A DNA stretch of 64,000 nt from the NCBI GenBank assembly GCA_010692635.1, contig JAAHGL010000002.1, positions 1 through 64,000 on the forward strand, in the 5' to 3' direction. Of this stretch, positions 1 to 64,000 are shown piece after piece. Each line of letters begins with the position of its first letter. Positions within the stretch are counted from its first letter, which is position 1. Below the pieces are notes generated by a model that was not told where the DNA came from, ran no database searches, and saw only the letters and a program-made list of their open reading frames with translations. Source of the stretch: Symploca sp. SIO2C1 (GTDB lineage: Bacteria > Cyanobacteriota > Cyanobacteriia > Cyanobacteriales > Coleofasciculaceae). The position numbers were made by a program, and so were the translations under genes.

Positions 1-1
1 G

Positions 2-535
2 ATCGAGATTTTAGTGAATAATGTTGGCGGACCTGCTCCTGGTGGTCTCATGGAACTTAGTGAAGAGCAATGGCATGAAGGGTTGGAACTTAGCCTGATG
101 AGCGTCGTGCGACTAACTAAAGCAGTTTTACCAAGGATGAAGGAGCAACAATGGGGGCGAATTGTTGCGATCGCTTCAAACACTGCTAAAGAACCCAGAG
201 AAGAGCTTTTGTTATCATCAACAATCCGAGCTAGCGTTGCCGCTTTTAACAAAGCAATTTCGGCTAAAGTATTAGCTGATAATATATTAATTCATACTGT
301 TGCTCCAGGACCGATCGCCACAGAGCGAGTCTTAAAGCTAACAAAAGATGTTTCTGTTACTAAAAATATTACCTTTGAGGAGGCTCAACAATATCTTGTT
401 GATGAACTTCCTATGGGACGGATGGGAAAGCCGGAAGAAGTAGCTGATTTGGTTACTTACTTAGTTTCTCAGCGATCGAGTTTTATGGCTGGAAACTTTA
501 TTTCTATCGATGCAGGTCAACTCAAAGGATGGTAA
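2..535 (+). CDS. SDR-family oxidoreductase, 5' end outside window
   Basis: The reading frame is open from base 2 (IEILVNN...), so the gene starts before the window and the GTG at 14 is not its start. The visible C-terminal two thirds is a classical short-chain dehydrogenase/reductase of FabG type: NNVGG of the NAG motif, the RIVAIAS strand, an APGPIATERV segment and the C-terminal GRMGKPEEVADLV...IDAGQ. The usual YxxxK catalytic pair is absent. Its place is taken by LSSTIRASVAAF, with Arg where Lys is expected, as in the SDR branch that reads LSNxLRxxV at this site. It may therefore not be an ordinary ketoreductase. The stop overlaps the start of the next gene, so the two are probably translationally coupled. 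Substrate unknown. Confidence 0.85.
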   Translation: MEILVNNVGGPAPGGLMELSEEQWHEGLELSLMSVVRLTKAVLPRMKEQQWGRIVAIASNTAKEPREELLLSSTIRASVAAFNKAISAKVLADNILIHTVAPGPIATERVLKLTKDVSVTKNITFEEAQQYLVDELPMGRMGKPEEVADLVTYLVSQRSSFMAGNFISIDAGQLKGW

Positions 536-2052
536 GTCTTATGAAAGACGTACAGTTCATTTTAAAGCAAAATAGTCAAGAGAAAAATATCTTAGAAGAC
601 GCAAAGCTGTTTCAATATAGGATTGAAGATATCAAATCTCGCATGAAGTTTTGGGAGTCAAGGCAAAATGACTACATTAACTTCTGTACAGATCGGAAGA
701 TTTGCCCTGATGCAACTGGCTTAGAAGTTTCTAGTTCAGTCAAAAATATAATGTTAAATATACTACAAGAGTTTGATTTAGATCGACCCAGCTCTAGCAG
801 TATTGAACATTACAGCAGTTATATCACAAGGCAAAATTTTAGAATCAGGAACTTACTATTGCTTTTAGGACAGTTTTATAGCCATTTAGAATGGTCATCT
901 TCTTCCTATAACCAAGCTATAGTTCCCAATTTTTTTGATTTAAGAAAGCAAAGTGGAAAGATTGTTAATTACGACAGATGGGAAAGCTTCATGATTGCAG
1001 ATATGGAGGATGAGCTTACCAAATTATATCAATTAAACAGTAATTATAGCTTGCTTTTAACTTCATCTGGCATGGCAGCTTATGCAACAATAAATAATTT
1101 TATTATTCGTCATTTAAGCAGTGATGATGAAATAGTAATTCCCGTCCCAATATATCATGAAGCAGAAGCATTATTATCTGCAATTCCTGGAATAAAACTA
1201 TTGAGATTGAACACGACTGATACAGATAAAATTATTTCAAGTATTGATCACAAAACTAAAGCTATTTACTTAACACCCATAACCAATGATGAAGCCCTTA
1301 GGTTTGTAGATATCGATTATCTTATTCAAAAGATTAGCTTCATCAATCAAGAATTTTTTATAGTTGTAGATGGAACTATGTCTGGTGGTTTGATTAGACC
1401 AGAACAATTGATACATAGCAATAATTATTCATCAATACTGTACTTTGAAAGTGGGAATAAGTATCAACAGTTTGAAGATACTGCAATGAAAGGAATTGTT
1501 ATAGTACCAAGTTCATTGAGGGAAGAATTTGTATCTATTAGAAGGGAACTGGGCACAATTTTATATGACCGCGTTGCGGTTTCTCTCCCTTATTCCATAT
1601 CTTTTGAAGAATTAAAATTAAAAATGAGCAGATTTGCTCATAATGCCTTGTTTATCAGCAACTCTATTAATACTAATCGAGATTTACAAGCTTTTTGCAG
1701 GATTAATTATCCTCTTGATCCATGTCATCCAGATTACAATGTCGCCCAAAAATATTTAAGAGAGCAATTGGGAGGAGTTGTAACTCTTTCCTTTTATGAA
1801 AGTTATTATTATCAAAGAAATATACTAGATAAGTTTATTGAGAATTTGATAGATCAATGTCAGTCAAAAAGCGTTCCCTTTAGTAAGGGAGATAGCTATG
1901 GATTTTCCATTCCCAGGATCCACATTGGTGGTTCGAGGAGTGATAAACCTTTTTTAAGGTTATGTGTAGGTAATCGCTCAATAGAAGAGGTAAAAGTGTT
2001 TACTTCTTGCTTAGTTGAAGCTTTACAAGAATGCCAAAAACATAAAATTTAG
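529..2052 (+). CDS. PLP-dependent enzyme, Cys/Met-metabolism-like fold-type I
   Basis: A 507-residue protein whose ATG overlaps the stop of the SDR gene; a second ATG at 541 is possible. Residues about 175-345 look like the core of a fold-type I PLP enzyme: SSGMAAYATI (179-188), which resembles the GMAA turn of trans-sulfuration enzymes; an Asp at 281 in VVDGTMSGG, the expected partner of the pyridine nitrogen; and GNKYQQFED with Lys311 as the likely Schiff-base lysine. About 150 N-terminal residues are not recognisable, and the C-terminal part is divergent. Coupling with an SDR suggests a shared pathway, perhaps secondary metabolism, but I cannot name the reaction. Confidence 0.75.
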   Translation: MVSLMKDVQFILKQNSQEKNILEDAKLFQYRIEDIKSRMKFWESRQNDYINFCTDRKICPDATGLEVSSSVKNIMLNILQEFDLDRPSSSSIEHYSSYITRQNFRIRNLLLLLGQFYSHLEWSSSSYNQAIVPNFFDLRKQSGKIVNYDRWESFMIADMEDELTKLYQLNSNYSLLLTSSGMAAYATINNFIIRHLSSDDEIVIPVPIYHEAEALLSAIPGIKLLRLNTTDTDKIISSIDHKTKAIYLTPITNDEALRFVDIDYLIQKISFINQEFFIVVDGTMSGGLIRPEQLIHSNNYSSILYFESGNKYQQFEDTAMKGIVIVPSSLREEFVSIRRELGTILYDRVAVSLPYSISFEELKLKMSRFAHNALFISNSINTNRDLQAFCRINYPLDPCHPDYNVAQKYLREQLGGVVTLSFYESYYYQRNILDKFIENLIDQCQSKSVPFSKGDSYGFSIPRIHIGGSRSDKPFLRLCVGNRSIEEVKVFTSCLVEALQECQKHKI

Positions 2053-2161
2053 ATGCCTTTACCCTGTTACTAACTGGAGTTTAGACTATATCAATTACCA
2101 CTTAATGAATTAAATTTGGAGTAGGGGCACACCGATGTGAGCCCTTCTTCTACAATTGATA

Positions 2162-2395
2162 TTACTTATCTGAATCGATCAGAGCTCTGATGATTTTTAG
2201 TGTAGTTTCCTTAAATCTAGGTTTAGGGTTCGTCGAGCTGATAAAATACTCTCCTGTGGGTAAATAGTGTAGGGCTAATTCTGGGTGAGTCACAATCTCC
2301 CAATCTTGGTAGAGTTCGCTCTTTCTCTCATCGTGTTCAGGACAGCACTTCTCGTAACACCAACCAGCTTTAACCAATTGTTGTTGTAGGGACAT
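2162..2395 (-). CDS. Small conserved-type protein, function unknown
   Basis: A 77-residue protein. The start is supported by AGGAG eight bases upstream on the minus strand. It has a Cys-rich N-terminal stretch (WCYEKCCPEHDE) and a basic C-terminus; no signal peptide or membrane segment is visible. I do not recognise the family. It has its own ribosome site and lies 84 bases before the glycosyltransferase stop, on the same strand. Confidence 0.55.
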   Translation of the reverse strand: MSLQQQLVKAGWCYEKCCPEHDERKSELYQDWEIVTHPELALHYLPTGEYFISSTNPKPRFKETTLKIIRALIDSDK

Positions 2396-2478
2396 GAGTA
2401 AAATCTCCTAGATCTTAGTAAAGGTTATTTTTAACCTTAACTTCCCTACCTCTACTACTGTCTCCCTCGTAAGATCTA

Positions 2479-3318
2479 CTATTGGGTTATTTTCTTCTGA
2501 GACTGTTGCTGATCTTTAATTTCCCAAACCTTGAGTAGAATCAGATACTCATAGAAAGCCTGCAAGGTACACCAAGTAAATCCAGCTCGTCCATCAAGAC
2601 AACCTCTGAGCAAAAAGTACATATATAGAAAACGGATAAAAGGACGCCAAGGTAAGCGTAGTGAGAGATTTTTAAGAGCACGGCGTCTTTCTACTTCTGA
2701 AGCTCCCCAAAACAGTTGTTGCCAATCAATCGTGCCTGTTTCCAGCTGCTGTATAGTTTCGATGGCTTCATCAGTTGAGTAGCGGTTGTGTTTGTCAAGC
2801 CAGCGGCTAAACCCCTTACTACAGGTGTAGTGAGGATAAGTTTCCTTAAGAAAGCCAGTTGAGCCATTACATACTTCCCGTTCTGTATGTCCATAATCAT
2901 CAAAGTAAACTTTTTCCTTATGGAATAGCCGTAGCTGGTAACGAGGATATTGAGTGGAGTAGCGAATCCAGTGATTCATGAACATGACGCGCTCAGCGAC
3001 GTAATAGCCTACATGATTAGGATTTTGTATAGTTTCGAGACATTCATTAAATAACTGGGGAGTCATCCGTTCATCAGCTTCGAGGATGTATACCCAATTG
3101 TGTTTAGTGGCAACTTCCTTGAGCATCCAGGTGCGCTGAAGTCCGTGACTTTCAAAGGCGTGTTGCACAATTTGGACTGGGTAGCGCCTAGCAATTTCTA
3201 AAGTGCGATCGCTACTATAGGAATCTACAACAATGATGTCGTCAGAAAGTTGCGCAGACTCAATACAATCAGCAATATCTAGCTCTTCATTGTAAGTCAG
3301 TATATAGATTGAGAACAT
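2479..3318 (-). CDS. Family 2 glycosyltransferase, WaaE-like
   Basis: A GT-A fold sugar transferase. The N-terminus MFSIYILTYNEE followed by DDIIVVDSYSSDRT is the nucleotide-sugar binding signature, and YILEADERMTP supplies the acidic DxD-like motif. The middle (HWIRYSTQYPRYQLRLF, then DDYGHTEREV) resembles WaaE/KdtX-type transferases, which add sugars to lipopolysaccharide core or other surface glycans. I placed the start at 3318. The frame is open upstream to 3369, but those 17 codons (MTNSQGQITNSQGQITK) are encoded by a dispersed tandem repeat and the true fold starts at FSIYI. Acceptor unknown. Confidence 0.85.
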   Translation of the reverse strand: MFSIYILTYNEELDIADCIESAQLSDDIIVVDSYSSDRTLEIARRYPVQIVQHAFESHGLQRTWMLKEVATKHNWVYILEADERMTPQLFNECLETIQNPNHVGYYVAERVMFMNHWIRYSTQYPRYQLRLFHKEKVYFDDYGHTEREVCNGSTGFLKETYPHYTCSKGFSRWLDKHNRYSTDEAIETIQQLETGTIDWQQLFWGASEVERRRALKNLSLRLPWRPFIRFLYMYFLLRGCLDGRAGFTWCTLQAFYEYLILLKVWEIKDQQQSQKKITQ

Positions 3319-3405
3319 TTTTGTTATTTGTCCTTGGCTATTAGTTATTTGTCCTTGGCTATTAGTCATTTGTCCTTTGTACTAATGACTAATAACAAAG
3401 GACTA

Positions 3406-3528
3406 GGAGTTACGCAATGTACAAATCAGCAATAATCTGCATCACCCAATTAGGGCTTGCCTCATCGAGTCCATTGATTCGGGTTTTTAAGTAATGAGGG
3501 TCTAACGGTGCAGTGAGAAGGGTAAAAT
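3406..3528 (-). pseudogene. Possible relic of a gene C-terminus
   Basis: A short open stretch on the minus strand reads RNFTLLTAPLDPHYLKTRI and then NGLDEASPNWVMQIIADLYIA before a stop. It has protein-like composition but is preceded by an in-frame stop and lacks a start. It looks like the 3' end of a gene whose front is gone. Family not recognised; low certainty. Confidence 0.25.
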
Positions 3529-3921
3529 TACGCTACGCTGAAAAAGAAGATCAGAAACAAGTCAGTTTCCCTTGGCTCCTCCTGCCTCCTGCCCCCTGCC
3601 TTCTTCCTGGAGAGCTCCCCAGGAGCGCTTCGCACCCGCAATTGAATGGGAGAAACAATTCTCTTACCTATTGCCAGACTTGGAGACTCGGTGTTTATTC
3701 AGAGATTAGCCATTAGCCATTAGCCATTAGCGCATAAGCGTGTTTCTTAAGAGCCGCCCCACGGGCGGCGATTGCCACCCCCTACGAAGGGAAGAAACAA
3801 GCCAAATCCTCTTTCCTTCTGCCTTGGAGCCCTCTGCCTTCTGCCTTGTTTCTTAAAAGTAATGAGTATGGATTATCTTTTTGATGCAAGCTCTCAGTAT
3901 GTCATAGCTTAACCAGTGAAC
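3529..3921. repeat. Non-coding repeat-rich gap, dispersed repeat copy 1
   Basis: This stretch holds heptamer tracts (CCTGCCT/CCTGCCC near 3585-3605; ATTAGCC x4 near 3707-3732). It also holds a longer dispersed unit at about 3739-3855 that starts CGTGTTTCTT, contains the hairpin GCCGCCC-CAC-GGGCGGC and ends CTTGTTTCTT. The same unit recurs at about 7822-7930. No protein-like reading frame; an apparent frame at 3513-3716 is repeat sequence. Confidence 0.7.
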
Positions 3922-3969
3922 AATCACCACTGAAGCACCTATAAAATTACAGGTGCTTCAGTGGTGATT
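3922..3969. terminator. Perfect 19-bp hairpin
   Basis: AATCACCACTGAAGCACCT and its exact reverse complement are separated by a 10-base AT-rich loop. There is no U-run on either side, so it is not a standard intrinsic terminator. It could be a small mobile hairpin, an RNA processing site or a terminator-like structure. The adjacent ExbB relic is minus-strand and ends at 4213. Confidence 0.5.
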
Positions 3970-4212
3970 TCCGTCAATAGTTGCTTGTCTGGTGTATCTT
4001 TCATTGTTGAGTTGAGAGTGGATTTACAACATTGAAGTTGCAGGATTAAGTGTCTGTAATTGCTCAATTTATCCTGTCAATTTTCTCCAACAATCCAGTT
4101 TTCTAAAGAGAGTGGCTGGATCCGAATCTGCCCTCAACATCTTTAACATTTCTTTACAAGGTGAGTAACCTATCCATTCTAAATTCTAAATTCTAAATTC
4201 CTGATGACCCTG

Positions 4213-4760
4213 CTAGTGGTTCAAATACAATAGTTCTAATTGACCACTATACTCCTCAATTGCTGATAGCTGACGGCGATACAACCCCCGAAAAGTATTG
4301 GCAAATAGCAGTGTAAAAATTGCCACAGAGAGTCCTGCGACTGTTGTAATTAAAGCATCACTAAGTCCTGCGGTTACGGTAATGGTATCACTACCCCCAA
4401 TATCGCCAATCATTTTTGGGTGCTTTCTATCGGCGAATCCGTTCTCGCCCTCGAGCGCCTAAAGCAAGGGTGAGGTGAAATTTACAGTGGCTCTCAAGAA
4501 ACATGAGGCAGGAGGCTCCGAGGCAGGAGGCTCCGAGGCTCCGGAGGAGGTAGGAGGTAGAAGGAAAGAGGATTTGACAAAAGTTTCTTCACTCATTACT
4601 CATTACTCATTACTCATTACTCAAAAAAGCTCTCCCACACCTTTTTTCACCTCACCCCTAAAGCAATTACCGCCACCGCTCATAAAATTGCTCGTCTTTT
4701 TTACACTTTATGGAAACAGATTTTTTGCATTGTGCAAGGGTTTTGAACCCATCGGGTGAT
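4213..4760 (-). pseudogene. Decayed ExbB/TolQ-type proton channel gene next to a small mobile element
   Basis: The open C-terminal piece (4213-4413, continuing in frame to about 4455) reads GLSDALITTVAGLSVAIFTLL and then FANTFRGLYRRQ, the third membrane helix and tail of MotA/TolQ/ExbB proton channels, which energise outer-membrane transport. The N-terminal and central helices are missing. A 190-bp inverted-repeat element sits at 4468-4657. Fragments beyond it (for example AVAVIALGARGRERIRR) are in other frames and carry stops, so the gene was already frameshifted. No ExbD partner is present. This is clearly non-functional. Confidence 0.65.
4459..4666. mobile_element. 190-bp MITE-like element, family A copy 1, with 9-bp target duplication
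   Basis: The element spans 4468-4657. It begins GGGTGAGGTGAAA and ends with the exact reverse complement TTTCACCTCACCC. It is flanked on both sides by CTAAAGCAA (4459-4467 and 4658-4666), a 9-bp target-site duplication. The inside holds a 15-bp duplicated segment (GGCAGGAGGCTCCGA) and four ATTACTC heptamers. No transposase is encoded, so movement would need a transposase in trans. By eye it is base-for-base identical to the copy at 29713-29902. Confidence 0.9.
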
Positions 4761-4768
4761 CTTAATAG

Positions 4769-5575
4769 TTAATTACTTAAGTTCCGCAATCCCATCCAAC
4801 CAACAGCAATGTAGCCAATTGCTAATAGTAGGCTGTTGATGATCGTTTTGATACCGGGTTTCCAAACCTGATTTTTTACTTGATTCTCTGCATCTAGTTT
4901 TTGACTACGAATTTTGTTAAGATTTTCCTCCTTGAATTGCTCAGGAGCAGCGTCAGGGTTTTGTTTGCTTGCTTCCAATAGGTTCTTTACTATCTGAACT
5001 TGAGCCTGAGCTTGAGGTAGCTGATTTGCTGGAATTTGCTCATTCTCAATCGCTTCTTCAAGCTGCTTTAGCTCTTGTTCTGCCTGAGTCCGCTTTTCGG
5101 GATCTTTGAGTTGTTCAATAACATTATCAATTTGCTGAGATTGAGTTTCAAGCTGGCTCTCCAGTTGAGTAGCTTGTGCCTCAATCTTCTCAAAACTCTG
5201 AGAACTACGCCACAATGTATTGCTAGTGTGCAGCAGTACCAACAGCAAAAAGATTAGACCTAATAGGCTCGATAGCCCAAATACCCAAAATCTTAATTGT
5301 CCTAAAGGTGACTTTTTTTCTCTCGATGAACCACCGATACTGTTAGCTATCCAATAGCCTACGACCAAAAGAGCAATACCTACTAAGGGGACAATACCTT
5401 GATTGACTACTTGAGTAGTAGTAACCCACTGCCATTCCCTGACTGGATCACCAGCTTCTAATTTAGGAGGAATGGCCATGCTGATGTAATCCAACAGAGA
5501 AGACACAATCATGATCACCCCGACAAACTTCAGAGATAGAGCAGTGAACGGGGTATATACAGAGTTACTTTTCAT
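4769..5575 (-). CDS. HpsJ-like membrane protein
   Basis: A 268-residue protein with two N-terminal membrane segments (about 15-35 and 62-80), a third near 95-115, a long polar coiled-coil region rich in Gln/Glu (about 125-225) and a C-terminal membrane helix (about 243-262). The start LKFVGVIMIVSSLLDY, then IPPKL and the VPLVGIALLVVGYW stretch, match the cyanobacterial HpsJ family linked to hormogonium polysaccharide or exopolysaccharide export. The role here is inferred from the family only. No strong ribosome site is visible. The neighbouring glycosyltransferase fits a surface-glycan context. Confidence 0.7.
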   Translation of the reverse strand: MKSNSVYTPFTALSLKFVGVIMIVSSLLDYISMAIPPKLEAGDPVREWQWVTTTQVVNQGIVPLVGIALLVVGYWIANSIGGSSREKKSPLGQLRFWVFGLSSLLGLIFLLLVLLHTSNTLWRSSQSFEKIEAQATQLESQLETQSQQIDNVIEQLKDPEKRTQAEQELKQLEEAIENEQIPANQLPQAQAQVQIVKNLLEASKQNPDAAPEQFKEENLNKIRSQKLDAENQVKNQVWKPGIKTIINSLLLAIGYIAVGWMGLRNLSN

Positions 5576-5649
5576 AAATTATGATGATTCAATTCTTACT
5601 CTACTAGGGTACATACCTTGAAGGTCTTGTTTAACTCTTTGGCGGGAAT

Positions 5650-5681
5650 TCCCACGCTATAGGCTTGTCCTTAGCGTGGGA
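5650..5681 (-). repeat. Hairpin, probable right end of an IS200/IS605 element
   Basis: TCCCACGCTA and TAGCGTGGGA form a 10-bp stem with a 12-base loop, 47 bases beyond the stop of the transposase remnant at 5728. IS200/IS605 elements carry subterminal hairpins at their ends, which the Y1 transposase recognises as single strands, so this is the likely right-end structure. A related hairpin (CATCCCACG...CGTGGGATG) lies at 53966-53992. Confidence 0.55.
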
Positions 5682-5727
5682 TGAGAGCTAAAAAGGTGAC
5701 GGGATTCAATGCCCCTGAGCGGAAGTA

Positions 5728-5973
5728 TCAGTCGGGTCTATCGTGACTCTGAACATAGCATTTGATTTGATTAACGGTAACACCACCACAACTGGCAATC
5801 CAATAGCCGCTAGTCCAAAAAACGGTTTTCCAGTAATACTTATTCACTTCATCTGGAAATTCTTTTTTGAGATAACGACTCGATACGGTCTTTAGGTTCT
5901 TGATGAGTTTACTTAGTCGCGTCTGAGGATTGTATTGGATCAATAGGTGAACGTGCTCCGCTTCACCGGTCAC
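5728..5973 (-). pseudogene. tnpA: IS200/IS605 TnpA (Y1 transposase), 5'-truncated
   Basis: An 81-residue remnant of the HUH single-strand transposase. It has the HUH motif in EHVHLLIQY, the SKLIKNLKTVSSRYLKKEFP segment, the GYWIASCGGV strand and the helix IKCYVQS with the candidate catalytic Tyr. The N-terminal 50-60 residues of the family are missing, and an in-frame TAG lies just upstream of the first GTG. It is therefore most likely inactive. The hairpin at 5650-5681 fits the element's right end. Confidence 0.8.
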
Positions 5974-6091
5974 GCTTGACTATCCTCATTAAAGCTTTAA
6001 AATTGGTCGTTGTTGGTGAAAGCAGTGTGAGGGCGCGACTCCTTCCATTTAACCTCTGGTTGTTAGGAAGTCTTCGTCGCGTATAATTTTG

Positions 6092-6814
6092 ATGAACAAA
6101 ATTGTTGAAGTTTTACCAGATAAGGCAGCCCTGATAGCGCGATCGCAAGAAGTCGTTCTTAACCAAATCCAAGGGGCAATCCAAGAGCGGGGTAGATGTA
6201 CTATTGCCCTTGCTGGTGGCAGTACGCCTAAGCCTTTGTATGAAGCTATAGCTACTCAAGACCTTCCTTGGGATAAAATTCATGTTTTTTGGGGAGATGA
6301 ACGCTACGTAAGTCCTGAACACCCTGATAGCAATCAAGGAATGGCTCGTAGGGCTTGGTTAGACCAAGTTACGTTCCCTGCTGTCAACATTCATCCCATG
6401 CCCACTGATGGAACAACACCAGCAGCAGATGCTCAAAAGCATGAAGCACAGCTGCATGAGTTCTTCGGAACCAAGGCAGGAGACTTTCCCTCTTTAGATA
6501 TAATTTTATTAGGTATTGGTGATGATGCCCATACCGCCTCTCTCTTTCCTCAGACAGAGGCTTTGCAAGTGCAAGACCAATTAGTTACCGTAGGCAACAA
6601 AGATGGTCAACCCCGTATCACATTTACTGCTCCCCTAATCAACCATGCCCGGTGTGTTATTTTTCTAGTAGCTGGCGCTAACAAGCAACCAGCTTTAGCT
6701 CAGATATTTGCTTCTGCAGCTGATTCCCTGACTTACCCAGCTCGATTAATCCAACCCCAAGGAGAACTTTGGTGGCTCTTGGATAAATCAGCTGGTCAAC
6801 AACTAAAAAGTTAA
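6092..6814 (+). CDS. pgl: 6-phosphogluconolactonase
   Basis: Hydrolyses 6-phosphogluconolactone to 6-phosphogluconate, the second step of the oxidative pentose phosphate pathway, in the cytosol. Family motifs are all present: LAGGSTPKPLYEA near the N-terminus, VFWGDERYVSPEHPDSN in the middle and GIGDDAHTASLFP further on. Length (240 residues) is normal. I chose the ATG at 6092; a TTG directly before it is in frame but less likely. A TATAAT sequence at 6082-6087 is too close to the ATG to be a normal leadered promoter. The gene stands alone between a transposase relic and an FHA gene. Confidence 0.93.
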   Translation: MNKIVEVLPDKAALIARSQEVVLNQIQGAIQERGRCTIALAGGSTPKPLYEAIATQDLPWDKIHVFWGDERYVSPEHPDSNQGMARRAWLDQVTFPAVNIHPMPTDGTTPAADAQKHEAQLHEFFGTKAGDFPSLDIILLGIGDDAHTASLFPQTEALQVQDQLVTVGNKDGQPRITFTAPLINHARCVIFLVAGANKQPALAQIFASAADSLTYPARLIQPQGELWWLLDKSAGQQLKS

Positions 6815-6900
6815 TATATTTCTCTATTAACAAGATATTAAAATCTGACCAGTAGCTGTGCTTTGATAGGGAGTATAACTACTGGCAGCAAGGAGGTTTT

Positions 6901-7758
6901 ATGATTGTTTGCCCTAATTGCAATCACCAAAATCCGGACGGGGCTACCCAATGTGAAGCCTGCTATACCCCTTTACCCGAAACCACCAGTTGTCCTAACT
7001 GTGGTGCAGCTGTTCAAGCAGATGCTGCTTTCTGCGGTCAGTGTGGCTTTAATTTAAAGGCAAATGTTTCCATGGCACAAGGTCAGACATCCTCTGCCAA
7101 TTCTCTTCCTGATATGCCAGACTTAATAGCACCTGACCCGCTTATTGATCCTGAATTTATGCCTATAACCTCTCAAATGCCTGACTCGGAAGAAAACCCT
7201 CCTAGTACAGGTAATCCTAACTCTCCATCTGGACTTCCCCCCACGATTGTTAGTCAACCCTCTCCCTCAGAGGCAGAAAGTGGGGCGAGTAATCCTGATT
7301 TGACAACGACTCCCCCATCTCCCCCTACTATTGCTAGTACGCCAGCGACACCGGCGGCAGAAACCAGTAGTCCCCCGCCATCGCCGTTACCTGTAGCCCC
7401 TAGTGGGAATGCTGCTACTCAGTTGCAGGTTCAAGCAGCAACATTATTGCACCTCCAAAGCAATACCACCATTGAGTTACCACAAAATCTTGCAGTGATT
7501 CATATAGGTAAACCCAATGACAAAATTCCCCCTGACATTGACGTTTCTGGTTTTCCTGGCTCAGACATAGTATCCCGGATTCATGCCGATATCCGAGTCG
7601 AAGCAGATGCATTTTACATTGAAGATATCGGTAGTTCCAATGGCACGTACATCAACCACACTCCTCTAACTCAAGGGAATCGGCATAGATTACGAGCAGG
7701 CGATCGCATTAGCTTGGGTAAAGGTGATCAAGTAACATTCTTGTTCCAAAACTCTTGA
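6901..7758 (+). CDS. Double zinc-ribbon plus FHA domain protein
   Basis: A 285-residue protein with a clear AAGGAGG ribosome site. The N-terminus has two zinc ribbons (CPNCNHQNPDGATQCEAC, then CPNCG...FCGQCG, residues 4-51). A Pro/Ser/Thr-rich linker runs to about 190, and a C-terminal FHA domain follows (about 195-285) with the phosphothreonine-binding turns SRIHADI and SSNGTYIN. FHA domains read Ser/Thr kinase signals, so this is probably a regulatory or scaffold protein. The next gene, at 8237, is a second FHA protein, suggesting a small phosphosignalling pair. Confidence 0.88.
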   Translation: MIVCPNCNHQNPDGATQCEACYTPLPETTSCPNCGAAVQADAAFCGQCGFNLKANVSMAQGQTSSANSLPDMPDLIAPDPLIDPEFMPITSQMPDSEENPPSTGNPNSPSGLPPTIVSQPSPSEAESGASNPDLTTTPPSPPTIASTPATPAAETSSPPPSPLPVAPSGNAATQLQVQAATLLHLQSNTTIELPQNLAVIHIGKPNDKIPPDIDVSGFPGSDIVSRIHADIRVEADAFYIEDIGSSNGTYINHTPLTQGNRHRLRAGDRISLGKGDQVTFLFQNS

Positions 7759-8236
7759 GCTTTCACTCTCTGAAGAAATGAGGTCAAATTCTCTTTTCTC
7801 CTACTCCCTGTTCCCTGCCTCGGTGTTTCTTCAGAGCAGCCCCACGGGCGGCGATTACCACCCGCTACGAAGGTCAGAAACAAGGTTTTTTCCTCTTCCC
7901 TTCTGCCTTCTGCCCTCTGCCTTGTTTCTTGAAAGATTAGCTATTAGCCATTAGCCATTAGCTTTGAGCGTGTTTCTTCATAGTCTGCTATCATAGCACT
8001 CCCACAGACCTCTAATTTATACTTGTCAGAGTGAGAGTTAACAGATATCTAGCAGCGCTCCCTAAGATATTGCATAATTCAATCATGAAGACTGCATCCT
8101 GTGAACTAGGGTTAGTTATGGCTAGCCTATTCAATAGTGTTGGTCTATTAAAAGTGATAATTCTCAAACATTTTTTGGGTACATTGTCAAGAGTCAAGAG
8201 ACCGTAAGTCCAAACTTTTTGAAATATGTAACACCG
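7759..8236. repeat. Non-coding gap with dispersed repeat copy 2
   Basis: About 7822-7930 repeats the unit seen at 3739-3855: GTGTTTCTT, a degenerate hairpin GCAGCCC-CAC-GGGCGGC and CTTGTTTCTT. It is followed by ATTAGCC heptamers (about 7938-7965) and a third TGTTTCTT. The rest, 7980-8236, shows no coding sequence and no clear promoter or terminator. Confidence 0.65.
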
Positions 8237-8647
8237 GTGATTACTCTGATTCTGCTGAATCCTATTCATTCTTTGCCCTCTCAAAGGTGGACCTTTGAAC
8301 CCGAATCGGTGATTCGGATTGGGCGCTCAACAGATAATGATGTTGTGCTCTATAGTGCTGTGGTGTCTCGCCACCATGTAGAGCTCAGACGTAATGATGG
8401 TTCGGAGTGGGAAATTATCAGTTTGGGAGCTAACGGCACCTACGTTAAGGGGAAGCTGATTACCAAAATGCCCGTTGAAGATGGCATAATCATTCGTTTA
8501 GCGAGCTCTGGACCAAAAATTCAAATTCGTGTAGGTGAAGAAATTACTAAAGCACAGCAAAAGGCAGGGTTAGGGCGTTCTTACTTAGATCAGTCAAGAC
8601 ACACATTTATTAGTATCAAAGACCCGAGCCCGGAAAATAAACACTGA
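8237..8647 (+). CDS. FHA domain protein
   Basis: A 136-residue cytosolic protein that is nearly all one FHA domain: VIRIGRSTDNDVVL, SAVVSRHHVELRR and LGANGTYVKGKL are the phosphopeptide-binding strands and loops. I chose the GTG at 8237 (MITLILLNPIHS...), which fits the usual FHA N-terminal strand; an in-frame TTG at 8219 is an alternative. No strong ribosome site. It lies downstream of another FHA gene, on the same strand. The phosphoprotein partner is unknown. Confidence 0.82.
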   Translation: MITLILLNPIHSLPSQRWTFEPESVIRIGRSTDNDVVLYSAVVSRHHVELRRNDGSEWEIISLGANGTYVKGKLITKMPVEDGIIIRLASSGPKIQIRVGEEITKAQQKAGLGRSYLDQSRHTFISIKDPSPENKH

Positions 8648-8772
8648 CTTAACTGTACCTGGAGACAAAATATTATTCTTGCTAATCTCAACTTATTGTT
8701 AAATTTGCCAATGAATTGGCGTTGTAGAAATTCTGTAAGTTTATTATCCTCGACAGGGTAAACAAAAAACCC

Positions 8773-9090
8773 ATGAATTCTCAAGATAATCAAGACCAAG
8801 ACTTTCAGCGTCGGGAACAAGAGTTGAAGGCGCGAGAGGAGGCACTGCGGCTCCGGGAACTGGAGTCGGAAATTAATCAACCTCGTTTGTACGAAACAAC
8901 CAAGCATCCACCACCTGAGGTTCCAAAGAAACGCTGGAAGGGTAAACTCATCAGAACCGGACAGTTTTTAGGGATAGTCGTAGCAGTCATAGTCGGTGTT
9001 AAGGTAGCAACACAGGTTGCTTATGTGATTATGATTGGAGCAATTGCTTGGATTGTCTTCAAAATTGCTGTTGATAAAGACCGTTCCTGA
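8773..9090 (+). CDS. Small coiled-coil membrane protein, unknown function
   Basis: A 105-residue protein. Residues 5-35 are charged and coiled-coil-like (QRREQELKAREEALRLRELE), followed by a short Pro-rich linker, a basic stretch (KKRWKGKLIR) and one or two hydrophobic segments (about 65-98), then a charged tail. It is probably an inner-membrane protein with a cytosolic coiled coil. It lies 125 bases after the FHA gene on the same strand and could be co-transcribed. Family not recognised. Confidence 0.65.
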   Translation: MNSQDNQDQDFQRREQELKAREEALRLRELESEINQPRLYETTKHPPPEVPKKRWKGKLIRTGQFLGIVVAVIVGVKVATQVAYVIMIGAIAWIVFKIAVDKDRS

Positions 9091-9114
9091 GAGATGAATT
9101 GTTGAAATTGGTAA

Positions 9115-10245
9115 TTAACCGTTTTCAATAACTTCGACGATTTTATTATGCTCCCTCATCTCCTCTTTTCTCTGGTTGACCAGTTCTACTGCTAGCTTAA
9201 TCGCTGCTTTCATACTAGTCGCATTAGCAATACCTTGACCTGCAATGTCAAATGCTGTGCCGTGGTCCGGTGAAGTGCGAACCAAGGGTAAACCAATGGT
9301 AGTGTTGACAGCTCGGTCAAATGCGACTAATTTTACTGGGATTAAACCTTGGTCATGATAGAGCGCTAGGTAGGCATCATAAGGAGCAGATTGGTTGGGG
9401 TTATACCAGGCTTGACCTAAACTTACCCAAAGTGTATCTGGAGGTACAGGACCATCTAACTGAAACTGGGGACGTTTTTGACGCTCCTTCTGCAACCAGG
9501 GAATTAGCAAATCTTGCTCTTCATTACCTAGCTGACCTTGTTCACCACTATGAGGGTTTAACCCAGAAATAGCAATCCGGGGTGTCTTTAGTCCAAAATC
9601 ATCTCGTAAGCAATCTACCAGTAACTCAAGTTTGCTGGTCATTAATTGAGTTGTAAGGCTGTCTGGCACTTGACGCAAAGGAATATGGGTGGTAGCAAGG
9701 AGAGTACGTAGTTGGTAATTACTGTGGGGTGATCGCGCTACAAATAACATCCCATATCTCTTGACCCCTGAATATTTTGCTAGTACTTCTGTTTGACCAG
9801 GATAATCGTATCCTGCAGCTTTCCATAAAGACTTAGCAATTGGTGCTGTGACTATACCATCAAACTGCCCTGCAAGGGTTTGAGTAATTGCCTTTTCCAG
9901 ATAGGCAAAACTTGCTGCTCCACTAGCTGCATTACCAACACCAAAAGTAATTTGCTCTTCGACTGAGGCTTCTAACTCAACATCAAGCATTGATAAGTCC
10001 TCTGGCACTGCTAATAAAGTCTTTTCCCCACTAGCCTGCTGTTGTAACTGGATATAGGTAGCTTGCAACAGCGAGCGGTTGCCAACTACTACAAGTTCAC
10101 AATTAGCAGTCATCTCTGAGTCTGCTAGCGCTTTGAGTACTACTTCCGGGCCAATTCCTGCTGGATCTCCCAAGGTTAACGCTAATCGAGGACGGCTTTG
10201 CTGGTAACTTGGTTGTTGTGTAAAGAAAGTTTTTCCTGTTTTCAT
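9115..10245 (-). CDS. pdxA: 4-hydroxythreonine-4-phosphate dehydrogenase
   Basis: Oxidises 4-phosphohydroxy-L-threonine in the DXP-dependent route to pyridoxal phosphate, using NAD and a divalent metal. Visible motifs are [15 protein letters not shown] at the N-terminus, [12 protein letters not shown] in the middle, [13 protein letters not shown], the metal ligand region [11 protein letters not shown] and [15 protein letters not shown] at the C-terminus. The frame is open to 10407, but those 54 codons do not resemble the family, so I placed the start at the ATG at 10243-10245 (MKTGKTFF). It is divergently arranged with petM. Confidence 0.92.
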
Positions 10246-10449
10246 TAATATTTTCCCGTCTAGAAAGCCCATTCTTTCCAATGTCCGGACGATATAGCAG
10301 GGGCTGAGGTTACTCAGTCTAGCCAAGTGTCTTTGAAGCAGGAAATCTTTGGGGTAACTCAAGAAATCTCTACCCATACCGCTTAGGTTGGCTGGAGAGG
10401 ATGTCAATGTATTATTTAAAAGGCTAACCCACTTAGGAGATGAAAAAGC

Positions 10450-10557
10450 ATGAATCCTGAAATGTTCAATGCAGCTGCTTTGTCCTTTACCCTAGTTCTG
10501 GTAGGCTTGGGCTTGGGCTTTTTATTACTCAAAATTCAAGGAGGAGAGGAGGCGTAG
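10450..10557 (+). CDS. petM: Cytochrome b6f complex subunit 7 (PetM)
   Basis: A 35-residue single-helix protein: [12 protein letters not shown], then a hydrophobic span ([15 protein letters not shown]) and KIQGGEEA. This is the PetM pattern (LLLKIQG near the end) of the small subunit at the edge of the thylakoid b6f complex, which passes electrons from plastoquinol to plastocyanin. A ribosome site AGGAG lies nine bases before the ATG. The Ycf39-like gene follows on the same strand, consistent with shared transcription. This gene is diagnostic for an oxygenic phototroph. Confidence 0.88.
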
Positions 10558-10704
10558 TATTGGAGATGGGGAGGACAAGGGAGACAAGCAGATCAAGTTG
10601 CGATTCCCCATTCCCCATTCCCTATTCCCAAACAACAAACGACAAACAACAATTTCTGATAGAATCTTATAGAAACGTTAAGATTCTTTACTAAAAATTT
10701 ACTA

Positions 10705-11682
10705 ATGAATTTGTTGGTCGTCGGTGCAACAGGCACTTTGGGAAGACAGGTGGTTCGTCGTGCGCTAGACGAAGACCATCAGGTACGTTGTTTGGTACGC
10801 AGTCCGAGAAAAGCTAGCTTTTTAAAAGAATGGGGAGCCGAAATCTTCCAAGGTGATCTGACTAAGCCCGAGACTCTATCCCCTGCTCTTGAAGGGATAA
10901 CCGCTGTCATCGATGCAGCTACATCGAGACCAACAGATTCTCTCCGTATTCAACAGGTGGACTGGGATGGTAAAGTATCTCTAATTCAGGCTGCTGTTGC
11001 TGCTGGTGTTGAGCGGTTTGTCTTTTTCTCAATTCTGAATGCTGAGAAGTTTCCCAATGTCCCACTGATGGAAATCAAGCATTGCACAGAACTTTTCTTG
11101 GCAGAATCGGGATTAAAATACACCATTTTGAGACCTTGCGGTTTTATGCAAGGGCTAATCAGTCAGTATGCAATCCCTATTTTGGAGGGACAGGCAGTAT
11201 GGATGACTGGCGAGACTTCTCCCATTGCCTATCTGGATACTCAGGACATTGCCAAGTTTGCGGTTCGTGCCCTTGAAGTTCCAGAAACTGAAGATAAGAC
11301 CTTTCCTGTCGTCGGAACTCGTGCCTGGGGGGCTCAAGAAATAATCAACCTGTGTGAGCGTTTGTCTGGGAAAGATGCCAAAATTTCCCGTGTACCAATT
11401 GGATTCCTGAGGGGGATGCTCGGCTTCCTGCGCTTTTTTCAATGGGGCTGGAATGTCTCTGATCGATTGGCATTCGCTGAGGTGTTGGCAAATGGCAAAC
11501 CCTTGAATGCACCAATGGACGAAGTATACGATGTTTTTGGTCTTAACTCCCAGGAAACTACAACCCTAGAAGCTTATCTGCAAGAATACTTTAGCCGGAT
11601 TATGAAGAAACTTAAGGAAATCGATTACGAGAAAAACAAAGCTAAGAAGAAGAAAAAGACTCCTTTTAAATCTAAAACCTAG
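10705..11682 (+). CDS. ycf39: Ycf39-like NmrA/SDR protein for photosystem II assembly
   Basis: A 325-residue atypical SDR of the NmrA type. The Rossmann motif VVGATGTLGRQVVRRAL is at the N-terminus, followed by RCLVRSPRKA for NADP binding, GDLTKPETL, ATSRP, FFSILNAE and LRPCGFMQGL. Ycf39 (plant HCF244) works with chlorophyll synthase and Hlips in delivering chlorophyll to D1 during photosystem II assembly. The last 25 residues are unusually basic (KNKAKKKKKTPFKSKT), longer than I expect for the family. Position next to petM supports the call. Confidence 0.88.
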   Translation: MNLLVVGATGTLGRQVVRRALDEDHQVRCLVRSPRKASFLKEWGAEIFQGDLTKPETLSPALEGITAVIDAATSRPTDSLRIQQVDWDGKVSLIQAAVAAGVERFVFFSILNAEKFPNVPLMEIKHCTELFLAESGLKYTILRPCGFMQGLISQYAIPILEGQAVWMTGETSPIAYLDTQDIAKFAVRALEVPETEDKTFPVVGTRAWGAQEIINLCERLSGKDAKISRVPIGFLRGMLGFLRFFQWGWNVSDRLAFAEVLANGKPLNAPMDEVYDVFGLNSQETTTLEAYLQEYFSRIMKKLKEIDYEKNKAKKKKKTPFKSKT

Positions 11683-11875
11683 GAGAGGTTTTTGGGCAAA
11701 GCGAGGGAGAGTGTAAGATATATGACGATAAGATTAGTTGATTACAAGAAAATATAGCGATTATCAAACTCATGAGGTAAACATTTTTCGCTTTACCTAA
11801 ATAAACCGACGGTGTACCTCACTATTTAAGACCAAAATTGTCCTAATTGTAATTATTTGATCACGACGCGAACTG

Positions 11876-12799
11876 GTGAATATACCCAAAGCAGGCATCA
11901 TCTACAACGAGATTAAACCCATAGCTTGTCGCGTCGCTGATGAGTTGCAAGACAAACTGAGTGCGATGGGCTGGGATGTTCGTATGGCTACTGGCATCGG
12001 TGGGATTCTAGGCTATTCCCGTCCTGAATCTCCAGTATGTCATACGCCCCTGGAAAAACTAGCTCCTCCCGGTTTTGATGAGCAGATGAGTTTTGCAATT
12101 GTGCTGGGGGGAGATGGTACAGTACTATCCGCTTTTCGTCAGGTTGGTCCTTCTGGTATCCCTTTGCTTACGGTGAATACCGGTCATATGGGTTTCCTCA
12201 CAGAGATTTATTTGAACCAGCTATCCTCCACCTTGGAAAAGGTAGTTAAAGGAGAGTATGAAGTTGAAGAAAGAGCAATGCTGCTGGTACAGGTGGTGCG
12301 GGATGAGCAAATTTGGTGGGAAGCGCTTTGTTTGAATGAAATGGTACTCCATCGAGAACCATTAACTTGTATGTGCCATTTTGAGATTCAAATTGGGCGT
12401 CACGCGCCAGTGGATATTGCTGCTGATGGGGTAATTATCTCCACTCCCACTGGCTCAACAGCTTATTCTCTGAGTGCTGGGGGAACAGTAGTAACTCCGG
12501 GAGTACCGGTGCTACAATTGATGCCTATCTGCCCTCATTCTTTGGCATCTAGAGCTTTGATTTTTCATGAGAGTGAGCTAGTAAAGATTTTTCCTGCTAC
12601 TCCCAATCAGTTAGTGATGGTATTGGATGGTAATGCTGGGTGCTATGTGTTACCAGAAGATCAAATAAGAATTGAGCGATCACGTTACTCTGCTAAATTT
12701 ATCCGGTTGCAACAGCCGGAATTCTTCCGCATTTTACGGGAAAAGTTGGGTTGGGGTTTGCCTCACATTGCCAAACCAACTTCTGTAGAATTACCTTAG
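11876..12799 (+). CDS. nadK: NAD kinase
   Basis: Phosphorylates NAD to NADP with ATP. The catalytic GGDGT motif is at residues 78-82, followed by the [10 protein letters not shown] stretch and the conserved region [20 protein letters not shown]. The 307-residue length fits one of the two NAD kinase types of cyanobacteria. It starts with GTG at 11876; no strong ribosome site is visible. A 193-base gap separates it from ycf39, so it probably has its own promoter. Confidence 0.93.
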
Positions 12800-12948
12800 G
12801 GCGTGTCATCAATTTTTCTTAGTCTAGTCTAGTTTTATCTCCTTTGGCACATTATCATGTCAATACCAGGGAAAGCTGGTAGCTTCTTTTACTTTATTCG
12901 TGGAAATATTTTGCTATCCTCAATAAGGTGGTTATCCTAATCTAAATA

Positions 12949-13614
12949 ATGCTGAAAGCAGTGTTGTTTGACATCGATGGTACATTAGCAAACACAGACC
13001 TAATTCACTTTCAAATTTGGCAACAACTGCTCCAGGAGTACGATCTTCAAATCGATCACCCATTTTACCAAAAACACCTCAGTGGTCGCACTAATGCTGC
13101 TATTGTTGAAGATTTACTGCCGCAACTATCTCCAGTAGAAGGCGATCATTTAGGTATTGCGAAAGAAGAACAATTTAGGAAACTCGCTCAGGATAAATTG
13201 CAGCCAATGCCGGGATTGCTGCGGTTAATTGATTGGATTAAGCTAGAAAATTTACAATTGGCTGCGGTGAGTAATGCCCCTCGTTTAAATGCAGAGTTTA
13301 TTCTACAAACTATAAAATTAGATCAAACCTTTGAAATGGTTATCTTAGCGGATGATTTACCTGTTGGTAAACCAGAGCCCCTCCCCTACCAAGAAGCTCT
13401 ACGTCGTTTTGATCTGGCGGCGGACATGGCAGTAGTTTTTGAAGATTCTCCCTCGGGAATTCGCTCAGCAGTTGCTGCTGGGATTACGACGATTGGTGTG
13501 GCTTCGACTCATGAACATTCTACTCTTTATGATTTGGGAGCAACTTTGGTGATTGATGATTTTACGGATGAAAGGCTATTACAAATGGGATTGCTTAGTA
13601 GCTGGAAACAATAA
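12949..13614 (+). CDS. HAD-superfamily phosphatase, beta-phosphoglucomutase-like
   Basis: A 221-residue class I HAD hydrolase with a helical cap. Motif I is FDIDGTLANT (nucleophile Asp8, acid/base Asp10), motif II lies in AAVSNAP, motif III is the Lys in PVGKPEP and motif IV is VFEDSPSGIRSAVAAG. HAD proteins of this shape act on phosphosugars such as phosphoglycolate or hexose phosphates; the substrate cannot be read from sequence. The gene is followed at 13621 by a perfect hairpin that could end its transcript. Confidence 0.88.
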   Translation: MLKAVLFDIDGTLANTDLIHFQIWQQLLQEYDLQIDHPFYQKHLSGRTNAAIVEDLLPQLSPVEGDHLGIAKEEQFRKLAQDKLQPMPGLLRLIDWIKLENLQLAAVSNAPRLNAEFILQTIKLDQTFEMVILADDLPVGKPEPLPYQEALRRFDLAADMAVVFEDSPSGIRSAVAAGITTIGVASTHEHSTLYDLGATLVIDDFTDERLLQMGLLSSWKQ

Positions 13615-13620
13615 CAATAG

Positions 13621-13655
13621 GTAGGTTGGGTTTCACTTAGTTCCACCCAACCTAC
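13621..13655 (+). terminator. Perfect 11-bp hairpin, dispersed repeat
   Basis: GTAGGTTGGGT and ACCCAACCTAC pair exactly around a 13-base loop, six bases after the HAD stop. The core TTGGGTTTCACTT.GTTCCACCCAACC recurs at 37217-37242, so this is a dispersed cyanobacterial repeat. It may serve here as a terminator, although it has no U-run. Confidence 0.55.
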
Positions 13656-13769
13656 AACTGATGCTGTGTTTCATTGCCTCAATCCAACCGACAAGGGCTA
13701 CTGGGCGTATGCAATACGCCCCTACTTCACTGAACAATTTCGGCTCATTACTCATCATCGGGGGTTCTT

Positions 13770-14165
13770 TTGTTCATAATTGGTGCATTTGCAATCATTT
13801 TTGATGAATATGGCAGTGTTCTCTTGTGCCACCGCAGAGATTTTGATGCTTGGAATTTACCAGGTGGTACTGTTGAAAATGGTGAACTGCCGACAGAAGC
13901 AGTGATTCGTGAAGTAAAGGAAGAAACTGGTTTGGAGGTAGATATTGAGCGGCTAGTGGGAGTTTATGGTAAAACGGACAAAGACGAATTGGTTTTTAGC
14001 TTTATTTGCCGTCCTATTGGGGGACATCTCTCTGCCACAGATGAGTCTAGTGAGTGCAAGTATTTCCCAATAGAAGACATGCCAGTTAATACTATTCCAA
14101 TCCATATTGATAGAATTCACGACGCATTAAAGTTGAGCAATTACCCTATTTTTAGCCGCCATTAA
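13770..14165 (+). CDS. Nudix hydrolase
   Basis: A 131-residue single-domain enzyme with a full Nudix box: GGTVENGELPTEAVIREV followed by KEETGLEV, matching GX5EX7REUXEEXGU. It hydrolyses nucleoside diphosphates linked to another group; the substrate is unknown (the N-terminal CHRRDFDAWNLPGG is common in MutT/ADP-ribose types). The start is a TTG at 13770 without a clear ribosome site, so a few residues may be wrong. It stands alone on its strand before a long non-coding region. Confidence 0.85.
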   Translation: MFIIGAFAIIFDEYGSVLLCHRRDFDAWNLPGGTVENGELPTEAVIREVKEETGLEVDIERLVGVYGKTDKDELVFSFICRPIGGHLSATDESSECKYFPIEDMPVNTIPIHIDRIHDALKLSNYPIFSRH

Positions 14166-14737
14166 CGCTCTTTTATCACTCTGGAAAAAGTAAAATCGAA
14201 GTCAAATCCCCAACTTTATCAGGACATAATATTTAGTAGTTATAGCCATTTATGTAGTTTTATTTTTAGTACAAAAAAAGTATAAAGTACGAACACAATA
14301 CATATTCTTAACAAAAGTTAACAAAACTGGTATATTGTTCAGAGAGGTGATTTGGTGACCTTCTTCTGTTGGAAATGTATGCCTCTTACTGATTTAGTAT
14401 ATTGTCTTAGTAAAACGGTATGGATACAAAACAAAAACTTTACTTGGTTTTATGTTCGTGATAAATGAACATAACATCGTTTCTGTGTCTCAAAAGGATG
14501 CATTTTACCTCCAAAACTCTATGTCAATTGTGTAGAGTGAAGTGTCTCAAAGGAGGTTTATATGGATACTGATTTCTAAAAGTTTAATTACTATTTAGAG
14601 TGAAGCATAAACTTATACTTCACTCTATCAAAAAATGGGTTAGTTGTGTATTTGTTTACAAACAACCAAGCGGTGGGTAGCTATCCCTATCATCCCTTAA
14701 GGAATGGTCTTCCCGCCGCTTTTGGTGAGTATTTTAA
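14166..14737. other. 572-base gap with hairpins and a five-codon mini-ORF
   Basis: No gene-sized frame. A strong ribosome site (AGGAGG, 14551-14556) precedes ATG GAT ACT GAT TTC TAA (14562-14579). A 10-bp hairpin TAGAGTGAAG/CTTCACTCTA follows at 14596-14627. A larger hairpin, AAGCGGTGGG with CCCGCCGCTT (one G-U pair in plus-strand RNA), lies at 14668-14721 and is followed by TTTT. The order looks like leader peptide, hairpin, terminator, or the eroded front of a lost gene. No plus-strand gene follows. Confidence 0.45.
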
Positions 14738-15344
14738 TTATTTCCACTTTTCATATAGATAAATCAGCGATTTATAAACTTTTTTATGATGATGATTGCC
14801 TCTTCTTCCGTTAATAAATGAATGAAAGTTGTCGCAGTAATCTATTACAATCACCTCAAAAGCCTCTTTCAATATCTCTTCATCACCAATATCTTCCTTG
14901 ATACAAATTGCCATTTCTGTTAAAAAAATTCAAAAGAGTAATTACTTGAAGTTTCTCTTCAAGATGGCTATTTAAGTAATCCATAAGGAATATGTCTTGC
15001 TTATCAGGATGCTGCTCTTTTACTTCTTTACAAATTTTTCCGGCAGTTATCCTGAAATTGAGATATTCTTGACTATTCCAACGACGTATGAATGAAAAAG
15101 TTATTTCTGTAGCTTTATAGTCTTTGTTTTGACCAATATCTTTGTATGTGTAGAAAGCAGCTAGAATACCAGCACTTGTAGCAAGTATGGTAACAAATAA
15201 TTTCAATGTATCTTCTGGATCTTTTGCGACGAAGGCATATACTGTCGTAGCAACTACTGACAAGGATAAGGAAACAAAAACTATATCGAAAGGGATTCTT
15301 AAGCTCAGTTCAGCAAATTTGTTTAAGTTCTTGCGAGGTTTCAT
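14738..15344 (-). pseudogene. DUF4760-like membrane protein, frameshifted in a homopolymer
   Basis: The N-terminal 138 residues read normally: a basic start, two membrane segments (about 18-38 and 47-65) and a cytosolic part with ITFSFIRRWNSQEY. At a run of seven T (A7 on the plus strand, 14922-14928) the frame breaks and would end after NRNGNLYQGRYW. Dropping one T restores LTEMAICIKEDIGDEEILKE and about 45 more residues to YEKWK and a stop at 14738. The restored whole resembles DUF4760-type proteins. Either it is a pseudogene, a one-base assembly error, or it depends on slippage. Confidence 0.65.
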
Positions 15345-15887
15345 TTTTGCTTGCCAAAAATATTGATTTACGCACCAACAAAAGCTGGCAAAAGCTACTC
15401 AGCTACCATATAGCTTGACAACATATATTTCTTGAGCAAGTAGCTATTTCAGTCTTAACTAATTGTCATTCTTTTAGGGACTTACAAATAAAAAAATATC
15501 CCATTGCTGGGGTATCTGGGGGAGTAAAACAAGCTAGTCTTGTCCAAAAATTAACATAATTTATTTTTGGGAGTTCCCTTATACACAATCACTTATACAG
15601 ACTTAGTTTTGACTAACAGGAAAAATTTTGTTCAAATTCAGACCAGCGATTTGTCAATTTAATGTAGATGCGTTTACCCTGCGCTGGATTGAAAAGCATA
15701 TTTTGTATCACCAACCTAACACCTTCTAGTTTAATATTCAACAATCAACTCAGTTCGTAAAACAATTGTAGAGACGCGCCATGGCGCGTCTCTACAGGGT
15801 TGTCGCTGTTTGGTAAAAATGGACGTAGAATAGGCGGATTTGGTATCAATTCCCAATTCCCAATTCCCAATTCCCAATTCCCAATTC
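15345..15887. repeat. Non-coding gap with a perfect 30-bp palindrome and heptamer tract
   Basis: TGTAGAGACGCGCCA followed at once by TGGCGCGTCTCTACA (15767-15796) is a perfect 30-bp palindrome of a kind scattered in cyanobacterial genomes. At 15477 the phrase GGGACTTACAAATAAAAAAATA resembles 19051, a dispersed repeat end. At 15846-15905 CAATTCC-type heptamers run right into the end of the next gene. No gene is visible. Confidence 0.6.
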
Positions 15888-18422
15888 TCAATTCCCAATT
15901 CTCAATTCAACAGTAACAGTACTTACTGAAGAGCTCGGTACTCGCCAACGAGAGAGCGATCGCTTAATAAGATCGATTACTACTATATCTTTGATGGTAG
16001 ATTCTTGATCATCTAGCACTATTCGCCGGATACGACCATTGCGTACCTCTAACTCGAAGATTACTTTGCCGTTGAAACCTGCTGGCAGATCCAGGTTTTG
16101 CAGATTTTGAGTTAAAGATGCGATCGCCTTATCTAATTCTGTCGGATCTAATCCATCAATGGCTACCACCTTAATTGGAGATTTGCTTTCACTCAGAGGT
16201 TCTGGTAATGGTGGTTGTTCCGAATACACTGGCGGAGGAAGTGGAGTTGTATTTCCTACTGAAGAATCCCCTCTACTTCCTATTCCTGGTCCTCTATCTC
16301 CTAACCCTCTTCTACCTCCTCCTCTACTTCCTGCTCCTACTCTAGTACTAGGTGCTGCAATCCTCTGGCGAGGACTATTGCCACCACCCCCACTGCTGAA
16401 TATATCTTCACTTTCTTCAGGACCAAAAATCCCTTCATAGCTGACTCCTTCTGGTAACTCAACTGGAACTTGCACCCGCCTGGTAGTACCATCCGGCTCA
16501 ACTCGCACTTCTTCGCTGACAGCAACAAAAGCAGTATATTGAGATAACAACCGATATGATAGGGCTGTTTTCGTGACTGCTTCTACTCCAGACTTAGTCT
16601 CACCACTGAACATCTGATTCATTAAGTCTTTAATTTTTGCTCTACCCCATAGTTGAGCAATAGCTCGATTATTACTACCCCGGTTGAAGTTGACTCGAAG
16701 GGTTTCCTCGTAAGTACTACCCCCGGCAGCAGTTCCCCTGATTCGCAGAGTACCATTGCTGCGCTCTGATTGCCGTCCAAATAAGACTAGAGGTTGATTG
16801 GCAAATAAATCAGCAAGAGCAGCGGGGTAGATTTCTGGAGCTTTTCCTTCCCCTTCCCAGGTAACCTGAATATTTGTAAGGACAGGATTGTTGATTTGAC
16901 GGAAGAATTTTTCTGCTACTTCTTGTGTTGGCTCGTCGTGACGGACAATTTGTGCTGCACCTCTTCCTACTTCAGCTAAACGATTGAGTAGAAAGCGGTT
17001 AACGGAGCTGCCTACCCCAAAGCTGTAGAGGCGATTACCTGGTTGCAGCTGCTGTTGTACCTCAGCAATTACCTGATTTTCGTTGCCAATGTAGCCATCG
17101 GTGAGTAAAACAACACTCCGTAGTCTGTCTTCCGAAGCGGGAGGGAAGTTCATTACTGCCTCAATGCCGTTCATTAACTGTGTACCCCCATTTGCCTGGA
17201 GAGCCTCAATATATCTCAATGCCTGGTTACGATTGCGGGGTGTATTTGCCAAGGGTTTTGGTGAGAGTTGGGTTGCAGTATTGGCAAAATCAATAATGGT
17301 AAAAGTATCTTCTGGATTCAAGCCATTGATAAAGCGGTACATCAATTCTTTGGATTGACGCAGGGGTTCACCCTTCTGGGAACCAGAGGTATCCATCAGG
17401 AATACCACATCTTTGGGTACAATTTCCTCAGGTTCATACTCTAAAGCTGGGATAAGATAAACAGCAAAATGACCACCTTGTTCATCTGCTTGAGTTAGTA
17501 CTGTTGTCTGGGTTTCTTTGCCTGCTACCTGATAGCGCAAAATCAAGTCTTTGTTGGGAATGGTGTCTTCCTTCCCCAGTTGTACTCGGAAAGTCCTGCC
17601 TCGGCGTTGGGTACGAATCTGATGGGAAGGAGAGCGGAGGTTCTGCACGGTTACTCCTGCATCAATTTCTACGGTTACCTCAATATCATGTCCCGAGCGG
17701 GCTCCAGGTTTAAGAACGGGGGGCGTAATTCGGGAAGCATCCGGCACTTGATCAGTATCACCACTACTATCAATCTGTGTACCAGGAATATACCTTGGTC
17801 CAACTACCATCGGGAAGACAAACTCATAGTCACCGCTCTCAAATTTGAGGCTGTCACTGTAGCGAATAGTGACATCTATTTGCTCCCCTGGTTTAATATT
17901 AGCCAGAGATTGGGTAAAAATATTAGCTCGCTCTTGCTCTAGAAGTCCCGCAGTTCTTCCTTGGCGACGTGCTTGCTCATAGATTTGTTGTGCTTCTTCG
18001 CGTTTTTTAATTTCCCCTTTAATTATGCGATCGCCTATAGTAATTTCCATGTCACTTACTGCGGCTTCATCTGTCAGAGGAAAGACATAGACTGCTTCTA
18101 AGGGTTCTTCAAAAGGATTAGTAAAAGTCTGGGTAACCTCAACTTGGGAGACATTCCCGGCAATTTTGGCATCTACTTTGGTATGTTTTAGGGGAAATAC
18201 CTGTTGTTGTCCGTCTTCAGATTGGACATACAAACCCCCAACAGGAGAGTTAGCTGCATGATTGGGATGATTGCGCTGGGAATTTTGGGCAGTTATCTGA
18301 GTTGGTGCTTTAGGTAGTGCTTGAGCTTGGGTTAAATCAGCAACTGTTCCTAGGATACTCGTTAGGAGTAGGGTTGTTGGGAATACATAGATCAGTTTCA
18401 TCGCTTTTTCGATTAAAAGCAT
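15888..18422 (-). CDS. Exported VIT plus VWA domain protein
   Basis: An 844-residue protein with an N-terminal signal peptide (hydrophobic residues 10-34, cut after AQA). The true start may be the second Met (18401). A VIT domain follows (about 60-190, with [21 protein letters not shown]), then a VWA domain (about 335-515) with the metal-ion site DTSGS and [10 protein letters not shown], as in inter-alpha-trypsin-inhibitor heavy chains. A Gly/Arg-rich linker (about 675-720) leads to a C-terminal domain (about 750-844). It is probably a periplasmic or surface adhesion or scaffolding protein. The final codons ELRIGN and the stop are written in the adjacent heptamer tract. Confidence 0.85.
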
Positions 18423-19273
18423 CAGCTGTTTCTAAAATGACATCTAGGAAACAGCTAATGCTTTACCGTTACACTTTTTGCAACAACCTACTGGCACGCA
18501 TTGGTGTCAACTTCAGCTCAAATGCTCAGATTTGAACAGGTTTTGCCCTCACCCCCGGGTGAACGAAAAAAAGGGTGGGGAGATTGGGAGGTGGGGAGAT
18601 GGGGAGATAGAGAAACAAAGGAGAACTAATGATTTGAGAGGATCGTTCGCTAGTTGTAAAATATTTTTATTTGTGTCATACATATGTAATATTCAATGAA
18701 TAAGTTTAGCATGATTTTCATTAATTACGTAATACAAATAATTCCCTTCAAATCAATATACCTGCTATTTTTGTAAGACAAGTAAATAGTTTTAGTAATA
18801 CATTGATTTTCGTCATACAACTAAGATTGTATAGTACATGACTCTTGCCGAATCGCACTAAGTTAAGAGAAAATAAGATAGGGTCATCTACCAATATCAT
18901 CGTAATTACGAATAATACTGCGATGATGCGATATTTTGATTCGACCCTAAGAATAGATTCACAAGCTTGACCTCAGGGTGTAGTCTGCTTAACATTCCCT
19001 GCCATTGCATTGAGGTTTTGATTTCTCTAAATTGGTTGAACCAGGAGATAGGGACTTCCAAATAAAAAAATATTCCATTTAATGCCCAGGCAAGGGAGCT
19101 TCGGATCAGGGAGCAGGGGTAGTCAAGATCAAGGTAATTACCCTTATTTTCAAGATTTTGCATATATAACTCGGTGCAGATTTTTGAGCCTCAAATAGCT
19201 TAAGGCTTAGTTTGTTCTGCCCAATCTACTGCCATAATTGTTCTTCTATTGTTTGCTAATTGCACTAAATGCC
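18423..19273. repeat. 850-base gap; partial copy of MITE family B
   Basis: About 18560-18655 matches the element at 34414-34546: GGTGAACGAAAAAAAGGGTGGGGAGAT, then octamer repeats and CTAATGATTTGAGAGGAT...TTCGCTAG, but the right inverted repeat is missing. The rest (18660-18900) is AT-rich with no visible gene. At 19049 TAGGGACTTCCAAATAAAAAAATA echoes 15477. I see no credible protein here. Confidence 0.55.
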
Positions 19274-19639
19274 ATGGGTACTGCCCTAGTTGTTGAAGAT
19301 TCTTTGACGGATATACAAGTTTTTTCCAGTTGCCTCCGCCAAGGAGGTATTGATGTCTTAATTGCTCAGACTGGAGAAGAAGCCCTAGCAAAAATTACTA
19401 CTCATCAACCGGACATCATAGTTCTAGATGTTATCTTACCAGGTTGTAGTGGTTTTGAGGTTTGTCGTGAACTAAAAGCCCAAACTGAAACCAGAGATAT
19501 TCCTATCGTCATCTGTTCAACTAAAGGAGGTGATATGGATAAATTTTGGGGAATGAAGCAGGGAGCAGATGCTTACTTAGCTAAACCGATTGATCAAGAA
19601 GAACTGGTGCGTACTGTTAAACAGTTAATCAAGCTCTAA
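19274..19639 (+). CDS. CheY-like response regulator of the pil/hmp chemosensory operon
   Basis: A 121-residue single receiver domain: acidic VVEDS at the N-terminus, phosphoacceptor Asp in IIVLDVILPG, the Ser/Thr in ICSTKGG and the Lys in LAKPI. I chose the ATG at 19274 (MGTALVVED); the frame runs 12 codons further but those are not domain sequence. First gene of the operon. The order receiver, CheW, MCP, CheA matches the pilH-pilI-pilJ-pilL or hmpB-E order of motile cyanobacteria, which steers type IV pilus motility. Confidence 0.9.
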   Translation: MGTALVVEDSLTDIQVFSSCLRQGGIDVLIAQTGEEALAKITTHQPDIIVLDVILPGCSGFEVCRELKAQTETRDIPIVICSTKGGDMDKFWGMKQGADAYLAKPIDQEELVRTVKQLIKL

Positions 19640-19684
19640 TTAGTCATTGGTTATTGGTCATTGGTCATTTGTTAAACGTTAGGA

Positions 19685-20236
19685 ATGAAAATATCCAGTT
19701 CTAATTCCCCAATACTCAGTTCCTCATCCCTAAATAGCACAGAATTTTTGCAGTTTTATCTTGAGCCGAATACAACAACACTGTTACCCCTCCAACAATT
19801 AACCGAGGTACTAACCATTCCCATCGGTGAGATTGTACCTATTCCCCACATGAGTCCCTGGGTAATGGGTGTCTACAACTGGCGGGGAGATATTCTCTGG
19901 ATAGTAGATTTAGGACACCTAGTAGGACTGGCTCCTTGGTATCAACAAACAAACAATGTTTCAGTCCATAAAGCAATAGTACTAAAAGCTAGTGGTAACA
20001 AAGCAACTTCTACCAATATCAAGACTCAGATGTTAGGACTAGTTGTCAATCGGGTAGAAGATATTGAATTGTGTAATCCAGATTTGATTCAATCTCCGCC
20101 ATCATCCAGTGTTACCCCAGAACTAGTGCCATTTTTGCGCGGCTACTGGTTGAAACCAGACGGTGAAATGCTAGTAGTTCTTGATGGTGAAGCAATTATG
20201 GCTGCAATGCCTAAACCATCAAATTATGAACAGTAA
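19685..20236 (+). CDS. CheW-type coupling protein (PilI/HmpC-like)
   Basis: A 183-residue CheW domain protein. It should bridge the MCPs and CheA at the membrane. Typical features are QFYLEPNTTTLLPLQQLTEVL, IPHMSPWVMGVYNWRGDILWIVDL and the late VLDGEAIM. It lies 45 bases after the receiver gene; the gap contains a TCATTGG-type heptamer tract. Confidence in the role comes from operon order. Confidence 0.88.
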   Translation: MKISSSNSPILSSSSLNSTEFLQFYLEPNTTTLLPLQQLTEVLTIPIGEIVPIPHMSPWVMGVYNWRGDILWIVDLGHLVGLAPWYQQTNNVSVHKAIVLKASGNKATSTNIKTQMLGLVVNRVEDIELCNPDLIQSPPSSSVTPELVPFLRGYWLKPDGEMLVVLDGEAIMAAMPKPSNYEQ

Positions 20237-20291
20237 GTAGTACTCAATTATCAATTATCAATTATAAATTCTCAATTAACTGATAACTGAC
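20237..20291. repeat. CAATTAT heptamer tract in the chemosensory operon
   Basis: The spacer between the CheW and the first MCP gene is almost wholly built of CAATTAT/CAATTAA-type heptamers. The start ATG at 20292 comes directly after the tract (TGATAACTGAC). Confidence 0.7.
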
Positions 20292-22691
20292 ATGACTCAG
20301 ATACCTTCCCAATCTACTAGCCCAAATTTTACCAACACCGACACTTTAACATCTGAAAACATTGAAGTTGAGGATCAAACAGCTGTCAACGATGCTTTCT
20401 CTCCTTCCTCTGTTTGGGAGCAGTCCTCCCCAGAATCAACAGCAACCGAAATCCTTGATCCAGAAGAAATAGAACCAGAAGTACAGTTCCTGGAAAGTTC
20501 TGTTCCAGAAGAACGAGTCACTTGGTGGCAACGTATCAGTGTTAGAGTCAAAGCCACCAGTTTAGCCATTGTCATCGGTATGACCCCAGTCGTAGCTATT
20601 GGTTCAATTGCCTATTACTTTGCTAACAAATCTATCACACAGGAAATTAAGGAAGAAAAGCAACAACGTGCTGCTCAACTTGCCAATAGAATCAATCTGT
20701 TCATGAGCGACCGATTCTCAGATATTCAGGTTCTCGGTCAATTGCCAATCTTCACTAATCCTCAGGTGTCTGAGGCTACCTCTGTTGAGGAAAAGGTCGC
20801 TTTGCTAGACCGCTATGTCAAACTTTATGGAATCTATAATAGCGTCGCTCTATTCGATCTCAATGGTGACACTATTGTACAAGCCAAGGGCAAGCCAGTA
20901 CCCAACCACAAAACTCGGGACTACTATCAGCGCATCATGAAAACAGGTCAGCCGACGATTAATCCACCGTCAATCTCCAGAACTACCGGCACATTGAGCA
21001 TGCACATTGCTTCACCGATTAAAGATCTGGCTACAGGCAAAATCACCGGCGTGATCCGCTTCCAGCTGCCTTTACCAAGCTTAGACAAACTAGCTCAAGA
21101 TTATGGCACTCAAGGAGACAGCTACTATCTGATTGATAATACGGGCAAGTATGTTCTGGCTTCTGGCTCTCAGGAGAGAGTCAATCAACCAGCTGAAGAA
21201 CATTTTGCTAAGTATACTCAGCTCAAAGCCGCAAACAAGCTCGATTCTGTACTAGATATTGACACCGATGATGGCTCTTCCCAATTGTTAACCTACGTAC
21301 CTCTGGAAAATTTAGCTGACTTGCAGGAACTAGACTTTGGGATATTAATTGCCAGTGACTTGGAAACAGCTTTTGCACCCCAAAGACAATTACTGTTAAC
21401 CATTGTCTTGGGAACAGTGATGACAGGGTTGTTGGTTACTGGTATTGCAACTAGCATTGCTAACCGAGCTACCCGCCCTCTCCTGGCTGCTACGGATGCG
21501 GTGGAAAAAATTGGTCAAGGAGAACTTGATACCCGTGTGGAAGTCAAAGGGGAAGACGAATTTGCCGTGCTAGGAGCGAACATCAACCAAATGGCTAAGC
21601 AGCTAAAGAATCTTTTACGGCAACAAACATTAGTTTCTGAGCAGGAACGAGAACTAGAGATTAGCGAAACACTAGCTCAGGAGCAGCGCCAACTTAAAGA
21701 GGCTATGCAACAACGAGCTTTGGAACTACTGATGGAAGTAGAACCGATTAGTAAAGGGGATCTGACGATCCGAGCCAAGGTGACAGCGGATGAAATCGGT
21801 ACGATTGCAGACTCCTACAATGCCACGGTAGCCAGCTTACGGAAAATTGTTACCCAGGTGCAAACTGCAGCTACCCAGGTAGCTGAAACCACTACTAGTA
21901 ATGAAACTTCTGTGCAAGAACTATCTAAAGAAGCCTTAAACCAAGTGGAGGAAATTGCACAGGCTCTCAACCAAGTGCAAGAAATGGCTCAATCGGTGGA
22001 GCTTGTTGCTACCAGTGCTCAGCAAGCAGAAGCCGCTGTACGCCAAGCTGCTGAGACAGTAGAAGAAGGGGATGCAGCGATGAACCGGACAGTGGATGGT
22101 ATCGTACAGATTCAGGATACGGTAACAGAAACTGCCAATAAAGTTAAACGTCTTGGAGAATCTTCCCAAAAGATTTCCACAGTAGTAAACCTAATTGGAA
22201 CCTTTGCCGCTCAAACTAACTTGTTAGCACTCAATGCTTCCATTGAGGCGGCACGAGCTGGGGAAGAAGGCAGAGGTTTTGCTGTAGTGGCTGACGAAGT
22301 GCGATCTCTTGCACAGCAATCTGCACAAGCCACTAGCGAAATTGAAAAGCTAGTAGAACAGATCCAAACAGAAACCAATGACGTGGTTGCCACTATGGAA
22401 GCGAGTACCCAGCAGGTAGTAATGGGAACAAATCTAGTGGACGAAACCCGCCAGAGCCTCAACAAAATTACCGCTGCTTCTGCCGAAATTAGTGAGTTAG
22501 TTGACGCAATTGCCCAGGCAACAGTAGTGCAATCAACTACCTCAGAAGCAGTTAGTAAAACCATGACTAATGTGGCAACAATTGCCAATAAAACCTCAAC
22601 AGAAGCTAACAAAGTTTCATCTTCCTTTGAAGAACTCAAAAAAGTTGCTCAAGAACTACAAGAGGATGTCGGTCAGTTTAAAGTTAATTAG
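20292..22691 (+). CDS. Methyl-accepting chemotaxis protein (PilJ/HmpD-like) 1
   Basis: A 799-residue receptor. About 85 acidic cytosolic residues precede the first membrane helix (about 91-112). A periplasmic double-Cache-like domain follows (about 120-360, with [16 protein letters not shown]), then the second helix (about 366-388), a HAMP region, a second HAMP-like stretch ([19 protein letters not shown]) and the long signalling coiled coil with the CheA/CheW contact tip ([20 protein letters not shown]). It senses an external signal for pilus-based motility and passes it to CheA. The ligand is unknown. Confidence 0.93.
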
Positions 22692-22780
22692 TTATTTTTT
22701 ATTGGTCATTGGTCATTGGTCATTGGTCATTATCACAAATAGCCCAGGACAAAGGATAAAGGACAAAGGATAAAGGATAA
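22692..22780. repeat. TCATTGG and AAGGATA heptamer tracts
   Basis: The gap between the two MCP genes consists of two heptamer families in a row: TTGGTCA copies (about 22702-22735), then AAAGGATA/AAAGGACA copies (about 22748-22778). The last copy touches the start ATG at 22781 (GGATAAATGAC). Confidence 0.75.
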
Positions 22781-25273
22781 ATGACTAATAAAAGTTTTCA
22801 GGTTGAAGGTCAAAGTACTGGAATTGATGCTTCCTTAATGTCTCCAAGTTTATTGCCAGAGCAAAACTGGATAACCCCAGAAGAGGACAGTGACGAAATT
22901 CTTGAACTCATACCAACGAGTACAGAAAAAACAACAACATTTGAGACCTCAACTCCTCTGCGTCGCAGCTTGTTGATGACAATTATCCCGACGGCATTAC
23001 TACCTCTAGCTTTTGCTAGTGTGTTAGGTTACAGTCTGATTCAACAACGAGCTGAAAATGAACTAAAAAATCAGTTAGAGCAACAATCTTTGCTAGCTAG
23101 TAAAGCAGCTAGCCAGCTAGTAGACGATGTGCTAAAAGTTCCCCTTGATGTAGCTAGTAATCCCTTAATTATTGATACAGCCCGCGTCAGTGCTCAAAAA
23201 GCTGAAGCTGACGGATTACTTAAATTATCAATTGATGAGCTCGAAAAACGTTTTGGAGAGGTAAAGCTTCTTGAAATTAAAAAAAGCCTCAATGATTATA
23301 TGATTAGAACCCTCAATAATCAAGGTTTAGCTGAGATATTTGTAACTGAAAAAAATGGGTTTGTAATCGCTTCGAGTGGTATTACTAGTGACTTTGTTCA
23401 AAGTGACGAAGACTGGTGGAAAAATGCCAAAAGGGATACTTTCTGGATTGGAGAACCGGAATTTGATGAATCGGCAAATACCTTTGCTGTTGACTTCTCC
23501 CAAGCAATCCTAGCTCCAAACTCAGGAGAATTTCTTGGCGTCATCAAAGCGGTTGTACCTTCCACTGCATTCGATCAATTAGGGCAGCTTTTGAAATATG
23601 CAAACCTCAACGGCTCTCAGCAAGTACAGCTTTTGGATACTAGTTCCAGTACTGTAATCGGTACACTCACCACTGATGGTCCTAAGGATACTACAGAAAT
23701 CATCGGAGGTGAAGCAATTGCTGAAGTAGGAGGAAGTTTGGTTAAGGTATTCCAAGAACAAGGTTCTGATTCTGAGCAAATATTGAAGGAGCTACAGGCT
23801 AAATATGCCCTCGGAGAATGGGAGTTTAACACTATTGATAAAGGAGATACAGAAAAGCTTCTAAGTATCTCATTCAGTTATCAAGGCAAACAATACACCC
23901 TTAGCACTATTCCTCAATTAGATTGGGTAGCAATTGCTGCAATGGACATTAACGAAATTCAAGGAGCTGGTGGAGGGTTATTGGGGGTATTTAGTTTGAC
24001 TGCTCTAGTTTTAGGAGCAGTGGCAGTTGGAATTACTATGCAATTAGCACGTCAACTATCAGCTCCTCTAGATGAGTTATCTTATCAAGCTGAGCAAGTA
24101 TCTGCAGGTAATCTGGATATTACCGTTGAACCCAGTGGCAGTACTGAAACCCAAACCTTAGCTAAAACCTTCAATAACCTAGTAGCTTCTTTAAAAACCT
24201 TATTACGAGAACAGATAGTTGAGCAGGGAAGAGAACTAGAGCTCACCGAAAAACTAGCTCAGGAGCAGCGCCGGAGCAAAGAAGAACTACAAAAGCGTGC
24301 TTTGGAACTACTAATAGAAGTAGAACCGGTAAGTCAAGGTGATCTTACGATCGAAGCCAAAGTAACAGAAGATGAAATTGGTACGATCGCAGACTCTTAT
24401 AATGCCACAGTAGCTAACTTGCGAAAAATTGTTACCCAGGTGCAAACTGCCGCCACTCAGGTAGCCGAAACCACCAGCACAAATGAACCTGTAGTCCAAT
24501 CTCTATCAGCAGAAGCTTTGCGACAAGCTGAAGAAATTGGGGTGGCCCTGGAGCGAGTGCAAGAAATGGCTCAATTAGTAGAAGTCGTAGCCATCAGTGC
24601 TCAGCAGGCAGAAAAAGCAGTCCAACAAGCAGCTCAGACAGTGGAAGAAGGGGACGCTAATATGAACCGGACAGTGGATGGAATTATAGCTATCCGGGAA
24701 ACAGTAGCAGAGTCAGCCAAAAAAGTCAAACATCTGGGAGAGTCTTCCCAAAAGATTTCTAAAGTGGTGAACCTAATTAGTAACTTTGCTGAACAGACTA
24801 ATATGCTGGCTCTAAATGCCTCAATTGAAGCAGCTCAAGCTGGTAAAGAAGGTAGAGGCTTTGCCATCATTGCTCAGGAAGTACGCAAGTTAGCAAAGCA
24901 ATCTGAACAAGCCACTATCGACATTGAAAAACTGGTAGCTGAACTTCAGGAAGAAACCAATGAAGTAATTGCAACGATGGAAACAGGTACTGATGAAGTG
25001 GTAACGGGAACCAAACTGGTAGATGAAACCCGGCAGAGTCTCAACAAAATTACCGCCGCTTCTGCTCAGATTAATCAATTAGTTGAAGCGATCGCCCAAT
25101 CAACAGTTTTGCAATCTCGAGTCTCTGAAATAGTTACCGAAACTATGACGGATGTTGCCAGCATTGCTTCCCAAACTTCCATCGAAGCTAATGCTGTTTC
25201 CTCTTCCTTTGAGCAACTGCGCCAGGTAGCTAAAGCACTCCAAAAGGAGGTAGGTCAATTTAAGGTTAGTTAA
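22781..25273 (+). CDS. Methyl-accepting chemotaxis protein (PilJ/HmpD-like) 2
   Basis: An 830-residue paralogue of the preceding receptor. First membrane helix at about 67-88, extracellular sensor (about 95-400, with [14 protein letters not shown] and a DEDWW motif of Cache domains), second helix (about 410-432), HAMP pair and signalling domain with tip [19 protein letters not shown]. From about residue 470 on it is very close to the first MCP, while the sensor parts differ. So this is a tandem duplication with a changed input domain, two receptors feeding one CheA. Confidence 0.93.
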
Positions 25274-25536
25274 TAGATAATGGCTAATGGCTAATGGCTA
25301 ATGGTTAATGGCTAATGGTTAATGGCTAATGGCTAATGGTTAATGGCTAATACTAACGTCAGTTCTAGTTAAGACCATTTTCGTTAATTTTACTATAAAA
25401 TCGGCTTTCAGTCCAGGAAAATCATGGTTTCGGCTTATCTCAAACTCACTTACTTTAAGACTAGCTTTATCTTCTTGGCTTATTTTGTCAATTAGCAATT
25501 AGCAATTAGCAATTAGCAATTAACAATTAACAAACT
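25274..25536. repeat. TAATGGC and CAATTAG heptamer tracts
   Basis: About eleven TAATGGC/TAATGGT heptamers run from just after the MCP stop to about 25350. A plain stretch follows to 25490, then a CAATTAG tract that leads into the CheA start (ACAAACTATG). Nothing else is seen in this 263-base operon spacer. Confidence 0.75.
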
Positions 25537-28500
25537 ATGTCTATCAATCCAGAAATACGCGATCAAGCATATCAGTTTTTTATAGAAGAAGCTCCTGAAT
25601 TACTAGAGCTAATTGAACATGGTTTACTCAAGTTGTTGTCTGAGCGCAGTACTGCCCAAATCCACGATCTAATGCGAGCTGCTCACTCTCTTAAGGGAGG
25701 AGCTGCTAGTGTTGATTTAGAAGCTATTGCCACTCTGGCTCATCGCTTAGAGAATATTTTCAAAGCTTTCTACAACCAATCTGTAGAAATTGATATTGAC
25801 CTCGAAAGCCAACTAATGCAAGCTTATGACTGTCTGCGTTTGCCTTTACTGGAGCAAATTCAATCAGGTCGCTTAGACTCCGAGCAAGCTTTAACGATAG
25901 CCGAACCTATCTTTACCCAGATAGAAGAACGACTAGGGGATGCTCTCACCCAAGGGAATAATTACATCCCTAGCTCCTCGGAATTAGGGGTTAATATGGC
26001 TTTGTCGATTTTTGAAGTGGATGTAGGGCAAGGACTCGAACACCTAGCCACAGTGTTAGCTAATCCTACTGACTACGAGGTGGCAGGAGAATTACGAGCT
26101 CAAGCCGAGGTTTTTGCTGGGTTTGGGGCTTTACTAGAGTTGCCGGGATTTGGCAAAATCGCTGAGGTTGCAATTGCAGCGCTGGATGCTCACCCGGAGC
26201 GTGCAGTGGAAATTACCCAACTGGCGCTGGCTAATTTTCAGGCAGGTAGAGAAGCTGTGCTAGCTGGAGATTCTACTCAAGGAGGAAGTCTTTCTGCTGA
26301 CTTGTTAGCTTTATCCCCATCTCAAGGAGCTGGGGAAGCTAGGGGAGATGAGGAGACAAGGGAGACATTCCCAATGCCTAATTCCCAAGGCATAGAAGAA
26401 CTATTGGAGAGTATAGCTATCGAGTCCGAAGCAGACACTGCTCAAGATAAAAAGTTAGAGGAAACTGTAACTTCCCCCACAGAAGACTTGGTTGGCAGCA
26501 CAGTTATTGATTCTCTCGCTGATATTGATTTATCAGCCTCTTCAGAGATCATTGATGGGGAATTGATTGACCAAAATTTATCAATGGTAGAGGAAACTCT
26601 CCTGGAAGATATCCCCTCTTTGGATGAGATGTTCGGTAATGTGGTTCAGCTTGATAGTGTAGATGCTAACGCGACCCTGAGTGAAAACAGTAATATCGTT
26701 GAGGAGTCTAGTGACAACACAGAAATATCAGAGACTGGTGATTTGAGTGCTTTAGTCCCCATAATATCCACCTCCAGTACTCTACAACAGCAGGATTTGG
26801 AACCAGTGGAGGTTCCTGAGGAGCCAGAGACTCTAGAAGTTGCAGTACAATCGATTGAGCAGCTGTTTGAGGATTTGCCAGCGATACAGGATATCTCTGA
26901 AGTAGTCAATAGCTCAGCGGCAGCATCCAAGATAACATCTCAAGAAGCAAAGATAACTCAGGGTGATTTTAATCAGCTGGCAGGAAATACTTCCGACAAA
27001 CAACCCAACACAAACCGTCCTTACAGTGAATCTGTTCCTACTCGGTTGACTGTTAGAGTTGACTCAGAGCGACTGGAGACGATGAATAATCTAGCAGGTG
27101 AGTTAGCTATTAACCGCAATAGTCTCTCCCTTCAGAATGAGCAACTCCAGACCTCAGTACAAGAGTTACTGAGTCGATTTGCCCGATTTGGGAAGCTAGT
27201 GAGCAATTTGCGGGGGCTATCAGATCAGATGCTTGTCGATACTTCCAGTTCTGGGTCAATTGTCTCTAATGCTGGCTTTTCCTCAGTGGTTAGTAGTCAG
27301 TCGTTAGGGTTAAAGAACAATGTTAATGAGTTACCAAGCAAGGACAATGGACAACTCACCATAGATACCTCCTATTTTGACTCCCTGGAATTGGATAGCT
27401 ACGGAACCCTCCATTCTCAGCTACAAGGCTTGATGGAAGAGATGATGCAGCTCGAAGAAGCCGTTGATGATATTGCTCTGTTTGCTGGACAATCCGTTCA
27501 AACCCTCGAACAACAGCAACAAATGCTCTCCCAGTTGCGGGATGAAGTGATGTGGGCGCGGATGTTGCCCTTATCTGAAGTACTTAACCGTTTTCCTCGA
27601 GTCTTAAGGAATTTATCTACCAAATACCGCAAATCGGTCAATCTCAAACTCAGTGGTACGGGAGTACTAGTGGACAAAGGTGTCTTAGAAAAACTCTACG
27701 ATCCTCTGCTGCACTTAATCCGGAATGCTTTCGATCATGGTATTGAAGCCCCAGATATTAGACACCAACTAGGCAAACCGGAAGCCGGTCAAATTCAACT
27801 TACAGCCTATCACAAAGGTAATTCCACCATCATTGAGGTTACCGATGATGGGCAAGGGATTCGAGCTGAACAAATTCGCCAGCGAGCTTTGGAAAGAGAA
27901 TGGTTTGCTGCCGAACAACTAGACGGGATGAAGGAAACAGATTTGTTTGAGTTGATTTTTGAGCCAGGATTTTCCACTGCCGCTCAAGTAACTGAACTTT
28001 CAGGGAGGGGGGTTGGCTTGGATGTAGTGCGATCGCAGTTAAGATCTCTCAAAGGTAATGTCACCGTTACTTCCTCGCCGAATCAAGGTACAACCTTTAT
28101 CTTGAAACTGCCTCTAACTCTAACTATTGCTAAATTAATGGTTTGCCTAGTTAGCGATCATGGCATAGCCTTACCTTCCGACAGCATTGAAGAAATTGTA
28201 ATTCCCAAAGCTAATCAAATTAAGCAATCAAGAGCACAACGATTTTTGCTCTGGCAGCAAAAACTGGTTCCAATTTACCAAGTTGCAGACCTATTGGAAT
28301 ATGGATGCCCTTCCCCCAATAATTCACCCAGTAGAATGTTAGCAGCAGTACCCTCTCCAGCAAATTGGGCATTGCCTCTACTAGTAATGACTCTAGGACA
28401 AGAAGCTTTTGCTTTGGAAGTTGAGAGTCTGGTAACTGAGCAAGAACTAGTAATCAAACCCTTCGGAACCGCGATCGCAGCTCCGGATTATACCTACGGC

Positions 28501-29049
28501 TGTACTATTTTGGGGGATGGCAGTTTAATTCCGGTAATAGATGGAGCTGCCTTAGTTGAACCACATTTAGGTGGTAATCTTGGAGGAATAGTAAGCAGGA
28601 CGGGATTTAGTTCGTCCGGTGGGAAGGCAAAAACCAGAGATAATTCTCGTGGGATTGCTAACCCAACCCAACCAACTACTACCACTGTGCTAGTAGTTGA
28701 TGATGCAGCTGCCTTAAGGCGTACCTTAGCTCTCACCTTAGAAAAAGCTGGTTTTCGTGTTGTACAGGCTAGGGATGGACGAGAAGCGATTGAACAGCTC
28801 CAGAAAAATTCTTCTATTGGGTTGGTGATTTGTGATATTGAAATGCCTAATATGAACGGTTTTGACTTTCTCAACTACCGTCGCCAAGACCCTGAACTAA
28901 GGGAAATTCCGGTCGCAATGCTCACTTCTCGCAGTAACGAGAAGCATCGGTGGTTAGCTCTGCATTTAGGTGCTACTGCTTATTTTACTAAACCTTACAT
29001 CGAACAAGATTTTTTAGCAGCTATTCAAGATATCATTAGTAGTCATTAA
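25537..29049 (+). CDS. Hybrid CheA histidine kinase with C-terminal receiver (PilL/HmpE-like)
   Basis: An 1170-residue kinase. The HPt domain has His50 in AAHSLKGGAAS. A second helical HPt-like or linker region and a long acidic linker follow to about 500. Then comes the dimerisation helix (about 505-560 and 630-670) and the ATPase with N-box LIRNAFDHGIEAPDIRHQLG, DDGQGI and GRGVGLDVVRSQL. The CheW-like domain (about 860-1010) and receiver (about 1050-1170, Asp in VICDIEMPNMNGF, Lys in FTKPY) end the protein. It should phosphorylate its own receiver and the CheY-like protein at 19274. Part of the acidic linker (about 26325-26390) is encoded by tandem-repeat-like DNA. Confidence 0.94.
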   Translation: MSINPEIRDQAYQFFIEEAPELLELIEHGLLKLLSERSTAQIHDLMRAAHSLKGGAASVDLEAIATLAHRLENIFKAFYNQSVEIDIDLESQLMQAYDCLRLPLLEQIQSGRLDSEQALTIAEPIFTQIEERLGDALTQGNNYIPSSSELGVNMALSIFEVDVGQGLEHLATVLANPTDYEVAGELRAQAEVFAGFGALLELPGFGKIAEVAIAALDAHPERAVEITQLALANFQAGREAVLAGDSTQGGSLSADLLALSPSQGAGEARGDEETRETFPMPNSQGIEELLESIAIESEADTAQDKKLEETVTSPTEDLVGSTVIDSLADIDLSASSEIIDGELIDQNLSMVEETLLEDIPSLDEMFGNVVQLDSVDANATLSENSNIVEESSDNTEISETGDLSALVPIISTSSTLQQQDLEPVEVPEEPETLEVAVQSIEQLFEDLPAIQDISEVVNSSAAASKITSQEAKITQGDFNQLAGNTSDKQPNTNRPYSESVPTRLTVRVDSERLETMNNLAGELAINRNSLSLQNEQLQTSVQELLSRFARFGKLVSNLRGLSDQMLVDTSSSGSIVSNAGFSSVVSSQSLGLKNNVNELPSKDNGQLTIDTSYFDSLELDSYGTLHSQLQGLMEEMMQLEEAVDDIALFAGQSVQTLEQQQQMLSQLRDEVMWARMLPLSEVLNRFPRVLRNLSTKYRKSVNLKLSGTGVLVDKGVLEKLYDPLLHLIRNAFDHGIEAPDIRHQLGKPEAGQIQLTAYHKGNSTIIEVTDDGQGIRAEQIRQRALEREWFAAEQLDGMKETDLFELIFEPGFSTAAQVTELSGRGVGLDVVRSQLRSLKGNVTVTSSPNQGTTFILKLPLTLTIAKLMVCLVSDHGIALPSDSIEEIVIPKANQIKQSRAQRFLLWQQKLVPIYQVADLLEYGCPSPNNSPSRMLAAVPSPANWALPLLVMTLGQEAFALEVESLVTEQELVIKPFGTAIAAPDYTYGCTILGDGSLIPVIDGAALVEPHLGGNLGGIVSRTGFSSSGGKAKTRDNSRGIANPTQPTTTTVLVVDDAAALRRTLALTLEKAGFRVVQARDGREAIEQLQKNSSIGLVICDIEMPNMNGFDFLNYRRQDPELREIPVAMLTSRSNEKHRWLALHLGATAYFTKPYIEQDFLAAIQDIISSH

Positions 29050-29185
29050 TACAGCATTTCTCTGTCTAGTGAGGTATAGATCCTATTCCCTATTCCCTAT
29101 TCCCCATTCCCAAAAACCAGGCTCTTTGTACCTCATCTAAATGAAAAACACTGTATGTTATTGTTTGTTATTTGTTGATTAGGTA

Positions 29186-29647
29186 ATGGCTGACACTTCA
29201 GTTAAATTAATTGTTTTTCAAATGGGCAGTCTCAATTTGGCTTTACCCATTGAAGTAGTTTACAAAATATTGAATCACAAGCCGATTTATGGTAGTGGCA
29301 TCAATCAAGTGGGAGTTGTTCATCTAGACGAGCAGGAAGTCACAGTTGTTGATCTTTATCGACGATTATTTCACTCCAGCTCAACTAGTAAAGATGAGGA
29401 TAATAGTTATCTAGTAATTGTGCAAAATACTACAAATGAACTCTATGGTATTCCAGTTGTAGACACCCCCATTTTAATGGAAGTTCCCTTATCCCAAGTT
29501 CGTGTTCTTCCAGAGTCCTATCGTCGTGCTGATACTCTAGATATTGCCAGCCACGTAGCTGTGATTAACCAAGCAGGGTCACCGTTAACTGTATTTTTGC
29601 TTGATGTTGAACTGCTACTGCCTATTTTTCAGAAAATGCTGTTTTGA
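29186..29647 (+). CDS. CheW-like protein, end of chemosensory operon
   Basis: A 153-residue single CheW domain (LIVFQMGSLNLALPIEVVYKI; NQVGVVHLDEQEVTVVDLYRRLF). It is the sixth gene in the same direction, separated from CheA by 136 bases that include ATTCCCT-type heptamers (about 29085-29112). It is a second coupling protein, divergent from the CheW at 19685, and may link to a different receptor. Confidence 0.85.
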   Translation: MADTSVKLIVFQMGSLNLALPIEVVYKILNHKPIYGSGINQVGVVHLDEQEVTVVDLYRRLFHSSSTSKDEDNSYLVIVQNTTNELYGIPVVDTPILMEVPLSQVRVLPESYRRADTLDIASHVAVINQAGSPLTVFLLDVELLLPIFQKMLF

Positions 29648-29703
29648 AGTCATAAGCTTTTGAAGAAACACGTTCAAGGCTAATGGTTAATGGCTAATTG
29701 CTA

Positions 29704-29911
29704 ATTGCTAATGGGTGAGGTGAAATTTACAGTGGCTCTCAAGAAACATGAGGCAGGAGGCTCCGAGGCAGGAGGCTCCGAGGCTCCGGAGGAGGTAGGA
29801 GGTAGAAGGAAAGAGGATTTGACAAAAGTTTCTTCACTCATTACTCATTACTCATTACTCATTACTCAAAAAAGCTCTCCCACACCTTTTTTCACCTCAC
29901 CCATTGCTAAT
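29704..29911. mobile_element. 190-bp MITE-like element, family A copy 2, with 9-bp target duplication
   Basis: The element spans 29713-29902 and, compared by eye, is base-for-base the same as the copy at 4468-4657, with GGGTGAGGTGAAA and its exact inverse at the ends. It is flanked by ATTGCTAAT on both sides (29704-29712 and 29903-29911). Its target was an ATTGCTA heptamer tract after the CheW gene. Two identical copies with different 9-bp duplications show recent movement. Confidence 0.92.
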
Positions 29912-30139
29912 CGCCCCTACTGCTCCCCAAAGTGCTTCTCCCATTCGATCCTAGCCAGTTAGTTTTGCTGGTGTAGGTAATCTTTTGAGGAATGCGATCG
30001 AACGAGTTACACTACTATCGTTACAAGATACCCTAGTCGGCACACCTAGCTTTACTGCTGTGAGTATTATTCATCCAGGTTTAGCAAATATTTTGAGACT
30101 CTCCTAACGAATTTGCGATCGCTTAATTCCCGATAATCG
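29912..30139. other. Gap with a possible gene relic
   Basis: A frame at 29955-30107 reads SFAGVGNLLRNAIERVTLLS and continues to GLANILRLS and a stop. It looks like protein sequence but has a stop just before it and no start. It may be the tail of a lost gene. Family not recognised. The remainder shows nothing. Confidence 0.25.
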
Positions 30140-31141
30140 ATGTCTATGAGAACTCCCTATCCCAACAAAGACCGATATATTAACTTACTCACCGACTTCG
30201 GATTCAAACGGTTGTTTGGTACTGAGCCGAATAAAGCTCTATTGATTGACTTTTTGAATGTTATTTTACCTGAACAACATACCGTTCAAGATTTAAGCTA
30301 TAGAAATAATGAAAATGTCGGCAATACTCCCGTAGATCGCAAAGCAATATTCGACATCTATTGCGAGAGTAAAACGGGAGAAAAGTTTATTGTCGAACTC
30401 CAAAAGGCAAAACAAAACTACTTTAAAGACAGGAGTGTTTATTATTCAACCTTTCCCATCCAAGAACAGGCGATGAAAGGGAATTGGAATTATAAATTGT
30501 CTTCTGTGTATACCATTGGAATCTTGGATTTTATCTTTGATGACCATAAAGACGATAAAACCCTGTTCCATACAGTTGAACTAAAAAATCAAAGATCTGA
30601 GGTATTTTATGAAAAATTAAAATTTATTTATTTGGAACTACCCAAGTTCAAAAAAACAGTTGAACAGTTAGAAAGTCATTTTGACAAGTGGCTGTTTTTA
30701 TTGAAGCATTTATCGGAGTTAGATGCTCCTCCTCAAATTTTGGAAGAGACCATTTTTAATAAATTATTTGAAGTAGCTGAAATTGCGAACTTTTCTGCCA
30801 AAGAGCAAGATGCCTATGAAAATAGCTTAAAATACTACAGAGATTTACAAAATGTAGTGGAAACCTCAAGACAGGAGGGTATTGAAGAAGGGATAGCAAG
30901 GGGAATTGAAAAAGGTCGCCAAGAAGGGCGAGAAGAAGGGCGAGAGGAAGAAAGATTGCATAATCTCAAGCGACAAAGAGCGCTTCTGTTAAAGCAATTA
31001 TCTCACAAGTTAGGTGAGATTTCTGACCCAATTCAGCTACAGATAGCGCAACTCTCCCTAACTTCAATAGAAGCACTGAGCGAGGTGTTGTTTGATTTGG
31101 ATAATGAGGAGGATTTGAGAAAGTGGCTGAATCAGGAGTAA
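30140..31141 (+). CDS. Rpn family PD-(D/E)XK nuclease / putative transposase
   Basis: A 333-residue protein of the Rpn (recombination-promoting nuclease) type. It has the N-terminal signature LLTDFGFKRLFGTEPNKALLIDFLN and the nuclease core FDIYCESKTGEKFIVELQKAKQ, with Asp72 and Glu86 as likely metal ligands. The C-terminus has the usual charged EGREEGREEE repeat before a helical tail. Rpn proteins nick DNA, and cyanobacterial genomes hold many divergent copies. Either Met1 or Met3 could be the start. Confidence 0.88.
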   Translation: MSMRTPYPNKDRYINLLTDFGFKRLFGTEPNKALLIDFLNVILPEQHTVQDLSYRNNENVGNTPVDRKAIFDIYCESKTGEKFIVELQKAKQNYFKDRSVYYSTFPIQEQAMKGNWNYKLSSVYTIGILDFIFDDHKDDKTLFHTVELKNQRSEVFYEKLKFIYLELPKFKKTVEQLESHFDKWLFLLKHLSELDAPPQILEETIFNKLFEVAEIANFSAKEQDAYENSLKYYRDLQNVVETSRQEGIEEGIARGIEKGRQEGREEGREEERLHNLKRQRALLLKQLSHKLGEISDPIQLQIAQLSLTSIEALSEVLFDLDNEEDLRKWLNQE

Positions 31142-31226
31142 TAGGATCTCCCAAACGACCCAGATGGTTCACTATCGTGAACCATGAAAGTTGAGTGCTT
31201 CATTAATGGATAATGGATAATGGATA

Positions 31227-32402
31227 ATGAACTCTAATTTCCAACATCTGGTAGAACTTTACAAAAATGCCCTGCTCGAAGATGCAATCCCTTTTTGGGA
31301 AAAACACTCCATCGACTGGGAAAAAGGTGGTTATTTCACCTGCTTAGAGCGAGAGGGTAAAGTTTATGATACAGACAAGTTCATATGGCTGCAAAATCGC
31401 CAGGTGTGGACTTTTTCGATGCTTTATAACCAACTAGAAAAGCGGGAAGACTGGTTGCAAATTGCCAGCAATGGTGCAAATTTTCTCAGTAAATATGGTA
31501 GAGATGCAGACGGTAACTGGTACTTTGCCCTCAATCGAGAGGGGCAGCCTTTGGTACAACCCTACAATATTTTTTCTGACTGCTTTGCAGCTATGGCATT
31601 TAGTCAATATGCCCTAGCTTCTGGCGAAACCTGGGCAAAAGAGGTAGCTCTGCAAGCTTACAACAATGTTTTGCGCCGTCAGGATGACCCCAAGGGCAAA
31701 TATAACAAGATTTACCCCGGTACACGCCCACTGAAAACTTTGGCAATTCCGATGATTTTAGCTAACCTATCTCTGGAGATGGGTTGGCTTTTGCCTAGCG
31801 ATCGCTTGGAGCAGATCATTGATACAACTGTTCAAGAGGTGATGACTGATTTTCTCAACCAAGAACGAGGGTTGATGTATGAAAATGTTGCCCTTGATGG
31901 TTCTCTGGTTGATTGTTTTGAGGGACGATTGATTAATCCTGGTCATGGTATCGAAGCCATGTGGTTCATTATGGATATTGCCCACCGTCGAAACAATGCC
32001 CAACTGATTAACCAAGCCGTTGATGTGGTGCTAAATATCCTCAATTTTGGTTGGGATGAGCAGTATGGAGGGATTTATTATTTTCTGGATGCTAAAGGCT
32101 ATCCTCCTCAACAACTGGAATGGGATCAAAAGCTGTGGTGGGTTCACTTAGAGTCCCTGGTTGCCTTATCAATGGGTTATCGTTTAACGAAGCGTGAGGA
32201 GTGTTGGCAATGGTATCAACGGGTACACGATTATACCTGGTCTCACTTTGCTGATCCGCAGCACGGTGAGTGGTTTGGTTACCTCAATCGTCATGGAGAA
32301 GTGCCATTGAACCTTAAAGGTGGTAAATGGAAAGGTTGTTTCCACGTACCGCGTGCACTATACCTCTGCTGGCAGCAGTTCGAGGCAATAAATCACCTTT
32401 AA
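31227..32402 (+). CDS. AGE family epimerase/isomerase
   Basis: A 391-residue (alpha/alpha)6-barrel enzyme of the N-acylglucosamine 2-epimerase family. Family stretches: [48 protein letters not shown] and [18 protein letters not shown]. Substrate could be N-acetylglucosamine/mannosamine or a plain hexose such as mannose or glucose. The start ATG is written in a TAATGGA heptamer tract (31205-31226). The stop overlaps the broken toxin gene on the other strand. Confidence 0.9.
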
Positions 32403-32544
32403 GTTTATGGGTGTGTAAGCTAGGATGAAAGGGATCTTCTGCTAACTGAGCCACGGTTTTCTCAATAAGTGGTCTAAAATCTGGTCTTTTACGAATTATT
32501 CGCTTAAAAGCTCGTAGTGATTGGGGTGTCCAAGCAATTTTCAT
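32314..32544 (-). pseudogene. RelE/ParE-superfamily toxin, C-terminus lost
   Basis: The first 50 residues (KIAWTPQSLRAFKRIIRK...[26 protein letters not shown]) are a good RelE/YafQ-like toxin start. The normal second half with the catalytic strand is missing. From about 32400 down the frame simply reads the opposite strand of the AGE epimerase gene. It overlaps the antitoxin gene by four bases, as in a true pair. Probably an inactivated toxin; the antitoxin may persist alone. Confidence 0.75.
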
Positions 32545-32759
32545 GGTTGAGCAAGTTCTTTTAGAAATTGCTCAACCGAGCCAAATTTTACTTTGCCTTC
32601 AGCTAATTCTTGGCGAGTTTCTTGGATTTCTTGCGATATTAAAACTCTACGTTGTTGATGAAGCCGCTTTTGAAGAGTATTGAGTAATATCTCTTGCTCT
32701 TCTAAAGACAGTTTTTCAACGGTTTCAATTACTTGCTGAAAAGTTGAGGTTTTTAGCAT
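32541..32759 (-). CDS. Antitoxin of the RelE-like pair
   Basis: A 72-residue helical, charged protein (TVEKLSLEEQEILLNTLQKRL, then SQEIQETRQELAEGKVKFG and SVEQFLKELAQ), typical of antitoxins that sit before RelE/YafQ toxins in cyanobacteria. The ATGA overlap with the toxin gene supports coupled translation. It probably binds its own promoter and would neutralise the toxin if the toxin were intact. Confidence 0.75.
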   Translation of the reverse strand: MLKTSTFQQVIETVEKLSLEEQEILLNTLQKRLHQQRRVLISQEIQETRQELAEGKVKFGSVEQFLKELAQP

Positions 32760-33129
32760 AATTGCTTGATAATTTGGTATTTTTTTCTATTCTATAGCAA
32801 TCGCCGCAAGGGCTAGGAGACCAAGTGTACATTGAAAGAATATACGCCATTCATGTGATTTCCTAATGACCCTGGCGACTGCTATATCTTTAGGTGTATA
32901 AACGGCAACCCAAGTTTGGGAGAGGAACTTATAGAACTCCACAAAAAGAAATTATCAATGTCATTCTGAATGAAACGAAGTGTAGTGAAGAATCGTTTGA
33001 GATGCTTCGTTTCCCTTTGGTACACTCAGCATGACAAGACAGGATCATTTATTTTGTGGCTTACTCTTAGGGTTATAGCTTATTCCTCTTCCCCCTTTTC
33101 CGTACTTCCGAAAGGAAGCTTCCCAATCT
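32760..33129. repeat. Gap with a 94-bp inverted-repeat element and dispersed repeat
   Basis: TATAGCAATCGCC at 32793-32805 is mirrored by GGCGACTGCTATA at 32874-32886 (12 of 13 match, with further imperfect pairing inside), giving a MITE-like unit of 94 bp. No clear target duplication. The part at 32955-33045 (TGTCATTCTGAATGAAACGAAGTG...CAGCATGACA) is of the common dispersed 'TCATTCTGAGCGAAG' type. No gene seen. Confidence 0.5.
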
Positions 33130-34302
33130 TTAATACTCAGGTATAGAGGGATCTATTTCCCGACTCCAGGCGGTAATCCCACCTTTAACATTAGTACCCT
33201 CAATCCCAGCTTCTTTTAAGATACCCAAAGCCTTTGCCGAACGACCACCCATTTTACAATGAGCAATCAACTTATGGCCATTGAGTAGTTCCTTAACTTT
33301 TGCCACACCAGAACCACTTTCAATCTCTGGTAAGGGTACCAACACGGAACCGGCAATCTTAGCAATCTCGTACTCATGAGGATTGCGGACATCCAACAGG
33401 ACATAATCATCTTGATTACTGTCGAGCAGTTCCTTGAGTTCCTGCACACTTATTTCTTGTATTCCCATTTGTTGTTTGGCTTCTTCTGCCTTGGCTTGAG
33501 GAATACCGCAGAATTGTTCGTAGTCAATTAATTTCTCAATTATCGGTCGCTCCGGATTTGGTCGTAGCTTTAGTTCCCGGAAAGTCATATCCAAAGAGTT
33601 GTACAACAATAACCGTCCACTTAGGGTATTGCCATTGCCTAAGATGATTTTAACAGTTTCGGTTGCTTGAATAACACCAATTAGTCCAGGTAAGATGCCA
33701 AGGACACCTCCTTCTGCACAGGAGGGAACCATTCCTGGTGGGGGGGGTTCGGGGAAGAGATCCCGGTAGTTAGGTCCTCCTTCATAATTAAATACCGTAG
33801 CCTGACCTTCAAATCGTAAGATTGACCCGTAGACGTTGGGCTTATTTAGCAATACACAAGCATCATTGACCAAGTAACGAGTGGGGAAGTTATCCGTACC
33901 ATCCACTACGATATCGTAGGGCTTCATGATTGCCAAAGCGTTCTCCGAACTGAGGCGGGTTTCGTAAAGATCTACCTGACAGTAGGGATTGATTTCGAGA
34001 ATTCGCTCCTTAGCTGACTGAATCTTCGGTTTACCCACCCAGGATGTACCATGAATTACCTGACGCTGGAGGTTAGAGCTATCAACAACATCAAAATCGA
34101 CTAAACCAAGACGTCCAATTCCAGCAGCGGCAAGATAAAGCAATAATGGGGAGCCCAAGCCGCCGCTGCCAATGCAAAGGACGCTGGCAGCTTTGAGGCG
34201 CTTTTGTCCTTCTAATCCTACTTCCGGCAAAATCAGGTGTCGGGAGTAACGTTCATATTCTTCTTTGTTCAACTGGATTTCATCCAGATTGGGATTTAGC
34301 AT
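33130..34302 (-). CDS. moeB: MoeB/ThiF-type adenylyltransferase with rhodanese domain
   Basis: A 390-residue two-domain enzyme. Residues 1-260 are the E1-like adenylyltransferase (EVGLEGQKRLKAASVLCIG, GSGGLGSPLLLYLAAAG nucleotide site, VDGTDNFPTRYLVND, VPSCAEGGVLGILPGL). Residues about 280-390 are a rhodanese domain with its active Cys in LIAHCKMGGRSAKA. Such fusions activate small sulfur carriers (MoaD, ThiS or similar) and load sulfur. The JAMM peptidase at 34541, on the same strand and upstream, is a typical partner. Confidence 0.93.
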   Translation of the reverse strand: MLNPNLDEIQLNKEEYERYSRHLILPEVGLEGQKRLKAASVLCIGSGGLGSPLLLYLAAAGIGRLGLVDFDVVDSSNLQRQVIHGTSWVGKPKIQSAKERILEINPYCQVDLYETRLSSENALAIMKPYDIVVDGTDNFPTRYLVNDACVLLNKPNVYGSILRFEGQATVFNYEGGPNYRDLFPEPPPPGMVPSCAEGGVLGILPGLIGVIQATETVKIILGNGNTLSGRLLLYNSLDMTFRELKLRPNPERPIIEKLIDYEQFCGIPQAKAEEAKQQMGIQEISVQELKELLDSNQDDYVLLDVRNPHEYEIAKIAGSVLVPLPEIESGSGVAKVKELLNGHKLIAHCKMGGRSAKALGILKEAGIEGTNVKGGITAWSREIDPSIPEY

Positions 34303-34404
34303 AGCGATCGGTAAGGAAATGGTGGGTTTATTATCCTATCCAAACAAGATATCGTTTGTGTCTTTCAGTCTGGGTAGTTTTTAGAAAAATTATCAATTTG
34401 GGCT

Positions 34405-34555
34405 GATGGGGAGAGGGTGAGCGAAAAAAATGGTGGGGAGATGGGGAGATAGGGAGATGGGGAGATGGGGAGATAGGGAAACAAAGGATAACTAATGATT
34501 TGAGAGGATACTTCGCTAGAAATTCCTTCCCTAATTTCGCTCATCCGATGGGGAG
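34405..34555. mobile_element. 133-bp MITE-like element, family B, with 9-bp target duplication
   Basis: The element spans 34414-34546. Left end AGGGTGAGCGAAA; right end TTTCGCTCATCC, near-perfect inverted repeats. Both sides carry GATGGGGAG (34405-34413 and 34547-34555). The inside is GGGGAGAT octamers and the phrase CTAATGATTTGAGAGGAT shared with 18560-18655. It landed in the last codons of the JAMM gene and supplies that gene's present stop codon. Confidence 0.85.
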
Positions 34556-35017
34556 GATATTGATATCCTCTGGCTGGAACTGGTGGTCTTGATCAAGGCT
34601 CCAGCTTTTGCATGCACTAGCTTTACCCTGTTGTACCGAAACAATAATATAAGAATATTGCTGCCAAGCGATCGCACGGTCCAATTCTGAAGGTACAGCG
34701 GGATAGTCAGGGTGAGAATGGTAGATTCCGATTATATCTAGATCGCGATCGCGAGCCTGTTTTTGTGCTTGGAGCATTGCTGCTGGTGCAATGGAGAAAC
34801 GATTGCGACGGCTTTGTTGTAACTGGGCCATAGCTTCTATTGAGCAAAAGGTCTCAGCTGCCTCATCGTTCCAGCTGTTTTCTGTGGGCAAAACCTGAAT
34901 TAAGGTTTTGGCATCACCTTGCTGTAAACCAACTAGTATACCACAGCATTCTTCAGGATAGGTGCTCTGGGCGTGAGTTTGGATTTCCTGAAGATGATTG
35001 CTGTGTAATTTTAGCAA
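34541..35017 (-). CDS. M67 (JAMM/MPN+) metallopeptidase
   Basis: A 158-residue zinc peptidase. Catalytic set visible: Glu22/23 in YPEECCGILVG, His100 and His102 in GIYHSHPDYP, Ser110 and Asp113. Bacterial members trim small sulfur-carrier proteins (for example before MoeB/ThiF activation) or cut ubiquitin-like modifiers, and the upstream position to moeB fits this. The stop TGA lies inside the family B element. Without the insertion the frame would have ended three residues later (PISPN). The change is probably harmless. Confidence 0.88.
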   Translation of the reverse strand: MLKLHSNHLQEIQTHAQSTYPEECCGILVGLQQGDAKTLIQVLPTENSWNDEAAETFCSIEAMAQLQQSRRNRFSIAPAAMLQAQKQARDRDLDIIGIYHSHPDYPAVPSELDRAIAWQQYSYIIVSVQQGKASACKSWSLDQDHQFQPEDINILPIG

Positions 35018-35070
35018 ATTTTCAATGTGGGTAGATTGAGAATTAAGGGAGTAGGGAGTAGGAAATAGGC

Positions 35071-35198
35071 ATTGGTGTCAACTTAAGCTAGAGATAGCTG
35101 ATAGTGAAGCATCTGGGGCGTTTGGAGATCCTTCGCTATCGCTCAGGATGACATAATTCCCTTGTGGGACATAGGTTTTACCTTAAGTTGATACCAAT
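35071..35198. mobile_element. 128-bp inverted-repeat element, family D
   Basis: ATTGGTGTCAACTTAAG at 35071-35087 is mirrored by CTTAAGTTGATACCAAT at 35182-35198 (16 of 17). The inside carries GGAGATCCTTCGCTATCGCTC. A second copy of the left 90 bases lies inverted at about 61758-61845, and a fragment at 31145-31180. No clear target duplication. No coding capacity. Confidence 0.6.
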
Positions 35199-35234
35199 AG
35201 GGAATAGGGAATAGGATCTGTACCTCACTAGACT

Positions 35235-35305
35235 GAGAAATGGTGTATTAATTATCAATTATATCAATTATCAATTATCAATTATCAATTATCAATTATT
35301 AATTG
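35235..35305. repeat. CAATTAT heptamer tract
   Basis: About eight CAATTAT/TCAATTA units between the family D element and the histidine kinase. The kinase's last codons (PINN, stop) are inside the tract. Confidence 0.75.
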
Positions 35306-36656
35306 GTAAAGTAACACTCACCGTTGTACCTTGATTGAGAACGGTCTCAATCTCTATTTTGCCGCAGTGATTCTCAACAATTGCTTTAGCGATCGCTAAT
35401 CCTAATCCCGAACCGGCTTCTGGATTATGAGCTCTAGCAGGATCTACTCGATAGAAGCGCTCAAAAATATGGGGTAATGCTGATTCTGCAATACCAATGC
35501 CAGTATCCTGCACTTGCACCTGTAGAAAGGACTGTTTGTTTCGCACTTTGACATTACTAGGACGTTCTAAGTGGCGCAATTCTACCTGCACAGCTGCCTC
35601 ACCAGGCTTTTCAGTAGAAGCAGCTGTGTATTGCACAGCGTTGCTCACCAAATTAGTAAACAAACGTGCCAGCTGATTCCAGTCTCCCTGAAGCATAAAG
35701 ACATCTTCTGACAAAACAGGAAAATTAACACTATCCCCAGAAGGGGTTTCCACTAGATGTAGGGATAGAGCAATACCTTTGTTTGTAGATACCAACTGTT
35801 GCTCTTCAATTACTTCCATGAGTAAAGCATCAAGGGGTACTGCTTGCCACTCAGGTTGCAACATCCCGCTATCAGCACGAGCTAAAAATAGCAAGTCATT
35901 TACCAATCTTCCCAGCCGTTGAGTTAACCGTTCCACGACTTTCAGCTGTTGGCGTTGCAATGGTGATTCTAAATCCGGATCCGCAAGAGCAACCTGCACA
36001 TTTGTTTGAATCATGGCAATGGGGTTTCTCAATTCGTGGGAGGCATCAGCGGTGAATTGTTTGAGGCGTTGGTATGACTCCCCCACTGGCTTCATTGCCA
36101 GTCCAGAGAGGAACCAGCCAATGGCAGCGGTGGATAGTATCATAACTAGTGTACCTAGACCCAACTCGAAAATTAGTTGGCGGCTGGGTTTAGTTACCTC
36201 AAACCAAGGATGACTCACCCGTAGATAACCGACAACATAACGCCCGATTTGCACTCGCTCTGTTACCTGTCGCAGTAGTTGATTAGCTGCCAAATGGACA
36301 GTTTGTCCAATATTATTGGGATGTAAGGGAATATTTAGTGGTTCAGAGAAAGTTGACCAGAGTAACTCACCGTTAGCATTAAACCATTCCAAGTCGATGT
36401 GGTCATCTTCTACGGTGTCAGAATTATCCCGAAAACTGGCTTCAATATTAACTTGGTAGGGAATACCTGAGGCTCCCGTTGGTTGAATCACCAAAGAGCG
36501 CTCTACTACTTCTACAACATGTTCTAAGGTATCATCAACCCTCTCAATCAAGGTACTGCGGACATATAGATAAACACCAGTAGCGAATAACAAGAGCAGC
36601 ACTGCTGTTACTGTGGTGTACCAAAGAGCAAGGCGTCGGCGAGTAGCTTGGAACAT
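35292..36656 (-). CDS. Membrane sensor histidine kinase
   Basis: A 454-residue kinase. First membrane helix about 9-31, a periplasmic sensor to about 165, second helix about 170-190, then the dimerisation/His box TADASHELRNPIAMIQTN, N-box LFTNLVSNAVQYT, DTGIGI and GSGLGLAIAKAIVENH. I placed the start at 36656 (MFQATRRRLALWY). The frame is open to 36710, but the extra 18 residues come from an AACAAAC repeat tract. No response regulator gene is next to it, so it is an orphan kinase. Signal unknown. Confidence 0.9.
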   Translation of the reverse strand: MFQATRRRLALWYTTVTAVLLLLFATGVYLYVRSTLIERVDDTLEHVVEVVERSLVIQPTGASGIPYQVNIEASFRDNSDTVEDDHIDLEWFNANGELLWSTFSEPLNIPLHPNNIGQTVHLAANQLLRQVTERVQIGRYVVGYLRVSHPWFEVTKPSRQLIFELGLGTLVMILSTAAIGWFLSGLAMKPVGESYQRLKQFTADASHELRNPIAMIQTNVQVALADPDLESPLQRQQLKVVERLTQRLGRLVNDLLFLARADSGMLQPEWQAVPLDALLMEVIEEQQLVSTNKGIALSLHLVETPSGDSVNFPVLSEDVFMLQGDWNQLARLFTNLVSNAVQYTAASTEKPGEAAVQVELRHLERPSNVKVRNKQSFLQVQVQDTGIGIAESALPHIFERFYRVDPARAHNPEAGSGLGLAIAKAIVENHCGKIEIETVLNQGTTVSVTLPINN

Positions 36657-36668
36657 TTGAAGGGAGAT

Positions 36669-37073
36669 ATGACAAACAACAAACAACAAACAACAAATAA
36701 CAAACAACAATATCGCTTACTTAAAGAAGAGAAAGGCACTCGCTATCTCGAAGCAGTAGATCCAGTCCATCGCGCTCCTGATTGGTTCAGAAGGCGATTC
36801 GGCTGCGACAAAATTCAGCGCCTTGATCTGGATCAGTGGGAGCCTGCTAGAATAAATTCCCACTATCAAGCAACACAAGAAGATATTGATGACGCTATGT
36901 CCTTACTACCCTTAGCTCAAAGTTGGGAAGAATTTCAGCAAATTATGGGAGCCTTCGGGTTTAGTGATATCCAAAAGCTCACCATCAAGGGATTTATGAG
37001 AGCTGCAGGACATGGGGAAAGGATTCACCAGCTCTACAATGAATGGAAGGCTCAGAAGGATCTTGATTTTTGA
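36669..37073 (+). CDS. Conserved-type protein of unknown function, divergent from the kinase
   Basis: A 134-residue soluble protein with ATG at 36669 after AGGGAGAT. The first 15 residues (MTNNKQQTTNNKQQ...) are encoded by the AACAAAC heptamer tract, so the true fold likely begins at YRLLKEEKGTRYLEAV. A second upstream Met at 36648 is possible. Further features: WFRRRFGCDKIQRL and a helical C-terminus (SWEEFQQIMGAFGFSDIQKL). No domain recognised. It shares its upstream region, head to head, with the kinase. Confidence 0.6.
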   Translation: MTNNKQQTTNNKQQYRLLKEEKGTRYLEAVDPVHRAPDWFRRRFGCDKIQRLDLDQWEPARINSHYQATQEDIDDAMSLLPLAQSWEEFQQIMGAFGFSDIQKLTIKGFMRAAGHGERIHQLYNEWKAQKDLDF

Positions 37074-37298
37074 ATTGAATTGGGGGCTAGGAGGCAATAC
37101 TGAAAGGATTTGCTCTAATTCCTCTGCTTCGGTTGCTCATGAATGTAAACAAATATTAATTTCGCCAGTAGGTTGAGTAGAGCCGATAGTGTAATCCAAC
37201 ACGGGAGGATATTCTGTTGGGTTTCACTTCGTTCCACCCAACCTACAATATAACCCGGATTTGGTATGAGATGTACCTCATCAAGGTGCAAATTACGT

Positions 37299-37335
37299 AA
37301 AATTTGCCCCTAGCCATAAGTTAGGGGCAAATTTT
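37299..37335 (+). terminator. 14-bp hairpin followed by T-run
   Basis: AAAATTTGCCCCTA and TAGGGGCAAATTTT pair perfectly around a nine-base loop. The right arm ends in a T-run on the plus strand and the left arm in an A-run, so it could terminate transcription both ways: from the unknown gene ending at 37073 and from the minus strand. Confidence 0.55.
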
Positions 37336-37572
37336 TGCGTTCTGTATAGGATGTTGGAGTTCTGTATAGAAGTTGAACATATTTTTAGCTAGTTAAATTA
37401 TTGCATAAAAGGGTGAAGGGTGTCACCCCCTATTTCATCAAGAGTAGGCTATGGTAATAAAAAATGGGGACACAGATAACTGTTGTTAGCTCTCTTCTGT
37501 CACTCTGGGATATTTCCACGAATTTACGCTATTACAGCCAACGTAAAATCAACGTTTCAACCCGGTTTGACA

Positions 37573-37686
37573 GAAGAGGGCTCAATACTGCTCGGTTAAG
37601 AGAAATTATCGGTTAAAAAGCTGGGGGAGCTGAGGGAGCTGGGGAAGAGGGATTAGGGCTTATCCGAGCAGTATTGGAAGAGGGCT
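37573..37686. mobile_element. 94-bp MITE-like element, family C, with 10-bp target duplication
   Basis: The element spans 37583-37676. CAATACTGCTCGG at the left is the exact inverse of CCGAGCAGTATTG at the right. GAAGAGGGCT flanks both sides (37573-37582 and 37677-37686). The inside holds GGGAGCT heptamers. It sits in the right arm of an older inverted repeat (37488-37582), a nested insertion. Confidence 0.8.
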
Positions 37687-37762
37687 ATAATCTTACCCGC
37701 AGGACCGCTGCGAGCATTCTGATGACGCCATTTTTTCTTGAATTTAACTAAGAATTGAACTG

Positions 37763-39244
37763 TTAATTGAAAGTTCGATCCCACTTGCCAACTAAATTGA
37801 CGGCAAATGGCTGAGGGAAATACTGCTCAAAAATCCTGTAGTAGAGTAATTCCTCCTTACTTTTTATGGGGTCTCCCCGAAAGCGTGCCCGATCGAAATC
37901 TTGGTCAGAAATAGTAGCCTCAGCGTGAGCTGCTAAAACTTTAGAGGAAGCAGAACCATGAGCAAATTCCATCTTGTCTCGCCAAACTATTTCTGGAGGT
38001 AAATAGTCTTCAAAAGCTTTACGGAGCAACCATTTTTCAATGCCAAAACTCTCGTGAAGCTTGAGGTTAGGGTCTATAGTCAGTGCCATTTCCACAAAGT
38101 CTATATCTAGAAAAGGAACTCTTGCTTCTAAACCATGAGCCATTGTCAGTCTGTCTAATTTTTGCAAGTTGAGATTATGTAATCCTTTAATCCGATATAC
38201 CAATTCTTGATTTAACTTCTTGCCATCATTGTAATCAGCTAGATAACTATAGCCAGCAAACAACTCATCTGATGCGTCTCCTCCGAGAACCACTTTGACA
38301 TATTGGCTAGCAAGATCAGATATCAAGTAGGTAGGTACACAACTTCTTAACCAAGCGGGATCATAGGATTCAAAGTGGTAAATTACCTCGGGTAGAACAG
38401 AAAGCATTTCTGCTTTTGAGTAAATATATTCGTGATGAATTGTTCCTAAATATTCTGCTACTAATCTTGCTGCTTTCAGATCTGGAGAGTTAGCAAATCC
38501 GGTGGCAAAAGAATGTAGTTCTGACAGTTCTCGCTTCATTAATGCCGCAATAATGCTGGAATCAAGTCCTCCACTGAGAAATACTCCTACAGGAACGTCA
38601 GACATTAAACGCCTGCGGACACTTTGAGAAAGTCCTTGGCGAATTTTTTCTAAAATCACCTCTACATCTTTTAACAACACATCGACTTCGGGAAAATCGT
38701 AGTAGGGTTGTAAACCCTCATTAGAATGGTAATAATGTCCTGGAGGAAACTCTTTAATTTGTTCACTATGCTCTATTAAAGCTTTGATTTCCGAAGCAAA
38801 AAATAAACCTTCTTCACTTTGAGCATAGTATAAAGGTTTAATGCCTAAGCGATCGCGCGCGACAAAGAATTCCCGATCGCTAGCCAAGATAAAGCTAAAC
38901 ATACCCCTGAGTTTTTGAGGCATCTGAGTGCCAAACTTTTGGTAGAGCGGTAGCAGAATTTCCGTATCGCTGTTGGTTGAGAAGTTGTAGTTTCCCTGCA
39001 AGCGATCGCGCCATTGTTGATGGTTATAAATTTCTCCGTTAGCAATAGCGTATAATTTGCTCTGCGGATCGTATAATGGTTGCTGTCCTCCTTCTACATC
39101 AATAATGGCAAGACGATTATGTCCTAAAGCATAGTTTTCCTTGCAAATGCTACTGGTGCCATCCGGTCCGCGATGAGCTAAGATTGACAATGCGTCTTCA
39201 AAGCCAGGTAAATTTGAGCCAAAAAATCCAACTATTCCACACAT
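37763..39244 (-). CDS. asnB: Asparagine synthetase (glutamine-hydrolysing) family protein
   Basis: A 493-residue class II amidotransferase. Cys2 is the N-terminal nucleophile (MCGIVGFF). The glutaminase domain shows LAHRGPDGT, HNRLAIID and NGEIYNH. The synthetase domain has the ATP-binding loop GVFLSGGLDSSIIAAL and later VVLGGDASDELFAGYSYL. Makes asparagine or, in secondary pathways, amidates or ligates other carboxylates. It lies 49 bases after the dioxygenase gene on the same strand, an unusual partner, so a special amidation role is possible. Confidence 0.88.
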   Translation of the reverse strand: MCGIVGFFGSNLPGFEDALSILAHRGPDGTSSICKENYALGHNRLAIIDVEGGQQPLYDPQSKLYAIANGEIYNHQQWRDRLQGNYNFSTNSDTEILLPLYQKFGTQMPQKLRGMFSFILASDREFFVARDRLGIKPLYYAQSEEGLFFASEIKALIEHSEQIKEFPPGHYYHSNEGLQPYYDFPEVDVLLKDVEVILEKIRQGLSQSVRRRLMSDVPVGVFLSGGLDSSIIAALMKRELSELHSFATGFANSPDLKAARLVAEYLGTIHHEYIYSKAEMLSVLPEVIYHFESYDPAWLRSCVPTYLISDLASQYVKVVLGGDASDELFAGYSYLADYNDGKKLNQELVYRIKGLHNLNLQKLDRLTMAHGLEARVPFLDIDFVEMALTIDPNLKLHESFGIEKWLLRKAFEDYLPPEIVWRDKMEFAHGSASSKVLAAHAEATISDQDFDRARFRGDPIKSKEELLYYRIFEQYFPQPFAVNLVGKWDRTFN

Positions 39245-39293
39245 ATCTTTATCGTCCAGGTCACTTCATGAATAGCTAAATTTAGCCTTAATT

Positions 39294-40637
39294 TCAATCG
39301 CTCATGCGCTCTGCCAGAATTTCTAAAGCGCGGTCCGAACATCCCATTAACCACATATCCGGCATTCCACTTTTTTTCCCGAGCAACAGTCGCCGTCGGC
39401 TGCGGAATATTTCCGGCTTCATATACGCTCCCAGTAAAACTCGTCGCAGTTGGGGATTCCGAATACCCGTCCGTCCGTGGAGCAGTCGCCAGTTATCATT
39501 TACCAATACCTGTCCGGGAGCTATAAGAAATTCGGCGTTATACTCTGGAGATTCAGCTAATGCTGTAAATGCTTGGTAGGCGGCATACAAGTCTTGAATT
39601 TTATCCGGGGAAACCTCAAGGGGTACGCGGTCGTTTTTATTGTGACGAATCTGGTAAACTTCGCCATTTGTATCCAAATTAATGACGTGCTGGCGATAAT
39701 AGATTTCCCATTGGTATTTTTTGGTGCCTTTTTCCTTGTCAGATACTTTTTCCTCTACACCCAGTCGTCTGCGACCTGTTGGTATATACTCTTGGGTGAG
39801 TAGCTCGAAATATTTTGGCTGCTGAGTCCTCAGAACTTCAGCAATTTTGAAACCATCTACCAGAGTGGAATATCCTTGTCTGTCATTGTCAGGATTTTCG
39901 TATTCAATACATCCGAGAAATTGAAGTCTGGGAGGAACGTTGTAGGAGACGTGATCGGTATGATTGTCCAGCCGATGCAAGTACTTATAGGAGTGGTGGA
40001 TATTTCCTGCTAGTTGGTTGGCTGTGTCTAAAGTATAGATGTCGGTAGGGTGATATCGTTGCTGAATCGGTCCGACGCGCTCTACTAATGCGTGAAATGC
40101 TTCTCTTGTTTTGGGAAAGCTTTCAATAATTACCATTCCCACATCCAGCATTTTATCCAACCAATGCAGTAGCGTTTCATCATCCCTCATCACTTCCTGG
40201 TAATCGAAGTATGGGATGGACAGCGATGAGTCCCACAGTTGGGGTTTTCGTCGCTGTTTGAGAGCGGGCTCTTTTTGACAGTGAACTCGCAGCCAAGATG
40301 GATCGTAGACGCTATGATGTCCGGGTTCTTCACCGCCCCAAATGATATCTAAATTTCCTTCGCGGTCTATTTTGACCGTTTCAGTTATCGGATTTAGTGG
40401 CATTTTCAGGGGGTCGTGTCCTTCTCCTTCTCCACTGTTGAGGCTTAATGTGTCTAGTTGAAAACATTTGGGAGAGTGGCAAGTGTCGCGCAGCCAGAGG
40501 TTATGATAAAAGCTTTCGTGACCATCTTTCCAAGTAATTTGCACCCCGTTATTGACCGTGGTAACCGATTGGATGCGAAAAGCCGACTTGAGTTGCTGAA
40601 CTAATGTGACCATATTACTCCTTGAATCAAGAATCAC
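39294..40637 (-). CDS. Gamma-butyrobetaine-hydroxylase-like Fe(II)/2OG dioxygenase
   Basis: A 447-residue protein with two domains. The N-terminal 100 residues are the DUF971-like zinc-binding part (GVQITWKDGHESFYHNLWLR DTCHSPKC pattern). The rest is a TauD/TfdA-type dioxygenase with metal ligands HTD in DNHTDHVSYNVPP and the distal His in NWRLLHGRTGI. The family hydroxylates gamma-butyrobetaine (carnitine synthesis) or trimethyllysine. Cyanobacteria are not known to me to make carnitine, so another betaine or amino acid may be the substrate. The start may be Met9 (40613). Probably co-transcribed with the AsnB gene. Confidence 0.85.
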   Translation of the reverse strand: MILDSRSNMVTLVQQLKSAFRIQSVTTVNNGVQITWKDGHESFYHNLWLRDTCHSPKCFQLDTLSLNSGEGEGHDPLKMPLNPITETVKIDREGNLDIIWGGEEPGHHSVYDPSWLRVHCQKEPALKQRRKPQLWDSSLSIPYFDYQEVMRDDETLLHWLDKMLDVGMVIIESFPKTREAFHALVERVGPIQQRYHPTDIYTLDTANQLAGNIHHSYKYLHRLDNHTDHVSYNVPPRLQFLGCIEYENPDNDRQGYSTLVDGFKIAEVLRTQQPKYFELLTQEYIPTGRRRLGVEEKVSDKEKGTKKYQWEIYYRQHVINLDTNGEVYQIRHNKNDRVPLEVSPDKIQDLYAAYQAFTALAESPEYNAEFLIAPGQVLVNDNWRLLHGRTGIRNPQLRRVLLGAYMKPEIFRSRRRLLLGKKSGMPDMWLMGCSDRALEILAERMSD

Positions 40638-40658
40638 ATCTGGGTATCTTTTTAGCTA

Positions 40659-43600
40659 TCAGAGACAATTTCCCGCATCCATAGCACCTACAGGAATAAC
40701 ATTACCCGTATTCCTCACATTTACATCCACCAAACTTTCCACTTCCAATGTGCCCCCAACATTGGTTAGTTGATAATCTGTATCCCTATTATTATCCAAG
40801 TTGGCACAAAGACGACCTCCAACGGGTACAATTATGGGGACTCCGAAGGGTGTATCTAACACATTGGTTGCAGTCCCCCTGAAACCTGGGATAGCATTGT
40901 CTGTTAGAACATTAGATAGGACATCAACATTAATTTCTGCATTACTACCCAAAGCAGCACCAGCAAAGATGTCTATTCCTTCTCGAAGATTTTGGCTGAT
41001 ACTGGGGTTATTCTGGATCACTAGATTCACAGTTCCACCAAAAGACCTAACATTAATACCGTTATCTCTATTACTCTCGACGGTGTTGTTGCTGATAGTA
41101 GCATTATTCAATTGGGATGTACCGCCATTGCCACTAAGAGCTAAGGTTAAGTCTCCCTGGCTGATTTGAATACCGTCGTCACGATTATTAGTAACTGTAT
41201 TGTTACTAATGTTCAGGTTATTAACGATGGCATCCCCTTCCAAAAAGATTCTGATGCCATCACCACGAGTATCAGTAGTATCCATACCATTAGTTTGAAA
41301 CTCATTCCCGGAAATCGTAATATCTGCGGTGGGAGTGGTGGTAACCGGAAGCATTCCACTAGGATCTCCCAGAACAATGACAAGGCCATCTTCAAAGTTA
41401 TTACTAATTTGATTATTTTCGGAAATATTGAGATTAAGATCTCCACTAATATGAGTGGCAAGGATGCCTTGTCCTGTGGGAAAATCAATTATGCCACCAA
41501 TAAGACCAGAAGTATCAGTAATGGTGTTACCGGTAATATTTACTGTATCTGTAAGATTGTCTAGGGCAATACCTTGAGAGCGATTGTTCAATATCTCATT
41601 ATTGTTAATGTTAAGTAAGAGTGTATTGGGAGCATTAGCAACAACAATCCCTTGTCCGGTAGCTAGATCCGATGCTATTGCTGCTGCCATTTCATCGAGA
41701 GCTGCTGGATCACTAAAATCATTAATACTAGTAATACTGGTGAGAACGGAAAAATCGAGGGTTGCCAAATCATTAAAAGCAATAATAGCTAACTCCCCAT
41801 TAGTATCAGTAATGATATTGCTATCAATGTTAACGATACCGTTAATATCGGTGAGCAAAATACCCTGGTTAACGTTGCGCAGGATCTGATTGTTGGCAAT
41901 AGTTAGGTCAACTTCTCCTGTGTCATTAGCAAACACAATCCCTTGTCCGACGGGAAAACCAGTAGAAGCGCCATCGAAGGGAATTTCTCCCTGGGTATCG
42001 GTAATCTCGTTATTATCAATTGTGACTTGACCAATTAAATTACCTAAGGAAATGCCCCGGCTGGTATTATTAGTTAGAGTATTACCGACAATGGTCAGGT
42101 TAACGTTTTGTACGGTATCGTTATTAAAAGCAATACCCTCTCCTGTAAATAGTTCATTGTTCTCAGGATTAATGTTATCGATATTACCAGTAGAACCAGT
42201 GGTATTAGAAATATTGTTGCTGGTAATGGCGATCGTTCCTAAAAGGTTAGCTAAGGCAACACCTTGATTAGCATTACCTGTAATCGTATTAGCAGCAAGA
42301 TTGAGATTAACTTGTTCTGCCGTAGTGTTCACAAAAGCAATACCCTGTCCACTTGCTAGGTAACTATTATCAGGATTCGTGGTATCAACATTCCCAATAA
42401 AACCAGTAGTACCGGTGATTTCGTTAGCTGTAATGTCAATAGTACCAGTGACATCAAACAGGGCAATTCCTTGTCCGGTAGGGGGATTAGTAGCAGTGGG
42501 AGTTGGAGGCAAGACACCAACAGTATCAGTAATCGTATTGTTCGCAATCTGTACAGTGCCATCAATTATTTGTTCGAGGATAATACCGCGATTTTGCGCC
42601 TCACTAATTTGATTCTCTCGCAGTGTGACATTAGCTAGGTTGACACCAGCAATACCGCTGCTGCCAGTTTCAGTAATTGTCACACCAGAAATATCGATAG
42701 TTCCAGTAATATCTTCTAGCAAGATGCCTTCCGCTTGGGAGCTGGTAATCTCATCACCAGTTACCGTCATGATTCCCGTCAAGTTGGCGATGGAGATACC
42801 ATTAGTTTGCGCTCCACTAATCTGGTTTTCAGACAGTGTCAAATTAGCCAAGTTATTGCCGAAAATACCAGTACCACCAGCATCAGTAATCTCAAATTCA
42901 GAAATAGCGATCGCACCAGTACTATTTTCTAGCAAGAAAGCCTCAGCTTGGGAACTGGTAATTTGACCGTTAGCCAGAGTCAGACTGCCCGTAACATTGG
43001 CTGCTGCAACGCCATTAACCTGAGGAGTAGTAATGATAATGGGAATATTGCTAATATCCACTGCACCACTTATCCCCTCAAAGGTAATACCATTAGTTAC
43101 CGAATTGGTGCTGGTTAGGCTACCACCAGTGAAGATAAGGTTATTAATGGTAGTTCCGACTAAAACTGGTACGCCATCCCCTGTGAGGTTAGTGTTAGTT
43201 AGAGCGATGTTTCCAGTAGTATTTTCTAGTAACAGAGCTGCTTCACTAGAACTGACGACATTGCTATCTCGAATCGAAATCGCTCCAGTACTATTTTGTA
43301 GCAAGATTGCTGCAGCTTGGGAACCACTAATTTGAGCATTAGCCAAATTCAGGCTTCCCGTAACATTGCTGGCTGCAATACCATTAACCTGGGGATTAGT
43401 GATGATGATGGGGATATTACTAATATCTACTGCGCTGCTAATTCCATTAAGAGTAATACCATTCGTTACTGAATTAGTGCTGGTTAGGCTACCGCCTGCA
43501 AAGGTAAGGTTATTAATATTAGTTCCGACTAACGCTGGCGCACCATTCCCTGTCAGAGTAGTGTTACTTAGAGCAATCGTTCCGGTAGTATTTTCTAGTA

Positions 43601-45023
43601 ACAAAGCCGCTTCACTAGAACTGGTGATACTACTATCCCGAATCGTGACAAAGTTGAGATCCCTCACAGTAATACCAGGACCATTGTTACTGGTCAGATT
43701 AAACCCAGACAACACCGATTGATCCTCCATGGTGATCGTACCAGTGAAGTTAGTTAGCTGCCCACTTCCAGAAAATGGCAGCGTTACTAGTCCAAATTCT
43801 TGGGTATTAATCTGCTGTAAGACTCCGGCTGAGAGTAACTGTACTTGAGCAGGAATGGTAATCGTACCAGTATCCGCAGCTGCTCCCGATCGCACATATA
43901 CTATATGGTTACCATCAGACTGAGCAATCCCTACTCCTTCTAGTACAGTACCAAAGGGACTTTCAAACGTACCGCTACCACTGCCACCTTCTGCCACCTG
44001 AGCAAACACCCAAGGTTGTCCTGTATCCGGGTTAGTTGCTATGGTAGTCAGTTGTTCAGTAAATGACTCCGACTCTACCTGCTGGTCTACTATAATACTG
44101 GCAGTCCGGGATACAGATTCTCCCATCCTCGCCCAAACTGACTTCGGCTCATCCCGCTCTTGGCGATAACCAGAAGGACGAGTGCCAGGAAAAGTTCCTC
44201 CTACAGTAAACAGGATATTAGTACCAAACAGGTCATCATGTTGTACTCCCAAGCCCAGATTGAGGTAATCTGTAGGACGAACTTCTACCCTTAGTTTTCC
44301 TCCCACAGTACTCGGAGAACCGGAAGCATCATAGTAGTAAATACCTCCATAACCCCGCACCTCGCCACCGTTAGTAAACTCAGCAAGTTTCGCTCCCACC
44401 TCAAAATCCAGTCCACTCATCGCCGCTTCCTGGATAGTGGTGGATTGAAAGATTCTTTCTCCTGTTAATACCAAAGAGTTGCCTTGAAAAAACGGAGTGC
44501 CTGCCAGTTGAAAGCCACTATCAAAAGTACTACTAGCTACCACCTGACGAGTATCTCCAACCGGAAGGTAGCCATTGAGGCGAAAATCCCAAATTGCCCC
44601 TAGGCTTTCCAAACCCAATCCTATTTGGTTGAAAGTGCTATCTCCAGTATCACGGTTATCGTAGCCGATGTAGCCACCAAAGGAGCGATTCAACTCCGGG
44701 TTAAAGGCACGGTATCCTAACAGGATATTACCCCCCAACTGAGCGCCATTATCTACCAACAAGCGCCCTTCGAGGAATAACAAATCACTACCAGGATTCT
44801 GCAATAGAGGTACAAAACCCTCAAAACGACCAAAACCATCATGACCAGCAGCAGAACTATTGTAGCCCGCCCCCACCCGAGGAGTGATTTTCAAGTCAGC
44901 AGCAGAACCTGTTGTTTCCGGAGGAGCCGTTTCTTCTTCTGTTGTCTGTGCAGTGAGGGGGGAACTGAATATCCCAACGATGAGGATGCCGAGGAAGATT
45001 TTTAGTGCTGCTTTGCTAATCAC
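40659..45023 (-). CDS. Giant surface protein: inverse-autotransporter-like barrel plus beta-helix
   Basis: A 1454-residue exported protein (signal peptide residues 1-25, cut near LTAQT). Residues about 45-290 look like the N-terminal outer-membrane barrel of intimin/invasin-type inverse autotransporters: RVGAGYNSSA...FEGFVPLL, LEGRLLVDN, LLGYRAFNPELNRSFGGYIGYD, LNGYLPVGD. From about 350 on come parallel beta-helix repeats rich in N, T, G and I (ITGNTITDTSG, LTNNTSRGISL). A 123-residue block (DNA period 369 bp, about 42930-43660) is duplicated. Ends in a Cys-containing cap. Probably an adhesin or a glycan-binding surface protein; function not proven. Confidence 0.8.
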   Translation of the reverse strand: MISKAALKIFLGILIVGIFSSPLTAQTTEEETAPPETTGSAADLKITPRVGAGYNSSAAGHDGFGRFEGFVPLLQNPGSDLLFLEGRLLVDNGAQLGGNILLGYRAFNPELNRSFGGYIGYDNRDTGDSTFNQIGLGLESLGAIWDFRLNGYLPVGDTRQVVASSTFDSGFQLAGTPFFQGNSLVLTGERIFQSTTIQEAAMSGLDFEVGAKLAEFTNGGEVRGYGGIYYYDASGSPSTVGGKLRVEVRPTDYLNLGLGVQHDDLFGTNILFTVGGTFPGTRPSGYRQERDEPKSVWARMGESVSRTASIIVDQQVESESFTEQLTTIATNPDTGQPWVFAQVAEGGSGSGTFESPFGTVLEGVGIAQSDGNHIVYVRSGAAADTGTITIPAQVQLLSAGVLQQINTQEFGLVTLPFSGSGQLTNFTGTITMEDQSVLSGFNLTSNNGPGITVRDLNFVTIRDSSITSSSEAALLLENTTGTIALSNTTLTGNGAPALVGTNINNLTFAGGSLTSTNSVTNGITLNGISSAVDISNIPIIITNPQVNGIAASNVTGSLNLANAQISGSQAAAILLQNSTGAISIRDSNVVSSSEAALLLENTTGNIALTNTNLTGDGVPVLVGTTINNLIFTGGSLTSTNSVTNGITFEGISGAVDISNIPIIITTPQVNGVAAANVTGSLTLANGQITSSQAEAFLLENSTGAIAISEFEITDAGGTGIFGNNLANLTLSENQISGAQTNGISIANLTGIMTVTGDEITSSQAEGILLEDITGTIDISGVTITETGSSGIAGVNLANVTLRENQISEAQNRGIILEQIIDGTVQIANNTITDTVGVLPPTPTATNPPTGQGIALFDVTGTIDITANEITGTTGFIGNVDTTNPDNSYLASGQGIAFVNTTAEQVNLNLAANTITGNANQGVALANLLGTIAITSNNISNTTGSTGNIDNINPENNELFTGEGIAFNNDTVQNVNLTIVGNTLTNNTSRGISLGNLIGQVTIDNNEITDTQGEIPFDGASTGFPVGQGIVFANDTGEVDLTIANNQILRNVNQGILLTDINGIVNIDSNIITDTNGELAIIAFNDLATLDFSVLTSITSINDFSDPAALDEMAAAIASDLATGQGIVVANAPNTLLLNINNNEILNNRSQGIALDNLTDTVNITGNTITDTSGLIGGIIDFPTGQGILATHISGDLNLNISENNQISNNFEDGLVIVLGDPSGMLPVTTTPTADITISGNEFQTNGMDTTDTRGDGIRIFLEGDAIVNNLNISNNTVTNNRDDGIQISQGDLTLALSGNGGTSQLNNATISNNTVESNRDNGINVRSFGGTVNLVIQNNPSISQNLREGIDIFAGAALGSNAEINVDVLSNVLTDNAIPGFRGTATNVLDTPFGVPIIVPVGGRLCANLDNNRDTDYQLTNVGGTLEVESLVDVNVRNTGNVIPVGAMDAGNCL

Positions 45024-45085
45024 AGTATATGCTTGAGACTAGAATCAAGGAATTTGTGTCCACTATCATAGCCTTGCTGTAAGTG

Positions 45086-45147
45086 TTTTCCACAAGTTTT
45101 TGCTGTATAGTGTTTTCCACAAGTTTTTGCTGTAAGTGTTTTCCACA
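45086..45147. promoter_or_regulatory. Three DnaA-box-like 9-mers in direct repeat
   Basis: TTTTCCACA occurs at 45086-45094, 45113-45121 and 45139-45147, all in one orientation, 27 and 26 bases apart, within a tandem AGTGTTTTCCACAAGTTTTTGC repeat. TTTTCCACA is one form of the DnaA-box consensus used by cyanobacteria. The sites lie between two divergent genes. They may bind DnaA or be a plain tandem repeat that happens to contain the 9-mer. Confidence 0.5.
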
Positions 45148-45210
45148 GGTTAAGGTAGTTATCTGTCCTGACGATATCGCGGTAATTGCAATAACTGAGG
45201 AGGTAAAATC

Positions 45211-45963
45211 TTGAATATTAACGGTTATGTACTCGATTGGGTTCCAGAGAAGAGCAGTTATCGACTCTGGAGGTTTGACCCCTGTAGTTCAGATCCGTTT
45301 CCTGACACAGCTATGCAAAGTAGTGGCACTTGGGGAAGCATCGGTACAGGACATGAACTAATTTCATTAGGGAGCTATGCGTTCGATTGGGTTCCAGAGA
45401 ATGGCGGCTATCGACTCTGGAAGTTTGACCCCTGTAGTGCTGATCCGCTGCCTGAAAAGGTTGTGCAAAGTGGTGCCTGGAGCACGATTCGTACAGGACA
45501 TGTACTGATTCCTTTGGGAGGCTATGTCCTTGATTGGGTTCCTAAGAAGGGTGGCTATCGACTCTGGAAGTTTGATCCTTGTAGCTCAGATCCCCTTCCA
45601 GGTTCCCCCGTTCAAAGTGGAACCTGGAGTTCAATTCGTACAGGACATGTACTGATTCCCTTAGGAAGCTATATCCTCGATTGGGTTCCTAAGAACGGCG
45701 GTTATCGACTCTGGAAGTTTGACCCTTGTAGCTCAGATCCCCTCCCTGGCTCCCCTGTCCAAAGTGGAACCTGGAGTTCAATTCGTACAGGACATGTACT
45801 GATTCCCTTAGGAAGCTATGTGCTCGATTGGGTTCCAGACAAGGGTGGTTATCGACTCTGGAAATTTGACCCCTGTAGCTCAGATCCCCTTCCAGGTTCC
45901 CCTGTCCAAAGTGGAACCTGGAGTTCAATTCGTACAGGACATTCACTTTGTCCGCTAGGATAG
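45211..45963 (+). CDS. Protein of five exact 49-residue repeats, possible small propeller/lectin
   Basis: A 250-residue protein made only of five tandem repeats, each exactly 147 bases. The repeat consensus is GxYxLDWVPxxGGYRLWKFD followed by PCSSDPLPGxxVQSGTW and SxIRTGHxLIPLG. The last three units are nearly identical at DNA level, so they were duplicated recently. There is no signal peptide. It starts with TTG at 45211 after a strong AGGAGG site. Five repeats of about 47-50 residues recall five-bladed tachylectin-2-type propellers, but I see no sequence match; family unknown. Each unit has one Cys in FDPC. Confidence 0.75.
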   Translation: MNINGYVLDWVPEKSSYRLWRFDPCSSDPFPDTAMQSSGTWGSIGTGHELISLGSYAFDWVPENGGYRLWKFDPCSADPLPEKVVQSGAWSTIRTGHVLIPLGGYVLDWVPKKGGYRLWKFDPCSSDPLPGSPVQSGTWSSIRTGHVLIPLGSYILDWVPKNGGYRLWKFDPCSSDPLPGSPVQSGTWSSIRTGHVLIPLGSYVLDWVPDKGGYRLWKFDPCSSDPLPGSPVQSGTWSSIRTGHSLCPLG

Positions 45964-45967
45964 AGAT

Positions 45968-46170
45968 CAATAATTGTCAATTAGCAATTAGCCATTAGCC
46001 ATTAGCCATTAACAATTAGCCATTAGCCATTAGCCATTAGCCATTAGCAATTAACAATTAGCCATTAGCCATTAGCCATTAGCCATTAGCCATTAGCCAT
46101 TAGCCATTAGCCATTAGCCATTAGCCATTAGCCATTAGCCATTAGCCATTAGCCATTAGCAATTAACAAT
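45968..46170. repeat. About 200-bp ATTAGCC heptamer array
   Basis: Some 25 copies of ATTAGCC with ATTAACA/ATTAGCA variants, the longest such tract in the window. It separates the repeat-protein gene from the Uma2 gene and touches the Uma2 stop. There are no spacers, so it is not a CRISPR array. Confidence 0.9.
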
Positions 46171-46984
46171 AACGTTGCACCTCCTCCACCGACAATGAGA
46201 GAGCTTGAGCAACTTGCTCGACTGTTAAACCCATTGCTAGCAATTGGGGAATAGCATCCCGTTGCGCTTGCTCTGCACGAGTAGCTCGTTGACTCTCGAG
46301 TTTGGCTCGTTCACTCCCCGTCAACAGCAAATTCCCCTTGCTATCCCACCACCGCAACCATTGCTGGGTCTGATTTTGATAACTCCCTTCCCAGATACCC
46401 AATTCCACTCCCATCAGAGAAATTGGGTAATGTCCACGCTCGTTGGGTGACAAACGGCAATAGCGAGTGTTCGCCCAATTGTAGACTTCCAGTTCGTTCG
46501 TTTTAATAATATAGATAGCGTAGTAGGGAATCCGGATAATCCGCTCGTAAACCCAAAACTTTCCTGGTTTCTGGTTGTTCCCTTCTGGCAAACGGGACAA
46601 GGGAGTATTATCTCGTTCTTCGGAACCATCCCCACTGGCGAACTCAATGGCAATCATCGGTACCATATACTCCCGCCACAAGACATAAGAACGGCGAATT
46701 TCCCCGTCTACAAGAGGGGGAACGTTAGGGACATAGAACCAGTCCGGCGCCTCGGCTCCCCGTTCAGGAGGATCGGTTTCGCGCCAGTAGATGCCACAAT
46801 CTTGACCAATGGCATACTGTCCTTCGGGGTGAAGAGTTTCTAGTGTAGTTTCCAGAGAATCAGTAAGGAGGATACTCTGGGGGTGTTCTTGGAAATTTTT
46901 CACAAACGTGCCGTCGGATTCAGGGAGCTGGGTATGATTAGGAAAGGCAGGAGGTAACGTTGTCGGTTTTAGACTTGGGGTCAT
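46163..46984 (-). CDS. Uma2 family endonuclease-like protein (DUF820)
   Basis: A 273-residue protein with the Uma2 core: APDWFYVP, PMIAIEFASGDGSEERD, VYERIIRIPYYAIYIIKTNELEVYN, with acidic and Glu residues of a PD-(D/E)XK-like site. The C-terminus carries the frequent coiled coil and helical tail (RAKLESQRATRAEQAQRD... GLTVEQVAQALSLSVEEVQRY). Cyanobacterial genomes have dozens of such genes, and function is unknown. It belongs to the form with an extra insert (NTPLSRLPEGNNQKPGKFW). Confidence 0.85.
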   Translation of the reverse strand: MTPSLKPTTLPPAFPNHTQLPESDGTFVKNFQEHPQSILLTDSLETTLETLHPEGQYAIGQDCGIYWRETDPPERGAEAPDWFYVPNVPPLVDGEIRRSYVLWREYMVPMIAIEFASGDGSEERDNTPLSRLPEGNNQKPGKFWVYERIIRIPYYAIYIIKTNELEVYNWANTRYCRLSPNERGHYPISLMGVELGIWEGSYQNQTQQWLRWWDSKGNLLLTGSERAKLESQRATRAEQAQRDAIPQLLAMGLTVEQVAQALSLSVEEVQRYC

Positions 46985-47039
46985 GGCAGGAACGTGCTTG
47001 AGCCAGTGTCGGGACAGTTACTTTTCTACACCATAGCAA

Positions 47040-47105
47040 TTACCAATTGATAATGGATAATGGATAATGGATAATTGATAATTGATAATTGATAATTGAT
47101 AATTA
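47040..47105. repeat. GATAATG/GATAATT heptamer tract
   Basis: Three GATAATG units then about five GATAATT units between the Uma2 gene and the DUF4089 gene. Confidence 0.75.
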
Positions 47106-47179
47106 ATCAGTCCGGTTTAAAGCCTCTCCTTTAAGATACAAGGGGCTGGTTTATCGATAATTGTAGGTAAGTAAGACAA

Positions 47180-47371
47180 ATGAGTAATGACCAACCATCT
47201 AATGTGAGTGAATATGTAGAGCAAATGGCTCAGGTTTTAGATTTGAATCTTGCTCCAGAACATCTACCAGGTGTAGTTGAAAACTTTGAGTCAATTGCTG
47301 CGATCGCAGTTTTAGTAACCGAATTTCCCCTACCCGAAAATATCGAAGCAGCTCCAGTCTTTGAACCATAG
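47180..47371 (+). CDS. DUF4089 (AtzG-like) small protein, orphan
   Basis: A 63-residue helical protein (EYVEQMAQVLDLNLAPEHLP, then GVVENFESIAAIAVLVTEF and PLPENIEAAPVF). This matches DUF4089/AtzG, the small subunit that pairs with an AtzE-type amidohydrolase to form transamidosome-like assemblies. The partner amidase gene is not in the flanking region, which is unusual. It may act with a distant amidase or be a leftover. Confidence 0.75.
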   Translation: MSNDQPSNVSEYVEQMAQVLDLNLAPEHLPGVVENFESIAAIAVLVTEFPLPENIEAAPVFEP

Positions 47372-47377
47372 GATAAT

Positions 47378-47674
47378 TAATTAGGGGTTGCTGAATAAGT
47401 AACAAGTAAAAAGTAACAAGTAAGAAGGAATGAAGCATTTATCCTCGTGGGTGAGCACTTCCATTCCCCAAGGTTACTCAGGGATTTCCCATCAAAGTGC
47501 AAGGAAATTATACCTTTTGGCTCAAAAAGCTTGCACAATTGAACAAATCTGGGAGCTAATCGAGGGGTAATTCACTCATTACTCATCACTCATTACTCAT
47601 TACTCATTACTCATTACTCATTACTCATTACTTCAAAACCCGAATCAATCGACTTTTTCAGCAAACCCTAATTA
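47378..47674. mobile_element. About 285-bp inverted-repeat element, family F
   Basis: GGGGTTGCTGAATAAGT at 47384 is mirrored by ACTTTTTCAGCAAACCC ending at 47668 (14 of 17 bases match). TAATTA flanks both ends (possible 6-bp target duplication, but AT-rich). The inside includes about nine ATTACTC heptamers (47575-47632). No coding capacity. This covers most of the gap between the DUF4089 and oxygenase genes; CAATTAT and CATTATC heptamers fill the rest to 47724. Confidence 0.6.
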
Positions 47675-47724
47675 TCAATTATCAATTATCAATTATCAAT
47701 TATCCATTATCCATTATTCATTAT

Positions 47725-48393
47725 TCATTGATAAATCAAGCTAGGGGAAGTTAGAACAAAAACATCTCTTGTGCCTTTGCCTTCAGCAAGAGGTTTAACA
47801 GGAGTAGTAAAATGGAGATAGTCGCGGTCATTGACTAAGAGCAATTCTCCCGGATTGAGGATTTTCTTAAACACGGGCTTTTCTCTTCTAGCCACATAGA
47901 GATGAGTTTCTCCCCCTAGAACATTTTGGCGATCAACTGCAAAAATGCCAACACAATCACACCCATCTCGGTGAATTCCTTCCGGTGCGGGGTTGCCAAA
48001 ATTTTCAGGTGAACAAGTAGTTCTGATTTGATGTACTCCAATACTAACTCCTGATTTTAGTTTGCAGCGATCGCTAAATTCCATCAGGAGTTTCTTGAAT
48101 TCAGCTAAAGCGATAAGACCATCATCTAATTCTTCATACTCTCTTTTCATATCTCCCACTACTGGATTATAATCTCTGGTTTGGAACAGACAACCATGAG
48201 GGAGCTTGATTAACTCATTACCAGATATTCGGAAGCTAGATAGTCGTCTGAGGCGATACTTATCTTTGATGTAAGGGTCAACTGGAAGAGTCCTAAAAAA
48301 ATCCTTAAATCCCTCTATTTGGATGTGACTTATTCTTTCTAAGCCAAAACTTATAGCATAAGCTGATTCTAGTGAGTCTAATGCTATGGTCAT
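47725..48393 (-). CDS. 2OG-Fe(II) dioxygenase, free-amino-acid-hydroxylase type (PF10014-like)
   Basis: A 222-residue protein with the metal-binding HxD in PEGIHRDGCDCVGIFAV and a distal His in LLVNDRDYLHFTTPV, followed by an Arg (GTRDVFVLTSP) for 2-oxoglutarate. These motifs and the length fit the IDO-type family that hydroxylates free L-amino acids such as isoleucine, leucine or methionine. It is monocistronic and flanked by repeats. Candidate substrates cannot be told from sequence. A preceding heptamer tract abuts its 3' end. Confidence 0.8.
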   Translation of the reverse strand: MTIALDSLESAYAISFGLERISHIQIEGFKDFFRTLPVDPYIKDKYRLRRLSSFRISGNELIKLPHGCLFQTRDYNPVVGDMKREYEELDDGLIALAEFKKLLMEFSDRCKLKSGVSIGVHQIRTTCSPENFGNPAPEGIHRDGCDCVGIFAVDRQNVLGGETHLYVARREKPVFKKILNPGELLLVNDRDYLHFTTPVKPLAEGKGTRDVFVLTSPSLIYQ

Positions 48394-48559
48394 GATCTTT
48401 ACTCCCTTTTGCTTTGAGAGGTTTATAGTTCAATTATAGACAAGAAAAACTAAATTTCTGTTAATCAAACAATATAAGAGGTCAAACTGTGATAAAATTT
48501 AAAATTTTAAAATATTCATCTTGATGAAGTATAATAATTTACCTTGAGGTCGCTACTTA

Positions 48560-50317
48560 TTGAAAAATTTTCGTTTGCCTCACTACAGAAATCATGTTTC
48601 CCGAACATTCTCCTTTACCCTGCTACTGCTGTTGGTGTCGATTGTTATTGGCACTGCCTTGCGCTTCGGGAATCTTACTCTGAAGTCCCCGTGGACAGAT
48701 GAATTTGCCACGATGGTATTTAGTTTGGGTAATAGTTATCAAACTGTGCCTCTTAACCAGGCAATTTCTCTAGATACTCTTCTCGAACCCCTCAAACCCA
48801 ACCCAGCTGCTGGAGCATCAGCGGTACTGCGTCACCTTTTTGATGAGGATCACCATCCTCCCCTCTATTTTTTACTAGCTCATTGGTGGACACAGCTATT
48901 TCCCCCTGTAGGAAATTATGTCTCACTCTGGGCCATGCGATCGCTTCCAGCGCTCTTGGGTGTTGCATCAATTCCCGCTGTGTATGGATTAAGCTGGCTG
49001 GCTTTTCGTTCTCAGTTAGTAGCTCAACTGGCAGCAGCCATGATGGCAGTCTCTCCCTATGGCATCTTTTTGGCTCAAGAAGCTCGTCATTACAGCCTCG
49101 GAATTCTCTGGATAATTGCTTCTTTGAGCTGCTTGGTAGTTGCCTTACAGCATCTTAAGCACCAGAAACCTTTACCATTGCCAGTGGCATTGTCTTGGAT
49201 AGTGGTGAACAGTTTAGGCATGGCAACCCATTATTTCTTTAGCTTGACTCTTTGTGCCGAGGCAATGGTGCTAATTGGCTTTTGGGTACTAAGAAAAATC
49301 AGAAAAACTTCTTTCTCTCCCCAGTGGTTGCGGATTGGTAGTGTAGCTGCTGGCACTTTTTTCGGCTGCCTAGTTTGGTTGCCAGTGTGGCAAGCTAGTC
49401 GGGAGCCTGAGATGATTCAATGGATGATAAGTAGCAATGGCAATATTTGGACTATAGTAAATCCCATTTTTCAGTCTTTCGCTGCTTGGATTACTATGCT
49501 GTTTCTGTTGCCAGTGGAAGTATCAGCAAGATTAGTGTGGATTATCTCCGGTTTGGTGATGCTCCTGTTTTTTATCTGGGTAGTGCCGATTCTCTATCGT
49601 GGTATCAAAACTCAACTGAAGCAGTCTGATACTAGTTTAGCAACAGGTATCTTGGGAGGTTTTGTTTGCGGAGCGATCGCACTATTTTTCAGTATTACTT
49701 ATTTACTCGGCATTGATCTTACCAGAGGGGCAAGGTATAACTTCGTTTACTTCCCTGCTGTGATCGTTCTAGTAGGAGCAGCCTTGGCTATTAGTTGGCA
49801 GCCTGATTGGGAGATTGGGAGATTGGGAGGTAAAGCTACTGTTGCAATTATCTGGTTAATGGGTTTTCTAAGTAGCCTTACGGTAATTAACAATCTCGGT
49901 TATCAGAAGTACTATCGTCCCGATTTGTTGGTATCAATGATGCAACAGCAGTCGTCAGTACCAGTACTTATTGCTACTACCCACAATAGCCTAGTGCAGA
50001 CTGGTGAAATGATGGGTATTGCCTGGGAATTGAAACATGCTATAAATTCACCAGCATTACCAATTAATCCCCAATTTCTCCTAGCCCATCAAGAGCAAGA
50101 ACAGTGTGTTAGCCTCAGTATTCCAGGGAAAAATTGCCCAGCCTTTACTACTTTACAACAAGCCTTAGCTCAACTACCCCGACCTTTAGATTTATGGTTA
50201 GTCAATTTTAAAGCCTCAGTCGGTGAGCTACCAACATGTTTTGCTCAGGAGACAACACAATCTCCAATATCGGTAGATGGTTACACAACTCAGCTGTACC
50301 ATTGTGGTAGATGGTAG
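48560..50317 (+). CDS. GT39-like polytopic glycosyltransferase
   Basis: A 585-residue membrane protein with about 10-12 helices. Typical of the dolichyl/polyprenyl-phosphate sugar transferase (PMT/ArnT-like) clan: an Asp near the N-terminus (SPWTDEFATMVF), DEDHHPPLYFLLAHWW in the first loop and SPYGIFLAQEARHYSL. It should move a sugar from a lipid carrier to an acceptor on the outer face of the membrane. It starts with TTG at 48560, with GAGG 11 bases upstream. Near residue 415 the DNA has three GATTGGGAG 9-mers read in frame as DWEIGRLGG. Confidence 0.82.
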   Translation: MKNFRLPHYRNHVSRTFSFTLLLLLVSIVIGTALRFGNLTLKSPWTDEFATMVFSLGNSYQTVPLNQAISLDTLLEPLKPNPAAGASAVLRHLFDEDHHPPLYFLLAHWWTQLFPPVGNYVSLWAMRSLPALLGVASIPAVYGLSWLAFRSQLVAQLAAAMMAVSPYGIFLAQEARHYSLGILWIIASLSCLVVALQHLKHQKPLPLPVALSWIVVNSLGMATHYFFSLTLCAEAMVLIGFWVLRKIRKTSFSPQWLRIGSVAAGTFFGCLVWLPVWQASREPEMIQWMISSNGNIWTIVNPIFQSFAAWITMLFLLPVEVSARLVWIISGLVMLLFFIWVVPILYRGIKTQLKQSDTSLATGILGGFVCGAIALFFSITYLLGIDLTRGARYNFVYFPAVIVLVGAALAISWQPDWEIGRLGGKATVAIIWLMGFLSSLTVINNLGYQKYYRPDLLVSMMQQQSSVPVLIATTHNSLVQTGEMMGIAWELKHAINSPALPINPQFLLAHQEQEQCVSLSIPGKNCPAFTTLQQALAQLPRPLDLWLVNFKASVGELPTCFAQETTQSPISVDGYTTQLYHCGRW

Positions 50318-50846
50318 GTGGTAGGTATTAGGCAATGGTAACAAGTTAAACGGTAGTGCATTTTGTCAACTCCCATATATGGCGCTTGAAGGCTCAAAAA
50401 ACACTATATATGGAAATACTCAAGAGGTTAGAAAAATTGTATTCTTCTTCCTCAGCTTCCTCAGCTCCCCCAGCTCCCTCAGCTTCCCCAGCTCCCTTGA
50501 CAACGACACTTTTACCTTAACTTGTCACCAATGGGTATTAGGTGTTAGGTGTTAGGTGATTTTTTCTATTTTTTGAGTTATTACTCATCACTCATTAAAG
50601 ATATAATTTAGCATCAACCGCCAGAAGCCCCGTGACCTACCCGTAGGGTTGGAGACGGGATGAATGGCGGCCAAAAACTTGGTAGAATATTGGTGTAGGT
50701 AAAGTCAAAACTAAGAGCTAACCACCGCCTACACATTGAACCTAGACAACTGAAAGTATGGGATTTTACAAGGAATTGTGCGTACATTGCATAGCAAGAT
50801 TGTATGTAAAACTTTCAAGGAAAGTAGGTAGAAAAAGAAATGAAGA
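50318..50846. ncRNA. 529-base gap; candidate structured RNA or element end at 50613-50815
   Basis: The first half has repeat stretches: AGCTCCC heptamers at about 50455-50500 and TTAGGTG at 50530-50555. From 50613 the sequence is not repeat-like and can fold. CCGCCA...TGGCGG encloses CCCGT...ACGGG and a CCTA/TAGG loop (about 50617-50670). Then come GTGTAGG...CCTACAC (about 50692-50735) and TGAAAGT/TTTTAC with GTAAAA/CTTTCA (about 50750-50819). It could be an IS200/IS605 right end with guide-RNA scaffold, or another structured RNA. No family assigned. Confidence 0.3.
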
Positions 50847-51407
50847 ATGAAGCAGCAACCTACCCTTCAAACCCAGCGACTAATCCTGCGACCCTTCACT
50901 TTAACAGATGCTCCTCTAGTACAAAGGCTGGCTGGTGCACGAGAAATTGCAGCAATGACCCTTAGCATTCCTCATCCCTACGAAGATGGAATGGCCCAAG
51001 AATGGATTAAAACCCATCCAGCTGCTTTCAATGAGGGTATCAGCGTTAACTTTGCCATTGTGCTGCGTGACAGTGAAGTGCTGTGTGGTTCAACTGGCTT
51101 AGGAATCGATGCTGAAAATGCTAATGCTGAATTAGGATATTGGATTGGAGTACCTTACTGGGGTAAAGGTTACTGTACTGAAGCAGCCAAGGCAGTTGTG
51201 GGATATGGTTTTGAGGTAATTGGGTTACATCGCATTCATGGTGCTTATTTTCCCCAGAACCCGGCATCAGGTAGAGTAATGCAGAAGATTGGTATGAGCT
51301 ACGAAGGATGTCGCCGCCAGCATATACTCAAATGGGGTAACTTTGAGGACTTAGAACTCTATGGCATCCTGAAAAGCGACTGGCAAGTTAATGAGACTTA
51401 TAGATAA
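50847..51407 (+). CDS. GNAT acetyltransferase, RimJ/RimL type
   Basis: A 186-residue N-acetyltransferase: TQRLILRPFTLTDAPLVQ at the front, the acetyl-CoA loop WGKGYCTEAAKAVVGYGFE and HRIHGAYFPQNPASGRVMQKIGM. RimJ/L-like enzymes acetylate N-termini of ribosomal proteins or small molecules. A second ATG lies seven bases upstream in another frame, so initiation might be mixed. A structured non-coding segment lies directly upstream. Confidence 0.88.
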   Translation: MKQQPTLQTQRLILRPFTLTDAPLVQRLAGAREIAAMTLSIPHPYEDGMAQEWIKTHPAAFNEGISVNFAIVLRDSEVLCGSTGLGIDAENANAELGYWIGVPYWGKGYCTEAAKAVVGYGFEVIGLHRIHGAYFPQNPASGRVMQKIGMSYEGCRRQHILKWGNFEDLELYGILKSDWQVNETYR

Positions 51408-51553
51408 GAAAATGTCCCATTTTAGATCAGGCAAGGGAGACGCGGGGATGAGAGACATGGGGAGAAATGGAGACGCGGAGATGAAGAAATCAGTCCCAAT
51501 GAGCAATTAACAATGAGCCATTAGCAATTAGCAATTCTCAACTGGAGGTCTTG

Positions 51554-52351
51554 ATGAACAAATCATATACCTGGGATGCTGTAGACTATGCACAAAGTTC
51601 ATCTGCGCAGCAAATTTGGGCAAGAGAACTAATTGCCAAACTTAACTTGCAAGGTAATGAAAAAGTCCTTGATATTGGTTGCGGGGATGGCAAAGTCACT
51701 GCTCAAATCGCCAATCTGGTTCCCAATGCCTCTGTTGTTGGTATTGATAGTTCTGAAGGAATGCTGAAGCTTGCGAAAACTCAGTATCCAACAAACGCTT
51801 TTCCCAACCTACAATTTCTCCATGCAGATGCTCGTCAGTTACCCTTTAAACAAGAGTTTACGGTTATCTTTTCCAATGCGGCGCTTCACTGGATACAGGA
51901 TCATGTGTCAGTTCTCCAAGGCATCAGTAATAGCTTGCAGTCTGGCGGCAAAATCTTGCTCCAAATGGGTGGTAGAGGCAACGCTGTCGAAATTATCCGA
52001 GTAGTCGAAGAGTTAATAAACTCTAACCAATGGCGTGAGTATTTTATCGATTTCCCATTTCCTTATGGCTTCTATGGTCCTCAAGATTACCAGCATTGGC
52101 TCAAAGATGTGGAACTAGAACCGGTTCGTCTGGAGTTGATCCCAAAAGATATGACTCACAAAGGAGCAGTAGGACTTGCTGGGTGGATTCGCACGACTTG
52201 GCTACCCTATACCCAACGATTGCCGGAACAGATGCGCGAGAACTTTGTCACAGAACTAGTGGAACGATATTTAGCATACCATCCAGTAACTGAGGATGGT
52301 TTGACCCATGTGCAGATGGTTAGGCTTGAAGTTGAAGCAATAAAATGTTAG
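51554..52351 (+). CDS. SAM-dependent methyltransferase, trans-aconitate-methyltransferase-like
   Basis: A 265-residue class I methyltransferase: motif I VLDIGCGDGKVTAQIA, motif II VVGIDSSEGMLKLA, then FLHADARQLPF and AALHWIQDH, which is typical of Tam-like enzymes. GGAGGT precedes the ATG at 51554 by a few bases; a TTG one codon earlier is in frame. A substrate carboxylate is plausible but not shown. A CAATTAG heptamer tract lies just before it (about 51505-51540). Confidence 0.85.
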   Translation: MNKSYTWDAVDYAQSSSAQQIWARELIAKLNLQGNEKVLDIGCGDGKVTAQIANLVPNASVVGIDSSEGMLKLAKTQYPTNAFPNLQFLHADARQLPFKQEFTVIFSNAALHWIQDHVSVLQGISNSLQSGGKILLQMGGRGNAVEIIRVVEELINSNQWREYFIDFPFPYGFYGPQDYQHWLKDVELEPVRLELIPKDMTHKGAVGLAGWIRTTWLPYTQRLPEQMRENFVTELVERYLAYHPVTEDGLTHVQMVRLEVEAIKC

Positions 52352-52411
52352 GAATGCTACACGCAAACAAATCTTTTCTTCCTGCCTCCTGCCCTCTGTT
52401 ATAGTACTCCG

Positions 52412-52966
52412 GTGAATTTCAACAGTTTTTTCTTAAGCTCATTCCCTTTCTTCAGGCATCGCCAACTTTGTTCCTTAGTCACAAGCTGCTTGGTATCAGT
52501 CGCTCTCACTAGCTGTAGTAATATAACTACTGACCAATACCAAGCCACAGCGCAGACAACTTTTACCTGGCGAGTTAGATATACTACAGGTGAGCAAAGT
52601 TACAGAAACCCCCGCTTTGAGGAGTTTGCCTCCAATTCCCTACTTAACTACAACGGCGAGAAGCCTGAAGAGGCCGTTATCGGACCTGATGACCAAGGTT
52701 TATGGTGGCCTACTATGCCCCCAAAACCTAGCATAGATGAAGTAGAACAACGGCAGAAGCTCCAAGAAAAGATCCATAAACCAGAACTTTTGCGTACTGT
52801 AAAATATCAGCTAACCTACCAACAAGATAACCAAACGGTTACTCTACCAACTAACTATCAAGTTTATCGACAGGTAGCTAGAGCATATCCTTATGGGAAG
52901 ACTTTGCAGCTAACCTTAGGTATCAATAATGGCTCTGTGGAGAAAGCTGAGCCTGTAGATAGATAG
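52412..52966 (+). CDS. Putative lipoprotein
   Basis: A 184-residue protein with a signal peptide ending in a lipobox (VALTSCS, Cys at about 35), so it should be lipid-anchored at a membrane. The rest is polar with WRVRYTTGEQSYRNPRFEEF and a WWPTMPPKPS loop; no domain recognised. It starts with GTG at 52412. The 12-mer GTACTCCGGTGA at its start recurs at the GTG start of the NB-ARC gene. Confidence 0.7.
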   Translation: MNFNSFFLSSFPFFRHRQLCSLVTSCLVSVALTSCSNITTDQYQATAQTTFTWRVRYTTGEQSYRNPRFEEFASNSLLNYNGEKPEEAVIGPDDQGLWWPTMPPKPSIDEVEQRQKLQEKIHKPELLRTVKYQLTYQQDNQTVTLPTNYQVYRQVARAYPYGKTLQLTLGINNGSVEKAEPVDR

Positions 52967-53037
52967 AGAAAGTAGAGGCAGACAAAGCTTTATTTTTAAA
53001 ATCAATATTTAATTTCTTTCAATTAAATAATTTAAAT

Positions 53038-53979
53038 ATGAATAATGAAATTCAAATCAAAACATTATTAGCAACAATCATTATTGAAGCTCAAAAAGAA
53101 TTACTATCCCCAGTTGAATTCTATAATCTTTGCCAAAAGCTACGTAAAAAAAATATTACCAATAAATTTTACTTTTTAGCTCCAAATCCTAACTTAATTA
53201 ATTTTAAACATCATAAAATTACTGCTCATAAACTGTGTAAATTTCTGGATAAATTAGCTTACTACGTAAGCCATATTGCAGAAGAAGGTCACCAAGAATT
53301 ATTTTACCTGCAAAAGCTGAGTATCAGGCTCAGAAACACGACTAGAAAGGTAGTGCTAGTGACAAAAAGAAGAGCTGATTACCAAAGCATCAACTCCGGT
53401 AATGCGATGAAGATTGAGGTAGAAGTAGTTGGTGCGGGGATGATTGGTAGAGTAGCTCGCTTGAGAATTAATGATGGCAAAGATATTGCCTTTAAAGCTT
53501 TTTTTGATCCAGATTTTGTTTGGCAGCATGGTCCTTGGGCAGAAATTCCTATTGGTATCCGACTGAAAGCTTGTCAAGTGACTAAAGATCTACCAGAATT
53601 CTTATTTGCGGGTCAGGATTGGGCTGTCTGGGAATGGATTTATCCCCATACTAATCCGCAGTTAAGGACAACGGGAATAACCTATGAACAGTTTGCTAAA
53701 CAAGAAGGTTTAACTAGGCTAAATCCCTTAAACCGCAGCAACTACAACCCTTATAACATGCGCTTAGATCCAGGAGGAATTCAGAAAGAATACTGGGGAA
53801 GACGCTTTCATGATTTCCTTCGAGGAATTGTTTTTTATTTCAGAAAGGTTCACAGAGAAGGGTTAAAGTCCTTAACACCGTACTTAAGTGGAAGTAGTCT
53901 TTGTTATCTCTGGTTACGGTTAGTTGCTCTGATTTTCCCTAGAGTTACTCAAACTCAATTAAGGTCATCCCACGACTAA
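53038..53979 (+). CDS. Unknown protein with a kinase N-lobe-like segment
   Basis: A 313-residue protein. Residues about 125-215 resemble the N-lobe of a protein kinase or kinase-like phosphotransferase: a glycine-loop-like VVGAGMIGRVARLR, the Lys in DIAFKAFFDPDF and a hinge-like AVWEWIYPH. No catalytic HRD or DFG motif follows. The N-terminal 120 residues are helical (possible partner-binding part). I cannot name a family. Its last codons (SSHD, stop) lie in a hairpin of IS200/IS605-like sequence (53966-53992). Confidence 0.6.
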   Translation: MNNEIQIKTLLATIIIEAQKELLSPVEFYNLCQKLRKKNITNKFYFLAPNPNLINFKHHKITAHKLCKFLDKLAYYVSHIAEEGHQELFYLQKLSIRLRNTTRKVVLVTKRRADYQSINSGNAMKIEVEVVGAGMIGRVARLRINDGKDIAFKAFFDPDFVWQHGPWAEIPIGIRLKACQVTKDLPEFLFAGQDWAVWEWIYPHTNPQLRTTGITYEQFAKQEGLTRLNPLNRSNYNPYNMRLDPGGIQKEYWGRRFHDFLRGIVFYFRKVHREGLKSLTPYLSGSSLCYLWLRLVALIFPRVTQTQLRSSHD

Positions 53980-53992
53980 AGTACGTGGGATG
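53966..53992. repeat. Hairpin CATCCCACG/CGTGGGATG at a gene end
   Basis: A perfect 9-bp stem with a 9-base loop. It shares ATCCCACG with the hairpin at 5650-5681 near the transposase relic. It may be a leftover IS200/IS605 end or act as a terminator. It overlaps the stop of the gene at 53038-53979. Confidence 0.45.
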
Positions 53993-54063
53993 TAAGCATC
54001 CTTTGTGATTAGTCAGAAAATCCTTTGTACCAATGACCAATGACTAATGACTAATCAAAAAGC

Positions 54064-54089
54064 AGCGGGAGAGGGCAAAGCCTCCCGCT
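54064..54089 (-). terminator. Intrinsic terminator of the RRM gene
   Basis: On the minus strand AGCGGGAG pairs with CTCCCGCT around a ten-base loop and is followed by GCTTTTTG. It lies 33 bases past the stop of the RNA-binding protein gene and looks like a normal Rho-independent terminator. Confidence 0.75.
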
Positions 54090-54121
54090 GAGTTGGATAA
54101 AGCAGTTAAGCTCTTACAGTC

Positions 54122-54439
54122 TTAGTAGCGGCCACCGCCACCGCCACCGCTGCGGAAGTTGCCGCCACCACCGCGCCGATTACCACCACGTCGGTCTTCG
54201 CGAGGTTTCGCCTTGTTAACTTTTATTTCGCGACCCATCCATTCTGCTCCATCAAGAGCTTCAATAGCAGCCGTTTCTTCTTCTTCTTTACTCATTTCCA
54301 CAAAACCAAAGCCACGAGGGCGACCCGTTTCACGATCAGTGGGTAGCTGAACCCGCTTTACTTCACCGTATTCTGTAAAAACCTCACTGAGGTCTTCCTG
54401 TGTAACCTCGTAGGATAAATTGCCTACATAAATTGACAT
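54122..54439 (-). CDS. RRM RNA-binding protein with Gly-rich tail (Rbp)
   Basis: A 105-residue protein: one RRM (residues 1-80) with RNP2 IYVGNL and RNP1 RGFGFVEM, then a Gly/Arg tail (RRGGNRRGGGGNF...GGGGGGRY). Cyanobacterial Rbp proteins of this form bind RNA and are often cold-induced. In some species they help direct photosystem mRNAs to thylakoids. An intrinsic terminator follows. The 485-base upstream region could hold a long 5' leader. Confidence 0.9.
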   Translation of the reverse strand: MSIYVGNLSYEVTQEDLSEVFTEYGEVKRVQLPTDRETGRPRGFGFVEMSKEEEETAAIEALDGAEWMGREIKVNKAKPREDRRGGNRRGGGGNFRSGGGGGGRY

Positions 54440-54924
54440 AGATGGTCTCCAAAATCAAAAGTGTATAGAGTGTGAGATTTCGGAAAACAGCCTGTCGTCA
54501 ATACTGGGAGGAGGAAACCTATCAATACTTGAATCAAACATTGTAACCGAATGTAGTCTCACCTTCTAGTTTAACCCAGTATTAGGTTCTTGGGGGTAGC
54601 ATTACTAAAGTGTTGTCAAAATCAGATTTTTGCAGACTTTGCATAAGCTCAACTTAACTAACTCGAAAAATTTTCTCTAATATCGACAGTAGGTAGTAGG
54701 GTAGGCAAGATCCATAGAACTGGAAAAGGTTGAGCTATTGTTGATTGAGTTGACCCACTTTACAGTTACTAATCCAAAGATCTAAAAACCTAACACCTAA
54801 CACCTAACACCTAACACCTGATATCGACTAGTATGTCCCACTTTAAGTTAAAGCTGTTAAACTTAACTAATCTCTAACAATTTGCTCTAATCTCAACAGC
54901 AATAGCAACAGGGAGTGTACTCCG
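54440..54924. other. 485-base intergenic region with a 45-bp imperfect direct repeat
   Basis: It serves both the RRM gene (left) and the NB-ARC gene (right). AACTTAACTAACTCGAAAAA at 54651 and its partner at about 54860 (ACTTAACTAATCTCTAACAA) are about 45-base imperfect copies, each ending in ACAG. Five TAACACC heptamers lie at about 54788-54817. No clear promoter could be assigned. Confidence 0.45.
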
Positions 54925-57900
54925 GTGATAGCCAAGAAAGCTTCCAAATCCAAGCGTCTTCGCAGCTATATACTAACGCCTGTTGGTGCTAAAAAACTCA
55001 GAAACAGCATCAGTGTTTTAGAGGAACAGACAGGTTTTAAATATAACCCCTCGAAAATTGCCGAACAAGCTCAATTGATTGGTCCTCAAGGTCTGCATCC
55101 AACCACAATTCGGAAAATCTTGCAGAACAAAGGTGGAGTGGACAAAAGTTCACTACAATTGCTTTTTCGGGTACTCCAGCTTGAACTCGAAGAAGAAGAC
55201 TATACCCAGCCAGGATTAGCAGAACTTGTTGCAGTTAAAACTTATCAGGATTGGGGTGAAGCAGTGAATGCTTCGCTTTTCTACGGTAGAACCTCAGAAT
55301 TAGAGGCTCTAAAACAGTGGATTGTTGAGGAGCGCTGCCGACTGGTTATGATATTGGGTATGGGTGGTATTGGGAAAACTACCCTGTCAGTCAAACTGGC
55401 AGAACAACTACAAGAGTCGTTTGACTATTTAATTTGGCGATCGCTACGAAATGCACCACCTTTAACAGATTTACTAGCTCAACTTATTCCTTTTCTCTCC
55501 CAACAAAAAGAAACCGCTGCCAATTTACCTAAAACTTCTATTAGTCGTCTTTCCCGACTACTTCATTATCTCGAAAGACAGCGCTGTTTGTTAGTATTTG
55601 ATAACATTGAGACGATCTTAAAACCTGGTAGTCCCTTAGGACGCTATCGTGATGGTTATGAAGGTTATGGAGAACTGTTTCAACGTATAGCACAAACTAC
55701 TCATCAGAGTTGTTTGCTGCTCACGAGTCGGGAAAAACCCCAAGGTATTGGTGCTCTTGAAGGAGAATGCTTACCTATTCGTTCCTGGCAACTGGGAGGC
55801 TTACTTGCTCAGGAAGGGGAAGAAATTTTGGGGTCTAAAGGTCTAAAAGGGTCACAACAGCAAAGAGACCAACTAACCCAACTCTATCACGGCAACCCCT
55901 TAGCCCTGAAGTTGGTGGCAACCTCAATTCAGGAATTATTTGCAGGGGATATTGGGGAATTTCTTAGTCAAGGTATCGTCGTTTTTAATGGTATTCGTCA
56001 ACTTTTACAACAGCAGTTTGAACGCCTCTCTTTCCTGGAACAGCAGATTCTCTATTGGTTGGCGATTAATCGAGAACCTATCACTTGCAATCAATTGCGG
56101 AGGGATATTGTGCCTCGGGTTTCTCTGGGGAGAATTCTGGAGGCTTTGGAATATATCAGCGGCAGATGTCTGATTGACAAGGCTACACCCACATTGTTTA
56201 CTTTGCAACCAGTAGTAATGGAGTATGTAAGCGATCGCTTGATTGAGGAAGTTAGTGAAGAAATCTACCAAACTCACCAGTCGGGAAGTCTCAACTATTT
56301 TAAAGTATTCAAACACCAAGCGCTGATTAAAGCTGAGTCTCAAGACTACATCCGCTTCTGGCAAGTTAATTTAATTCTCCAGCCGATAATTGAAGAGTTA
56401 TTGACGAATTTTGGTCATCGAGAAAGCCTGATCACTAGCTTAAACAAAATCCTTTCAGCTTTGCATTCTCAGCAGCACTCAACTTTTGGTTACATTGCAG
56501 GTAATATTCTCAATTTATTAGTACAGTTGCAAGCTGATTTGAGGGGTTACGACTTTTCTGGATTAACCCTGTGGCAAGCTCATCTGCAAGGGGTAGCTCT
56601 ACGCCAGGTAAACTTTACCCAAGCTAATCTAGCTAAGTCGGTGTTTAGTGAAACCTTTAGTAATGTTCATAGTTTGGCTCTTAGTCCTGATGGGAAGTGC
56701 TTAGCTACAGGACACGCCGACGGTGAGGTGCGCCTGTGGCAAGTCAGCGATGGTAAACTACTATTCAGAGCAGCAGCGCATACTAGTACAGTTTGGTCAG
56801 TGAGCTTTAGCTGTGATGGAAAAATTCTTGCTAGTGGTAGCTTCGATTCCTCAATCTGCCTTTGGGATGTAGACAAGCAACAGCTGCACCAAATATTAAG
56901 GGAGCATGATGGTTGGATTTGGTCAGTTGCTTTTAGTCCTAAGGGTAATTTATTGGCTAGTGGCAGTAGCGATCGCACGATCAAACTTTGGGATCTTGAA
57001 ACCGGGAGATCTATCAATACCTTAGAGGGACATACTGAAATCGTTCAAGCAGTAACCTTCAGTCCTGACGGGAAAACTCTAGCCAGTGGCAGTATTGACC
57101 AAACTGTGCGACTGTGGGACATTGACACCGGACAAATGCACCAAATTCTCCGAGGACATGTGCATCAGATTTCTGGTGTGGCATTTAGTGCTGACGGCAA
57201 GACTTTAGTTAGTTGTGAAGGACAAGCAATTAAATTCTGGGATGTTAAAACTGGGGTATGTCGCCAAAACATCACCGAGCAGCTGAAATTGGTTTGGTCG
57301 ATTGCCTTATGTTCTCTTAATGTAGCCTTCGGTCAAGAAACAGTATTAGTAGGAGGAGATGCTAGCGTTTTAAAATTTTGGGAGCTGGAAACCGGGGAAT
57401 GTTACCAAACCCTTTCAGGATTCACAGGTCAAGTTTGGTCTGTAGCACTAAATTCAACAGGACAATTTATCGCAGCGAGTGACAAGCAAACTGTAAAAGT
57501 ATGGCAAATTAAAAGAAGGCAGGAGGCAGGAAGCAGAAGGCAGAAGGCAGAAGAGTTAGCCAAGGAAATCCAAACCCTACAAAGTTATACTAACTCAATT
57601 TGGTCTGTAGCTTTCAGTCCAGATGGGAAAACCCTCGCTAGTGGTAATGCTGACCAGACAGTAAGTCTTTGGGATGTCGATAGCCGTCACTACATCAACA
57701 CTGTACACCATCACCACAAACCAGTTCATTCCCTAGCATTTAGTCAGGATGGAAACATTCTCGCTAGTGCTGGTGAAGACAAAACTATCCGAGTGTGGGA
57801 GCAACCAACAGGTAAATTGTGTTCTACACTTTTGGGACATACAGATTGTATTTGGTCAGTGGCATTTAGTCCAAAAGGTAATCTTCTTGCTAGTGGCAGT

Positions 57901-58560
57901 GCTGATCAAACTATTCGACTTTGGCAACTTCAGGATAACCGAAGCCTTAAAATCCTGCTAGGACATGAAAGTTGGGTGTTGTCCGTTGCTTTCAGTCCAG
58001 ATGGAGAGTATTTAGCTAGTAGCAGTGCCGATCAAACCCTACGATTATGGGATGTCAGTACAGGTAGATGCCTCAAAACCTGCTTCGGACATCAGAGTTT
58101 AATAGGTTTTGTTGCCTTTAGTCCAGATGGAAAAATCTTGGCTAGTGCCAGTGAAGACCAAACAGTAAGATTATGGGATATTCTCAACGGTGAGTGCTTG
58201 CAAACCTTCCAAGGACATCAGAGTTTTGTTTGGTCTGTAGCCTTTCATCCCACGGAAAATTTACTAGCTAGTAGTAGTGTAGATCGAACAATTCGGCTTT
58301 GGAATACCCAAACCGGTCAATGCATCAAAGTTTTAGAGGGACATACTCTCCCTGTTTGGTCAGTGGCATTCAGTCCAGATGGCAAAATGTTAGTCAGTGG
58401 CAGCGATGATGAAACAATTAAGTTTTGGGATGTAGTAACCGGAATGTGCCTAGATACCCTCAGACCAGAAAGAATTTACGAAGGCATGAAGATTAATGGA
58501 GTTACAGGACTAACAGAGGCACAGAAGGCAACCTTGATACGGTTGGGAGCAGAGAGTTAA
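54925..58560 (+). CDS. NB-ARC ATPase with 14 WD40 repeats (STAND protein)
   Basis: A 1211-residue signalling protein. N-terminus (about 10-95) is a helical DNA- or protein-binding-like domain (SYILTPVGAKKLRNSISVLE...). The NB-ARC part begins near 115: P-loop GMGGIGKTTL, Walker B LLVFDNIE, LLTSREKP, GNPLALKL. A short pentapeptide-like stretch (about 535-565) leads to 14 WD40 repeats, enough for two seven-blade propellers, and the tail ends GVTGLTEAQKATLIRLGAES. STAND proteins switch on when the sensor propellers bind a ligand; no effector is fused. Repeat 7 carries an in-frame 13-residue insert from heptamer DNA (57515-57555). Starts with GTG. Confidence 0.9.
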   Translation: MIAKKASKSKRLRSYILTPVGAKKLRNSISVLEEQTGFKYNPSKIAEQAQLIGPQGLHPTTIRKILQNKGGVDKSSLQLLFRVLQLELEEEDYTQPGLAELVAVKTYQDWGEAVNASLFYGRTSELEALKQWIVEERCRLVMILGMGGIGKTTLSVKLAEQLQESFDYLIWRSLRNAPPLTDLLAQLIPFLSQQKETAANLPKTSISRLSRLLHYLERQRCLLVFDNIETILKPGSPLGRYRDGYEGYGELFQRIAQTTHQSCLLLTSREKPQGIGALEGECLPIRSWQLGGLLAQEGEEILGSKGLKGSQQQRDQLTQLYHGNPLALKLVATSIQELFAGDIGEFLSQGIVVFNGIRQLLQQQFERLSFLEQQILYWLAINREPITCNQLRRDIVPRVSLGRILEALEYISGRCLIDKATPTLFTLQPVVMEYVSDRLIEEVSEEIYQTHQSGSLNYFKVFKHQALIKAESQDYIRFWQVNLILQPIIEELLTNFGHRESLITSLNKILSALHSQQHSTFGYIAGNILNLLVQLQADLRGYDFSGLTLWQAHLQGVALRQVNFTQANLAKSVFSETFSNVHSLALSPDGKCLATGHADGEVRLWQVSDGKLLFRAAAHTSTVWSVSFSCDGKILASGSFDSSICLWDVDKQQLHQILREHDGWIWSVAFSPKGNLLASGSSDRTIKLWDLETGRSINTLEGHTEIVQAVTFSPDGKTLASGSIDQTVRLWDIDTGQMHQILRGHVHQISGVAFSADGKTLVSCEGQAIKFWDVKTGVCRQNITEQLKLVWSIALCSLNVAFGQETVLVGGDASVLKFWELETGECYQTLSGFTGQVWSVALNSTGQFIAASDKQTVKVWQIKRRQEAGSRRQKAEELAKEIQTLQSYTNSIWSVAFSPDGKTLASGNADQTVSLWDVDSRHYINTVHHHHKPVHSLAFSQDGNILASAGEDKTIRVWEQPTGKLCSTLLGHTDCIWSVAFSPKGNLLASGSADQTIRLWQLQDNRSLKILLGHESWVLSVAFSPDGEYLASSSADQTLRLWDVSTGRCLKTCFGHQSLIGFVAFSPDGKILASASEDQTVRLWDILNGECLQTFQGHQSFVWSVAFHPTENLLASSSVDRTIRLWNTQTGQCIKVLEGHTLPVWSVAFSPDGKMLVSGSDDETIKFWDVVTGMCLDTLRPERIYEGMKINGVTGLTEAQKATLIRLGAES

Positions 58561-58873
58561 GAATTAAGAATTGTCTGGTGTGTCTCCGTTTCGCTACGTC
58601 GCCGCGTCTCCCCCATCTCCTCATCTGCTTAAGTTCTCCTTAAAGTCTCTATCTTCACCCCAAAAAACTATTTATTAGCAAAAACTAGAGTTATAGCAGT
58701 TCTTTAGCTAATAACAAAAATTTTTACTCCCTTGTTGGTGCAAAAATACCGATTCTTTTCTTTTCTTCCTTCGTGTCCTTTGTGCCTTTGTGGTTTCTTG
58801 TTTGTATTTAAAATAAATTTCCATCATAAAAATCACCTTTTGTTCATCAAATTGTTCCTACTCAATCAAAAAG
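58561..58873. other. 313-base gap before the WD40 gene
   Basis: Starts with a short tract (GAATTAAGAATTG) and a stretch common in cyanobacterial gaps (TCTCCGTTTCGC...GTCGCCGCGTCTCCCCC). The rest is AT-rich. I see no gene, hairpin or clear promoter. Confidence 0.4.
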
Positions 58874-61540
58874 ATGCTGCATTCAAACAACCAATCAATG
58901 CCAGTTGTTCAACAGACCGACACAATAAATAATCAGTCATTAAGGGAAGCGCTTTACGATGCCATAGAATCACAACGCCTGGGAGGAGAAGAGACTTCTG
59001 TTATTAAGTTCAGTCCGGATAAGAAAACGATCGCTACTGTCGATCAGGATGGGCAAGTAAAGCTGTGGAATTTTAATAATAAAGATAATAAAGCTAAACC
59101 CCTCTCCGACGAGCCAGAGTTTACAGACATTTTTTTTAGTCCTGGCAATGGTGAGATAATTGCTACTCTCAGTAACGATAAAGTTGTCCATCTCTGGAAC
59201 AAAGATGGTGAGGAACTTGCATCTCTTTCCCAAGAGGACAATGTTTCACATGTAGAGTTGAGTCCTGACGGTAAGTTAGTTGCTACCTTTAGTGGAGAGG
59301 ACGACTCGATTGGCAAACTCTGGAAGCTTGAGGAAGGGACACTCAAACGCTTAATTTCTACTGATAAATTTAATTATGCGAGCTTAGGTCCAGATGGTAA
59401 GATTGTCACTTACAATTGGGAAGAAGGTAACATTAAATTGTGGCAATTTAATGGTAATGAACTGAAGGAATGGAATCCTTTACCCTCTAATGAGAAGTTT
59501 GATGACTTATCTTTATACCCTAGTACTAAGATAATTATGACCTGGAATCTAGATGAAAATACGGTCAAATATTGGAACCTTGAGGGGAAAGAACTTAAAT
59601 TCTCAATTTCGGCAAAAGAACTTGGGCAAGACTCTCTTATCTCAGACATTAGCTCCGAAGGCAGGATTCTTGCTACCTTTGAGAAAGATGAAGATAAGAA
59701 AGTAAAACTTTGGTATAGCGATGGTACACAGCCGAAAACTTTATCCCATGACGCAGAAATCGCAGGAGTCTGGTTTAGTCCCAATAACCAGATAATTGCC
59801 ACTGCTAGTAAAGATACAATAGTCAAACTCTGGAACCAGGAAGGTGAGGAAATATCAACCTTGCCGAGCCATAGCAAGCCAGTCTATAACGTGACTTTCA
59901 GCCAAGATAGTAAAATCATTGCGACTACTAGCTATGATAAAACTGTAAAACTTTGGAACGACAAGGGCAATAAACTTAGAACTCTTTACCCAAATATTCC
60001 AGTTGATGAAGTCCATTTCAACTCAGATAATAAGACTGTCGCTACTTTGGATGAGAATAACATTGTCAAACTCTGGAATATTGACAATAGCGATCGCCAA
60101 TTTTTAGATCATAAGGCTCCAGTAGATAGTGTCAGTTTTAGCGCTAACAACAAGTTGATTGCCACCTTTAGTTCGTCTAGGGGCAACCCAAGTGCTAAAC
60201 TCTGGAACTTAGAAGGCAAACAGAGTAAACTCTTACCTCCTGAAGAGAAGTTCGATAATGTAGAATTTAGCCCTGACGGCAAGCTGATTGTCACCTCTAG
60301 TTCGTCTGGGAATAACCCAATGACTCAATTCTGGAGTGTAGAGGATAAAAAACTTCAACCTCTACTTCCTGAAGGAAAGTTCGATTACGTGGAATTTAGT
60401 CCTGACGGCAAGCTGATTGTCACCTCTAGTTCCTCTAGGAACAACCCAACAACTCAACTCTGGAGTGTAGAGGATAAAAAACTCCAACCTCTACTCCCTA
60501 ACGAGAAGTTCAATAATGTAGAATTTAGCCCCGACGGCAAACTGATGGCTATTTTCAGTAACAATGATGACAAAACTACCATCAAACTGTGGAAGCCTGA
60601 CAAAGATAAGAGTCCCATATGCTTTATTACCCTTGCTAACGAACCATTCCCTGAGGTAAAGTTCAGTTCCAACGGTAAATTGATGGCTATCTCTGGTAGC
60701 TCTGAAGACAAGCAAACAGCTAAACTCTGGAACTTGGAGGACAAAGAAAGCAAACTCTTACTTACTGAAGAAAAATTTGAGCAAGTGGAATTTAGCCCCG
60801 ATGGTAAGCTGATAGCTATTCTTAGTAAGAATAATGACAAGACTACCATTAAAATCTTCAGCTTGGAGGGAGAACAACCCAAATTCTTACACGATACAGA
60901 GAACTTTGAGCAAGTGGAATTCAGCGCCGACGGCAAGCTGATAGCTATCTTCAGTGATCATGAGAAAAAGACCGGAATCGAGTTGTTCAAGCGCAAGGGA
61001 ATGGAACTCATACCCTTAAATACTAATGACTTTGATAACGAACAGTTCAATGAGGTAGAATTCAGTCCCGACAGTGAGTTGATTGTAACCTCTACTTCCT
61101 CTTGGGATGACTCCTGGGAGGAACACAAACTCTGGGTTGTAGATAGTAGTGATGCTCAAAAACCCCAACTTCAACCGATTAACGAGCAATTCTACGGGGT
61201 GGTATTCAGCTCCGATAACAAATTGATTGCTACTTTTGATGGCAGTAACACTGTCCAACTCTGGAATCGAAACAACGAACAACTTGCTAGCATAGACTTT
61301 AAAGATTCTATCAACAACCTGGATTTTAGTCCTGACAACAAAAAACTCGCCATTACCAGTGATAGCAACACGGTGGTTCTATGGGATTTGGAACGACGAA
61401 CTGAATGGAAAGAGTTGCCAAACAAAGGACTAAAAGAGTTACTTGAAGAAGGGTGTGAGAAGGTGAAAAATTACCTGAAGCGCAAAAAGAATAACGATAA
61501 AGATCTCTGTGACGATATTGAGAAGAAGAAAGTAAGATAG
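58874..61540 (+). CDS. Free-standing WD40 protein (about 17-19 repeats)
   Basis: An 888-residue protein made almost entirely of WD40-type repeats (VEFSPDGKLIA...KLWNLE). A short N-terminal part reads QSLREALYDAIESQRLGGEE and the C-terminus is LKELLEEGCEKVKNYLKRK with DKDLCDDI. That tail is the one usually seen at the end of long TIR- or peptidase-WD40 fusions, so this looks like the sensor half of a fusion protein standing alone. Three central repeats (near 60240-60540) are close copies with period about 129 bases. There is no membrane segment. It lies 383 bases upstream of the triple-TIR gene on the same strand. Confidence 0.88.
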   Translation: MLHSNNQSMPVVQQTDTINNQSLREALYDAIESQRLGGEETSVIKFSPDKKTIATVDQDGQVKLWNFNNKDNKAKPLSDEPEFTDIFFSPGNGEIIATLSNDKVVHLWNKDGEELASLSQEDNVSHVELSPDGKLVATFSGEDDSIGKLWKLEEGTLKRLISTDKFNYASLGPDGKIVTYNWEEGNIKLWQFNGNELKEWNPLPSNEKFDDLSLYPSTKIIMTWNLDENTVKYWNLEGKELKFSISAKELGQDSLISDISSEGRILATFEKDEDKKVKLWYSDGTQPKTLSHDAEIAGVWFSPNNQIIATASKDTIVKLWNQEGEEISTLPSHSKPVYNVTFSQDSKIIATTSYDKTVKLWNDKGNKLRTLYPNIPVDEVHFNSDNKTVATLDENNIVKLWNIDNSDRQFLDHKAPVDSVSFSANNKLIATFSSSRGNPSAKLWNLEGKQSKLLPPEEKFDNVEFSPDGKLIVTSSSSGNNPMTQFWSVEDKKLQPLLPEGKFDYVEFSPDGKLIVTSSSSRNNPTTQLWSVEDKKLQPLLPNEKFNNVEFSPDGKLMAIFSNNDDKTTIKLWKPDKDKSPICFITLANEPFPEVKFSSNGKLMAISGSSEDKQTAKLWNLEDKESKLLLTEEKFEQVEFSPDGKLIAILSKNNDKTTIKIFSLEGEQPKFLHDTENFEQVEFSADGKLIAIFSDHEKKTGIELFKRKGMELIPLNTNDFDNEQFNEVEFSPDSELIVTSTSSWDDSWEEHKLWVVDSSDAQKPQLQPINEQFYGVVFSSDNKLIATFDGSNTVQLWNRNNEQLASIDFKDSINNLDFSPDNKKLAITSDSNTVVLWDLERRTEWKELPNKGLKELLEEGCEKVKNYLKRKKNNDKDLCDDIEKKKVR

Positions 61541-61922
61541 CTCTTATATAGGGGTGAGGTGAAAAAAAGGTGTGGGAGAGCTTTTTTGAGTAATGAGTAA
61601 TGAGTAATGAGTAATGAGTAATGAGTAATGAGTAATGAGTGAAGACACTAAGGTAAAACCTATTTACCGCAAGGAACTTAAGTTCCTTGCTAATAGTTCA
61701 AGTCATCTAAAGATGACTCAATCTGCTCAAAAATCTAGGACTTATGCACCGTAACTCAATTATGTCATCCTGAGCGATAGCGAAGGATCTCCAAACGACC
61801 CAGATACTTCACTATCACCTATCTCTAGCTTAAGTTGACATCAATGACCTACGTGCTCAATTAGGGAGATTTTTACTTATTTCACTTTGTAATTCTTAGC
61901 TTGGTGCAAATACAGAAAAACG
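61541..61922. repeat. Gap between WD40 and TIR genes: partial MITE A, palindrome, hairpin, family D copy
   Basis: 61552-61645 is an inverted partial copy of element family A (GGGTGAGGTGAAAAAAAGGTG...) with about six or seven heptamers instead of four. 61669-61690 is a perfect 22-bp palindrome (GCAAGGAACTT/AAGTTCCTTGC). 61701-61718 is the hairpin AGTCATCT-AA-AGATGACT. 61758-61845 is the inverted family D fragment. About 75 AT-rich bases remain before the TIR start. Confidence 0.75.
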
Positions 61923-64000
61923 ATGCAACTTTTCGACGCTTTCATTTCCTACGGACGAGCTGATAGTAAAGCCTTTGCTGCTAAACTTCAAGGTTGCTTG
62001 GCAGAACAAGGGTTCAAAATCTGGTTTGACTTCAATGACATTCCTCTAGGAGTAGACTTCCAAAATCAAATTGATGATGGTATTGAGAAAGCACATCAGT
62101 TCCTATTTATTATTGCACCCCATTCGATAAATTCCCCCTACTGTCGCAAAGAAATTGAACTAGCGATTAAGTGTCATAAACGCATTATTCCCCTACTCCA
62201 CGTTGAGCAGATTAACCAGGAAACTTGGCAACAGAGAAACCCCAACGGCACAGTAGAAGAATGGGAAGCATATCAAGCCAAAGGATTGCATTCGAGTTTT
62301 CCCAATATGCACCCCACCATTGGCAAGATTAACTGGGTTTATTTTCGCGAGGGCATTGATGACTTTGACAAATCCTTAGCTGACTTAATTAACTTACTCG
62401 GTTCTCATCATGATTATGTTGAGCAACATACCCAATTGTTAGTGAAAGCTCTGGAATGGCAACGGCATCAAAGACAAACGAGATATCTGTTAACTGGAGA
62501 AGGGAGACAGCAGGCTACTTCTTGGCTCAAAATACACTTCAAAGAGGAGCAACCTCCTTGTACTCCTAGTGATTTACATTGTGAATACATCACTGAATGT
62601 ATCAAGAATGGCAATAACTTAATGACTCAGGTATTCCTCTCCTATGCTGATGAAAATAGGGAAACAATGGAGAAAATTCGCAACAGCCTGAGGCGGAAAA
62701 GTATTACGGTTTGGACAAATCTCACGGATATTCAAACCGGGGAAGCATTTGGCGAGGCAATAAACCGAGGCATTGAACAAGCGGATAACTTGGTTTACCT
62801 CCTTTCTCCTGAGTCAATCAACTCGAAATACTGTCAACAAGAATTGGACTTGGCTTTGTCGCTCAACAAGCGGATTATACCGGTGCTGGTGCGGGAAACT
62901 GAGCCCAAGACAATACCGCATGAACTCCGGCAGTTACAGTATATTGACCTGACAGACAATGTTCAGGAAGAGGATTACCTGCTTGATGAAAGCCAACTGC
63001 TGAAGATTTTGCAGCAAGATGAGGCTTTCTACAACGAGCATAAAATGCTATTGACGAAGGCGCTCAAGTGGAAGCGACAGCACGAGAATCCTAGTGTTTT
63101 ACTGCGGGGGTATAACCTCAGGAGTGCGGAAACTTGGTTGAAGGTAGCGCTTACAAGGGAACAGCATCCCCCCACATCATTACAGGAAGAATTCATTGCT
63201 GAAAGCCTGCGGCAACCCCCCTTAGAGTCATTGGATGTATTTATTTCCTATTCCCGTGCTGACTCGGACTTGGGGAGAAAGCTTAATGATAGCTTACAGA
63301 TGCAGGGTAAAACTACCTGGTTTGATCAAGAAAGTATTGCCTCAGGGAGTGATTTTCAGCAGGAGATTAATCGGGGGATTAAAGCCTGTGACAACTTTTT
63401 GTTTATTCTCTCACCCCGCTCGGTAAATTCGCCTTATTGTAAGGATGAAGTGGAATATGCGACTTCATTGAACAAGCGCTTTGTGACAGTGCTGCATCGG
63501 CAGGTAAATCCAGGAGATTTGCATCCAGAGTTAGCCAAGGTGCAGTGGATTGATTTTAATAAGCAAGATTTTAATGCCAATTTTAACGAATTGGTGAGAA
63601 CCCTGGATCTAGACAGAGAACATGTCCATAGTCATACTAAATGGTTGCAAAGAGCGATCGAATGGGAGCAAAAAGACAAGAGTAAAGATTTACTATTGCG
63701 GGGGAGTGAGTTTGCTGTTGCTCAAGACTGGTTGCAAACTGCTTTAGCTAAAAATAAAAAGCCTCTCCCGACAGTTTTACAGCAGACATTTGCCGAGGAA
63801 AGTCAAAAAGCCATCATTGCAGCAGAAGAAGTGGAGAAAACTCGACAAGCTGAAATGCTGCGCTTGCAGGAGGAAAAGACAAAAGAAGCTGAAGCGAGGC
63901 TGGCAGAAGAAAAAAAAGGTGCCAGACTACAAAAATTATTCTTGGGTGTGGTGAGTGTGGCATTTTTAGTTTCTCTAGGGTTGGCAGGGGTAGCCAGGAA
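61923..64000 (+). CDS. Triple-TIR transmembrane protein, 3' end outside window
   Basis: The frame is open from ATG 61923 to the window end (692 residues seen). Three TIR domains start at about residues 3, 236 and 437 (DAFISYGRADSK; QVFLSYADENRE; DVFISYSRADSD). Each keeps the candidate NADase glutamate in YCRKE (Glu77), YCQQE and YCKDE. After each TIR comes a shared linker (LLRG...A..WL......PPT.L...F..ES). A coiled coil (about 635-670) and a membrane helix (about 672-692, LFLGVVSVAFLVSLGLAGV) follow. By analogy with other TIR-TM-WD40 proteins, WD40 repeats may follow beyond the window. TIR domains of this kind cleave NAD in plant, animal and anti-phage immunity. Confidence 0.9.
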   Translation, partial: MQLFDAFISYGRADSKAFAAKLQGCLAEQGFKIWFDFNDIPLGVDFQNQIDDGIEKAHQFLFIIAPHSINSPYCRKEIELAIKCHKRIIPLLHVEQINQETWQQRNPNGTVEEWEAYQAKGLHSSFPNMHPTIGKINWVYFREGIDDFDKSLADLINLLGSHHDYVEQHTQLLVKALEWQRHQRQTRYLLTGEGRQQATSWLKIHFKEEQPPCTPSDLHCEYITECIKNGNNLMTQVFLSYADENRETMEKIRNSLRRKSITVWTNLTDIQTGEAFGEAINRGIEQADNLVYLLSPESINSKYCQQELDLALSLNKRIIPVLVRETEPKTIPHELRQLQYIDLTDNVQEEDYLLDESQLLKILQQDEAFYNEHKMLLTKALKWKRQHENPSVLLRGYNLRSAETWLKVALTREQHPPTSLQEEFIAESLRQPPLESLDVFISYSRADSDLGRKLNDSLQMQGKTTWFDQESIASGSDFQQEINRGIKACDNFLFILSPRSVNSPYCKDEVEYATSLNKRFVTVLHRQVNPGDLHPELAKVQWIDFNKQDFNANFNELVRTLDLDREHVHSHTKWLQRAIEWEQKDKSKDLLLRGSEFAVAQDWLQTALAKNKKPLPTVLQQTFAEESQKAIIAAEEVEKTRQAEMLRLQEEKTKEAEARLAEEKKGARLQKLFLGVVSVAFLVSLGLAGVAR

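Follow-up and report, generated by a model that had tools for sequence, protein, structure and literature searches.

Cyanobacterial membrane proteins with three linked TIR domains, a candidate family of transmembrane defence receptors

Three TIR domains are joined in tandem on a single membrane-anchored protein encoded in the window, the whole stretch of 64,000 nucleotides of Symploca sp. SIO2C1 DNA analyzed here, and the same layout is repeated in a cyanobacterial family that is new relative to the literature searched; single-TIR proteins with the same linker and a WD40 end also exist. The reading that we favor, to which we give a little under an even chance, is that these tri-TIR proteins are transmembrane receptors of self-destruction or defence, in which the linked TIRs would cleave NAD and, in at least part of the family, a SLATT protein would serve as effector.

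Organization of the tri-TIR gene

The gene occupies 61923-66074 on the forward strand and encodes 1383 amino acids. The window holds the first 692 of these, and the 71,948-base contig supplied the remainder. At the window end the ORF at 61923-64000 (+) is still open, and the early break in the frame that the sequence-only reading had named as a danger is excluded, since the frame runs on to 66074. The order of domains is TIR1, linker, TIR2, linker, TIR3, linker, coiled coil, membrane helix, WD40 repeats and short C-terminal helices. The three tandem TIRs first seen by eye are confirmed by the motifs and by Pfam TIR_2, which matches the protein in three separate stretches (protein E 3.3e-85). 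The coiled coil and membrane helix proposed to follow them are represented by a helix at about residues 618-664 and a hydrophobic stretch at 672-690, and the WD40 repeats expected downstream of the window are present on the extended contig. The features are as follows.

58874..61540, +, WD40-only ORF; 126 bp from 58938 identical to the end of contig C464
61923..64000, +, window part of the tri-TIR membrane protein gene, continuing to 66074 on the same contig
61932..62402, +, TIR1 (aa 4-160); Pfam TIR_2/TIR and AF2; motifs invariant in 104/104
62151..62153, +, codon of the candidate catalytic Glu77 of TIR1; E in 104/104
62409..62618, +, helical linker 1, a diverged copy; sequence comparison and AF2
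62625..63014, +, TIR2 (aa 235-364), with an SY box that decays in relatives; Pfam, motifs and AF2
62841..62843, +, codon of the candidate catalytic Glu307 of TIR2; E in 100/104
63018..63224, +, helical linker 2; sequence comparison and AF2
63231..63608, +, TIR3 (aa 437-562); Pfam, motifs and AF2
63447..63449, +, codon of the candidate catalytic Glu509 of TIR3; E in 91/104, otherwise Q (8), A (2), S (1) and D (1)
63615..63818, +, helical linker 3; sequence comparison and AF2
63774..63914, +, long coiled-coil-like helix (aa 618-664); AF2 helices
63936..63992, +, hydrophobic membrane helix (aa 672-690); hydropathy and flanking charge, low AF2 confidence

AlphaFold confidently predicts a fixed arrangement of the three TIRs and their linkers: modeling of the first 640 residues with an alignment of 60 relatives gave a mean pLDDT of 93.0 and a pTM of 0.88. 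The C-terminal 821 residues (pLDDT 87.8, pTM 0.75) are modeled as a long helix at about residues 618-664 and then strands, with confidence dropping at the membrane helix itself. These strands make up some 14 WD40 blades after the membrane helix, which in the model probably form two seven-bladed propellers. A fold search of the PDB matched the window TIRs to TIR structures with target-normalized TM-scores of up to 0.88, including Hydra TRR-2, SARM1, RPP1, AbTir, SPARTA and MyD88, all of which have a single TIR. Judged from the entry descriptions, there is no multi-TIR chain among the matches listed. By both profile and fold the window TIRs belong to the TIR domain superfamily. TIR1 additionally carries a family-specific insertion of about 40 residues (W..R.P.GT...NMHP.I.KINW).

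A common linker, LLRG..WL..PPT, had been proposed to join the domains. Linkers 2 and 3 fit this closely, and linker 1 has diverged from it (LLTG..WL..PPCTPSDLHCEYITEC). The helical linker of 60-70 residues that accompanies the TIRs occurs also in a TIR-NTPase protein (L193), and there is a weaker match in caspase-nSTAND1 proteins, at the NTPase end. It is therefore a common joining module and not an invention of the window gene; to judge by these occurrences, it belongs to cyanobacterial proteins of the conflict type.

The region upstream probably contains the end of a second gene. From its sequence, the WD40-only ORF probably completes a tandem tri-TIR gene A, supplying the C-terminal half, with the N-terminal half on C464. 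The 126 bp identity at about 58938 is the size of an assembler overlap. A sister genome (G001) has patatin, SLATT, tri-TIR gene A and gene B in that order, so the join at about 58938 reflects a genuine rearrangement or else a chimera made in assembly. Further upstream, 54925-58560 encodes a large protein that has, by eye, STAND-like NTPase motifs, together with some 13 WD40 repeats, and a short tandem repeat of gagtaat units lies at 61588-61640, in the gap that separates the tri-TIR gene from the WD40-only ORF. Directly downstream of the tri-TIR gene on the window contig runs a set of sigma-70-like, DUF1822 and CHAT-TPR genes (L009:5513-10668).

Size and origin of the family

How widespread is the three-TIR layout? 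Five tri-TIR genes are found in this genome, on contigs C112 (the window gene), C464, C438 and C79 (WD40) and C120 (CHASE2), that on C464 being truncated by the contig end; a 29-residue match at the end of contig C2 was excluded as a sixth copy. Together the five genes hold 15 of the 24 TIR_2 matches of the genome. Relatives are present in 21 of 59 near genomes and in 12 of a phylum-wide sample of 386, and at 78 named loci in Symploca, Moorena, Calothrix, Nostoc, Anabaena, Dolichospermum, Okeania, Leptolyngbya, Planktothricoides and others. The survey for further multi-TIR, membrane-helix and WD40 proteins that the sequence-only reading had recommended has thus turned up a large cyanobacterial family of 107 distinct relatives. 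Because the layout recurs in four more genes here and in about 100 relatives, we reject chance or an assembly artefact as its source.

Exactly three TIRs with near-constant spacing are found in 104 of the 107 distinct proteins, which were gathered with a three-TIR query. Two of the exceptions are cut by contig ends and the third has five TIRs. When 59 cyanobacterial genomes were scanned independently with TIR_2, the only ORFs matched more than once were those of the tri-TIR family, and no two-TIR ORF was found. The earlier expectation that bacterial TIRs are mostly single thus holds in these genomes. Our literature search, which was incomplete in coverage and so is weak evidence of absence, found no description of three-TIR proteins, and the papers listed for two or tandem TIRs concern unrelated or eukaryotic cases.

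In a tree of 94 TIRs the first, second and third positions form separate clades (SH-aLRT 100, 95 and 94, respectively), which hold with the copies of the five-TIR protein set apart, and the single-TIR relatives form a clade of their own. The separate clades imply one triplication, the copies having kept their identities since; on the tree, then, this is a single old event that has been retained, and recent duplication within the gene is ruled out. Two proteins (L191 and L192) combine one TIR with the linker, the membrane helix and the WD40 end of the tri-TIR proteins, and this layout looks ancestral.

Some individual genes depart from the common form. The five-TIR protein, of CHASE2 type (L195:1928-6460, in G253), apparently has TIR1-TIR2 placed before TIR1-TIR2-TIR3, an arrangement deduced from the spacing and partly from the tree. 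In Microseira wollei (L090:6974-10754) the tri-TIR gene lies in three ORFs of 549, 230 and 442 codons and is apparently broken. The ORF at L198:1423-2679 (G000:C56) has an N-terminal caspase-like region (by eye) and then a TIR, with a short TIR ORF just downstream.

Unequal conservation of the three TIRs

The window protein has the FxSY box as FISY, FLSY and FISY in TIR1, TIR2 and TIR3, and the YCxxE motif as YCRKE, YCQQE and YCKDE, placing the glutamates at residues 77, 307 and 509. The sequence features of TIR NADases (the αC glutamate, the aromatic residue at E-4, FxSY and the W.D loop) are all present in its TIR1 and TIR3. TIR2 keeps the glutamate, FLSY and the tryptophan, with WTN replacing WFD. 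The sequence-only reading took the protein to have three full TIRs, each with FxSY and the glutamate. This is correct for the window protein, but the copies are unequal across the family. The candidate catalytic glutamate is kept in 104/104 members in TIR1, 100/104 in TIR2 and 91/104 in TIR3, and ISYGR of TIR1 is found without exception (n = 104), while SY is intact in 56/104 for TIR2 and 92/104 for TIR3. The glutamate of TIR3 is the most often lost, in about a dozen members and to glutamine in eight. In three Symploca-type genomes gene A of the tandem has this change of Glu to Gln in TIR3, and gene B has all three glutamates.

TIR enzymes are switched on when separate TIRs are brought together. 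That TIR NADases require TIR-TIR contact, as the earlier argument assumed, is established in the literature (PMC12847820, PMC9402430), and filaments of TIRs build their active site between adjacent members of one strand (PMC12847820, PMC9402430). Should the three TIRs line up in such a strand, the loss of glutamate from TIR3 could be explained by its position as the end unit, lacking a partner within the chain.

The sensor region and membrane topology

C-terminal to the membrane helix, motifs and phmmer identify 77 proteins as WD40 and 23 as CHASE2, the latter type verified by Pfam in two members; L082 has a further CHASE2-like tail (by eye). The type of sensor has switched at least twice on the module tree, or three times counting L082. 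Within flanks of 15 residues, the side of the membrane helix facing the TIRs has more lysine and arginine than the side facing the sensor in 71/77 WD40 and 22/23 CHASE2 proteins, with the opposite in 0; on net charge the bias to the TIR side is found in 65/77 and 23/23. Taken by itself, the window protein shows this asymmetry only weakly, and K/R also occur beyond its helix. CHASE2 is taken to be a sensor located outside the cytoplasm. The charge bias and the exchange with CHASE2 suggest that the TIRs are cytoplasmic and the sensor lies outside the membrane.

Many members of the family have a DIVERSIFYING propeller with near-identical WD40 repeats, the median identity exceeding 0.6 in 20/51; the repeats of the window gene are less homogenized than these. 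The repeats differ chiefly at the H-x-x-x-V-x-S and S-x-D-x-T positions. Where repeats share 75% identity or more, five contact codons have a pN/pS of 1.27 and the other codons 0.25; the test was not blind, the positions having been chosen after the repeats had been viewed. The contact codons exceed the rest in 15/15 proteins, and their pN/pS is greater than 1 in 9/15. Variable hotspots in highly repetitive WD40 proteins have been reported independently (PMC5587647), and the positions chosen here coincide with them. On these data the repeats are homogenized yet hypervariable at contact positions, and the varied contacts suggest an arms race.

Neighboring genes

Pfam shows that genes for SLATT/DUF4231, LSDAT-type SLOG and patatin proteins recur around the named loci. 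Of the 29 DUF4231 matches in the near genomes, 9 (at 6 loci) have a tri-TIR gene no more than 3.3 kb away, where 0.35 would be expected by chance within 10 kb (Poisson P ~2e-6 for loci), an enrichment tested after the pattern had been noticed and with at least two genomes common to the first set. The distances are 0.7-3.2 kb, and SLATT neighbors recur in unrelated genera. Two LSDAT genes lie near tri-TIR genes vs 0.1 expected, with two more near single-TIR genes. SLOG and SLATT are found at a subset of the relatives' loci (L101, L103, L104, L107, L110, G025 and G008), a minority overall, and neither adjoins the intact gene of the window. The tri-TIR gene on C464 has a SLATT 902 bp away and no SLOG. 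The CHASE2-type genes adjoin DUF928, CHAT-like and secretion-type genes. SLATT proteins are predicted to be membrane effectors controlled by ADPr derivatives, and occur beside TIRs in phages (PMC9503650). In Thoeris a SLOG domain senses the TIR product (PMC10022894).

Several of the SLATT/DUF4231 proteins near tri-TIR genes carry a fusion partner, either phage lysozyme or C39 peptidase and chitinase-like (GH19) ends; in L126 and L132 the match to GH19 is weak. They are located as follows.

L107:3491-4927, fused SLATT/DUF4231 protein
L109:11261-12691, fused SLATT/DUF4231 protein
L110:12820-14298, fused SLATT/DUF4231 protein
L101:4417-6756, fused SLATT/DUF4231 protein
L126:11441-13045, fused SLATT/DUF4231 protein
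L132:7360-9000, fused SLATT/DUF4231 protein

From its sequence the fused form might possibly be an effector that lyses both membrane and cell wall. Two uncharacterized proteins of about 119 and 475 residues recur after SLATT near CHASE2-type genes (L107:5027-6876, L109 and L110), and neither has a Pfam match in L107.

Discussion

In the mechanism that we propose, the WD40 propeller, or CHASE2 in the sister branch, would lie beyond the cytoplasmic membrane and sense a ligand there, with the membrane helix and coiled coil relaying the signal inward. The three linked TIRs in the cytoplasm would then come together, both inside one chain and across clustered chains, as composite sites of NAD cleavage, with TIR1 as the obligate catalyst, TIR2 in a partly scaffolding role and TIR3 as an end unit able to lose its glutamate. 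In at least part of the family an ADP-ribose-type product of NAD would act on the neighboring SLATT effector, a SLOG sensor or patatin lipase taking part at some loci, and permeabilization of the cell would be the outcome. The central idea of the sequence-only reading, a pre-linked set of TIRs on the membrane, survives, and the linked trimer might, as that reading suggested, lower an activation threshold or seed a filament.

The receptor might instead be an executioner that kills by draining NAD, the SLATT, SLOG and patatin genes being simply other members of defence islands. TIR-STING, Cat1 and SpbK work through NAD degradation (PMC9402430, PMC12162218, PMC12847820), and no SLATT was seen at most tri-TIR loci within the DNA examined. 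Yet the SLATT genes are enriched well above chance, at short range and in unrelated genera, and we regard depletion alone as unlikely, if still a serious contender. A rather improbable alternative is that the protein is a signaling scaffold or a sensor of stress or development, in which the TIRs mainly assemble and the CHASE2 branch is tied to the DUF928, CHAT and secretion set. Such genes do adjoin the CHASE2 forms, and the motifs of TIR2 and TIR3 decay in several members, but the catalytic motif of TIR1 is invariant, and the diversifying propeller contacts are more suggestive of an arms race.

The remaining alternatives concern topology and origin. Were the WD40 region cytoplasmic and the hydrophobic stretch only an anchor, the protein would be an intracellular sensor like the caspase-nSTAND1 proteins, in which the same linker ends the NTPase; the K/R on the far side of the helix in the window protein would fit this. 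The charge asymmetry over the whole family and the interchange with CHASE2 point the other way, and we give this arrangement little credence. That the layout is a recent tandem duplication or an assembly artefact, meaningless for function, draws on the tandem genes and the suspicious contig join near 58938. It deserves practically no weight, given the same layout in about 100 proteins from many cyanobacterial families and TIR positions that are old, separate clades.

Returning to the proposed defence receptor, the tri-TIR family provides a natural test of the number of TIRs needed for an active site and of which ones have to be catalytic, and the SLATT neighbors supply a concrete candidate effector. 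If the sensor is indeed external, there would be bacterial transmembrane TIR receptors with a fast-evolving recognition surface, and this would bear on the origin of membrane TIR receptors. A fuller form of the proposal is a Toll-receptor-like, outside-in class of bacterial immunity, having one membrane helix that carries a diversifying propeller on the outside, three linked TIRs with divided labor (an obligate TIR1 and a dispensable TIR3 at the end), and SLATT effectors, some with cell-wall hydrolases attached, opened by an ADP-ribose-type product; we think this possible, while leaning against it.

Relationship to known systems

No full-length match to a defence family was obtained with PADLOC or NCBIfam. 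The NCBIfam scores are below cut-off, with 108.9 vs 220 bits for Thoeris type III ThcB4 and 103.7 vs 600 bits for Retron-TIR, and ThsB models match only the TIR stretches of the tri-TIR protein. Pfam finds no NTPase in residues 1-692 of the window protein, the remainder of which is WD40, nor in the whole of the C120 protein, and we therefore reject a STAND/NLR-like receptor.

The closest relatives in layout are L191 and L192, which share the order of parts, linker, position of the membrane helix and WD40 end, and differ in having one TIR, of a clade apart from TIR1, TIR2 and TIR3. Thoeris (ThsB TIR with ThsA SIR2-SLOG) resembles those tri-TIR loci where a TIR lies beside a SLOG-domain protein, and in the messenger logic that we propose. 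However, the SLOG of the tri-TIR loci is of LSDAT type, the TIRs are three, fused and membrane-bound, and no ThsA or SIR2 was seen in the neighbor clusters examined around tri-TIR genes. TIR-STING, SpbK, SARM1 and AbTir have the TIR fold and conserved glutamate and need TIR-TIR assembly, with one TIR per chain where the tri-TIR protein has three linked and a sensor probably across the membrane. As in the SLOG-SLATT systems (Burroughs/Aravind), LSDAT-SLOG and SLATT genes recur near the family, here beside a transmembrane three-TIR protein and with lysozyme or chitinase ends on some SLATTs.

The cyanobacterial highly repetitive WD40 proteins (PMC5587647) share the near-identical repeats and variable interaction hotspots, and the main text of that survey makes no mention of TIR or immunity. 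Dictyostelium TirE (PMC13142454) also has more than one TIR per chain, but these are two diverged tandem TIRs in a eukaryotic protein with RCC1 repeats. Toll-like receptors have a cytoplasmic TIR, one membrane helix and an external repeat sensor, as suggested by the topology proposed here. The order along the tri-TIR chain is the opposite, the repeats are WD40 and not LRR, and the TIRs are likely to be enzymatic. With N-terminal TIRs and a WD40 or CHASE2 sensor the proteins are not members of the Toll-like receptors, and the resemblance is an analogy of layout.
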